From: a virus
DNA: 35,980 nt
Virus record (IMG/VR): IMGVR_UViG_3300028558_000011
Coordinates: 1-35,980 of that record
Direction: 5' to 3' (one strand)
Below, one piece after another: positions 1-35,980 of this stretch. The notes beneath the pieces are model-generated. The model made no database searches. It saw only the letters and a program-made list of their open reading frames with translations, and was not told the DNA's origin. Within the stretch, counting starts at the first letter, position 1, and the number at the start of each line of letters is the position of its first letter. A program made the translations under genes and the position numbers.

Positions 1-127
1 ATGCACTCATAAAATTCTTTCTCTTTCGACAACATTTTCTTTATGTATTTATCATCTCTATAAACATTCACTATCACTCCATTGTCTCCATCGAAAGAAA
101 AATAAATAGCATTCTCCACTTGTGCTA
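1..127. repeat. Left copy of 127-bp terminal overlap
   Basis: These 127 bases are identical to 35854-35980. The match runs exactly to both window ends. This is what a de Bruijn assembler with k=127 leaves when it walks round a circular or circularly permuted molecule. The unit genome is therefore 35,853 bp. A true 127-bp terminal repeat is the less likely alternative. Confidence 0.95.
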
Positions 128-539
128 CCTCCATTTGGTGTTGTAGTTGAGGAATGTATTTTTCTGGCACTTCTCCATTCATAGCTTTTTCATGATCCAC
201 TTTCCCAGCACATTTCACTTCAGCAATTTTATTTCCTTCTACATTCATTCCATCGAGGGATGCCATCATCCATTCATATGTACGGTGGAATATTACCTTT
301 GGAGAAAATAATTCTCCTGTAAGGTGTTCAAGTTTTTCAATTGCCTTTGATTCAAGATTGTGTCCCCGTCTCATAGCAGAATTTTCCTTCCAGGACTTCA
401 TAGCAAGCTTTTCTTGCCACAATTGATAAGGTGTCCTCCATGGAGACACTCCCATAATTACAGGGGCATCTGAAGCCCCTATTTTAGTTCTACGCATTTC
501 TTTCCATTCCTCAGTGTTTTGCATTATCTGATTATGCAT
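1..539 (-). CDS. YqaJ/lambda-type exonuclease, N-terminal part (continues at 35853)
   Basis: This is the first 179 codons of a recombinase-type exonuclease. It resects one strand of linear dsDNA 5' to 3' to make ssDNA for an annealing protein. Reading leftward from the ATG at 539, the product opens with the YqaJ signature GASDAPVIMGVSPW at residues 21-34. It then shows the catalytic set of the family: Asp96 in SLDG, Glu107-Val-Lys109 (the ExK motif) and the QLQHQM helix at 131-136. The reading frame leaves the window at base 1 and continues in register in the copy at the other end (35853 down to 35538), giving 284 residues in all, a normal size for the family. The start overlaps the erf stop by 8 bp, so the two are translationally coupled. 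The gene is cut only by the arbitrary linearisation of the contig and is not broken. Confidence 0.93.
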   Translation of the reverse strand, partial: MHNQIMQNTEEWKEMRRTKIGASDAPVIMGVSPWRTPYQLWQEKLAMKSWKENSAMRRGHNLESKAIEKLEHLTGELFSPKVIFHRTYEWMMASLDGMNVEGNKIAEVKCAGKVDHEKAMNGEVPEKYIPQLQHQMEVAQVENAIYFSFDGDNGVIVNVYRDDKYIKKMLSKEKEFYEC

Positions 540-1158
540 ATGCCGCCTCCTTACTACTCTCTTTTGACTTTTTTTCGATAGCTGATTTTATTCTTAAATA
601 CATCTGAGATGGCAGTTGATCTAATGCTTCAACATTAGGTAATTCTTTCTTCAAAAACGACCAGAATTGCGTCTGATAAATCGGATCACAACTGTACAAC
701 ATATCTTGCAACTCAGTTGACTGAGCCTTAGATATTTTAGTAACTAATGGTTCCTTTTTAGCAACATTCATAGAGGCCGCATTTCCGTCATCATCTTCAT
801 CTGTAGTCACTCCAACAAGAGCTGCCAAACTGTATCTTCTCATGTAGGTGATCGCTGATCCTATTCCTTGTGCGTCTTGCTTATTGGGAATGATTGGAAG
901 AATTGATTTAATCCATTGCCCACTAGAATGGGCCAATGTTGTCACTAAAAATATCTTATCCTCCTTGTAATCCATCGTTTGGATAACAGTAAGACCATTC
1001 TTTGTGAGAGGGGTCCTACATGCATCCCATACATTGGAAAGATCTGCGTATTTGCTTTTGAAGAAAGGGTTCACGCTATCTTTAATCGCAGGAGTAATTT
1101 CTGACTGTGCTTTTGATAGAGCGAAAGCCAATTCATTTATTTGTTCAGATTGGTACAT
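532..1158 (-). CDS. erf: Erf-family single-strand DNA annealing protein
   Basis: A 208-residue ERF superfamily recombinase, which anneals complementary ssDNA and promotes circularisation and recombination of phage DNA. The family core is plain: FKSKYADLSNVWDACRTPL (residues 33-51), the GQWI strand near 80, and the glycine-rich segment QGIGSAITYMRRYSLAALVGV followed by the acidic TDEDDDGN (about 97-125). The C-terminal third is charged and variable, as usual. It follows the 100-residue protein with a single-base gap and overlaps the exonuclease start, so annealing protein and nuclease are made together, as in the Red/Erf recombination modules of temperate phages. Its presence fits a genome that circularises or forms concatemers by recombination. 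Confidence 0.95.
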   Translation of the reverse strand: MYQSEQINELAFALSKAQSEITPAIKDSVNPFFKSKYADLSNVWDACRTPLTKNGLTVIQTMDYKEDKIFLVTTLAHSSGQWIKSILPIIPNKQDAQGIGSAITYMRRYSLAALVGVTTDEDDDGNAASMNVAKKEPLVTKISKAQSTELQDMLYSCDPIYQTQFWSFLKKELPNVEALDQLPSQMYLRIKSAIEKKSKESSKEAAYA

Positions 1159-1159
1159 A

Positions 1160-1462
1160 TTATGCTCCCACTTTTGCTAAAGATTTAATATATTTATTAT
1201 TTGCAACTTTCCACAGATGTAATAGATCGGAAACATCATTGGATGCATTCTTCTTTACAACTTTCAGATCGCCTGCTGGGAGATTAACACCAAATTTTGC
1301 TCCCAATTCTTCCAGGCAATTTTCAAGGTCTTCAATTGCACCATTGTGGTAGACAATGTCCAATATCTCCTTAAACCAATACTTTCCTTCATCTAATTTT
1401 TCTTGTTTTTCATCGCAGTAGCAGCAATCTTGTTCGTAGCTTATATCATCATATGTAAACAT
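1160..1462 (-). CDS. Hypothetical protein with N-terminal cysteine cluster
   Basis: A 100-residue acidic protein I do not recognise. Three cysteines sit close together near the N-terminus (the EQDCCYCDEK stretch, residues 11-20). A helical, leucine-rich middle and a lysine-rich end follow. An AAGGA Shine-Dalgarno site lies upstream of the ATG at 1462. It sits in the leftward recombination operon directly before erf, with one base between them. A role in recombination or early host takeover would fit the position, but nothing in the sequence proves it. Confidence 0.75.
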   Translation of the reverse strand: MFTYDDISYEQDCCYCDEKQEKLDEGKYWFKEILDIVYHNGAIEDLENCLEELGAKFGVNLPAGDLKVVKKNASNDVSDLLHLWKVANNKYIKSLAKVGA

Positions 1463-1497
1463 TTTTGGATCCTTTTTTTTATTTATTTTAATTTTAA

Positions 1498-1701
1498 TTA
1501 TACAGTGTATATGAAAAAATTTCCTTCAATATGTGGGTTGCCATACAATCTTTGAAGGGCATCTTTGTCTTTCTCAAGCATCTCTTCTGTATCAAACACT
1601 AAGTACTCTCTTCCCATGTAGATAAAGACTAGGTAGTCAAAAGTTCTTATTCTGAACAGATCTGCTGACAACCACTTAGCTAACACTTCGAGCTTATCCA
1701 T
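1498..1701 (-). CDS. Hypothetical protein, first gene of the leftward early operon
   Basis: A 67-residue protein with no family I recognise. It is rich in aromatic and hydrophobic residues (FDYLVFIYMGREYLVFDTEE in the middle) but has no clear membrane segment. The ATG at 1701 follows a good AAGGGG ribosome site. It is the first reading frame downstream of the leftward promoter and operator at 1731-1758, so it should be the earliest product of the recombination operon and would answer to the divergent regulator. Function unknown. Confidence 0.7.
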   Translation of the reverse strand: MDKLEVLAKWLSADLFRIRTFDYLVFIYMGREYLVFDTEEMLEKDKDALQRLYGNPHIEGNFFIYTV

Positions 1702-1730
1702 TTTTACCCCTTGGTTTGGATTATGATGAA

Positions 1731-1758
1731 AATATAACAGAGTGGTGAATTTTCACAA
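1731..1758 (-). promoter_or_regulatory. Leftward early promoter
   Basis: On the minus strand, TTGTGA (1758-1753) and TATATT (1736-1731) are separated by 16 bp, close to a sigma70 promoter, 30 bp before the 67-residue gene. The palindromic operator overlaps the -35 box. Confidence 0.55.
1745..1756. promoter_or_regulatory. Palindromic operator GTGAA-TT-TTCAC
   Basis: A perfect 5+5 inverted repeat lies between the divergent promoters. A second, half-matching copy (GTGAA at 1768-1772 followed by a degenerate right arm) runs into the -35 box of the rightward promoter. This is the typical layout for a small HTH repressor that controls both its own gene and the opposite operon. The obvious candidate is the protein at 1827-2084. 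Confidence 0.55.
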
Positions 1759-1773
1759 AGAAAAAAAGTGAAA

Positions 1774-1802
1774 TTGCAACAAAAGATTGAGTTAGGTACA
1801 AT
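1774..1802 (+). promoter_or_regulatory. Sigma70-type promoter of the regulator gene
   Basis: TTGCAA (1774-1779), a 17-bp spacer and TACAAT (1797-1802) make a near-consensus promoter, with a short leader and an AAAGGAGA ribosome site before the ATG at 1827. The GTGAA half site touches the -35 box, which predicts autoregulation. Confidence 0.65.
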
Positions 1803-1826
1803 GCGGCGCAAAAAAGGAGAAACGAT

Positions 1827-2084
1827 ATGGACCTAAGAGAATATCTCTATCAGAAAAGAATGAAGATCAAAGATTTTTCACAGATTTTGGAATACGACAG
1901 ATCACAAGTAACACAGGTGATAGGGGGCAAAAGAAAGCCTGGAAGGAAAATGATTATGAGAATAGAAAGAGCCACTGAAGGATTAGTAACTAAAGAAGAC
2001 TTATTAAAAAATTATAAAGATAAAAATAGTTCTGAAGAAAACGATTCCTTCAATTTTATTGCCGATAAATCAATAAATGATTAG
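1827..2084 (+). CDS. Small XRE/Cro-like HTH regulator
   Basis: An 85-residue DNA-binding protein. Residues 1-60 read as a lambda-repressor-type helix-turn-helix: LREYLYQKRMKIKDFSQIL as helices 1-2, then DRSQVTQVIGGKRKPGRK with the recognition helix, then MIMRIERATEGLVTKEDLL. The last 25 residues are polar and probably disordered. There is no peptidase or oligomerisation domain, so it is Cro-sized rather than CI-sized. It is transcribed away from the recombination operon, across a shared operator region, and precedes the replication gene. It probably sets the balance between the leftward and rightward early transcripts. Whether it maintains lysogeny cannot be read from the sequence. Confidence 0.8.
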   Translation: MDLREYLYQKRMKIKDFSQILEYDRSQVTQVIGGKRKPGRKMIMRIERATEGLVTKEDLLKNYKDKNSSEENDSFNFIADKSIND

Positions 2085-2094
2085 GTTATTCAAT

Positions 2095-2127
2095 AAAAAA
2101 GGCGGGAAGGATCCATCCAACCCGCCT
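2095..2127 (-). terminator. Rho-independent terminator reading leftward
   Basis: AGGCGGG (2100-2106) pairs with CCCGCCT (2121-2127), with a further GGA/TCC pairing possible inside. On the minus strand the stem is followed by a run of T (the A-run 2095-2099 on the plus strand). It lies just after the regulator stop codon but has the polarity to stop leftward, antisense transcription. On the plus strand it has no T-run. Confidence 0.55.
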
Positions 2128-2137
2128 AAAACAAAAC

Positions 2138-2180
2138 TAGTGACCAAAGCTACCCAGCAAAATCACTACAAATCACTATA
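2138..2180. repeat. Cluster of TCACTA elements upstream of the initiator gene
   Basis: TAGTGA (2138-2143, inverted), TCACTA (2163-2168) and TCACTATA (2173-2180). The last two start 10 bp apart, one helical turn. The same TCACTA-N4-TCACTATA arrangement recurs at 28921-28938 in front of another HTH gene, so this is a candidate operator. Confidence 0.45.
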
Positions 2181-2200
2181 CCAACAAGAAGCAGGACACA

Positions 2201-2395
2201 GTGAATATGACAGAGAATATAGTATACATCTCCTTTTCTCACAACAATCTTCTTCTTAGAATTAACGAAAAAACATTTTCTACCGAAAATCTAAAAACCA
2301 ATTTTTTAGGAATTGGCAACTTTCAATTTCATTATCTAGTCGATTTCTCAAAAATATTAAAAAAAATTAAAAACAACAAGGATACCAATGAATAA
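2201..2395 (+). CDS. Doubtful small reading frame before the initiator gene
   Basis: An open frame of 64 codons from a GTG (or 62 from the ATG at 2207), ending inside the start of the initiator gene with an 8-bp overlap. The product is lysine/asparagine-rich with no recognisable motif. A weak AGGA lies upstream of the GTG. It fills the otherwise empty stretch between the TCACTA cluster and the initiator gene. It could be a translationally coupled leader gene or merely an open stretch in the leader. Confidence 0.3.
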   Translation: MNMTENIVYISFSHNNLLLRINEKTFSTENLKTNFLGIGNFQFHYLVDFSKILKKIKNNKDTNE

Positions 2396-3377
2396 TAATC
2401 ACATGCGAGTTCCGGGACTATTTATTCCAGCTGAAATCCTCGAAATGGAAGATCTTTCATTTTTTGAAATGCTTCTTCTTTCCTGGATAGATGCTCTCTA
2501 TTGCCCACAACATGGAGGATGTTATGCCTCTAATGAATATTTGGGAAAAAAAGTTCGAAGCTCTAAAGAAAATAGTATAGCAAAAGCTTTAACTAGACTT
2601 AGGAAAAAAGGATTGATTGAAGACATTTCTTTTAATGGAAAAACAAGAGTAATACGAGCGCTCATACATAAATATATCGATAAGAAACAATCTAAATCAG
2701 GGTTGGATAAAAGTAAGAAAAGGGTTGGACAAACGTCCATCAAGGGTTGGACAGATGTCCATCAAGGGTTGGACAGACGTCCATCGAGTCCTTATATAGA
2801 TAATAAAGAAGATAGAAAAGGGAGGAGGAAGGCGGCACAGCCGCTCAGCCCCTCCCCTTCTTTTTCAGAAAAAAATAAACCAGAAATGGTGAAGTTTGGT
2901 GAGTTTGTAGAACTCAAGAAAGGGGATTATGAAATCCTATGCGATGAGATCGGTAAGGATCTCGTGGATTACTACATCCAATCCATCAACAACTACATAC
3001 CCAATGCGCCTAAGCAATACAAAAGCTATGCATCTGTAATTCGTCAATGGTATTTGAAGGATAAAGCAAAGGGATCTCTTCCTAAGAAAGAAAAAATAAA
3101 AGGGATGACCCGAAGATCATCCCCTAAAGAAACGAGAGAAGAGATTGAAAAGCTAAAGAAATTAGCTGATCGTCTAGAAGGTATCCTGAGACGTAGATTC
3201 ACTGCAAACATTATTTTTGAATCCGGACCTACAAAAGTAATGTTAGTCAATAAATCAAAAGATTTTTATAAGGAGTACGAATATGAAGACTATGACTTGC
3301 AAACCTTCAAGGAAGAAATTAGAAGAGGTATTGATATTTGCTTTCCAGGTTCTAGTAAAGAAATTCCTTGGAGTTAA
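2388..3377 (+). CDS. Replication initiator / replisome organiser with winged-helix N-terminus
   Basis: A 329-residue protein. Residues about 10-90 are a winged-helix domain typical of phage initiator proteins: LSFFEMLLLSWIDAL, then GCYASNEYLGKKV, then the recognition and wing part NSIAKALTRLRKKGLIEDI. A polar linker (about 95-165) is encoded by the 22-bp iterons. Residues about 165-230 match the second domain common in phage replisome organisers: FGEFVELKKGDYEIL, then VDYYIQSINNYI, then the YKSYASVIRQWY block. The C-terminus (235-329) is charged. By analogy with lambda O, the N-terminal domain probably binds the iterons inside its own gene and the rest recruits the host helicase or loader. 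No polymerase, primase or helicase is encoded in the window, so host machinery must be used. Confidence 0.82.
   Translation: MNNNHMRVPGLFIPAEILEMEDLSFFEMLLLSWIDALYCPQHGGCYASNEYLGKKVRSSKENSIAKALTRLRKKGLIEDISFNGKTRVIRALIHKYIDKKQSKSGLDKSKKRVGQTSIKGWTDVHQGLDRRPSSPYIDNKEDRKGRRKAAQPLSPSPSFSEKNKPEMVKFGEFVELKKGDYEILCDEIGKDLVDYYIQSINNYIPNAPKQYKSYASVIRQWYLKDKAKGSLPKKEKIKGMTRRSSPKETREEIEKLKKLADRLEGILRRRFTANIIFESGPTKVMLVNKSKDFYKEYEYEDYDLQTFKEEIRRGIDICFPGSSKEIPWS
2699..2786. repeat. Four 22-bp iterons inside the initiator gene (probable origin)
   Basis: Three near-identical 22-bp tandem units begin at 2721, 2743 and 2765. Each starts AGGGTTGGAC and contains the small dyad TGGAC-N4-GTCCA. A degenerate fourth unit keeps only AGGGTTGGA at 2699, exactly in register. 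Because 22 is not a multiple of 3, the copies are read in three different frames and encode unrelated peptides, so selection acts on DNA rather than protein. An AT-rich stretch (2790-2818) that could unwind follows directly. Confidence 0.8.
2820..2856 (+). other. GC-rich hairpin next to the iterons
   Basis: GGGAGG (2820-2825) can pair with CCTCCC (2851-2856), enclosing a tight inner hairpin GCGGC-aca-GCCGC (2832-2844). It lies in the initiator coding sequence, just after the AT-rich stretch. It could be part of the origin (for example a single-strand initiation or pausing structure), though chance pairing in a G/C-rich patch is possible. Confidence 0.35.
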
Positions 3378-3384
3378 GGAAAAA

Positions 3385-3801
3385 ATGCTGAAAAGAATCA
3401 AAGCCCCATCTACGAGCCGAGTATTCGTTAACAAATGCTCCTGGGAATGCATAGGAGGCCGTACAATCTACTTTCGGAGTAAATTTGAGGTTAGGGTAGC
3501 CTGGTACCTAGAAAGTTTAATACAGGCCCGGAAAATAGGTAATTGGGATCATGAGCCAAAGACCTTCTGGTTCGAGGAAATAAAAAGGGGGGTAAGATCT
3601 TATCTTCCGGATTTCAAAATTACTCGTCTGGATGGCACTCATTGCTGGATTGAAGTGAAGGGGTACATGGATGCAAAAAGTAAAACAAAGCTGAAGCGAT
3701 TTAAAAAATATTATCCTAATGAGGAACTTTTCCTATTTGGATTAGAAAAGTTCTCAAATCAATTTTCTTTTTTAGAAATAGAGAAAAAAATTACAGGATG
3801 A
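3385..3801 (+). CDS. PD-(D/E)XK-like phage endonuclease
   Basis: I start this at the ATG at 3385, which follows TAAGGA and begins just after the initiator stop, giving 138 residues. A longer in-frame start exists at 3283 but lies inside the initiator gene. The nuclease pattern is clear: FRSKFEVRVAWYLESL near residues 28-43 (conserved Glu), YLPDFKI near 75 (the Pro-Asp), and WIEVKGYMDAKSKTK near 89-103 (ExK). This arrangement resembles DUF1064/T7 endonuclease I-like proteins that phages use as junction-resolving or debranching nucleases. The position after the initiator gene and the recombination functions nearby fit that role. The exact family is uncertain. Confidence 0.7.
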   Translation: MLKRIKAPSTSRVFVNKCSWECIGGRTIYFRSKFEVRVAWYLESLIQARKIGNWDHEPKTFWFEEIKRGVRSYLPDFKITRLDGTHCWIEVKGYMDAKSKTKLKRFKKYYPNEELFLFGLEKFSNQFSFLEIEKKITG

Positions 3802-3831
3802 GGTTATGAAAAATAAATATAATTTGATATA

Positions 3832-3969
3832 ATGGTGGATATGTATAACATAAAGAAAAAACTAAATTTGCAACATCTAGAAAACTTAGGCTTAGAGGTT
3901 TTTGTGACAATTTTTTCATTTGCAGGATTTGTTGGTTGTATGTTTTGGGCCTTATGGGGAGGCAGGTAA
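3832..3969 (+). CDS. Small single-pass membrane protein
   Basis: A 45-residue frame. The N-terminal half is basic and polar. The C-terminal half (VFVTIFSFAGFVGCMFWALW, residues 23-42) is one membrane helix ending in GGR. A second in-frame ATG at 3841 would give 42 residues. No strong ribosome site precedes either. It ends directly before the ATG of the next gene. Function unknown; it is one of several tiny membrane proteins in a genome without a recognisable holin. Confidence 0.5.
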   Translation: MVDMYNIKKKLNLQHLENLGLEVFVTIFSFAGFVGCMFWALWGGR

Positions 3970-4149
3970 ATGGAAAAAAGAATTTCTATTTTTAGTGATG
4001 GTGAGATTGATGAACTTGAGTGCAGAGTAAATGAATATTTGGAATCTCACGAAGGATTTCTTCATGATGTTGTATTTCAGGCTGTGGTGACTGAGAGATA
4101 TGAAGAATATTTTGCAATATTAGTACACACTCCAAAGAGGGAAAAATGA
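3970..4149 (+). CDS. Small acidic hypothetical protein
   Basis: A 59-residue acidic protein (ISIFSDGEIDELECRVNEYL at the front) of unknown family. Its ATG follows directly on the preceding stop, and its TGA overlaps the next ATG as ATGA, so it is part of a tightly coupled string of small early or middle genes. Confidence 0.6.
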   Translation: MEKRISIFSDGEIDELECRVNEYLESHEGFLHDVVFQAVVTERYEEYFAILVHTPKREK

Positions 4150-4319
4150 AAATCAAAGACAAAAAAGTAAAAAAAATGATGCATGAGTTCAAGGAAGGAA
4201 AGTTACATTCCGGATCAAGAGAAGGTCCTGAGGTTACAGATAAAAAGCAGGCGGTTGCTATTGCATTAAGCGAAGCAAGAAAGTCCGGAGCTAAAATTCC
4301 AAAGAAAGGAAAGAAGTAA
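4146..4319 (+). CDS. DUF6496-like small basic protein
   Basis: A 57-residue protein. The central block MMHEFKEGKLHSGSREGPEV followed by KKQAVAIALSEARKSGAKIPKK is the pattern of the small DUF6496 family, seen in phages and bacteria, of unknown role. The high lysine content suggests nucleic-acid contact. It overlaps its upstream neighbour by 4 bp (ATGA) and its downstream neighbour starts one base after the stop. Confidence 0.75.
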   Translation: MKIKDKKVKKMMHEFKEGKLHSGSREGPEVTDKKQAVAIALSEARKSGAKIPKKGKK

Positions 4320-4320
4320 G

Positions 4321-4473
4321 ATGGATAAAAAGATGCGCAAAGTAACCAAAAAGATCAGGAAGGCTGAATCTACTCTAAAGAAAGCAGAAAAAGAGAATGA
4401 GAAGTTAGCCAACTATGATGAAAAAGTACGGGATCCTATGATCAAGAAGTACAAGAAAATGGAAAAGAAATAA
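4321..4473 (+). CDS. Lysine-rich coiled-coil peptide
   Basis: A 50-residue, very basic and helical protein (RKVTKKIRKAESTLKKAEKE and onward), likely one long coiled coil. It is packed between the DUF6496-like gene and the next gene with one-base gaps. Small lysine-rich proteins of this kind are common in podoviruses, but their role is not known. Confidence 0.6.
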   Translation: MDKKMRKVTKKIRKAESTLKKAEKENEKLANYDEKVRDPMIKKYKKMEKK

Positions 4474-4474
4474 T

Positions 4475-4660
4475 TTGAAAAAAAGATATCAATTGGTGAG
4501 GGATAACTTTTCTGTTCTTTTACAATATGTGGATATTTTGAGAGAGCATGGAATCAAAAGTGAAAGCGAATTAAATTTTTTCATCAATTTAATAGATGCT
4601 CTAGGACATCAATGTAAACAATATTTGAACTCAGACGAAGTAAGAAGGGAAATACCATAA
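4475..4660 (+). CDS. Small helical hypothetical protein
   Basis: A 61-residue frame starting at TTG, with no match I recognise. It looks alpha-helical (FSVLLQYVDILREHGIKSES, then FFINLIDALGHQCKQYL). Its TAA overlaps the next ATG by one base (TAATG), which supports the frame and suggests coupled translation. Confidence 0.55.
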   Translation: MKKRYQLVRDNFSVLLQYVDILREHGIKSESELNFFINLIDALGHQCKQYLNSDEVRREIP

Positions 4661-4932
4661 TGGTTGAAATAATTTATTATGAGAAAGTAGAAAAAAATAA
4701 GACAATTGCTCACGTAGATGTGAAAGTTCCTATACTTACACCTACCACGATAGTGATAAGAAATATAGCTCAATTAAAAACAGGCGATAGAAAGTGGCTA
4801 GCATTTCCTTCATTTAAAAGAGACGAGATTTTCCACAAGTATTTCCAATTTGAGAACGAAGAATACAATAAAGTCTTGATAAAAAAAATAGACGAAGAGC
4901 TAAAGAAATATTTGATGGGATTTGTAGATTGA
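4660..4932 (+). CDS. Hypothetical protein, possibly SpoVG-like
   Basis: A 90-residue protein with a beta-rich front (TIAHVDVKVPILTPTTIVIR), a central GDRKWLAFPSFKRDE and a C-terminal amphipathic helix (YNKVLIKKIDEELKKYL). The pattern of strand, 'W-x-x-F-P-S' and terminal helix is loosely like SpoVG-type nucleic-acid-binding proteins, but the match is weak and offered only as a lead. It lies in the string of small early genes, translationally coupled to its upstream neighbour. Confidence 0.6.
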   Translation: MVEIIYYEKVEKNKTIAHVDVKVPILTPTTIVIRNIAQLKTGDRKWLAFPSFKRDEIFHKYFQFENEEYNKVLIKKIDEELKKYLMGFVD

Positions 4933-4944
4933 AAGGAGAGGAAT

Positions 4945-5046
4945 ATGTTTAGAAATATCCCGTCCGACATGCTTTTTGGCATAATGATGTGCTCTATATT
5001 AATATTATTAGTGCTTATCCCTTTCCTAGGAAGAAACAAACCATAA
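4945..5046 (+). CDS. 33-residue membrane peptide
   Basis: A very short gene with an excellent ribosome site (AAAGGAGAGG, 5 bases before the ATG), which is the main reason to believe it. The peptide has a polar N-terminus, one hydrophobic helix (MLFGIMMCSILILLVLIPFL) and a basic tail GRNKP. It could be a small holin-like or regulatory membrane peptide. It closes the string of small rightward genes. Confidence 0.55.
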   Translation: MFRNIPSDMLFGIMMCSILILLVLIPFLGRNKP

Positions 5047-5107
5047 TGACATAAAATTATCAGACCATACTAGCATAGAGCCTATGAGTAAAAATATTCA
5101 TATACTT

Positions 5108-5119
5108 TTAAAGTTTAAA
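5108..5119 (+). promoter_or_regulatory. Recurring AT-rich element TTAAAGTTTAAA
   Basis: Matches the 12-base pattern TWAAARTNTAAA found in front of most late gene blocks. Here it ends 11 bases before the ATG at 5131, which has no clear ribosome site. Confidence 0.4.
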
Positions 5120-5130
5120 AAATAAATATT

Positions 5131-5358
5131 ATGGAATACGAGTCACATGCACTGTTAACAAACACATTGAGGTGTATGTTTATAGAATTTCTTACAGAAA
5201 TGAGAGAAAAGAATCTTACTCTTCTCTCAAGTAGAGATGAGATAAACGAATTTCTATACCACTGGATAGATGTGAGATCACCCTATCTAATAGAAATTCT
5301 AGAGGAAATATATTTGGAATCAATGGAAGATTTATACGGAGAATCATATGTCGATTGA
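5131..5358 (+). CDS. Small helical hypothetical protein
   Basis: A 75-residue, acidic, helical protein (LRCMFIEFLTEMREKNLTLL, then INEFLYHWIDVRSPYLIEIL) that I do not recognise. It is the first gene after the AT-rich element and begins the packaging block. Its stop overlaps the next start by 11 bp, so the two are probably coupled. Confidence 0.65.
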   Translation: MEYESHALLTNTLRCMFIEFLTEMREKNLTLLSSRDEINEFLYHWIDVRSPYLIEILEEIYLESMEDLYGESYVD

Positions 5359-5536
5359 ATTGAGAGTAATAGTAAGGGATGATGAGAGAAAGTTAACTAA
5401 AGATTTTAATATATATGAGAAGGTATCATTAGCAGAAGATGATCCTGTCATCTCTCGATGTATAAAAGAAGTAGTACAAGAGTTTCAAGGAACTCCAGAT
5501 GATATTAAAATAAAAGCTACAATGGTGGTTGCGTAG
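5348..5536 (+). CDS. Small hypothetical protein before small terminase
   Basis: A 62-residue protein starting at an ATG with GGAG a few bases before it, inside the end of the preceding gene. The stop overlaps the GTG start of the small terminase gene by one base (TAGTG). The mixed alpha/beta sequence has no family I recognise. Coupling on both sides supports it as real and co-regulated with terminase. Confidence 0.6.
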   Translation: MSIELRVIVRDDERKLTKDFNIYEKVSLAEDDPVISRCIKEVVQEFQGTPDDIKIKATMVVA

Positions 5537-5967
5537 TGGGCAGACCTACTAAATCAAAGATAATGGGCAGACCTCCAAAGCAAGTGGATTGGAAGCTATT
5601 TAAGAGCTTATGCGAACTCCATTGCTCTATGGAAGAGATTTGTCACGTATTAGACTTTAATGCAGATGTTTTAAGAGAAAAGATTAAAACAGAATATGGG
5701 TGTACATTCCAAGAACAGAGAGAAAAGTTTTCAGCGCATGGTAAACTTTCTTTGAGAAGAGACCAATTTAGAATGGCTAAAAGGAATGCAGCTATGTCTA
5801 TTTGGTTAGGTAAGCAATACTTACAACAAAAAGATGTGCAGCATGAGATACAGGTAAATGAAGATGTTCATAATAATTATTTGAATTTGATGCTTCAGCT
5901 TTCCTCATTACAATCTGATCGCAAGATGGAAGAAAGTAACATCAATAAAGAACCGAAATCTGAATGA
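5536..5967 (+). CDS. Terminase small subunit-like protein
   Basis: A 143-residue protein starting at GTG. It opens with two GRPTK/GRPPK AT-hook-like motifs. A helix-turn-helix region follows (CELHCSMEEICHVLDFNADVL, residues about 27-48), then the conserved block FSAHGKLSLRRDQFRMAKRN and IWLGKQYLQQKD (about 73-100). This combination is typical of small proteins just upstream of large terminase in podoviruses and siphoviruses, where the small subunit recognises the packaging site. The last 24 codons overlap a leftward gene (5895-6296) tail to tail, and the large subunit gene lies 720 bp downstream. Confidence 0.8.
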   Translation: MGRPTKSKIMGRPPKQVDWKLFKSLCELHCSMEEICHVLDFNADVLREKIKTEYGCTFQEQREKFSAHGKLSLRRDQFRMAKRNAAMSIWLGKQYLQQKDVQHEIQVNEDVHNNYLNLMLQLSSLQSDRKMEESNINKEPKSE

Positions 5968-6296
5968 GTCACTGGACTGAATAGAGCGTGATCTGGAAGA
6001 GATTTTATTCTAGCAGTCATTTCATCCAAGATATCTAACATTTCGTTTCTGCAGGGCTTTGCATGGGTTTCTGTGATAGTTTCCTTGGTGGGTTGAGTAT
6101 CTTTTTGGAATTTTGGGATGATCTCATTGCCATCATCATCCACTATGACAAAGTTTTCTAGATTACTAAAGCTAGCTCTGAATATTTTTTCTCCTGCTAG
6201 TGCCTGTACTTCTCCACAATCGCATGTCACAAGATCATCGATGTGTTTGCTTTCAATTATTTTATTGCAGTTCTTGCATTTTACTCTCTTTCTCAT
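5895..6296 (-). CDS. Zinc-ribbon protein (DUF7695-like)
   Basis: A leftward gene of 133 residues. The N-terminus has a two-knuckle cysteine set, CKNCNK (7-12) and CDCGE (25-29), followed by a short FRASFSNLENFVIVDDDGNEI segment. This layout resembles small phage zinc-ribbon proteins of the DUF7695 type. The C-terminal half is helical and variable. An AAGGA ribosome site precedes the ATG at 6296. Its end overlaps the small terminase gene by 73 bp in the opposite direction, so transcription of the two could interfere. It is one of several leftward genes set into the rightward late block. Confidence 0.75.
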   Translation of the reverse strand: MRKRVKCKNCNKIIESKHIDDLVTCDCGEVQALAGEKIFRASFSNLENFVIVDDDGNEIIPKFQKDTQPTKETITETHAKPCRNEMLDILDEMTARIKSLPDHALFSPVTHSDFGSLLMLLSSILRSDCNEES

Positions 6297-6340
6297 GGAT
6301 TAATCCTTAGTGATTTATTATTTTCTTGTCTTTGTGGATA

Positions 6341-6352
6341 TAAAAATATAAC
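6341..6352 (+). promoter_or_regulatory. Recurring AT-rich element TAAAAATATAAC
   Basis: One mismatch to the TWAAARTNTAAA pattern. It sits between the divergent zinc-ribbon gene and the rightward membrane-protein gene, 9 bases before the ATG at 6362. Confidence 0.4.
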
Positions 6353-6361
6353 ATAAATATT

Positions 6362-6568
6362 ATGAACGAAAGACACATGCAAATAGTTCTTAGGCTCAGA
6401 AATATAATATATATAATAGGTATTGTTGCTATATTGGTTTCTGTTTTTTACACTAAAATGTATGCAAAATCTGTAACTGAAGATCAAAAGCAAGAATTTT
6501 GGCCCCCAGACTTAGTTCCGCATCTACCTCATTTTCCTACGGATGATGAATCTGGAAAGGTCGCTTAA
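6362..6568 (+). CDS. Small membrane-anchored protein upstream of large terminase
   Basis: A 68-residue protein with one membrane helix (about residues 14-32, NIIYIIGIVAILVSVFYTKM) and a proline-rich polar C-terminus (FWPPDLVPHLPHFPTDDE). The positive residues lie before the helix, so the tail would face the periplasm by the positive-inside rule. It is the only gene between the AT-rich element and the terminator at 6649. It could be a lysis-related or exclusion protein; I cannot choose between these. Confidence 0.6.
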   Translation: MNERHMQIVLRLRNIIYIIGIVAILVSVFYTKMYAKSVTEDQKQEFWPPDLVPHLPHFPTDDESGKVA

Positions 6569-6648
6569 AAAAGATTGCTGGTTTAATTTAAAAAATTTAT
6601 AGTTATAACTGCTACTTCATATTACACTAATGTGGGTTTTGCGGTTTT

Positions 6649-6679
6649 CTTCCCCCTTTCATACGGGGGGAAGTTTTTT
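6649..6679 (+). terminator. Rho-independent terminator before large terminase
   Basis: CTTCCCCC (6649-6656), a 9-base loop, GGGGGAAG (6666-6673), then six T (6674-6679). It ends only 9 bases before the large terminase ATG, so the terminase must be reached by readthrough or antitermination, or the stem may control its translation. Confidence 0.75.
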
Positions 6680-6688
6680 AAACTTTCT

Positions 6689-7975
6689 ATGAAATTACCT
6701 TTATCTCCTAAACAATTAGAGTTCATAGTAAACAGCAAGTGTCACTGGAATTTAGCGCATGGCTCAGTGCGTTCTGGTAAAACTGTGGGAACCTTGTTTA
6801 GATTCATGCAAGCAGTCCATGAGTGTCCAGATTCACAAATATGGATGGTAGGACATACTGCTGATACTATTTACCAAAATGCTATTCGTTTACTATTGGA
6901 AAGCGACCAATTAGCTATATTTAGACCTTTCTGTACATGGTTTTCTGGAAAGAGACAGCTAAAAGTTAGGGATAAAACTATTTCTACATTAGGAGCGAAA
7001 GATGAAGGTGCTATAGGTCAATTTCAAGGAAAGACTATGTCATTGGTGTACTGTGATGAGATGACTCTCTATCCTGAATCCATCATAGATATGATAGATA
7101 CTCGACTTTCTAATCCTCATAGTATGGGATTTGCTTCTATGAATCCTTCTCAACCTACTCATAAGCTTAAGAAATGGATAGATATGGCAGAGGCAGGAGA
7201 TAAGAATTACTATGCTCTACATTACACGTTGGAAGATAACCCTTATCTAGATGAAGATTATAAATTGCGTATCAAGCACAGTCTTTCTGGAGTGTTCTAT
7301 AAAAGGAATTATCTTGGTCTGTGGTGTCTAGCTGAAGGAGCTATCTTTGATTTCTTTGATAAGAAGGTACATGTAGTATCAAGACCTCCAAGACAAGCTG
7401 AATATTGGATTGCAGGAATAGACTATGGAACAGTCAATAACTTCGCTTGTACTCTAGTTGGTATAAATACCGGAATTAGTACTCAAATGGGTATTTGTAG
7501 ATGGGCAGAGAAGGAATATGTATGGGATTCTAAGAAAATGGGTAGGCAGAAGACAAATGCTGAATATGCAGATGATGTGCAGGAGTTCTTGGAGCCTTAC
7601 GGAGTGAAGGGAATATATGTAGATCCAAGTGCAGCTGCATTTAAATTAGAACTTCGCAAGAGAGGATTTCATATTATCGATGCTAATAACGATGTGTTCA
7701 ATGGAATACAATTTGTAGCTTCAGAAGTGCAATTAGGCAATCTCTTCATATGCAAGGATTGTACTAATCTTATACGTGAAATGGAATCATACGTATGGGA
7801 TCCTAAGTGCTCTATTAAGGGAGATGACATTCCTTTGAAAAAGGATGATCACTCTGTAGATTCTCTAAGATACTGCGTATTTACTCATAAAATTTCTACT
7901 TATGATTATCAAGCCCATGTTAAACTTCAACAGAATTGGATGCAGAATAGGTTCCAATCTTATAGAAACTTTTAA
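6689..7975 (+). CDS. terL: Terminase large subunit
   Basis: A 428-residue packaging motor and nuclease. I use the ATG at 6689; the upstream GTG at 6632 would read through a terminator stem. The ATPase part has Walker A GSVRSGKT (residues 25-32), Walker B SLVYCDEMT (118-126) and the coupling motif SMNPSQPTHKLKKW. The nuclease part (about 240-428) carries the acidic residues expected of the RNase-H-like fold: AGIDYGTVNN, GIYVDPSAAA and DDHSVDSLRY. It packages concatemeric DNA through the portal. With a P22-like portal a headful mechanism is likely, which would explain a circularly permuted genome that assembles as a circle. No ribosome site is obvious because the terminator stem occupies the leader. 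Confidence 0.95.
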   Translation: MKLPLSPKQLEFIVNSKCHWNLAHGSVRSGKTVGTLFRFMQAVHECPDSQIWMVGHTADTIYQNAIRLLLESDQLAIFRPFCTWFSGKRQLKVRDKTISTLGAKDEGAIGQFQGKTMSLVYCDEMTLYPESIIDMIDTRLSNPHSMGFASMNPSQPTHKLKKWIDMAEAGDKNYYALHYTLEDNPYLDEDYKLRIKHSLSGVFYKRNYLGLWCLAEGAIFDFFDKKVHVVSRPPRQAEYWIAGIDYGTVNNFACTLVGINTGISTQMGICRWAEKEYVWDSKKMGRQKTNAEYADDVQEFLEPYGVKGIYVDPSAAAFKLELRKRGFHIIDANNDVFNGIQFVASEVQLGNLFICKDCTNLIREMESYVWDPKCSIKGDDIPLKKDDHSVDSLRYCVFTHKISTYDYQAHVKLQQNWMQNRFQSYRNF

Positions 7976-8024
7976 TTAGTAGATGAGTATGGATATATCA
8001 TAAGAATTAAATATGGAATAAGTC

Positions 8025-8279
8025 ATGATAAATGATAAATTTAGCAAAGAAGAAATCTTACATGCGATAAAGGAAGGAATAAGAGAAGCCTTCTTAGAAA
8101 TGACAGAATCTAGAGATGTGATAATAAATGAACAAATCATGAAGGCGATTACTGATGGCGTACGTTCTTCGTTTCCATCCCGTGATACAATTGAAAAATG
8201 TATATGGTATGCATCTCGTGAATTTTTATCAGTAAACAATGAAAAATTCGCTTCATTCGAAGGTAAAAATTTATGTTAA
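8025..8279 (+). CDS. Small helical hypothetical protein
   Basis: An 84-residue helical protein (ILHAIKEGIREAFLEM near the front) without a known family. It follows large terminase and overlaps the next gene by 7 bp. Codon use and the coupled overlap support it. The position between terminase and collagen-like gene suggests a structural or packaging accessory role. Confidence 0.6.
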   Translation: MINDKFSKEEILHAIKEGIREAFLEMTESRDVIINEQIMKAITDGVRSSFPSRDTIEKCIWYASREFLSVNNEKFASFEGKNLC

Positions 8280-8476
8280 ATAAAGAAAAAATAGTTCGTG
8301 ACTTAGTAAATACATTCAATGATCGTGATGAATTTCATGAAGCATATAAAGATAGAATGAAAGAAATTCTAAAATATTTTACGTATTGTCTACGTGAATA
8401 CTTAAAAGAAGAAGTAGTAGATATACATGAATTTATTGATAAATTTGTAGAAGAGAGATTCCGACCACAAAATTAA
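8273..8476 (+). CDS. Small helical hypothetical protein
   Basis: A 67-residue charged helical protein (KIVRDLVNTFNDRDEFHEAY, then FTYCLREYLKEEVVDIHEFI) of unknown family. It starts inside the end of the preceding gene and ends about 40 bases before the AT-rich element that precedes the collagen-like gene. It is similar in size and helical character to its upstream neighbour, but I see no clear homology between them. Confidence 0.6.
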   Translation: MLNKEKIVRDLVNTFNDRDEFHEAYKDRMKEILKYFTYCLREYLKEEVVDIHEFIDKFVEERFRPQN

Positions 8477-8516
8477 TATGGCATCGGCAGAAAATCATTG
8501 ATATTTAGATTGCTTA

Positions 8517-8528
8517 TAAAAATATAAA
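8517..8528 (+). promoter_or_regulatory. Recurring AT-rich element TAAAAATATAAA
   Basis: Exact match to the TWAAARTNTAAA pattern, 47 bases before the collagen-like gene. The leader between them ends in a G7 run that serves as the ribosome site. Confidence 0.45.
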
Positions 8529-8575
8529 TTTTATGTTATATATAGGGAATCATAACATTACTCGGGGGGGTATAT

Positions 8576-9325
8576 ATGTGTGATGAAATGTCGAATTGTT
8601 GTTGTATGGGTGCTCAAGGACCTCAAGGTGTTCCGGGATTACAAGGTTCACAAGGACCTCAAGGTATTTCTGGGCAAGATGGTAAACCTGGACCAATGGG
8701 TCCACAGGGTATTCAAGGTTTACATGGAGTAGATGGACAAATGGGACCAGCAGGTCCTCAAGGTCCTATTGGCCCTATGGGTCCTCAGGGCGTGCAGGGA
8801 TTACAAGGGGTTCCTGGTAAAGATTGTGAAGCAAATAATTCTTCTTGCCAAAGATATTGTAACGTCTATGCATCAGTAGCTCAAGTTGTCGGAGCTTATA
8901 GTGCACCTAATGATATGGTTTTGTTTGATAGACAAAATTCTGTATCTGCGGGAGATTTTGATTTATCAATGAGTAATGTCAGTGGAGATGTAAAATTCCT
9001 AAAACATGGTATTTATCATATTCAATGGCAGTTACAAGCTAGAATATTGCCACCAGTTCCAGACCCAGTTCCTTCTTGGAGTTTCGGATTCTGGATAAAT
9101 GGCGTTTTAGTTCCTGGAAGTATTTATTCTGGATTCACGCAAGCTCCTGGAGATGATGCTTGTCACAGCACTGGTGATGTAATCATAGAAGTTCAAGCGA
9201 ATGACATATTAAAACTTAGAAATACTTCTGTATCAGCGGTAAATTTAAATCCTAATGTGACTGGAAGCGTTTTCCCTATTACCATAGCAAGTGTTAATAT
9301 CGAATGTTTAAAATCTCTTGCATAA
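8576..9325 (+). CDS. Collagen-like fibre protein with C1q/BclA-like head
   Basis: A 249-residue protein. A cysteine-rich N-terminus (CDEMSNCCCMG) leads into 24 uninterrupted Gly-X-Y triplets (residues 12-83, rich in GPQ, GVP and GLQ), which should form a collagen triple helix. Residues about 95-249 are beta-rich (MVLFDRQNSVSAGDFDLS, then KFLKHGIYHIQWQLQARI, then WSFGFWINGVLVPGSIYSG) and resemble the trimeric C1q/BclA C-terminal jelly roll. It is most likely a trimeric surface fibre. The gene sits between terminase and portal rather than with the tail fibres, so it may decorate the head. It forms its own unit, with an AT-rich element before it and a terminator after it. Confidence 0.88.
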   Translation: MCDEMSNCCCMGAQGPQGVPGLQGSQGPQGISGQDGKPGPMGPQGIQGLHGVDGQMGPAGPQGPIGPMGPQGVQGLQGVPGKDCEANNSSCQRYCNVYASVAQVVGAYSAPNDMVLFDRQNSVSAGDFDLSMSNVSGDVKFLKHGIYHIQWQLQARILPPVPDPVPSWSFGFWINGVLVPGSIYSGFTQAPGDDACHSTGDVIIEVQANDILKLRNTSVSAVNLNPNVTGSVFPITIASVNIECLKSLA

Positions 9326-9337
9326 AAATTTCAAAGG

Positions 9338-9369
9338 TTCCCCCTCTCCTTTAAAAGAGGGAATTTTTT
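9338..9369 (+). terminator. Rho-independent terminator after collagen-like gene
   Basis: CCCTCT (9342-9347) pairs with AGAGGG (9356-9361), and the flanking TT/AA can extend the stem past two extra C. It is followed by six T (9364-9369). It separates the fibre gene from the portal gene. Confidence 0.75.
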
Positions 9370-9414
9370 AAAGGCTCGTATTGATATAATAAAATATTTA
9401 ATGCTATATTAACG

Positions 9415-9426
9415 TAAAAATATATA
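9415..9426 (+). promoter_or_regulatory. Recurring AT-rich element TAAAAATATATA
   Basis: One mismatch to TWAAARTNTAAA. It lies just after the terminator and 18 bases before the TTG start of the portal gene, where a promoter would be needed. Confidence 0.4.
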
Positions 9427-9444
9427 TATCTGACGAGGTCGTCT

Positions 9445-11544
9445 TTGTCTTTCTATTATCCTCCATGGAATAATGCATTAGAGCCTTCTCAAGGTAATGT
9501 TCGACAGTGGCTTGATAATCTCTACAGCAAGTTTCAACCAATAGAGCAAAGTCGTTGGAATCAAAGTAATATAGACACTCTTTTCTATGCTGGGTCACAA
9601 ACATTTGTAAATAGATATTTTAATTTCTCTCCTACTACTTCCTATCAACAGTACTATTTCAATCTTGTTCAGCAACCAGTGAATATAATCACTGGTTATC
9701 AAAGACAGCATCGTAAAGCTATTATGTATGAATCTGCTGAGGGAGGAGATCCTCAGACTACAGATCAATACACCAAATTGATTACACATGTATGTAACAC
9801 AGAAGGAATACATGAGCAATTCTCTAAAGCATGCGAGTTAGCTGCTGTATCTGGCATGGTTTTGTTGCAACCATACTTGGACTATACATCTGGAGATGCT
9901 GCACAAGGAGAAATGAAACTAAAGGTATGGGAATACAATGCATTTCTAGTAGATCCTTACTTTAGAAATCCTGACATGTCAGATGCTCAATTTGTATGGA
10001 CTCAAGAATATATAAGTAAAAAAGAAGCTGAAGATCGTTTTCCTGATAAGGTTTCAGCAATTACTCCAATGGCCGGTACTCCACAGCGATATGGAAGTTT
10101 CTATTTCCTTCCAGAAAACTACAACATGGCTAGAAATGATTTAATGGTACTTTCATATGTCTGGTATAAATGGAAAAGAAAGAAAAAAAGATTATACAGC
10201 AAGACGAGAAATCAGTTCTTTGATTTCTCGGGGGGAGATGGACAACTTGAACAAATTCTTTACAATATACCTGACATGGAAGAAGTTACTGTGGAAGTTC
10301 CATGTTGGAAGCTTGCGGTTGTTCTCAATGATCAGCTTATGTTCCAAGGAGATAATCCATTGGGCTTTGATGGTTGCCCTTTCATTCCTGTATTCTGGAA
10401 TTATGATCCTCACATCAATTATTATGACTTGCGCGTGCGTTCTCTTGTTCGTACCATGCGTGATCCTCAATTTTTATTTAATTATAAGGTCATTACTAAT
10501 AACGATATCGCAGCAGCTACGATCAATGCTGGATGGAAGAGAAAAGTTGGAGCTGTAGCTAATGAAGATAATCTTAAAAAGGCTGGACAGGGGTGGGATG
10601 TAATAATAAATGAAGGATTTGAGATGACAGATGTGGAGAAAATAATCCCATCAGCTGTTCCTCAATCTGATTTAGAGTTAGCCCAACAAATGTCTGATCT
10701 AATTTTTCAGACTTCTGGAATAAATCTAGAGAATTGGTCTGGTCAAAATGATAAACAGATATCAAGTTTGACTATGATGTTAAAGCAAGCGGCTAACTTA
10801 ATGGTATTTCAAAAATACTTTGATCAGTGGGATTATTCTCTAAAGCTTTTAGGTGAGAGAATGCTACAGATAGTGATGAATAATTGGAATGCTGAAAAAG
10901 TACACTTGATGATAGGAGAAGAACCATCACCCTTCTTTTATTCCAAAGTATTTAGTAAATTTAAAACTCTAGTAGAAGAAGCAGATTTAACTCCTACTCA
11001 ACAGAATTTACAAGCACAGCAGATGATGGACATAAATGCAGCTTTTGGCAGAGAAGTATTTCCTCCATCAATGATTATTCCTAAGATGAATATCACTGGT
11101 AAGGGAGAAATTATTCCTTATCTACAACAGCAGGAGCAAAATGCCCAACAACAACAACAAGAAGAATCCGTACTCAAGCATGCCTTCGAAGATGCCAAAC
11201 TCAAAGAATTGTACTCAAAAGCAACAGCAAACATCGCAACAGCAAGAGAAAGACATGGTCGTGCTGAAGCGGATATTGGTCTATTTGAAGAAAGGCTCAG
11301 TGAGATTACTAGAAATCGTGCTCTCGCCACTAAAGACAAGATGGAAGCGCTTGAGAAACTGGTGGACGTCATTGGAAAATACGGAGAAATAGAAGCTGCT
11401 CTCAAAATGCAAGAAATAGAAAGTTTTGACTATAGACAAGAGCAGAATGAAGACAGAGAAAAAGTAGATGCTAAACAAACTTCTTTATCGAATGAATTTT
11501 TACAGCAGATTATTTCTCCAAATCCACAGATGTCTAATAAATGA
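9445..11544 (+). CDS. P22-like portal protein
   Basis: A 699-residue portal, the dodecameric ring through which DNA enters and leaves the head. The length and several segments fit the P22 gp1 type: YYFNLVQQPVNIITGYQRQH (about 70-89), the conserved ACELAAVSGMVLLQPYLDY (about 127-145), and the wing/crown region EYNAFLVDPYFRNPDMSDAQ. Residues about 545-690 are glutamine-rich and helical, as expected for the long C-terminal barrel. The start is TTG, chosen because GAGG lies upstream and no ATG is near. It is the only large gene in its segment and is followed by an AT-rich element before the next unit. Confidence 0.88.
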   Translation: MSFYYPPWNNALEPSQGNVRQWLDNLYSKFQPIEQSRWNQSNIDTLFYAGSQTFVNRYFNFSPTTSYQQYYFNLVQQPVNIITGYQRQHRKAIMYESAEGGDPQTTDQYTKLITHVCNTEGIHEQFSKACELAAVSGMVLLQPYLDYTSGDAAQGEMKLKVWEYNAFLVDPYFRNPDMSDAQFVWTQEYISKKEAEDRFPDKVSAITPMAGTPQRYGSFYFLPENYNMARNDLMVLSYVWYKWKRKKKRLYSKTRNQFFDFSGGDGQLEQILYNIPDMEEVTVEVPCWKLAVVLNDQLMFQGDNPLGFDGCPFIPVFWNYDPHINYYDLRVRSLVRTMRDPQFLFNYKVITNNDIAAATINAGWKRKVGAVANEDNLKKAGQGWDVIINEGFEMTDVEKIIPSAVPQSDLELAQQMSDLIFQTSGINLENWSGQNDKQISSLTMMLKQAANLMVFQKYFDQWDYSLKLLGERMLQIVMNNWNAEKVHLMIGEEPSPFFYSKVFSKFKTLVEEADLTPTQQNLQAQQMMDINAAFGREVFPPSMIIPKMNITGKGEIIPYLQQQEQNAQQQQQEESVLKHAFEDAKLKELYSKATANIATARERHGRAEADIGLFEERLSEITRNRALATKDKMEALEKLVDVIGKYGEIEAALKMQEIESFDYRQEQNEDREKVDAKQTSLSNEFLQQIISPNPQMSNK

Positions 11545-11620
11545 TAATTTTATTTCCATAATACTTTATATTTTAGGCAGTTAGGTCTTTTCAGAAAACA
11601 TTATTTTCCTTATTATTTAC

Positions 11621-11632
11621 TTAAAATTTAAA
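11621..11632 (+). promoter_or_regulatory. Recurring AT-rich element TTAAAATTTAAA
   Basis: Exact match to TWAAARTNTAAA in the 107-bp gap after the portal gene, 19 bases before the ATG at 11652. An AAAAAAGGA ribosome site lies between them. Confidence 0.45.
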
Positions 11633-11651
11633 CCCTAAAAAAGGATAAGCG

Positions 11652-11972
11652 ATGGCTATACATGGAAGAGGTCCTATTATAAATCCAGAAATTTATGATG
11701 CAGAAGCAAGAATGAACAGTAGAAATTGCAGCGTATATGAATGTGCAGCTGTTACAGGTTTATTTGGCTGTTCAATTGATACAACAAAATGTGACGGGAA
11801 AATAGCCACTGTGGTAGTTATGACTGGAACCGGAGCATTTATAGGTGGTGTTTGCGGAGGCCCTCCTGGTATTGGTGTTGGTGCAGGAATTGGTTTAGGA
11901 TTGGCACTAGGAAAGATAGCAATAGAATCTCACTATAGAAATAAACAAGAAAGGGCGCAACATCAACAGTAA
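11652..11972 (+). CDS. Glycine-zipper membrane protein
   Basis: A 106-residue protein. The first half has four cysteines (NCSVYEC, GLFGC and TTKC). The second half (residues about 50-92, from IATVVVMTGTGAFIGG to GAGIGLGLALGKIAI) is a long glycine-zipper hydrophobic segment, followed by a basic tail. Such segments insert into membranes. The protein could be ejected with the DNA, or be a holin-like protein. I do not recognise a family. It begins a run of five small rightward genes between portal and scaffold. Confidence 0.6.
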   Translation: MAIHGRGPIINPEIYDAEARMNSRNCSVYECAAVTGLFGCSIDTTKCDGKIATVVVMTGTGAFIGGVCGGPPGIGVGAGIGLGLALGKIAIESHYRNKQERAQHQQ

Positions 11973-11982
11973 TTGAGGATTT

Positions 11983-12369
11983 ATGTCTCACATTGGAGAA
12001 GTCAACAATAATCATACACCAATAATTCGTTTTGGAATTGTTGATCGATATCTAGATATTAGTATAATAGTTTTTTCTTTAATTACAGTTATAGGATACG
12101 TTTTAATATCTAGATATCCCAAAATTTTCTTTAAAAATGCATTGCCAACTACCGGTCAACCACTAACAAAAAAGTTCTGGCTTGTGAGTATTCCTTTCAT
12201 GGCTGGAATTATAGGTACCTTTATTTGTACTGTGAGTAGGATAGTTAGAATTTATAATGTCCATAAATTGAATGATCCTTCCACAGAACATCTAAATAAA
12301 GAAAGAATACAAGCATGCAAAGAATTTCTTGAAAGTAATGGCCATACAGTTATAATGAGAGAAAGATAA
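11983..12369 (+). CDS. Two-helix membrane protein
   Basis: A 128-residue protein with two predicted membrane helices: DISIIVFSLITVIGYVLIS at about 25-43 and WLVSIPFMAGIIGTFICTVS at about 68-87. A polar C-terminal domain of about 40 residues (TEHLNKERIQACKEFLESNG) follows. Two helices plus a cytoplasmic tail is compatible with a holin, and no canonical holin is found elsewhere, but there is no family evidence. It follows the glycine-zipper protein with a 10-bp gap and a GAGG ribosome site. Confidence 0.6.
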   Translation: MSHIGEVNNNHTPIIRFGIVDRYLDISIIVFSLITVIGYVLISRYPKIFFKNALPTTGQPLTKKFWLVSIPFMAGIIGTFICTVSRIVRIYNVHKLNDPSTEHLNKERIQACKEFLESNGHTVIMRER

Positions 12370-12399
12370 AAAACTCTAATTTTACTCTACGAGGAAAAT

Positions 12400-12654
12400 A
12401 TGGCAGACAGTCAAAAAATGGGAAGCAAAGTAGCATCTGGCGGAATGAGAATAGATGATCATGCTAATTGGACTGGAAAATCTAAAAAAGGTCAAGTTTA
12501 TGCTGATGGTGCAAAAATGAGATCTATTTCTGAACAGGAAGGCTCTGGTTCTGTAATGCGCTACGAAGATAATGAGCAGGCAATTAAATCTGTTCAGGAA
12601 AAAAGCGTGTCTCAGGTTAAGAAACATCCTATGAAACCTGGATATAGATACTAA
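12400..12654 (+). CDS. Small hypothetical virion-associated protein
   Basis: An 84-residue polar protein rich in Ser, Gly and Lys (MGSKVASGGMRIDDHANWTG at the front). A GAGG site lies 8 bases before the ATG. I recognise no domain. Its place between portal and scaffold genes suggests a minor structural or assembly protein. Confidence 0.6.
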   Translation: MADSQKMGSKVASGGMRIDDHANWTGKSKKGQVYADGAKMRSISEQEGSGSVMRYEDNEQAIKSVQEKSVSQVKKHPMKPGYRY

Positions 12655-12682
12655 TTTAATAGATCTCTATTAAGGAGGATTT

Positions 12683-12946
12683 ATGAAAACAGGATTTAAA
12701 GATCCAATTGCACCTCCAGAAGGCAAAAAAAAGAAATCCCCATGGGATTTTAGATGTCCTCTTTATGATGAGAGAACTAGTTGCTATGTAGATGCTGGTT
12801 CACATTACGGAGTAGGTCATAAGAATCCTGTAGGTCATAAAGGTGAAGTTAAACAACGTGTAGCTACGATGCCTTTTGGTCGTCCTAATACTCTTCAGAC
12901 ATCCTATGTTCCACCTAAAATGTTAGATCAGGAATACATTGAGTGA
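12683..12946 (+). CDS. Small hypothetical protein
   Basis: An 87-residue basic protein: a lysine-rich front, PWDFRCPLYDERTSCYVDAG in the middle, then GVGHKNPVGHKGEV. The ribosome site AAGGAGG is very strong. The end overlaps the next GTG start by 4 bp (GTGA), so the pair is coupled. No known family. Confidence 0.65.
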   Translation: MKTGFKDPIAPPEGKKKKSPWDFRCPLYDERTSCYVDAGSHYGVGHKNPVGHKGEVKQRVATMPFGRPNTLQTSYVPPKMLDQEYIE

Positions 12947-13122
12947 AAAATGACTCTAAAAAATCCTATAAGTTTTCTCATACTCCAAGATCATCGAAAG
13001 GTTTGGGCGACTATTATGGTACGGGTATTCGCGCAAAGATAGGTAAGATGCGATCTGATAGCATGGGCATGATAGAGATGACTCCTAAAAAACTTAAGAC
13101 TCCTCCTAAATCTCTAGTCTAA
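12943..13122 (+). CDS. Small basic hypothetical protein
   Basis: A 59-residue frame starting at GTG within the preceding stop (GTGA overlap). It is rich in Lys, Ser and Met (SKGLGDYYGTGIRAKIGKMR, then MTPKKLKTPPKSLV) and probably disordered. The last 17 bases overlap the end of the convergent leftward gene. Translational coupling is the main support. Confidence 0.55.
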   Translation: MKNDSKKSYKFSHTPRSSKGLGDYYGTGIRAKIGKMRSDSMGMIEMTPKKLKTPPKSLV

Positions 13123-13600
13123 TAGCACCTCTTCTCTTTTCAAGAATTAAATTGCTGTATATTTTTCTTACTTTTTTTTCTGACAAATCATCGTGTTCAG
13201 GAGCTTCTAATCTTTCTCTATTAGTAGTAAATTCATTTATAGACCATAGAACTGTTTCGTGTTCAGTAAGATTTCCTCTTTGATATTGTGCCCACATCTC
13301 TCTAGGTGGTATCATCCAGCATATTTCTATTAAATCTGTATGAGAAATAGCTCTAAATAGATAAGAGTTAGTCTGTGCTTTAGGCTTCGTAAGTCTGGGT
13401 TGCCATAACATACGCTTGTTTACTCCGTCATCTGCTGTCCTAGGATGGGCAAATATATATACATACGGACTCTTATCTTGAAGTGAAAGAGAGAGACTGT
13501 TTTTGTTCATACAGTCATTAGCTCCTTGAAATATATTAGATTCTTGGTCCTTTTTGAAATGATCCAATCTGTCATGTGCTTCTAGTCTATCAACCTTCAT
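13106..13600 (-). CDS. Conserved phage protein of unknown function, leftward
   Basis: A 164-residue protein. It has the look of a conserved soluble phage protein: HDRLDHFKKDQESNIFQGAN near the front, SPYVYIFAHPRTADDGVNKR in the middle, then MLWQPRLTKPKAQTNSYLFR and IEICWMIPPREMWAQYQRGN. Proteins of this pattern occur near capsid genes in related environmental podoviruses, as far as I recall, without assigned function. It lies on the opposite strand to its neighbours and ends 17 bp inside the preceding rightward gene. It may be transcribed at a different time from the head genes around it. Confidence 0.8.
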   Translation of the reverse strand: MKVDRLEAHDRLDHFKKDQESNIFQGANDCMNKNSLSLSLQDKSPYVYIFAHPRTADDGVNKRMLWQPRLTKPKAQTNSYLFRAISHTDLIEICWMIPPREMWAQYQRGNLTEHETVLWSINEFTTNRERLEAPEHDDLSEKKVRKIYSNLILEKRRGAIRLEI

Positions 13601-13638
13601 ATGAGTCCTATTTGATTAAAGTAATTATTGATATATAT

Positions 13639-13650
13639 TTAAAGTTTAAC
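13639..13650 (+). promoter_or_regulatory. Recurring AT-rich element TTAAAGTTTAAC
   Basis: One mismatch to TWAAARTNTAAA. It lies between the leftward gene and the scaffold-like gene, 44 bases before the ATG at 13695. Confidence 0.4.
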
Positions 13651-13694
13651 TTTAATGGAAGAACAATACGAATTTTACGAAAGGAGTTTTTCAA

Positions 13695-14366
13695 ATGTCT
13701 GATGAAGCACAAGTTGCACAAGAATCAAAAAATAATGATAAAGAATACAATTTTAGACAGATTGAGAAAAAATTATTGGAAGAAAGAGAAGCGAGAGCTC
13801 AAGAGAGAGCTGCAAGAGAGGAACTAGAAAGAGAAGTGCAAAAGCTAAAATCTTTTCAACAGCAGAATACTCAACAAGATGATGACGATGATTCCGAGCC
13901 TTACGTAGATCATAAGAGATTAAATAAAACATTGTCAAAGTTTGGACAAAATACTCAGACTGAAATAAACAAAGCTATGGAAATGGCTAAAAAAGATGCT
14001 AAAGAAGAGTTGAGAAAAGAAATATGGTTGGAGAGCAATCCTGATTTTTATGATACTCTACAGCAGCATGCTGAAAAATTACATGCCAGAGCTCCAAAAT
14101 TGGCAGAATCTATTTTGAAAATGCCAGATTCTTTTGAGAGACAACAATTAGTCTACAATAATATCAAGGCATTGGGTCTAGACAAATCTGAGCAAGCTGA
14201 GTCTTCCATACAAAAGAAAATAGATGGTAATCGTAGAGGAAATTTCTACCAACCTACTGGCGTAGGAACTTCTCCTTATGCTTCTGCAGGAGATTTTAGT
14301 GAAGCAGGACAAAAAAGTGCCTTTAATAAAATGAAAGAATTACAGAGTAGATTAAGATTGGGGTGA
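13695..14366 (+). CDS. Scaffold-like capsid assembly protein
   Basis: A 223-residue, highly charged and helical protein. Residues about 20-55 form a Glu/Arg-rich coiled coil (KKLLEEREARAQERAAREEL), then a Gln/Asp-rich stretch (QQDDDDDSEPYVDHKR), then more helix, and a Gly/Ser-rich tail ending in a basic helix (KMKELQSRLRLG). This is how phage scaffolding proteins look: a long helical body and a basic C-terminus that touches the capsid protein. The order portal, scaffold, capsid supports it, although here the capsid gene is 2 kb downstream beyond a leftward cassette. An AAAGGAG site precedes the ATG. The function is inferred from position and composition. Confidence 0.72.
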   Translation: MSDEAQVAQESKNNDKEYNFRQIEKKLLEEREARAQERAAREELEREVQKLKSFQQQNTQQDDDDDSEPYVDHKRLNKTLSKFGQNTQTEINKAMEMAKKDAKEELRKEIWLESNPDFYDTLQQHAEKLHARAPKLAESILKMPDSFERQQLVYNNIKALGLDKSEQAESSIQKKIDGNRRGNFYQPTGVGTSPYASAGDFSEAGQKSAFNKMKELQSRLRLG

Positions 14367-14417
14367 TTAAAATTACAATTTTAATTATCATTCATTTTTA
14401 CTAACAAAGGATGGAAA

Positions 14418-14597
14418 ATGAAAAAGCACAAACTAACTCACGCTGAAGAAGTTAAAGGTGGAGAAGATTCTCACATGCATCACAAAAAAATGCATGATCA
14501 TCATATGAAAGAAGCAAAAAAACATATGAGTCACTTACATAAGATGGCTAAGCATGGTCATAAAGGACGTCATGCTGAGAAGCATAACGAGAAGTAA
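14418..14597 (+). CDS. Histidine-rich small protein
   Basis: A 59-residue protein with 15 histidines (25%), clustered as HMHHKKMHDHH and in HLHKMAKHGHKGRH, plus many lysines. AAGGA lies before the ATG. The composition suggests metal binding or a nucleic-acid-binding, pH-sensitive charge, but I know no family. It lies directly after the scaffold-like gene and ends 8 bp before the convergent leftward DUF551-like gene. Low-complexity composition means database matches would be unreliable. Confidence 0.6.
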   Translation: MKKHKLTHAEEVKGGEDSHMHHKKMHDHHMKEAKKHMSHLHKMAKHGHKGRHAEKHNEK

Positions 14598-14605
14598 AGA
14601 GTTAA

Positions 14606-14851
14606 TTATTGTTTAGGCGCAGATGGAAGTGGCATCCAATGAGTCACATCAGTGATATAATAGGAATGTCCTGTTGATTTTTCATAGTCACGATTCATTG
14701 GAAAAGAATGCATCCAACAATCTTTTGGATCATATTCATCTTCATAATTAGCTATGTTATAATCTCCTTCTTTGGTAATGATAAGAACATCTTGCAGTGG
14801 TTTAGGCAATCTATCTTTAATACTGATCCATTCTCCAATATTTTCACTCAT
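14606..14851 (-). CDS. DUF551-like protein
   Basis: An 81-residue protein matching the DUF551 pattern, common in phages and prophages: an N-terminal WISIKDRLPKPLQDVLIITK and a C-terminal VTHWMPLPSAPK. The middle (YNIANYEDEYDP, then the variable loop) is as in the family. The role is unknown. It is the last gene of the leftward cassette that starts with the serine recombinase, and it probably rides along as an accessory gene. Confidence 0.85.
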   Translation of the reverse strand: MSENIGEWISIKDRLPKPLQDVLIITKEGDYNIANYEDEYDPKDCWMHSFPMNRDYEKSTGHSYYITDVTHWMPLPSAPKQ

Positions 14852-14857
14852 GAATTA

Positions 14858-14980
14858 CTACTTATATTTACGAAATTTTCTTTCCCAAATTTTATTTACT
14901 ACTCTAGAAGCACTGAAAAGACCAAAAATTACTCCTATAATAAAAAAATTTATAAACATAAGAATTAACAGTACACTCAT
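14858..14980 (-). CDS. 40-residue membrane protein
   Basis: A short leftward gene. The peptide has one hydrophobic helix (VLLILMFINFFIIGVIFGLF, residues 3-22) and a strongly basic tail (NKIWERKFRKYK). GAGAGG lies 7 bases before the ATG. Its ATG overlaps the recombinase stop codon by one base (TAATG), so it is translationally coupled to the recombinase. Function unknown. Confidence 0.6.
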   Translation of the reverse strand: MSVLLILMFINFFIIGVIFGLFSASRVVNKIWERKFRKYK

Positions 14981-15609
14981 TATTTTTCCTCTCTCAAATA
15001 TTTATATACAGCCTCTCGGCTCATATTAAACACTTGTGCTATTTTTGTCTTTTTATGTCCCTGATCAGCCATTTGCTTTAGTGCGATTATTTGTTCTTCA
15101 TTTAACATTTTTTTTCTTCCTACATATATTCCACGTGCTTTGGCTAGACGAATTCCTTCTCGTTGTCTTTCTTTTATTAAAGAAAGTTCAAATTCTGAAA
15201 ACGATCCCATAATGGAAAGTATTAGAAGAGATAGAGGAGAATCATCTCCTGTGAATGTTATGTTTTCTTTTATGAAAGAAATGTAAACTTTTTTTTCAAT
15301 TAGTTCTTGGACTATATTACGTAAATCACGTAAATTTCTAGCCAATCTATCCATACTATGAACAAATAGATGATCTCCTTGTCTTAAATAAGACATCATT
15401 TCCTTAAATTGAGGTCTATCTAATACTTTTCCAGTAAACTTATCAATAAATATTTTATTAAGATGAATACCTTCTAATTGTCTTTGAGTATTTTGATCAG
15501 TAGAACTAACTCTTATATATCCTACTTTTTGAATATTGGATTTTTTTTGTTTTTCATTAATTTTATTAACAACATCTATATATATATTATTTAATATGGA
15601 TTCATTCAT
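14980..15609 (-). CDS. Small serine recombinase (resolvase/invertase family)
   Basis: A 209-residue site-specific recombinase. The catalytic domain (about 27-165) has VGYIRVSSTDQNTQRQL with the nucleophile at Ser35, the arginines of SMDRLARNLRDL near 87-96, and the E-helix pattern FSEFELSLIKERQREGIRLA. A short C-terminal HTH (about 172-205: LNEEQIIALKQMADQG, then TKIAQVFNMSREAVYKYL) binds DNA. The length is that of resolvases and invertases, not of large serine integrases. It could resolve multimers of a circular replicon, invert a fibre segment, or mobilise the cassette it heads. I see no obvious inverted crossover sites around the fibre genes. An extra 26 residues precede the usual start of the domain. 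Confidence 0.93.
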   Translation of the reverse strand: MNESILNNIYIDVVNKINEKQKKSNIQKVGYIRVSSTDQNTQRQLEGIHLNKIFIDKFTGKVLDRPQFKEMMSYLRQGDHLFVHSMDRLARNLRDLRNIVQELIEKKVYISFIKENITFTGDDSPLSLLILSIMGSFSEFELSLIKERQREGIRLAKARGIYVGRKKMLNEEQIIALKQMADQGHKKTKIAQVFNMSREAVYKYLREEK

Positions 15610-15834
15610 TTTGTTTTTTTGGATAATTTTTGGATTTTAAGTCTAAGAAATTTATACATTTGTGTCAATAAATTAAGAAATAGACTTTTATTTACACTTA
15701 AAATTTTAGACAATATAGAGTACACCCTATTTACACATTCATTTCATTGTTCAAGAATCTACCCCCCTATCCAAATTTAATTAGGGGGGGTAATGAATTC
15801 TGGAGTAGGGGGATAGGAATGGAAACTATTTTTT
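15610..15834. other. Non-coding gap with C6/G7 hairpin
   Basis: A 225-bp gap between the serine recombinase and the YkgJ-like gene. ACCCCCCTA (15761-15769) can pair with TAGGGGGGGT (15782-15791) round a 12-base loop, with one extra G. There is no T-run on either strand, so termination is uncertain. The recombinase promoter must lie here, and resolvase-type enzymes often bind crossover sites beside their own gene, so this is the first place to look for one. Confidence 0.45.
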
Positions 15835-16191
15835 TTAGTTGCAAGTTTTATTAATTTTTGTGCTTCTTTGTTCGCCATTTTTATTTTGGTATGGACATCG
15901 TAAGCATTTCATTTGTTCTGACCCATATCTTTTACATATATTGGGTCTATCTTCATAGATATTACAAGATAGATTTTTGTTCAAGAATGGACAATATCCA
16001 TCTTTAGTGATTGGCAATTTTAGACAGACTTCTTTTGCTTCAAAAGGATCTGTTGCAGTAAATTCCAAAATATCGAGAACTTCTCTAACTATTTTGTCTT
16101 CATTTCTTTCATAAATTGATATTTCTATAGGAGCGCATTTACAGCACAAAGCATGGCATTTGTCGTGAAACTTTTTGCAGTCAAATTCCAT
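15835..16191 (-). CDS. YkgJ-like cysteine cluster protein
   Basis: A 118-residue protein of the YkgJ/zinc-or-iron cluster family. The cysteine pattern is FDCKKFHDKCHALCCKC at the N-terminus, then YCPFLNKNLSCNIYEDRPNI with CKRYG (the family's most conserved stretch, about 66-90), and CLRCPY near 96-101. These cysteines bind a metal or Fe-S centre; the biochemical role of the family is not settled. It is unusual as phage cargo. It is the most upstream gene of the leftward cassette before the capsid gene, separated from the recombinase by 225 bp, so it may have its own promoter. Confidence 0.85.
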   Translation of the reverse strand: MEFDCKKFHDKCHALCCKCAPIEISIYERNEDKIVREVLDILEFTATDPFEAKEVCLKLPITKDGYCPFLNKNLSCNIYEDRPNICKRYGSEQMKCLRCPYQNKNGEQRSTKINKTCN

Positions 16192-16261
16192 GAAAGTATT
16201 TTGAATTTTCTATATATGATATGGATAGTAAAATTTTTTGCATTGTAAATAAATTATTTAC

Positions 16262-16273
16262 TAAAAATGTAAA
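16262..16273 (+). promoter_or_regulatory. Recurring AT-rich element TAAAAATGTAAA
   Basis: Exact match to TWAAARTNTAAA at the head of the capsid leader, 160 bases before the capsid ATG. A TATATATATTAA stretch follows. Confidence 0.45.
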
Positions 16274-16290
16274 TTTTATATATATATTAA

Positions 16291-16400
16291 GATTCGCCAG
16301 TCCTGCGTTATGGATATACCAGCGTTAAGAGTTTCGCACCTCTATTATCTGGATATGAGCGAGAACGGACGTAAGTAGGCTCGTCTACCGATCATCATAT
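16291..16400 (+). ncRNA. Candidate structured leader of the capsid gene
   Basis: About 110 bases, clearly richer in G and C than the surrounding gaps. Possible pairings include CGAG (16360-16363)/CTCG (16380-16383), GTAG/CTAC around the same loop, AGAG/CTCT (16328-16342), and a repeated GCGTTA. It does not read as a tRNA on either strand. It could be a 5' UTR control element or stabiliser for the most abundant mRNA. The structure is proposed by eye only. Confidence 0.35.
16310..16378 (+). CDS. Possible 22-codon leader peptide
   Basis: ATG at 16310 to TAG at 16376 encodes MDIPALRVSHLYYLDMSENG plus RK, inside the structured capsid leader. There is no clear ribosome site. It may be a chance frame, or a leader peptide whose translation affects folding of the leader. 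Confidence 0.2.
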   Translation: MDIPALRVSHLYYLDMSENGRK

Positions 16401-16433
16401 CGTATCATTTTAATTCTAATTAAAGGAATTATT

Positions 16434-17411
16434 ATGTCGATTACGACTACCGGGAATTTGGGCCCTATGATCCTTCAGTCGCTTGCGCCTGCGATGCTCT
16501 ACGTCCCAACCCCAACAATGAATTACATTACTGTATGCGATAAAGTAAGCATGCCAGCTAATGGTGGTACGACTTGCCGCTTTATGCGTCCTCGTGCCTT
16601 AACGCCTCCAACTGTACAGTTGGGGAATGCAGGTATTGATCCTCCAGCACAAGTGCCACAAAGAGACATCATAGATGCTCAAATGGCTTTCTTCGGTACT
16701 GGTTGTATTATCAACGAACAAGTGATTCTACAAGACCAAGAAGGTGTTTTGGCTTGGGTTTCTGAACGTCTAGCTGTAGCAATGAGACAAGCTGAGGATT
16801 TAATCCTTAGAGATTATATTGTTTCTGCTGCTAGCCAAATCAATGCTGGTGGAGGAAGTAATGGTGATAATCCAACAAACTTGGGTGTCACAGACTTTTC
16901 TTTAGTAGCAACAACTCTTGATACAAATAACGCTTATAAATTTATGAGTGGTATCGAAGGTATGGACAGATTTGGTACAGGCCCAGTGCGTTCAGCATAT
17001 TTCATGTTGAGTTCAACAGAATTACAAACTGACTTCGACTCTCTACAGAGTTTTGGTACGCTTTCTTTCTTATCTCAATGGAATTATCCAACTAATGCAT
17101 CTGCATTACCAGCTGAGTATGGTTCTGTAGGTAATATTCGTATCCTAACAAGTTCTGAAGCTCCAGTAGCTAGAGGTGCTAGTGAATTAGGAAACGATCT
17201 ATATTACAATACAGTGCTAGGAAAACAAGCACTTACTCACATTAATCAAGACGGCTATAGCATGAACTTGATTTATCGTGATCCTTACTATTCTGGAATG
17301 TTAGCTCAAAATGCTACTTTGGCAGTTAAGTTTGCTCAAGCGCAAGCTATAACACAGGATACAGCTATTAGAAACCTTTTATCTACTCGCTCTGCGAGTT
17401 TGGGGGTATAA
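16434..17411 (+). CDS. Major capsid protein (N4-gp56-like)
   Basis: A 325-residue major head protein. Segments matching the N4 gp56 family include MNYITVCDKVSMPANGGTTC with RFMRPRAL (about 29-56), the VPQRDIIDAQMAFFGTGCII stretch (about 73-92), and the helix LAWVSERLAVAMRQAEDLIL (about 104-123). Near the end, YSMNLIYRDPYYSGMLAQNA then AVKFAQAQAITQDTAIRNL closes the fold. It forms the icosahedral shell around the scaffold. AAAGGA lies 6 bases before the ATG, partly inside a small inverted repeat (TTTAATT-ct-AATTAAA, 16409-16424). The first 30 codons use more G/C-ending codons than the rest of the genome. The next gene starts one base after the stop. Confidence 0.9.
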   Translation: MSITTTGNLGPMILQSLAPAMLYVPTPTMNYITVCDKVSMPANGGTTCRFMRPRALTPPTVQLGNAGIDPPAQVPQRDIIDAQMAFFGTGCIINEQVILQDQEGVLAWVSERLAVAMRQAEDLILRDYIVSAASQINAGGGSNGDNPTNLGVTDFSLVATTLDTNNAYKFMSGIEGMDRFGTGPVRSAYFMLSSTELQTDFDSLQSFGTLSFLSQWNYPTNASALPAEYGSVGNIRILTSSEAPVARGASELGNDLYYNTVLGKQALTHINQDGYSMNLIYRDPYYSGMLAQNATLAVKFAQAQAITQDTAIRNLLSTRSASLGV

Positions 17412-17412
17412 A

Positions 17413-18585
17413 ATGACTGAATATTCAAAAATGGCCAAAGGTAGATTCACATCAACAGGTGGAGCGAAGATTATAAATCTTCCATTCCAACCTGATTATG
17501 TTGAATTAGTAAACGTTACAGCTGCAACGACTCCTACACAAAATGGAGTTCCATTTGCCACATGGGATGCAAGCGATGGTCAGGGAACTGCCGTTGCTCA
17601 GTATTTTAATGCTACTCCTGTATTGTCAAGTGGCGCTGTAACTGCAAATGGTATCAGTACTTTTAGTGCTGGTCTATCATTTCAATATGGAGCAGTATAT
17701 CAACATACTGGGTCTACTGATTTTTCAATCACTGCTGCAAATCCTGCTGTTGTAACAACTACTACAGCTCATGGATTGACTAGTGGAGATGTGATAATTT
17801 TTCAAAATTTAGCACAAACGTCAACAACTGGTATGCAGCAGATTGCTGGAATTCCTTTTACTGTGACTGTAACAAGTAGTACCCAATTTTCGATTCCTTG
17901 GGATGCAAGTGGATCTAATTATACTGCTTTCAATACAGCTACTAGTACAGGTAATGTAGGATCTTTTAAGAAAGTCCTATATCCATATTTGTATGCTCCA
18001 GGTGTAAGCATTATCAGTAATATTACAACTGGTACAACAACAACAATTGATACAACAGACGCTCACAACTTTGTTGTGGGTCAAGAAATAGCAATTAGAA
18101 TGCCACAAGTTAATGGAGTTAGTCCTTTAGCTTGGGGTGATGCTCGTTATAATTCACTACCAAATACAACAGTGCCTGGATCACCGATCTATGCATATGT
18201 GATTGCAGTAACAGATTATAACACAGTTGTTGTGAATATTAATTCTACTGGCTATTCAGCCTTTAATAATAATATTCCAGTAGCAAATGTTTCTGGTTTG
18301 CAATATCCACAGATTGTTGCTGTAGGTGATGTGAATACAGGTGGAGTACAGATTTCGAGTGGTTCTGCTCTTTATCCTCCTCCATTTATTCGTCCGATTG
18401 CTAACACGACTGTTAATACTATTAATGGTCCTGCAATCCAAGGAGCATTCTTCAATAATACAAGCCAAGGCTTTATCATTGGAGCAGGTTCTTTAACTGG
18501 TCTTTCATCGACAGTATTAGTTGGAGCTAATGGAAATATCATTAGATGGCGTGCCTTTCTGCATGATATTTCAATACCTTCATAA
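17413..18585 (+). CDS. Capsid-associated protein with two FCCH-like beta domains
   Basis: A 390-residue beta-rich protein directly downstream of the capsid gene. It carries two copies of the phage module often annotated as 'ubiquitin-activating E1 FCCH': ANPAVVTTTTAHGLTSGDVI to STQFSIPWDASG (about 107-172), and TGTTTTIDTTDAHNFVVGQE to DYNTVVVNINSTGY (about 203-280). The name is an annotation label; the module is a small beta domain used in virions. A C-terminal part (PQIVAVGDVNTGGVQISSG and on) is shared with the next gene. The likely role is head decoration or a vertex protein, made at high level with the capsid protein. Confidence 0.75.
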   Translation: MTEYSKMAKGRFTSTGGAKIINLPFQPDYVELVNVTAATTPTQNGVPFATWDASDGQGTAVAQYFNATPVLSSGAVTANGISTFSAGLSFQYGAVYQHTGSTDFSITAANPAVVTTTTAHGLTSGDVIIFQNLAQTSTTGMQQIAGIPFTVTVTSSTQFSIPWDASGSNYTAFNTATSTGNVGSFKKVLYPYLYAPGVSIISNITTGTTTTIDTTDAHNFVVGQEIAIRMPQVNGVSPLAWGDARYNSLPNTTVPGSPIYAYVIAVTDYNTVVVNINSTGYSAFNNNIPVANVSGLQYPQIVAVGDVNTGGVQISSGSALYPPPFIRPIANTTVNTINGPAIQGAFFNNTSQGFIIGAGSLTGLSSTVLVGANGNIIRWRAFLHDISIPS

Positions 18586-18587
18586 CT

Positions 18588-18615
18588 TATAGTGAGTTAT
18601 GTGGGCTTATAGTGA
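18588..18615. repeat. Paired TATAGTGA repeats
   Basis: TATAGTGA at 18588-18595 and 18608-18615, 20 bp apart, just after the stop of the preceding gene. TATAGTGA is the reverse complement of the TCACTATA found at 2173 and 28931. The spacing is two helical turns. Confidence 0.35.
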
Positions 18616-18637
18616 AATTGCATTATAACTAAACGAT

Positions 18638-18663
18638 TCTCCTCCCCTTAATCGGGGAGGGGA
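18638..18663 (+). terminator. Strong hairpin, possible terminator
   Basis: TCTCCTCCCC (18638-18647) pairs with GGGGAGGGGA (18654-18663) round a 6-base loop, with one G-U pair. It is followed by TATATATATT rather than a T-run, so it may be an RNA processing or stability element rather than a terminator. Confidence 0.5.
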
Positions 18664-18672
18664 TATATATAT

Positions 18673-18685
18673 TAAAAAATATAAT
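18673..18685 (+). promoter_or_regulatory. Recurring AT-rich element, one-base-longer form
   Basis: TAAAAAATATAAT fits the recurring element with one extra A. It lies between the hairpin and the ATG at 18718. Confidence 0.35.
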
Positions 18686-18717
18686 AATAGTATTATAATG
18701 AGACAAAAGAGGAACAA

Positions 18718-19140
18718 ATGTCCAATACTGTTATTTCGTATCCAATTCCTGCTTACAGTAACGTTCCAATAAATCCTCAGTTTTATCAGCCAAGAAGATT
18801 TGTAATATCAGCGATTACTCTTGGAGACACGACTACAGTTACTACGACTACTGATCAAGACTTTGTCATAGGACAGTTGGTAAGATTTATCATCCCACAA
18901 GCATATGGCACAAGGCAATTAAATGAACAAGAAGGATATGTAATACAGATATTATCTCCTACTCAGGTGATAGTAGATATAGTTTCAAAATTTATGGATC
19001 CATTTACAAGTTCATCATTCACTACACAACCTCAGATATTGCCGGTAGGTGACATCAATAGTGGGGTTCAAAACACGAATGGCAGAACCAATAATATAAC
19101 TTACATCCCAGGAAGCTTCATTAACATATCACCAAATTAA
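18718..19140 (+). CDS. Paralogue of the C-terminal half of the decoration-like protein
   Basis: A 140-residue beta-rich protein. Its core aligns with the second FCCH-like domain and following segment of the preceding gene: AITLGDTTTVTTTTDQDFVI with NITTGTTTTIDTTDAHNFVV, YVIQILSPTQVIVDI with YVIAVTDYNTVVVNI, and PQILPVGDINSGVQ with PQIVAVGDVNTGGVQ. It is probably a minor capsid or head-to-tail decoration protein that arose by duplication. It has its own AT-rich element, so its level may be set separately from the capsid gene. Confidence 0.75.
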   Translation: MSNTVISYPIPAYSNVPINPQFYQPRRFVISAITLGDTTTVTTTTDQDFVIGQLVRFIIPQAYGTRQLNEQEGYVIQILSPTQVIVDIVSKFMDPFTSSSFTTQPQILPVGDINSGVQNTNGRTNNITYIPGSFINISPN

Positions 19141-19188
19141 AATTAGAATTAGTTGTGGAGTTTTTTTTAGAGTGCCCATATTATGAAT

Positions 19189-19200
19189 TTAAAATTTAAA
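19189..19200 (+). promoter_or_regulatory. Recurring AT-rich element TTAAAATTTAAA
   Basis: Exact match to TWAAARTNTAAA, 19 bases before the ATG at 19220, in the 79-bp gap after the paralogue gene. Confidence 0.45.
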
Positions 19201-19219
19201 GTACAAAAGTGGGTGCTGT

Positions 19220-19798
19220 ATGACAAATAGACCAAAGATTAACTCTCAAGGTAATCAAGAATTAGAGAAACTTCAGAGTCAATTCGATGATTTTAAAGAG
19301 AATGTTGATCAACTTACCTTAGACAGGATGAATAGTGCTCCAAAAATGGAGATGGACTCTCAAACTAAGATATCTTCCAGAGAGATATCAAAAAATAAAG
19401 ATATTTATCTGAAACCAGATAGAACTATACCAGCTAGAGATAAATTTAATGAAAATTTCAGAGATGGATACAATTATTCCAAAGAATATGTGCAATTTAT
19501 AGCTGAAAATAAAGAAATAATAGGTGAGACCATAGAAATGTGGACTAGACCTTATGGAGGTACGCCAGCAGAATTTTGGAAAGTTCCTGTTAATAAACCT
19601 GTTTGGGGACCAAGATATTTAGCTGAACAAATCAAAAAGTGCTCATATCATAGATTAACTATGAGCAATGTTGTCACAGAGACTACTGGTGTTGGAAATA
19701 TGTATGGCACACTTGTAGCCGATAGCACAATTCAGCGTTTGGATGCTATTCCAGTGAGTCCGAGAAAATCAATATTTATGGGGGCCTCAGTAGGTTAA
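19220..19798 (+). CDS. Conserved virion protein of unknown role
   Basis: A 192-residue protein with a helical, charged N-terminal third (LEKLQSQFDDFKENVDQL) and a folded C-terminal part (FRDGYNYSKEYVQFIAENKE, then MWTRPYGGTPAEFWKVPVNK, then RYLAEQIKKCSYHRLTMS). I do not recognise a named family. Its position between capsid and tail adaptor genes suggests a head-completion or internal protein. It heads a long run of closely spaced rightward genes extending to 28328. Confidence 0.7.
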   Translation: MTNRPKINSQGNQELEKLQSQFDDFKENVDQLTLDRMNSAPKMEMDSQTKISSREISKNKDIYLKPDRTIPARDKFNENFRDGYNYSKEYVQFIAENKEIIGETIEMWTRPYGGTPAEFWKVPVNKPVWGPRYLAEQIKKCSYHRLTMSNVVTETTGVGNMYGTLVADSTIQRLDAIPVSPRKSIFMGASVG

Positions 19799-19802
19799 AT
19801 AA

Positions 19803-19991
19803 ATGAAAGAAAAAAAGAAATTCATACAAGAAGCAATTAAAAAACCTGGTGTTCTTAGAAAATCTCTTCATGTAAAAGAAGGGGAGAAAATTCCAGAGAA
19901 AAAACTGGAAAAAGCAGAACATTCTAAAAATCCAAAAACTAGGAAAAGAGCTGTTTTAGCAGAGACACTTAGGAAGATGCATAAAAAATGA
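19803..19991 (+). CDS. Small lysine-rich conserved phage protein
   Basis: A 62-residue, very basic protein. The pattern KKFIQEAIKKPGVLRKSLHV, then KEGEKIPEKKLEKA, then KRAVLAETLRKMHKK is typical of small proteins seen beside tail genes in podoviruses, of unknown role. It may bind DNA in the virion. Its stop overlaps the next start (ATGA). Confidence 0.75.
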   Translation: MKEKKKFIQEAIKKPGVLRKSLHVKEGEKIPEKKLEKAEHSKNPKTRKRAVLAETLRKMHKK

Positions 19992-21193
19992 ATCTATTAG
20001 ATGACATCATAACTTATGTAAGAAGAATCATAAAAAGTCCTTCTAATGCTGTTATCTCCAATGATCTAATAATTGATTATATCAATCGTTTTTGGATCAT
20101 GGATGTCGATGCTCGTATGCAACTATTTGATCTTAAGACGAAATATCAGTTTCAGACGGCTCCTGGCGTAGATAAATACAATATGCCTTTGTATAGTCTA
20201 CAGACGGAACCTGGAAATCAGCCGATAGAAATGTATCCTGTTTATCAGGGTTTTTTAGGCCCTGTATATATAAATGGTATTCAAGTTCCATTTTACACTC
20301 AAAAAAGTCAATTTTTTAATATTTATCCGAATGTAGTGCAGAATCTAGGTATTGTGGCACAGGGTGATGGTACTACAGGCCCTTACTCCTTACAGATACC
20401 TATTTTACCCGGGAACCAACCGCAGAATCCTCCGCTCAATGGGATTTTAAGAGGCCATATTGATATAACTGGGATTATTGCTACAGGATCTAATATAGAT
20501 CCACCTATCACAGATGATCCAAGTGCTGCAGCCTCTATCGCGTCTGTTCCTGTAACAAGCGTAGATTCTGCCTTTTTTCTTACATCTATAGATTCAACAG
20601 GAGCTCCTGTGGTGGTTCAAGATAGTGGATGGTTCTTATTAGGAAATGTGAATTATGGATTGCTTATGCAACCAGGAAAAGCTCCTTATGGAAACCAGGC
20701 ATTGCCAGCAAGTTATACTACAACTTCAAATACAATAAATTATTTTACGGGTGAAGTAAATGTGACATTTCCTGTGAGTATTCCTTCTAATCAAAACATA
20801 AGTGCCCAATGTTTCTTCTTTCAAACAGGTCTTCCTAGAGCAGTTCTTTATTATGATAATGTTCTAACACTTCGTAGTCCTCCAGATACTCAATACTTAG
20901 TAGAATTAGATGCTTATCTATCTCCTGCAGCATTTTTTACTAGCGATCAAGCTGTTCCATTTGCATACATGTCTGAATATATAGCACGGGGTGCTGCTAG
21001 GAAAATTCTTTCTGATACTGGAGATTTTGAACAATTCCAATTTTATGAATCTCTTTTCAGAGAACAAGAAATATTAGTATGGAAAAGAAGTCAAAGGCAG
21101 TGGACTGCTAGTCGTACAGAAACAATATATAGTCAAGGTTTCGGACAAAATGGTGGAATGAATAATAACTATGGTGGAGGAGTAAGTATATGA
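19988..21193 (+). CDS. Tail adaptor/connector-like protein
   Basis: A 401-residue protein. The N-terminus (LLDDIITYVRRIIKSPSNAV, then LIIDYINRFWIMDVDARMQL, then KTKYQFQTAPGVDKYNMP) is helical and then beta, resembling head-to-tail adaptors that sit under the portal in podoviruses. Toward the C-terminus, DTQYLVELDAYLSPAAFFTS, AYMSEYIARGAARKILSDTG and FEQFQFYESLFREQEILVWK are conserved-looking helical parts. The middle (about 120-250) is variable and beta-rich. The end is Gly/Asn-rich. It is coupled by ATGA overlaps at both ends. The adaptor role is inferred from order and style rather than from a certain family match. Confidence 0.68.
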   Translation: MNLLDDIITYVRRIIKSPSNAVISNDLIIDYINRFWIMDVDARMQLFDLKTKYQFQTAPGVDKYNMPLYSLQTEPGNQPIEMYPVYQGFLGPVYINGIQVPFYTQKSQFFNIYPNVVQNLGIVAQGDGTTGPYSLQIPILPGNQPQNPPLNGILRGHIDITGIIATGSNIDPPITDDPSAAASIASVPVTSVDSAFFLTSIDSTGAPVVVQDSGWFLLGNVNYGLLMQPGKAPYGNQALPASYTTTSNTINYFTGEVNVTFPVSIPSNQNISAQCFFFQTGLPRAVLYYDNVLTLRSPPDTQYLVELDAYLSPAAFFTSDQAVPFAYMSEYIARGAARKILSDTGDFEQFQFYESLFREQEILVWKRSQRQWTASRTETIYSQGFGQNGGMNNNYGGGVSI

Positions 21194-21804
21194 CATTTGT
21201 TTTTGATCCAACGATCCCTGCAGCTAATAATAACCCTTCTGTAGATCAGCCGGTTATGTTAGCTAATAACGTTGCTAGCGATGGAATTATTGCAGTCGAT
21301 CACATAGGATATAATTTAATTAATGGTGGCAATCATCTACAAGTGCATTTACCTCAATATACTGCTCCCACTATTGTTAATGGATCAGCTACTGAAGGAT
21401 CAGTAATATACAGCGCAGCAGGAGTAGCAGATACAGCGCATGCACAATGCTTTTTTAAAAATGCTAACAATATCAATTTCCCAATGTCTTTTATAAGAGC
21501 ATGGGGATATGCCTCTGGAAATATTGCTTCTCCAACAAATAGTATAATAAATAATCAATCAAGCAATGTCACATCAGTGATAAGAACTGGTCTAGGAATA
21601 TTCACAGTAACTTTAAATGCAAATGTTGTGACAGGTGTTGATTATGGTGTTTTAGTATCTTCACTAATTCAGTCCACTGCAAATGGTACTCAATGCGGAT
21701 TTTTTAATCTTGGCGCTGGAGTATTTGAATTGCATTTTCTTAAATTAGACGGATCTGCATTTACAAATCCAACATCTTTTGCTTTTCAAGTTATGCAAAT
21801 TTGA
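21190..21804 (+). CDS. Beta-rich tail-associated protein
   Basis: A 204-residue beta-rich protein (TIVNGSATEGSVIYSAAGVA, then NFPMSFIRAWGYASGNIASP, then FFNLGAGVFELHFLKLDGSA) with no family I recognise. It starts by ATGA overlap with the adaptor-like gene and is followed 6 bp later by the large tail protein. It probably belongs to the tail or tail-fibre attachment complex. Confidence 0.6.
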   Translation: MTFVFDPTIPAANNNPSVDQPVMLANNVASDGIIAVDHIGYNLINGGNHLQVHLPQYTAPTIVNGSATEGSVIYSAAGVADTAHAQCFFKNANNINFPMSFIRAWGYASGNIASPTNSIINNQSSNVTSVIRTGLGIFTVTLNANVVTGVDYGVLVSSLIQSTANGTQCGFFNLGAGVFELHFLKLDGSAFTNPTSFAFQVMQI

Positions 21805-21810
21805 GGTTAT

Positions 21811-24780
21811 ATGGGAGAAAAATTAGTCATTGGCCCAATTAACAAAGGTTTACGAAATGATCGTACTGCTTTTGTTATTGACAATGATTCTTTTCCTACT
21901 TTATTGAATGCTTATCAATGGAGGGGTCGTGTTAAAAGAAAAAGAGGAACACAAATCCTTGGTAGATTAGAAAGACAAGTTGAAGATTTATCTTTAGGAA
22001 CTACAGATGGCTCTGGGAATTTTACAGGAAATATTTTTTCTCCTTTAGGATTAAAAGGAAATATTACTAATGTTACTCAGGCAAATCCAGCTCAAGTTAC
22101 GAGTGTCAATCACAATTTAGTGACTGGAGATCGTATTCTGATTACTGGTGTTCAGGGAATGACACAGCTCAATAATATCAATTATACTGTGACGTTTGTA
22201 AATGCAAATAATTTTACTATAGGTATAGATTCTACTGGTTTTACTGCATATACTTCTGGAGGACTATGGCAAAATTTATCTCAATTAGGCGCTGCAGTTG
22301 TACCTGGTTCAATAACCATCACAGATGGAGTTAACGTTTTTACAGATAATTCAATGGGAGTTCTTACCGGAATACCAGGAGGAACAGGGACCATAAATTA
22401 TTCCACTGGAGTGATCACGATAACTGGAGGTGCAGCAAATTCTCCTTTAGTACTTACATTCAGTTATTATCCTTCATTGCCTGTGATGGGTTTAGCAGAC
22501 TTTAATGAGGTCAACGTACAATTTCCAGGTACTATCGCATTTGATACCACTTATTCTTATGACATTTCTACAGCATTTCCGTATGCTATACACGATGTAA
22601 GTTTTTACAAAAATCCTGCCGCATCTGCATCTTTACCTGGTTACGTTCCAAAAACTAATCCTACTCCTCTTACTTGGAATGGACAAGACTATCAACAATT
22701 CTGGACAGTTAATTATCAAGGAGCTCTGTGGGCAACTAATGGAATAAATATTCCATTCAATATAACCAATATTGGCATGCAATTTAAACCTATAACTGGA
22801 ATCACTATAGATGCTGCTGGTCCTCCGGCACTTGCAACTCTTACTATAGTTGCTCATGGATTAGTAAGAGGAGATTTCGTATTTATAAATGAAGTTATAG
22901 GAATTACAGGAATAAATTTTCAAACGGGATATGTTGTTAGTGCTGATCCACAAGCTGCAAATACAGTACAAGTTGAATTTCCAAATGCTACCCTTGGTGG
23001 TGCTTATGTTTCTGGAGGCATAGCACAATATCTTACTAATAGATCAGATCCTACAAAAGATAGCTTACGATTTTATGATGGAGATCCGACTACTGGTCCT
23101 AATGGATGGGTAAATTTTTCACCACCTCTTTCTAATATGGATTATTCCGTATCCGATTTAGGTTTGGATCAATGGTATCTGGTAGGAGCAAGAGCAATAG
23201 TACCATTTAAAGATCGTCTACTATTTTTTGGTCCTGTTGTTCAAACATCTGATGTCAACAGTCAAATTTATCTTCAAGATACTGTTATTTATAGTCAGAA
23301 TGGAACGGCTTATTATACGTGTTCGTTCACAGCTCCTGCAATTAATTATCCTCTCTTCCCGGTAACTCCTCCTGGTTATGTTCCAGTATTAGTTCCAATT
23401 AATCAAAGTGCCACTCCTTCTGCTTATTTTGAAGATATTACTGGATTTGGAGGTTTTCTTACAGCTGGTGTAGAACAGGAAATAGTAACGGTTAGCACTA
23501 ATGAAGATGTTCTAATTGTTGGATTTACTAGAATGGAAACCAGATTAGTATATTCAGGAAATGACATCATTCCATTCAATTTTTTTATCATTAATACTGA
23601 GATGGGTTCAGGCAGCACTTTTTCAGCAATTAATCTAGATAAAGGAGTTATGACACGTGGTAGTAGAGGTTTTATTATCACAAGTCAAACAGCGTCTACT
23701 AGGTTTGATCTAGAGATACCTGATGAAGTATTTGAAATCAGATTGCCAAATAATGGTACGGAAAGAGTTTGCTCTCAAAGAGATTACCTAAGTGAATGGA
23801 TCTATTTTACTTATCCTGTAACTAGCATAAATTATAGATTTCCTACACAGACTTTACAATATAATTACAGAGATGATTCTTGGGCAATATTTAGAGAATG
23901 TTACACTACCTATGGTCTATTTAGAAAACAGACTGGGTTCACGTGGGCTACAGTGGGAAATCAATTTGAAACATGGAGTGAATGGACTCAACCTTGGAAT
24001 GCAGGACAATCAACCTTGTTAAATCCTTTGGTGATTGGTGGCAATCAACAAGGTTTCGTGATTTTAAGAAATATAGGCACTGCAGAAGGAGTTTCTCTTC
24101 AAATTCAAAACATCACTTCCAACACAATTACTTCTCATGATCATTGTTTGAATACAGGAGATTATTTTGTAATAAGTGGTGCATTGGGAACTGTAGGTGC
24201 AGCTGTAAATGGGAAAATATTCCAAGTATCTACAACTGCACAGGATTCGTTTATGTTTAATCCTTCCATTGCAACTGGACTGACTTATTTAGGAGGGGGA
24301 TTGATAACTAGAATGTACGTTCCATTCGTACAAACTAAACAATTTCCAACAGCTTGGCAATTGGGAAGAAAGACACGTCTCGGACCTCAGCAATATTTAT
24401 TAACAACTACAGATGATTCTCAAATAACTCTTTTAATATTTTTGAGTCAGGATGGAACTAATGCGTATAATGACGGTCCTATTGTGCCTGATGCTAATTC
24501 TATTAATAATTCTTTGGTTTACAGTACTATTCTCTACACTTGTCCTGAAAGTACAAATTTGGGTCTAACCCCTGCTAATACAAATTTACAGATGGTGACA
24601 GCTAAGACACAATCACAAATATGGCACAGGATCAATACTTCTCTTATAGGAGATACGGTACAAGTAGGTTTTACTATGTCAGATCAACAGATGAGAGATG
24701 TAGAATTTACCAATCAATTTTCAGAAATTGAAATACATGGATTTATATTAGATTGCTCACCAAGTCAATTATTATCATAG
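21811..24780 (+). CDS. Large tail hub/stabilisation-like protein with three FCCH-like domains
   Basis: A 989-residue protein. The start (GPINKGLRNDRTAFVIDNDS followed by FPTLLNAYQWRGRVKRKRGT) is typical of P22 gp10-like tail tube or nozzle proteins in environmental podoviruses. Three FCCH-like beta modules are inserted: about 82-152 (QANPAQVTSVNHNLVTGDRI), about 326-412 (LATLTIVAHGLVRGDFVF), and about 757-835 (NITSNTITSHDHCLNTGDYF). Between the last two, residues about 450-750 look like a beta-propeller-type body (VGARAIVPFKDRLLFFGPVV, then LQYNYRDDSWAIFRECYTTY). It probably extends the tail below the adaptor. A GAGG site precedes the ATG. The exact position in the tail is inferred. Confidence 0.75.
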   Translation: MGEKLVIGPINKGLRNDRTAFVIDNDSFPTLLNAYQWRGRVKRKRGTQILGRLERQVEDLSLGTTDGSGNFTGNIFSPLGLKGNITNVTQANPAQVTSVNHNLVTGDRILITGVQGMTQLNNINYTVTFVNANNFTIGIDSTGFTAYTSGGLWQNLSQLGAAVVPGSITITDGVNVFTDNSMGVLTGIPGGTGTINYSTGVITITGGAANSPLVLTFSYYPSLPVMGLADFNEVNVQFPGTIAFDTTYSYDISTAFPYAIHDVSFYKNPAASASLPGYVPKTNPTPLTWNGQDYQQFWTVNYQGALWATNGINIPFNITNIGMQFKPITGITIDAAGPPALATLTIVAHGLVRGDFVFINEVIGITGINFQTGYVVSADPQAANTVQVEFPNATLGGAYVSGGIAQYLTNRSDPTKDSLRFYDGDPTTGPNGWVNFSPPLSNMDYSVSDLGLDQWYLVGARAIVPFKDRLLFFGPVVQTSDVNSQIYLQDTVIYSQNGTAYYTCSFTAPAINYPLFPVTPPGYVPVLVPINQSATPSAYFEDITGFGGFLTAGVEQEIVTVSTNEDVLIVGFTRMETRLVYSGNDIIPFNFFIINTEMGSGSTFSAINLDKGVMTRGSRGFIITSQTASTRFDLEIPDEVFEIRLPNNGTERVCSQRDYLSEWIYFTYPVTSINYRFPTQTLQYNYRDDSWAIFRECYTTYGLFRKQTGFTWATVGNQFETWSEWTQPWNAGQSTLLNPLVIGGNQQGFVILRNIGTAEGVSLQIQNITSNTITSHDHCLNTGDYFVISGALGTVGAAVNGKIFQVSTTAQDSFMFNPSIATGLTYLGGGLITRMYVPFVQTKQFPTAWQLGRKTRLGPQQYLLTTTDDSQITLLIFLSQDGTNAYNDGPIVPDANSINNSLVYSTILYTCPESTNLGLTPANTNLQMVTAKTQSQIWHRINTSLIGDTVQVGFTMSDQQMRDVEFTNQFSEIEIHGFILDCSPSQLLS

Positions 24781-24786
24781 GTTTAT

Positions 24787-25257
24787 ATGTCTACTAATAT
24801 AATCAATCAGATTCCATACCTAAGAACCTCTAGAGAATTTCCAGAAGAATTGAAACAACTCACTGTGGAAGTGAATAAAGCTTATATAGATACAGCTAAT
24901 GCAGTCAACAATCGCATTATATCTATATTCCCAACTTCTAGACCTGCTATTAATGGAGAGTCATGGTTTTTGCTGAATAATCAACGTCAGCAAGGATTTA
25001 GACAAGTATACACTTTTACCAGTACAGCTTCCATAGCTCATAACATTCCGAACGTAGTCGCTGGTCAATTTGTGAGATGTTTTGGGTCATATACAGATAA
25101 CACAAATACTTATGGATTGATTTTTGGGAGCAATGTGGCAATAGCAGGACAGTTGGGTTTTTATGTAACCTCCACAAATATTATATTTACTGTAGGAGCA
25201 GGACATCCTACGCTTGTCAAGGGAACATTAGTTTTAGAATGGCTTTCTCAGCCTTAA
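24787..25257 (+). CDS. Conserved virion protein, tail region
   Basis: A 156-residue protein: a helical N-terminal third (FPEELKQLTVEVNKAYIDTA, then NAVNNRIISIFPTSRPAING) and a beta-rich C-terminal part (QVYTFTSTASIAHNIPNVVA to VKGTLVLEWLSQP). Small proteins of this layout recur after the large tail gene in related podoviruses. Function unknown, perhaps part of the tail tip or a fibre anchor. It follows the large tail gene by 6 bp. Confidence 0.65.
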   Translation: MSTNIINQIPYLRTSREFPEELKQLTVEVNKAYIDTANAVNNRIISIFPTSRPAINGESWFLLNNQRQQGFRQVYTFTSTASIAHNIPNVVAGQFVRCFGSYTDNTNTYGLIFGSNVAIAGQLGFYVTSTNIIFTVGAGHPTLVKGTLVLEWLSQP

Positions 25258-25323
25258 TAAAATAAGAACTATAATGAAATTAATTTCTTTACAGTGTTAT
25301 TGTATAGAAAAATAGAGGTATGT

Positions 25324-25887
25324 ATGTCGTCTCAATATGGATCAAGGGGACCTGTAGGTCGCATTGCTGGGCAAAGAATAGAATCTTCTCAACAATATAC
25401 TCCTGAGCAAATGCAATTATTCAAAAGCCTTTTTTCTCATGTAGGTCCTGATAGTTATCTATCTCGTCTAGCAGGAGGAGATGAACAACTGTTTTCACAA
25501 ATGGAAGCTCCTGCTATGAGGCAATTTTCAGGATTACAAGGTAATCTTGCTTCTAGATTTAGTGGAATGGGACTTGGTGGTAGAAGAAGTAGTGGATTCC
25601 AAAATACAGCCACGCAAGCTTCTTCTGATTTTGCACAAGATCTTCAATCAAGACGTCAGGGTTTACAAAGACAGGCATTACAAGACTTAATGGGCATGAG
25701 CAATACTTTATTAGGTCAAAGACCTTATGAACAATATGGATATGAAGAAGAGCAACCTTTTTGGAAACAAATATTAGGAGGTGCACTTCCTATAGCAGGA
25801 GGAGCGATTGGAGCAGCATTTGGAGGACCAGCAGGAGCTGCGGTAGGTGGTAAAATAGGATCAGCAGCAGGAAGAGCATTCATCTAG
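25324..25887 (+). CDS. Putative DNA-ejection protein with glycine-rich membrane segment
   Basis: A 187-residue protein. I start at the ATG at 25324 because GAGGT lies just before it; a longer frame from TTG at 25294 lacks that. The middle has a helical region (FQNTATQASSDFAQDLQSRR, then QGLQRQALQDLMGMSNTLLG). The C-terminal 38 residues (GGALPIAGGAIGAAFGG then PAGAAVGGKIGSAAGRAFI) form a glycine-zipper segment able to enter membranes. It is followed by two larger helical proteins, the place where P22-like phages encode three ejection proteins. The function is inferred from this layout. Confidence 0.62.
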   Translation: MSSQYGSRGPVGRIAGQRIESSQQYTPEQMQLFKSLFSHVGPDSYLSRLAGGDEQLFSQMEAPAMRQFSGLQGNLASRFSGMGLGGRRSSGFQNTATQASSDFAQDLQSRRQGLQRQALQDLMGMSNTLLGQRPYEQYGYEEEQPFWKQILGGALPIAGGAIGAAFGGPAGAAVGGKIGSAAGRAFI

Positions 25888-25895
25888 GAAAAAAT

Positions 25896-27062
25896 ATGAT
25901 AAACTTCGTTCAAAGACCAAAATCAAACAGAGAAAGATTTGCAAATGCATTTGGAGCGGCTGCTCAAGAAGGAGCAAAACTTATTCCAGAAGAATTACTA
26001 GGAAAAAAAGAAAGACAATCTCTTAGTGGTTTGATTGGAAAAGACGTTTCTGATATTCGTGATCCAAAAATGCTACAATCATTTTTAGATTCTGCTTTAT
26101 CTCAAGAAAATCAGTATTCAAAATTGAAAGGAAATTATGAAGCGGATGAAGAAAACTTTAAAAAAATAAAAGAAGCTTTTGGAGAGAAATTTGCTGATGT
26201 ATGGTTAGCCAGCGGCCAAGGAGAAAGAACTCTTCTAACTAAAGCTGCTTTAGACGCTAAATCTAGGGGAATAGATCTGGATGAAATGCTTGGATTCCAA
26301 GAAAAACAACAATCCCCACAACAAGAGATGCAACCTCAACAAAAAAATCCTGAAGAAAAAGTTTTTGATGAAATAAAAGATATTAAATCACAGCAAGATG
26401 AAGGGTTATTGCCTGCAGAAAAAATAGCCAGGGGAAAAGAAAGATATGATACTGGACTAAAGAAATATGAAGAAGCTAGTACTAAACTAGAGGGAATGGC
26501 TAGGGATAAGGAAAGATTAGACATATTAGAACATTTGGAAAAAAGCAAAAAATTGCCTAAAGGATTAGGACGTCTAAATATAGACAAAGAAGGAAATTTA
26601 AGAGCTGCATTTCTAGCATCTCCTGAAGCTCAAAGATTTGTTAAAACATTGAATGAATTTTCTTCCGGAGCAAAAAATACTTTTGGTTCTAGAGTCACTA
26701 ACTTTGACTTAACTCAATATTTAAAACGTTTTCCAACTCTCTTAAATTCATCTGAAGGTAGAAGACAATTAGTAGATCAGATGAGAATCGTGAACAAGAT
26801 AAATTCTGTTTACTATAAAAATCTTAAGAATGTTTATGACAGAGCTGGAGGCGTCAGAAATATAGATGCAGACGTAGCTCAAAGATTAGCTGAAGAAATT
26901 TCTGAAAGTAAAATAGAAAAACTAGCAGAGCAATTTAAAGAAGTTGGTGAATTTAGTTCCAAACCAGCTGCTTCTGAATTTAAAGGAAGAAGAATTGTAG
27001 ATGAAGGTACTGGAGAAATTTTTGTGAGCGATGGGGAAAATTGGATACCTGAGGGTCAATAA
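25896..27062 (+). CDS. Helical putative ejection protein
   Basis: A 388-residue, mostly helical, highly charged protein (KLKGNYEADEENFKKIKEAF, then EKIARGKERYDTGLKKYEEA, then VAQRLAEEISESKIEKLAEQ) with a Gln-rich stretch (QQSPQQEMQPQQKNPEEK, about 137-154). There is no signal peptide. Near the end, FKGRRIVDEGTGEIFVSDGE and WIPEGQ form a small beta motif. It lies 8 bp after the glycine-zipper gene and abuts the next. It is likely an internal virion protein released into the host with the DNA; no enzymatic motif is visible. Confidence 0.62.
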   Translation: MINFVQRPKSNRERFANAFGAAAQEGAKLIPEELLGKKERQSLSGLIGKDVSDIRDPKMLQSFLDSALSQENQYSKLKGNYEADEENFKKIKEAFGEKFADVWLASGQGERTLLTKAALDAKSRGIDLDEMLGFQEKQQSPQQEMQPQQKNPEEKVFDEIKDIKSQQDEGLLPAEKIARGKERYDTGLKKYEEASTKLEGMARDKERLDILEHLEKSKKLPKGLGRLNIDKEGNLRAAFLASPEAQRFVKTLNEFSSGAKNTFGSRVTNFDLTQYLKRFPTLLNSSEGRRQLVDQMRIVNKINSVYYKNLKNVYDRAGGVRNIDADVAQRLAEEISESKIEKLAEQFKEVGEFSSKPAASEFKGRRIVDEGTGEIFVSDGENWIPEGQ

Positions 27063-28328
27063 ATGGCATATAGATTTCTAGAAGAAGAAGAACCCAAGGA
27101 AAATAAATTTCTTTCGTCTGGTAAAGAAGCTCTTAGGCATGGAAGTAGAACTGCATCAAATATAGCTACTAGAGCCGTTGGAGTTCCTGGAGACATCTTT
27201 TCTTTAGTGAATCAATTTGTAGCCAAACCTGCTTCTAAACTAATAACAGGAAAAGAAGGTGTCCCATATGAAGAAACTGCTTTAGGAAAAATACTTCCTA
27301 CAACTGCTACTCATAGAAAAGGTTTAGAAGAAAAAACAGGTGAATACTTAAAGCCAAAAAATAAAGTTGAAAGTTTTGTAGATGATGTTTTAGAAGATAC
27401 TGCGCTATTGTTAAGTCCTTCTTCTGTAGTATCTAAGGGACTAAAAGCAGGAGGAGCTCTAAAAAGTTTTTTCAAATCTGTTGGTGCTAATTTAGCCGGT
27501 GAAACCACCAAACAAGTAGTTGGAAGTGAAACAGCAGGCGATATTACAAAATTAGGATCTTTATTTTTACTTTCAGTATTAGATCAAGAATCTGCTGCGA
27601 AACAAGTAGGAAAACTATATAGAAAAGCAGAGGAAAATTTGCCATCCAGTGCCAGGTCTAATGCTTCTTCATTATCAAAAAATTTAGACAATCTTGAACA
27701 CCAAATTACAAAAGGAAGGCCATTAGAGAATTTATCTCCTCAGGAAAAATTTGTCATTAATCAATCGGAGAAAGCAAAAAATTTGATCCAAAATGGTGAA
27801 ATCAGTGTAGAACAAGCAATTGCTCAAAAAAGAAGTTTAAATAAGGAACTTGCAACTCTTTACAAAGAAGTCCCTAAAAAAGGAGATCAAAAAACTGTAA
27901 AAAATTTTGCTAAGAGAATAGGATCTTACTTAAATCAGACCATTGATGAATATGGTAAGAAAAATCCTAAGTTTTACAAAGATTACAAGGCAGCAGATGA
28001 AGCTTTTGGAACTTTAGCTAAGTCTAATTTTGTATCTCATTGGATTGAAAATAATGTAGTCCAAAGTCCTGTTACACATGGTCTTCTACACGTAGTAGGT
28101 GGAAACATAGGAGGAGCTGCATCTGGAACTGTAGGAGCAATTTTACCTTATCAAGCTGCAAAATTGACCTATAGAATATCAAAATCTCCTACTTTAGCAA
28201 AAATATATGGAAATACTTTGAAAGCAGCTGCTAAGGAAGATTCTAAGTTATTTAATAAATATCTAAATGAATTAGATGAAAAGATGCAAGAAGAAGAAGG
28301 TAAAGAAAGATATAGATTTATAGATTAG
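27063..28328 (+). CDS. Helical putative ejection protein
   Basis: A 421-residue helical protein that starts directly after the preceding stop (TAA-ATG). Hydrophobic, alanine/glycine-rich segments (ALLLSPSSVVSKGLKAGGAL, then VGGNIGGAASGTVGAILPYQ) alternate with charged helices, as in ejection proteins that must cross membranes. No lytic transglycosylase or peptidase motif is recognisable. It ends in a 4-bp tail-to-tail overlap with a leftward membrane-protein gene and closes the long rightward run begun at 19220. Confidence 0.62.
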   Translation: MAYRFLEEEEPKENKFLSSGKEALRHGSRTASNIATRAVGVPGDIFSLVNQFVAKPASKLITGKEGVPYEETALGKILPTTATHRKGLEEKTGEYLKPKNKVESFVDDVLEDTALLLSPSSVVSKGLKAGGALKSFFKSVGANLAGETTKQVVGSETAGDITKLGSLFLLSVLDQESAAKQVGKLYRKAEENLPSSARSNASSLSKNLDNLEHQITKGRPLENLSPQEKFVINQSEKAKNLIQNGEISVEQAIAQKRSLNKELATLYKEVPKKGDQKTVKNFAKRIGSYLNQTIDEYGKKNPKFYKDYKAADEAFGTLAKSNFVSHWIENNVVQSPVTHGLLHVVGGNIGGAASGTVGAILPYQAAKLTYRISKSPTLAKIYGNTLKAAAKEDSKLFNKYLNELDEKMQEEEGKERYRFID

Positions 28329-28435
28329 AGCCAAGGCTCATCGATAGATATTTCTTTATCTTTTTTGCATGCGTCAATAAATCCTAACACCGCTATTACA
28401 GTAAAAATTCCTAAAACAATTAGTAAATAACTCAT
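28325..28435 (-). CDS. 36-residue membrane protein
   Basis: A short leftward gene for a peptide with one N-terminal membrane helix (YLLIVLGIFTVIAVLGFIDA) and a charged tail (CKKDKEISIDEPWL). GAGAGG lies before the ATG, and its ATG overlaps the stop of the 58-residue gene (ATGA). The two small membrane proteins are therefore made together. They are candidates for a holin/spanin-like pair, without family evidence. Confidence 0.6.
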   Translation of the reverse strand: MSYLLIVLGIFTVIAVLGFIDACKKDKEISIDEPWL

Positions 28436-28608
28436 TTTTTATTCCTCTCTTCTATAGCACAAAGCCTCCCATGGAAATCCTTCATTTCTCTTTCTATAGC
28501 AGAAATGAGATCAATAACTTGTCTATGATCTTGTCTAGATTCACTTCGAACCCATAAAAATAGACCGAAATTTGATGCTATCAGAACAAAAACTTGTGTC
28601 CAATCCAT
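28432..28608 (-). CDS. Small membrane protein with coiled-coil tail
   Basis: A 58-residue protein. The N-terminus MDWTQVFVLIASNFGLFLWV is a short membrane helix; the rest (SRQDHRQVIDLISAIEREMK, then DFHGRLCAIEERN) is an amphipathic coiled coil ending in a C-[AG]-I-E-E-R motif that recurs in small phage proteins near tail and lysis genes. AAAGGAG lies before the ATG. The topology is that of a small holin or antiholin-like protein. It overlaps the 36-residue gene by 4 bp. Confidence 0.65.
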   Translation of the reverse strand: MDWTQVFVLIASNFGLFLWVRSESRQDHRQVIDLISAIEREMKDFHGRLCAIEERNKK

Positions 28609-28641
28609 GATTTTTCTCCTTTCTCACTAAATTATAATGAT

Positions 28642-28905
28642 TTACGGATTCTTTGCAAGAACTTCGGAATGAATTTTCTCCATTCTGTCTTCTACCAATT
28701 TATCAATAATATTTTTTAAGTTTAGCAAAGAAATCCTATCTATTTCTGATCTAGCAATGCGATAGACTTTCTTATTTGCTGATCCTATATCACATGCAGT
28801 AATACGACCATTCTTTATGGCTCTTCGAATAGTGCTAGGATGTACTGCTATTTTAGAAGCAAACTCTTTAATCGATAGAAATTCATTTTCTTTACTATTC
28901 ATCAT
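28642..28905 (-). CDS. Excisionase-like HTH DNA-binding protein
   Basis: An 87-residue protein. Residues 8-55 form a MerR/excisionase-type winged helix: EFLSIKEFASKIAVHPSTIR, then RAIKNGRITACDIG and KKVYRIARSEIDRI. The rest is one helix that may dimerise. It heads a leftward trio with the two small membrane proteins and faces the rightward fibre operon. Three GTCAC elements lie directly upstream of its start. It probably regulates itself, the fibre operon or both. A role as recombination directionality factor for the serine recombinase is possible but not shown. Confidence 0.8.
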   Translation of the reverse strand: MMNSKENEFLSIKEFASKIAVHPSTIRRAIKNGRITACDIGSANKKVYRIARSEIDRISLLNLKNIIDKLVEDRMEKIHSEVLAKNP

Positions 28906-28907
28906 GT

Positions 28908-28938
28908 GTCACCAAATACGTCACTAGAGGTCACTATA
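28908..28938. repeat. GTCAC/TCACTA operator-like repeats
   Basis: GTCAC at 28908-28912, 28920-28924 and 28930-28934; the last two lie in direct repeats GTCACTAGAG and GTCACTATAG, 10 bp apart. The unit TCACTA-N4-TCACTATA (28921-28938) is the same arrangement as at 2163-2180. It sits between the divergent HTH gene and the fibre operon, next to the AT-rich element. Confidence 0.5.
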
Positions 28939-28945
28939 GGTTAAA

Positions 28946-28957
28946 TAAAAATATAAA
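28946..28957 (+). promoter_or_regulatory. Recurring AT-rich element TAAAAATATAAA
   Basis: Exact match to TWAAARTNTAAA, 8 bases after the TCACTA repeats and 56 bases before the fibre gene ATG at 29014. It contains TATAAATA, which also resembles the T4 late -10 box. Confidence 0.5.
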
Positions 28958-29013
28958 TAATAGATTTTACTGAAAAAATGTCATATTTTGGTGCTTTTAA
29001 AAAGAGGTTAAAA

Positions 29014-31617
29014 ATGTCACTCGCATATGGTATTGGCGGTTTAATAAATGTTCCACCTCCTGCACTTACAGGATTTGGGCCACCTTCAGCTAGTTTTAAA
29101 GGACAATTGGGACAAGCATATTTTGATAAGTCTACTAATCCTCCTACTGAATACGTATACAATGGAGTGAGTTGGGTGACTGCCGGTGCTAATCCAGCAA
29201 CGACTACAACCTTCGGTACCGTAAAACTTTCGACTCTTGCTCAATTAGAAGGCGGTACTGCACCAGCAGGAGCAGTAGTGCCATTAGCTAATGATGTCTT
29301 CACATATGTGCAAAGTGTAGTTATTGGAGGCGCTAATATTGCCCAAACAACCGTTACTGGTATAACGAACCTTGCTACTAATGCTCAGGCAGTCGCAGGG
29401 ACAGCAACTATTCCAGGAGTTACTGCTCTAGCAGTACAGCCATCAAACCTTGCAGCTGTGTTTGCTGCTCCTCCTGCAACTGGAGGAACTACTCCAAATT
29501 CTGCTGTATTTACTACACTTGGAGCAACCACTGTAACATTTACGGCTGGTGGTACATGGGCATCCGGTGGTACAGCTATTAGTATTGGTGCAGATGCAAC
29601 TACAGATACTATCAATATTGGTACAGGTGCGGCAGCACGTACAATCCATATTGGTGATTCTACACAAGCTAATTTGGTAACTATTGGATCTGCTACAGGT
29701 GCAGCAGCTCTTACATTGCAAGCTGGAACAGGTAACTTTGTTCTTACAACAGCAGCCACAACTAACGTGACAATGGGTGCTGCTCAAACGACTGGTACTT
29801 TCACAATTGGAGGTACTGCTGCAACAGGTACAATGACACTAGGTTCGTCTTCTGCTACAAATATAGTAGCGATTGGTAATGGTTCTGGAGCAACTACAGT
29901 GAATATAGCCAACGTTACTACAGCAGGGGCTGTAAACATAGGGGCTGGATTAACCACAGGTGCCATCACAATTGGAGGTACTGCAGAAAGTGGAACGATT
30001 ACATTGGGATCATCTTCTGCATCTAATACGCTAGTTATTGCTGGAGGTTCAGGGGCAACTACATTACAGGTAGCCAATGTACAAACAGGTGGTTCTGTGA
30101 CTGTAGGGGATGCGATGACTACAGGCACTATCAGAATTGGAGGTAGTGGCGCTCAGACCGGTACAATTACTATCTCTGCTTCTACAGGTGCACAGACAAT
30201 TGCAATCGCTAATCTTGGTGGAGCAAAAACCATTGGAATAGGAAATGGTGTAGATGGTAATCAGATCACGATTGGAAATGGTATTAATACAACTTCACAA
30301 TCAGTAACAATTGCAGGTGGTGCAGCAGGCGCAGCCTCAACAGTTAGTATCTTAAGTGGTAATGCTACTGCAGGAACACAAACTCTGAACTTGGCAACTG
30401 GAACTGGTGGTAAAACAGTACATATAGCGGATGGTGCTGGAGTAAATTTAGTAACCATTGGTTCTACAAATGGTGCTTCATCTCTAACATTACAATACGG
30501 AAGTGGTGGCTTTACCCAAGATGGTGCAGCTACTGGTAACGTTAGCTTGTTCCCTTCAATTACTTCAGGTACCTTCAATATCGGTGGTACAGGTGCCAAC
30601 ACTGGTACAGCTACTATATTCGGAGGAACAGGTGCTCAAACTGTTAATATTGCTAACTCTACTGGTGGTAAAACTGTAGCGATTGCCACAGGTGCTGGCG
30701 CTAATCTAGTATCTATAGGTAGTAATAATGGAGCATCATCCTTAACTTTACTAGCAGGTACAGGTAACTTCAGTTTAGATGGTGCTGCCACTACAACCTA
30801 CACATTTGCCCCTAGCGTCACTTCCGGTACAATCAATTTCGGAGGAACAGGTGCTAATACAGGAACAATGACTATTGCTGGCGGTACAGGTGCGCAGACA
30901 ATCAATATTGCCAACTCTACAGGCGGTAAGACAGTTGCAATAGCGACTGGTGCTGGTGCTAACCTAGTATCTTTGGGAAGTAGCAACGGTGCTTCTAGTC
31001 TTACTCTTCTAGCAGGTACAGGTAACTTCAGTTTAGATGGTGCCGCTACTACTACATATACATTCGCTCCTAGTGTTACTTCTGGAACAATAAATTTTGG
31101 AGGAACAGGCGCCAATACTGGTACTGCTACTATTTTAGGTGGTACAGGTGCGCAGACAATCAATATAGCTAATAGCACAGGTGTCAAGACTCTTAATATA
31201 GCAACTGGTGCAGCAGCAAATGTAGTAACAATAGGCACTACAAATAGTACATCTTCACTTACTTTAAATGCTGGTACTGGAGGTATTTCTCTTACTTCTG
31301 GACAAACGAAAAAAGTAACTGCTGTTGCTGCTGCTGCTTCTCCTTATGCTGTTCTTGGTAGTGATTATTTTATAACCACGGATACTACAGCTGGTGTATT
31401 GACTTTAACACTTCCTGCAGCTCCTGCTACTGGTAGAACATTGGTAGTATACGATGGTGTTGGCCAAGCGGCTGCAAATAACGTGACGATTGATGGTAAT
31501 GGAAAATCAATCGCTGCAGCTGGAACAAGTTCTGGAACTAAAACTTTAACAACAGCTTATTCATCAATGACATTGACTTACAATGGAACATTGTGGTGTG
31601 GACAAAAAGTAACTTAA
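29014..31617 (+). CDS. Long beta-repeat tail fibre
   Basis: An 867-residue fibre. I start at the ATG at 29014, which has AGAGG before it; a 12-residue longer form from 28978 is possible. The N-terminal 100 residues include QLGQAYFDKSTNPPTEYVYN and GVSWVTAGANP, a small domain common in fibres that attach to the tail. Residues about 170-760 are short Gly/Thr-rich beta repeats of about 11 residues (such as TVNIANSTGGK and TVAIATGAGAN), suggesting a beta-helix or stacked trimeric fibre. Three long repeats of 86 residues lie at 30583-31290. The C-terminal 110 residues form a separate head (DYFITTDTTAGVLTLTLPAA to YNGTLWCGQKVT), likely for receptor binding. Confidence 0.8.
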   Translation: MSLAYGIGGLINVPPPALTGFGPPSASFKGQLGQAYFDKSTNPPTEYVYNGVSWVTAGANPATTTTFGTVKLSTLAQLEGGTAPAGAVVPLANDVFTYVQSVVIGGANIAQTTVTGITNLATNAQAVAGTATIPGVTALAVQPSNLAAVFAAPPATGGTTPNSAVFTTLGATTVTFTAGGTWASGGTAISIGADATTDTINIGTGAAARTIHIGDSTQANLVTIGSATGAAALTLQAGTGNFVLTTAATTNVTMGAAQTTGTFTIGGTAATGTMTLGSSSATNIVAIGNGSGATTVNIANVTTAGAVNIGAGLTTGAITIGGTAESGTITLGSSSASNTLVIAGGSGATTLQVANVQTGGSVTVGDAMTTGTIRIGGSGAQTGTITISASTGAQTIAIANLGGAKTIGIGNGVDGNQITIGNGINTTSQSVTIAGGAAGAASTVSILSGNATAGTQTLNLATGTGGKTVHIADGAGVNLVTIGSTNGASSLTLQYGSGGFTQDGAATGNVSLFPSITSGTFNIGGTGANTGTATIFGGTGAQTVNIANSTGGKTVAIATGAGANLVSIGSNNGASSLTLLAGTGNFSLDGAATTTYTFAPSVTSGTINFGGTGANTGTMTIAGGTGAQTINIANSTGGKTVAIATGAGANLVSLGSSNGASSLTLLAGTGNFSLDGAATTTYTFAPSVTSGTINFGGTGANTGTATILGGTGAQTINIANSTGVKTLNIATGAAANVVTIGTTNSTSSLTLNAGTGGISLTSGQTKKVTAVAAAASPYAVLGSDYFITTDTTAGVLTLTLPAAPATGRTLVVYDGVGQAAANNVTIDGNGKSIAAAGTSSGTKTLTTAYSSMTLTYNGTLWCGQKVT
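30583..31290 (+). repeat. 258-bp coding repeats in the fibre gene
   Basis: Units begin at 30583, 30841 and 31099 (the third partial), each opening GGTGANTGT and running through GKTVAIATGAGANLVS to AATTTYTFAPSVTSGTINF. Units 1 and 2 are almost identical in protein but differ at many third codon positions, so the protein is conserved while the DNA has drifted. Confidence 0.8.
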
Positions 31618-31681
31618 CAGAGAAAGGAGTTGCCAGATATTTAATGATACGTTATTCAATAAAATTATTTATAACGAATTA

Positions 31682-31693
31682 TTAAAATTTAAG
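31682..31693 (+). promoter_or_regulatory. Recurring AT-rich element TTAAAATTTAAG
   Basis: One mismatch to TWAAARTNTAAA. It ends 8 bases before the ATG at 31702, and its final AAGGA also serves as the ribosome site, so a role as promoter here is less clear. Confidence 0.35.
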
Positions 31694-31701
31694 GATGAAA
31701 T

Positions 31702-31920
31702 ATGCTAAAGAATGTGACTCAAATGACAGTGCAAGTGGGCGAGAAAATTTTTCACATGATTTGTGATCACGATTCACCCATAAATCACGTAAAAGAAGCT
31801 CTTTTTCAATTTATGAAAATTGTAGGAGAGGCAGAACAAAGAGCAAAAGAGGCTCAAAAGCCTGCAGATGAAGAAAAGAAAGATGATGTACCTGAAGTTA
31901 AAAGTGAAGGAACTGAATGA
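31702..31920 (+). CDS. Small acidic protein of the fibre operon
   Basis: A 72-residue protein with a short beta/helix front (MTVQVGEKIFHMICDHDSPI, then HVKEALFQFMKIVGEAEQRA) and a Lys/Glu-rich disordered tail. The size and layout recall small proteins placed before fibre or chaperone genes, but I recognise no family. The stop overlaps the next start (ATGA). It may be a fibre assembly helper. Confidence 0.6.
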   Translation: MLKNVTQMTVQVGEKIFHMICDHDSPINHVKEALFQFMKIVGEAEQRAKEAQKPADEEKKDDVPEVKSEGTE

Positions 31921-32246
31921 GTAATCCATATATAGGCGCCAGAGTTGTATTTGATACCGAACGAACAGTAACTGGTGCTTTTACAGGAGTAGCTCAGAAT
32001 TTAGGAACTCCTCTAACTTATCCGGCAGTTCTAATGGTAATTGATAATCAATCAACTGTAGCTGTGCAATTTGTAGTAAATGGCAATGTATGGAAGACAT
32101 TTTCTATTGGAGAAGCTCTTGTTTTAGATTTAAGAGGAAACGCAGCTCATGCACCTACATTTGCAGTAGATACAAATACACAATTTCAAATCATTGCCAC
32201 AGGTGGTACTGGTACTTTCAGTCTTGCAATATTGTATGCTAAGTAA
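31917..32246 (+). CDS. Small beta-sandwich virion protein
   Basis: A 109-residue protein, almost all beta (ARVVFDTERTVTGAFTGVAQ, then YPAVLMVIDNQSTVAVQFVV, then FQIIATGGTGTFSLAILYAK). The pattern is like small decoration or fibre-tip domains; no named family is assigned. It is translationally coupled to the acidic protein and lies 10 bp before the next fibre gene. Confidence 0.6.
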   Translation: MSNPYIGARVVFDTERTVTGAFTGVAQNLGTPLTYPAVLMVIDNQSTVAVQFVVNGNVWKTFSIGEALVLDLRGNAAHAPTFAVDTNTQFQIIATGGTGTFSLAILYAK

Positions 32247-32255
32247 AGGAAAAGA

Positions 32256-32810
32256 ATGAGTCAGATATATAAAAGTTTAACATCTGGACCAGTACCTCCT
32301 ACAGTACCTACTAGCTTCGTAACTGATGTAAATTCTCCTGCCATTCCAGCTGCCAATGTACTAAATGAAATAGGTGGTAGTACCAGTATAAATAATAATA
32401 ATGGAATTCAGACAGATGGTTCCTCTGGTAGTAATACTTTAACTATCCAACTCACTAATCGTCTAACAGGAACAGCAACGGTAGTAGGTGCTACAACAGG
32501 AGACATAATAACTTTTGCTCTTGGTGCATCTGCCGCAGTGTATAGATTTACTTTTATTGTTTCCGGAAGAGATACAGCAGGTGCAAATGTTGGTACAGGA
32601 TTAGGATATACGGTTGATGCATCTGCTAGAACAGATGGTTCTACTTCTACAATTATTTCAACACCAGATATAGATGCCGATGAAGATACAGTATTATCTG
32701 CAGCTCTCATGGCAGTAGTAGCTAGTGGAAATAATGTGATTGTTAGAGCTACAGGAGTAGCAGGAGAAACAATTTCTTACCGGGCCGTAGGCTCCTACGT
32801 GGTGGTATAA
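32256..32810 (+). CDS. Short tail fibre / receptor-binding-like protein
   Basis: A 184-residue protein. The N-terminus (VPPTVPTSFVTDVNSPAIPA then ANVLNEIGGSTS) is a stem-like segment seen in several phage fibre proteins. The C-terminal 120 residues form a beta domain (ITFALGASAAVYRFTFIVSG, then SGNNVIVRATGVAGETISYR then AVGSYVVV) typical of small trimeric receptor-binding heads. The stop overlaps the next start by one base (TAATG). Confidence 0.68.
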   Translation: MSQIYKSLTSGPVPPTVPTSFVTDVNSPAIPAANVLNEIGGSTSINNNNGIQTDGSSGSNTLTIQLTNRLTGTATVVGATTGDIITFALGASAAVYRFTFIVSGRDTAGANVGTGLGYTVDASARTDGSTSTIISTPDIDADEDTVLSAALMAVVASGNNVIVRATGVAGETISYRAVGSYVVV

Positions 32811-33604
32811 TGAGTGGATTTGATAATGAAACAGTATATGCTAACAACTGGGATTTCAGAGGAGTACAGCCTGTACTTCCTCAAGTTACCGCTACAGGAC
32901 AATTGCCTATAGGAACAGGTGCAAGCCCAGCAATTCTGGTAGGAAAGCTTACTTCTCCTCTCGGAACAGTAACAATTGGTTATTCTTCTCCTAATATCAC
33001 ATTAGATATTGCAGGCGGAGCCTCTGCTATAGAAAAAATTAATCTTCAGACTGGAACATCTCCTATAGTGCCAGCCGCAGGAATAATTACTTTTAACGGA
33101 GCAACTGTATTGGCAGGAACTAATCCTGTAAGAACCGATGGTACAGGAGCTAATACAATGGCTTTGGAGGTGCAGATATCTCAAGCATTATCTGCTGCTG
33201 ATGCAACAAAAATAGGTCTTAGCAACTTTGATTCTACAAGCTTTTCAGTAGCATCTACCGGATTTGTAACAATGGCTGGAGGCGGTGGATTTACTTGGAG
33301 TGATATTTCTGGTGCATTTTCTCCTCTAAAAAACCATGGTTATTTTATTACAGGAACAGCTAATGGAACGCTTCCTGCAGCTCCTGCTCAAGGAGATACA
33401 ATTAAGTTTTTTGTAGACACAGCTCAGATTCTAACCATTACTGCTTCAGGAACGCAAATTATAAGAATGGGATCAGCAGTAACAGCAGTAGGCGGTACAG
33501 CAGTTAATACTGCACAAGGAGATTCAGTTGAACTTACATATCGCACTAGTGATACGTGTTGGTGTGCTATTTCTGGATTTAGTGGAATATGGACAGTGAC
33601 ATAA
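32810..33604 (+). CDS. Tail fibre-like protein
   Basis: A 264-residue beta-rich protein. The N-terminal part (TGQLPIGTGASPAILVGKLT, then GTVTIGYSSPNITLDIAGGA) and middle (GTNPVRTDGTGANTMALEVQ) are fibre-like. The last 95 residues (KNHGYFITGTANGTLPAAPA to RTSDTCWCAISGFSGIWTV) form a C-terminal domain of the same kind as the end of the long fibre at 31617: short strands, 'LPAAPA', then a Trp-Cys pair near the end. The two probably share a domain used for binding or trimerisation. Confidence 0.7.
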   Translation: MSGFDNETVYANNWDFRGVQPVLPQVTATGQLPIGTGASPAILVGKLTSPLGTVTIGYSSPNITLDIAGGASAIEKINLQTGTSPIVPAAGIITFNGATVLAGTNPVRTDGTGANTMALEVQISQALSAADATKIGLSNFDSTSFSVASTGFVTMAGGGGFTWSDISGAFSPLKNHGYFITGTANGTLPAAPAQGDTIKFFVDTAQILTITASGTQIIRMGSAVTAVGGTAVNTAQGDSVELTYRTSDTCWCAISGFSGIWTVT

Positions 33605-33619
33605 AGGAGATGAAAAAGA

Positions 33620-34924
33620 ATGACAGTTGTAACTAGTGATAACAGATATGCAACAGCGCAATTGATTGTTGCTCCTACTCTTGCCCAAGGTGCAAATTAT
33701 ACCACTGTTCAATCGGCAATTACTGCCGCTTCATCGGGACAGACTATTTTTATTCGTCCAGGAACATATACAGAGAATCTAACCTTAAAAGCCGGAGTTA
33801 ATCTAGCTGCATTTGAATGTGATGCATTTAATCCAAACGTTACAATAGTGGGTACATGTACATTCACAGGTACTGGAACGGTATCTATCTGGGGAATAAG
33901 ATTACAAACTAATAGTTCATTTTTATTAGCAGTCACAGGTAGTGCTGCATCCGTAGTATGGCTAAGATCATGTTATTTAAATTGCACAAATAATACAGGA
34001 ATTTCTCATTCATCTTCCAATTCAGCATCTCAAATTCGCGTAGATAATTGTTTTGGAGACATTGGAACTACAGGAATTTCTCTTTTTGCTTCTACAAGCT
34101 CTGGAACAATTGGAATAGTATTTACTCAAATTACAAACACAGGTGCTTCTACAACGTCTAGTACAGTAAGTACAGGTACGATAAACATTTTTGAATGTAA
34201 TGTTGCTATCCCATTTACTACTAGTAGTATTGGTTTATTAAATATCCAAAATTGCATCGTGAACACTTCAGCAACTAATACTACTGCAATAACGACTGCA
34301 GGAACTGGGGCAACTAACAATGTAATCAGTGGATATATTTTATCTGGCTCAGCATCTGCGATCAGTGTTGGTACTGGAACCACTTTGGAGATTACATCTG
34401 CTACAGTAGGCTCTTCAAATACTAATGCTATTACTGGGGCTGGAACATTAATTCATACAGGATTAGCTTATGCCAGTACTTCTTCACTTGTGAACACTAC
34501 CACGATTACGGATCGAGCATTTGGAAGAACAGGAACTTTTACACCAGGATTATCTTTTGGTGGAGGAACTACAGGAATTACTTATTCGGCACAACAAGGT
34601 TTTTTTACTATTATTGGAAATGTAGTGCATATAAACATACGAATTGTTTTAACAAGTAAGGGTTCATCGACAGGAACTGCTCAAATAACAGGATTACCTG
34701 TTACAAATGGCAGTAACATTATCTCAGCGATTGTTGTAGGTTCTTTTGGAGCCGTAACCTTAACTGCTACATATACTTCTATATTCTTATCTCTTGATTC
34801 TGCAGCTACTACCGCAACACTTAATGCTTCAACTGCAACAGGATTGGCTTCTATTCTAGTAACCGATACAATGTTTGCAAATAATTCGAATTTAAGAATA
34901 ACAGGTTCTTATCTTATTGCTTAG
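33620..34924 (+). CDS. Pectate-lyase-like beta-helix tailspike
   Basis: A 434-residue protein. The front (NYTTVQSAITAASSGQTIFI then RPGTYTENLTLKAGVNL, residues about 26-62) is the classical start of a right-handed parallel beta-helix of the pectate-lyase/tailspike superfamily. Rungs continue to about 300, with Asn/Thr/Ser-rich turns. No catalytic set can be assigned by eye, so it may bind or cleave a surface glycan. The C-terminal 130 residues (RTGTFTPGLSFGGGTTGITY, then GNVVHINIRIVLTSKGSSTG) form a separate beta domain common in phage receptor-binding proteins. AAAGGAG lies 11 bases before the ATG. The end overlaps the convergent lipoprotein gene by 11 bp. Confidence 0.75.
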   Translation: MTVVTSDNRYATAQLIVAPTLAQGANYTTVQSAITAASSGQTIFIRPGTYTENLTLKAGVNLAAFECDAFNPNVTIVGTCTFTGTGTVSIWGIRLQTNSSFLLAVTGSAASVVWLRSCYLNCTNNTGISHSSSNSASQIRVDNCFGDIGTTGISLFASTSSGTIGIVFTQITNTGASTTSSTVSTGTINIFECNVAIPFTTSSIGLLNIQNCIVNTSATNTTAITTAGTGATNNVISGYILSGSASAISVGTGTTLEITSATVGSSNTNAITGAGTLIHTGLAYASTSSLVNTTTITDRAFGRTGTFTPGLSFGGGTTGITYSAQQGFFTIIGNVVHINIRIVLTSKGSSTGTAQITGLPVTNGSNIISAIVVGSFGAVTLTATYTSIFLSLDSAATTATLNASTATGLASILVTDTMFANNSNLRITGSYLIA

Positions 34925-35135
34925 GATGGTCTGGAAATAAATAAATCCAACAATCTGCATAAGCATCCAACATTCCACGAATCCAGTAATTGGATTTTTC
35001 TTCAGAATATGGATCATACCATTCTTCTAGATCATCCATTCTATCTAATAAAAATTCCCTTGTGATCTTCTTACAATCACATTCGCAAGCCATAAGTTGA
35101 AATGGTATAAAAAATAATAAAAAAAAATTTCTCAT
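34914..35135 (-). CDS. Small exported (lipo)protein
   Basis: A 73-residue protein with an N-terminal signal sequence (RNFFLLFFIPFQLMACECDC). LMAC is a fair lipobox with Cys17 as the possible lipid anchor. The mature part is acidic with many aromatics (DDLEEWYDPYSEEKSNYWIR, then DAYADCWIYLFPDH). AAGGGT lies before the ATG. Phage lipoproteins of this size are spanin outer parts or exclusion factors; this one has no proline-rich spanin-like body. It is divergent from a second small exported protein across a region with matching inverted repeats. Confidence 0.68.
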   Translation of the reverse strand: MRNFFLLFFIPFQLMACECDCKKITREFLLDRMDDLEEWYDPYSEEKSNYWIRGMLDAYADCWIYLFPDHPKQ

Positions 35136-35150
35136 GTTACCCTTAGTGAA

Positions 35151-35260
35151 TTTACATGAAAAATTTATTATATCACTTTATATGTTCACAAGTGTTTTCT
35201 TAAGTTTTTGTAAAGAAATTTATGTGTAAATGACAAATCCTTGATTTTTTTTCATGTAAA
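35151..35260. promoter_or_regulatory. Divergent control region with 12-bp inverted repeats
   Basis: TTTACATGAAAA (35151-35162) is repeated exactly, inverted, as TTTTCATGTAAA (35249-35260). The left copy lies in the leader of the lipoprotein gene, downstream of a TATAAT on the minus strand (35172-35167). The right copy lies in the spacer of the rightward promoter. One regulator bound to both would control the two exported proteins together. Confidence 0.5.
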
Positions 35261-35269
35261 ATTTATCGT
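35241..35269 (+). promoter_or_regulatory. Possible promoter of the rightward exported-protein gene
   Basis: TTGATT (35241-35246), 17 bp, TATCGT (35264-35269), 24 bases before the ATG at 35294. The spacer contains the TTTTCATGTAAA element. The -10 box is weak. Confidence 0.35.
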
Positions 35270-35293
35270 ATTTTTTTAAATCTGGAGACCTAC

Positions 35294-35533
35294 ATGAAAA
35301 TATGGATGATAAGCTTTATTTTATTTATCGCTTGCTCAGTATATGGTAATGAAAAAAAATATATTTCAAAAAATCAAATAACAATAACAGAGTATGGAAT
35401 AATAATAAATGCGCCTGAGGGTGTATACGTAACTGATTCAGTAGTATTTTTAGGAGACGGGAAATATATGATATCTAGCAATATACGTGATTGCCCAAAA
35501 TACACTCCCGACCCCGAAAAAAATAAAAAATAA
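35294..35533 (+). CDS. Small exported protein
   Basis: A 79-residue protein with a signal peptide (KIWMISFILFIACSVYGNEK; cleavage after SVYG is plausible, and FIAC is only a poor lipobox). The mature part is a short beta-rich domain (NQITITEYGIIINAPEGVYV, then FLGDGKYMISSNIRDC) and a Lys-rich end. GGAGA lies 8 bases before the ATG. It ends 4 bp from the convergent stop of the exonuclease gene with no terminator visible between them. Function unknown; surface exclusion or a host-envelope effect would fit export from a divergently controlled pair. Confidence 0.65.
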   Translation: MKIWMISFILFIACSVYGNEKKYISKNQITITEYGIIINAPEGVYVTDSVVFLGDGKYMISSNIRDCPKYTPDPEKNKK

Positions 35534-35537
35534 TACT

Positions 35538-35980
35538 TTATTTAGAATTACAAATCTTCCAAAATTCAATGTTCTCTCCACGATATTGTTCTAGATTAAC
35601 ATTTTTAAGTTCAGGAACTTTGGAGTAATCTATGTTTCCTTTTCTTAAAATCTTAGAAACTGTTATGCCGTTTCCAATAGAATTTTTATCCTGGCACTGA
35701 CGTACTAGCAATTCTCTCAGTCCCTTTTCTAATTTTTGTAAATGAAATATTTGATTAGAAATTCTCTTCCATTCCTCACTTACTTCATTCCAGATTTCTG
35801 AAGATTTCATTTCGTAATCTTTTTCAGTGAGATCAGGTGCTATCAATTCCTGTATGCACTCATAAAATTCTTTCTCTTTCGACAACATTTTCTTTATGTA
35901 TTTATCATCTCTATAAACATTCACTATCACTCCATTGTCTCCATCGAAAGAAAAATAAATAGCATTCTCCACTTGTGCTA
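35538..35980 (-). CDS. YqaJ/lambda-type exonuclease, C-terminal part
   Basis: The end of the recombination exonuclease whose N-terminal 179 residues lie at 539-1. The reading frame here is continuous with that part through the 127-bp overlap (an internal Met at 35972 is not the true start). This part holds the last third: NAIYFSFDGDNGVIVNVYRD, the helical region (LSKEKEFYECIQELIAPDLT, then WKRISNQIFHLQKLEKGLRE), and the tail KVPELKNVNLEQYRGENIEF. It contains no further catalytic residues of the family, which are all in the N-terminal part. It is the last gene of the leftward early operon. Confidence 0.9.
   Translation of the reverse strand, partial: AQVENAIYFSFDGDNGVIVNVYRDDKYIKKMLSKEKEFYECIQELIAPDLTEKDYEMKSSEIWNEVSEEWKRISNQIFHLQKLEKGLRELLVRQCQDKNSIGNGITVSKILRKGNIDYSKVPELKNVNLEQYRGENIEFWKICNSK
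35854..35980. repeat. Right copy of 127-bp terminal overlap
   Basis: Identical to bases 1-127. When the circle is closed one copy should be removed. The repeat lies inside coding sequence and has no features of a packaging end. Confidence 0.95.

Follow-up and report, generated by a model that had tools for sequence, protein, structure and literature searches.

The locus raises the question of whether a set of short direct repeats lying inside the gene for a phage replication initiator is the origin at which the encoded protein would act. The DNA analysed here (hereafter the window) comprises the 35,980 bases of a virus record in IMG/VR. Its two ends carry the same 127 bp of sequence, so that the genome is circular or circularly permuted. 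The same region occurs in three more IMG/VR contigs (L004–L006) at 99.9–100% identity, and a search across IMG/VR for the exact two-unit dyad arrangement found these three contigs only. Searching IMG/VR with the single protein gave near-identical contigs only as the nearest relatives, so that an alignment search was needed. A DNA-level search of annotated phages gave no useful match, the genome scan found no close relative, and neither tRNAs nor RNA families were detected in the window. From the sequence features described below, we read positions 2699–2857 as probably the theta-type replication origin of a circular-genome phage, located within its own initiator gene (probability of about 0.88).

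The gene at 2388–3377 (+ strand) encodes 329 amino acids and is assigned to an initiator, or replisome organizer, on the basis of its open reading frame and its HTH_36 and PHROG matches. The Pfam family HTH_36 (PF13730) matches residues 30–77 (E = 1e-5, 25.7 bits against a curated cut-off of 25). The PHROG matches (phrog_2880 with E = 5e-18, phrog_270 and phrog_13246) are to replication initiation families over residues 11–148 and to a replisome-organizer family over residues 159–233, in agreement with the identity that the preliminary description had given to this gene. A profile of the relatives, which includes the window initiator itself, matches it with E = 2e-23. AlphaFold2, run with a 13-row alignment of related proteins (without the alignment the pLDDT was only 38), predicts a winged helix-turn-helix domain at about residues 10–100, confident to around residue 80 and less sure to 103; this is followed by a low-confidence linker (104–159) and then by a confident helical C-terminal domain from about 160 to 240. 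A fold search against the PDB returned generic winged helices only, none of them significant. A DUF1064/Holliday-junction-resolvase-like nuclease gene (3283–3801, + strand) overlaps the initiator gene downstream and is probably in the same early operon. A scan of 20 of the larger ORFs revealed neither a phage helicase nor a helicase loader.

Three full iterons with a period of 22 bp lie within the initiator gene on the + strand: AGGGTTGGACAAACGTCCATCA at 2721–2742, AGGGTTGGACAGATGTCCATCA at 2743–2764 and AGGGTTGGACAGACGTCCATCG at 2765–2786. The array begins ∼330 bp into the gene, at codon 111, and the units differ at only three of their 22 positions. Each contains a perfect TGGAC-N4-GTCCA dyad (2726–2739, 2748–2761 and 2770–2783, respectively), which is absent elsewhere in the window even allowing one mismatch and which is significant against column shuffles (p = 0.01). 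A degenerate half-iteron at 2699–2720 (+ strand) stands in register with the full units and matches them at 15, 14 and 13 of 22 positions (binomial tail of about 1e-4 to 1e-3); its 5' half, AGGGTTGGA, is kept, with the first nine bases of the unit intact. The preliminary description of three units plus a degenerate one in register, each full unit with its own small dyad, is thus borne out, with the qualifications that the units are near-identical and that the one counted as the fourth comes first. It had also pointed out that a 22-bp period shifts the reading frame, and indeed each unit is translated in a different frame, giving the unrelated peptides RVGQTSIK, GWTDVHQ and GLDRRPS. The iterons encode residues 111–133, within the low-confidence linker between the two confident domains, and this repeat-encoded segment is predicted to be disordered. 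In a scan for three 18-mers spaced 18–27 bp apart (top possible score of 54) the array scored 50, whereas 3000 shuffles of the gene's codons gave a mean of 31.2 (s.d. 1.6) and a maximum of 41. The next-best array in the window, with a score of 38, is at ∼8.6 kb inside a collagen-like gene, leaving 2721–2786 as the strongest three-copy repeat of the 36-kb circular record.

Relatives of the initiator were chosen by protein similarity, using tblastn of annotated phages and alignment searches of IMG/VR and of genomes (prophages); clustering at 70% identity gave 55 clusters, with lambda and TP901-1 included as reference points. In 45 of the 55 clusters the highest-scoring three-copy array of the locus falls within the initiator gene, where a share of 13% would be expected by length, this being the average fraction of the locus taken up by the gene. 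These in-gene arrays start at codons 82–131 (median 102), a range that includes codon 111 of the window initiator, where the iterons come directly after the HTH_36 domain, in the linker. For 39 of the 55 clusters the array score was reached by none of 200 codon shuffles; apart from one exception, the spacings in these clusters fall between 20 and 24 bp, and 46 of the 78 spacings are not divisible by three. As a positive control, the same scan recovers the known iterons of lambda in gene O. The iteron sequences vary among phages, examples being ACCCACGACAAAATTGTC in Cellulophaga phage phi39:1, CTATTGACGCAAAAATCA in Staphylococcus phage SAP3 and GGGGTGGACAAAAATGTC in IMG/VR locus L073, and the dyad beats column-shuffled controls at p ≤ 0.02 in 16 of 24 clusters.

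The preliminary description had made its reading depend on relatives having repeats at this place. They do so in the 45 clusters, including diverged relatives in which the repeats have other sequences (for example L037, the closest full-length relative), but ten clusters, among them LE1, TP901-1, ANDSL2 and KC5a, have no top array in the gene. Some of the ten show weak dyad repeats in the gene and others none, and the family rule therefore has exceptions or weak arrays. The proposal that iterons differ together with the winged helix is matched by a rise of iteron similarity with winged-helix similarity (Mantel rho = 0.45, p = 0.0005), a correlation that is suggestive only, because shared ancestry of the adjoining segments could cause it. 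Orf5 of Leptospira phage LE1 (L012/L011; L011:4241–4783) is a 180-residue significant homologue of the N-terminal domain of the initiator; it has no in-gene array, and two 18-bp repeats 26 bp apart are found upstream (L011:4051–4094). LE1 may belong to a lineage with its origin outside the initiator gene.

An AT-rich stretch and a GC-rich hairpin follow the array in the window, as had been described. Both are real, but the AT richness is only moderate: the stretch at 2790–2819 (+ strand), a likely DNA-unwinding element, has 80% AT in its best 30 nt, which is in the top 3% of a gene that is itself 63% AT. Across the family the AT richness 3' of the array is strong. In 24 of the 45 clusters, chosen for detailed examination, AT content averages 77% over the 40 nt 3' of the array, as opposed to 63% over the gene (p = 1.5e-6), and the DNA 5' of the array has 66%. 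Third codon positions in the 3' segment are 86% AT compared with 64% elsewhere (p = 1.5e-6, 24 clusters); because they share the bias, it is not due to amino-acid choice alone, and selection therefore acts on the DNA. An NNTSINNT-type peptide is encoded directly 3' of the iterons in many relatives, L015, L025, L028, L030, L039 and L041 among them, in DNA rich in AATAATACA, and the conservation of this peptide may really be conservation of a DNA-unwinding element. The hairpin of the window (about 2820–2857, + strand) has a DNA folding energy of −13.6 kcal/mol with a z-score of −2.7 for a 58-nt segment, the z-score varying from about −2.7 to −3.9. A strong hairpin (z ≤ −3) is present within 110 nt 3' of the array in 11 of 24 clusters, the window included; the feature is thus frequent in the family, not universal, and in some relatives the hairpin may be an extra iteron. 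After detrending, the cumulative GC skew of the circular sequence is lowest at 2513, so the turn that was to be looked for does fall within ∼200 bp of the array, as an origin close by would have it, but it is confounded by gene orientation and adds little, since genes change direction near 1.7 kb. The point of gene divergence is near 1.7–1.8 kb, and the gene for an Erf-like ssDNA annealing protein (532–1158, − strand) is transcribed away from the initiator gene.

The repeats could instead be autoregulatory sites, bound by the initiator to control its own transcription or copy number (by a roadblock or by handcuffing), with the origin elsewhere. Plasmid iterons often double as control sites, which counts for such a role, as does the position of the array ∼330 bp inside the gene with promoter-like sites, at chance level, upstream. 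However, AT-rich DNA and a hairpin are found on one side of the array, as an origin would have, the window is without any second comparable array, and the same placement is that of the origin in lambda and 80alpha (PMC7466680, PMC5499656); we therefore consider autoregulation with the origin elsewhere to be unlikely. A neutral tandem duplication by slippage, with no function of the DNA, might be expected in an unconstrained linker: the segment is predicted to be disordered and would tolerate slippage, and near-identical units are what a recent duplication should leave. We reject this explanation as very improbable because arrays of differing sequence occur at the same codons in the 45 of 55 diverged clusters, because the dyads exceed column-shuffled controls in 16 of the 24 clusters and because the neighbouring AT-rich bias extends to third codon positions. 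That the repeats serve a different protein, for instance a repressor or one for packaging (pac) recognition, is scarcely credible: phage operators are likewise dyads of such size and an HTH repressor-like gene is nearby (1827–2084), but operators are usually at promoters, the dyads of the window are only in the initiator gene and the family-wide position is tied to that gene and not to repressor or terminase genes.

For the replication origin that we favour, the activity of the origin itself, as well as initiator binding, DNA melting and the recruitment of a helicase, is inferred by analogy with known systems. Dimers of the winged-helix domain would bind the dyad in each of the three 22-bp units and would stack on the array to form an initiator–DNA complex. 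Strain from wrapping or bending of the DNA would open the AT-rich stretch that lies 3' of the array, and the C-terminal domain could then recruit the host helicase or primase, either directly or through host loaders; recruitment from the host is proposed because neither a phage helicase nor a loader was seen among the larger ORFs scanned. With a repeat-encoded linker that is free to vary, DNA-level constraint can dominate there.

A general rule for HTH_36 initiators can be formulated, to which we would give even odds: the origin would be the linker-coding segment, the winged helix and the half-sites of the iterons would co-evolve, and the AT-rich unwinding element would appear in the protein as an Asn/Thr/Ile-rich peptide such as NNTSINNT. 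If the rule is true, the sequences of thousands of uncultured phages and prophages could reveal where their origins are and what specificity their initiators have, and incompatibility groups would be predictable; for uncultured phages the location of the origin is otherwise rarely known. The window phage gains a concrete candidate pair of origin and initiator, and for dozens of diverged phages and prophages (Firmicutes, Bacteroidota, Fusobacteria and Proteobacteria) protein homology alone suffices to locate a candidate origin. A recognition code could be learned from the many combinations of winged helix and iteron that occur in nature.

Several other genes of the window were noted. A P22-like portal protein is encoded at 9445–11544; a tblastn comparison with 50,697 annotated phage records gave no match to it, and the virion lineage is therefore far from described phages. 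Between the terminase and portal genes is the gene for a collagen-like repeat protein (8576–9325) with a weak match to the BclA C-terminal domain. A tail-fibre-like gene (28978–31617) contains a 258-bp tandem repeat (30577–31211; 2.5 copies, 76% matches), and a serine recombinase of the DNA-invertase type is encoded at 14980–15609 (− strand); no long perfect inverted repeats were found around the tail-fibre genes.

The location of an origin within an initiator gene is already known from SPP1 and, with experimental support, from lambda/Stx phages, 80alpha and pSK41; it is the family-wide placement rule that reaches further than a single ordinary case. A literature search of incomplete coverage found no paper stating this rule, which reviews of phage replication modules may contain. 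In lambda and Stx phages, dimers of the O protein bind iterons in gene O beside an AT-rich tract (PMC7466680, PMC3985674). The lambda origin resembles that proposed here in having dyad iterons of ∼18 bp, spaced 20–24 bp apart, placed centrally within the initiator gene and with AT-rich DNA on the 3' side (PMC7466680). It differs in iteron sequence, in the dyad spacer (N5 in lambda, N4 in the window) and in the initiator family, which is Phage_rep_O (PF04492) in lambda and HTH_36 in the window. That the window protein is not lambda O, previously judged by eye, is upheld by profile searches: it has no PF04492 match at E up to 1 (lambda O itself gives 6e-36), the HTH_36 initiator profile does not find lambda O (E = 5.8), and no loader resembling lambda P was found in the window.

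Gene 38 of SPP1 holds oriL, and in 80alpha the loss of ORF20 is not complemented in trans, which its authors took to suggest an origin embedded there (PMC5499656); the 80alpha record annotates a putative rep_origin within gp20. Both have an origin embedded in a replisome-organizer gene, as is proposed for the window, although 80alpha gives only a weak profile match (E = 0.008) and a repeat scan of 80alpha found no array comparable to the 22-bp array of the window. The replisome organizer of the TP901-1 type combines an HTH domain with a DnaB_2 C-terminal domain, which is absent from the window initiator. RepA_N plasmid initiators offer a further comparison: in pSK41 the N-terminal winged helix binds Rep boxes in the centre of rep, the ori-encoded linker is dispensable and the C-terminal domain contacts DnaG (PMC5703833). 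The window initiator has no RepA_N (PF06970) match at E up to 1. Its structural similarity to 4pt7 and 4pql, which we take to be RepA_N domains, is below significance.

The HTH_36 initiators of Oceanospirillum phage GJ44, Cellulophaga phage phi39:1, Staphylococcus phage SAP3, Flavonifractor phage Cormatin and Fusobacterium phage FNU4 were also compared. Their protein identity is ∼20–35% and their iteron sequences are different, and several of them, like many relatives in general, have a phage DnaB or DnaC gene beside the initiator gene, which the window phage apparently lacks. They nevertheless share a homologous N-terminal domain and tandem iterons with a period of 21–24 bp, in the same linker and with an AT-rich neighbour. 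Sequence comparison places the window protein among the HTH_36 phage initiators, and the position of its iterons is typical of the family.
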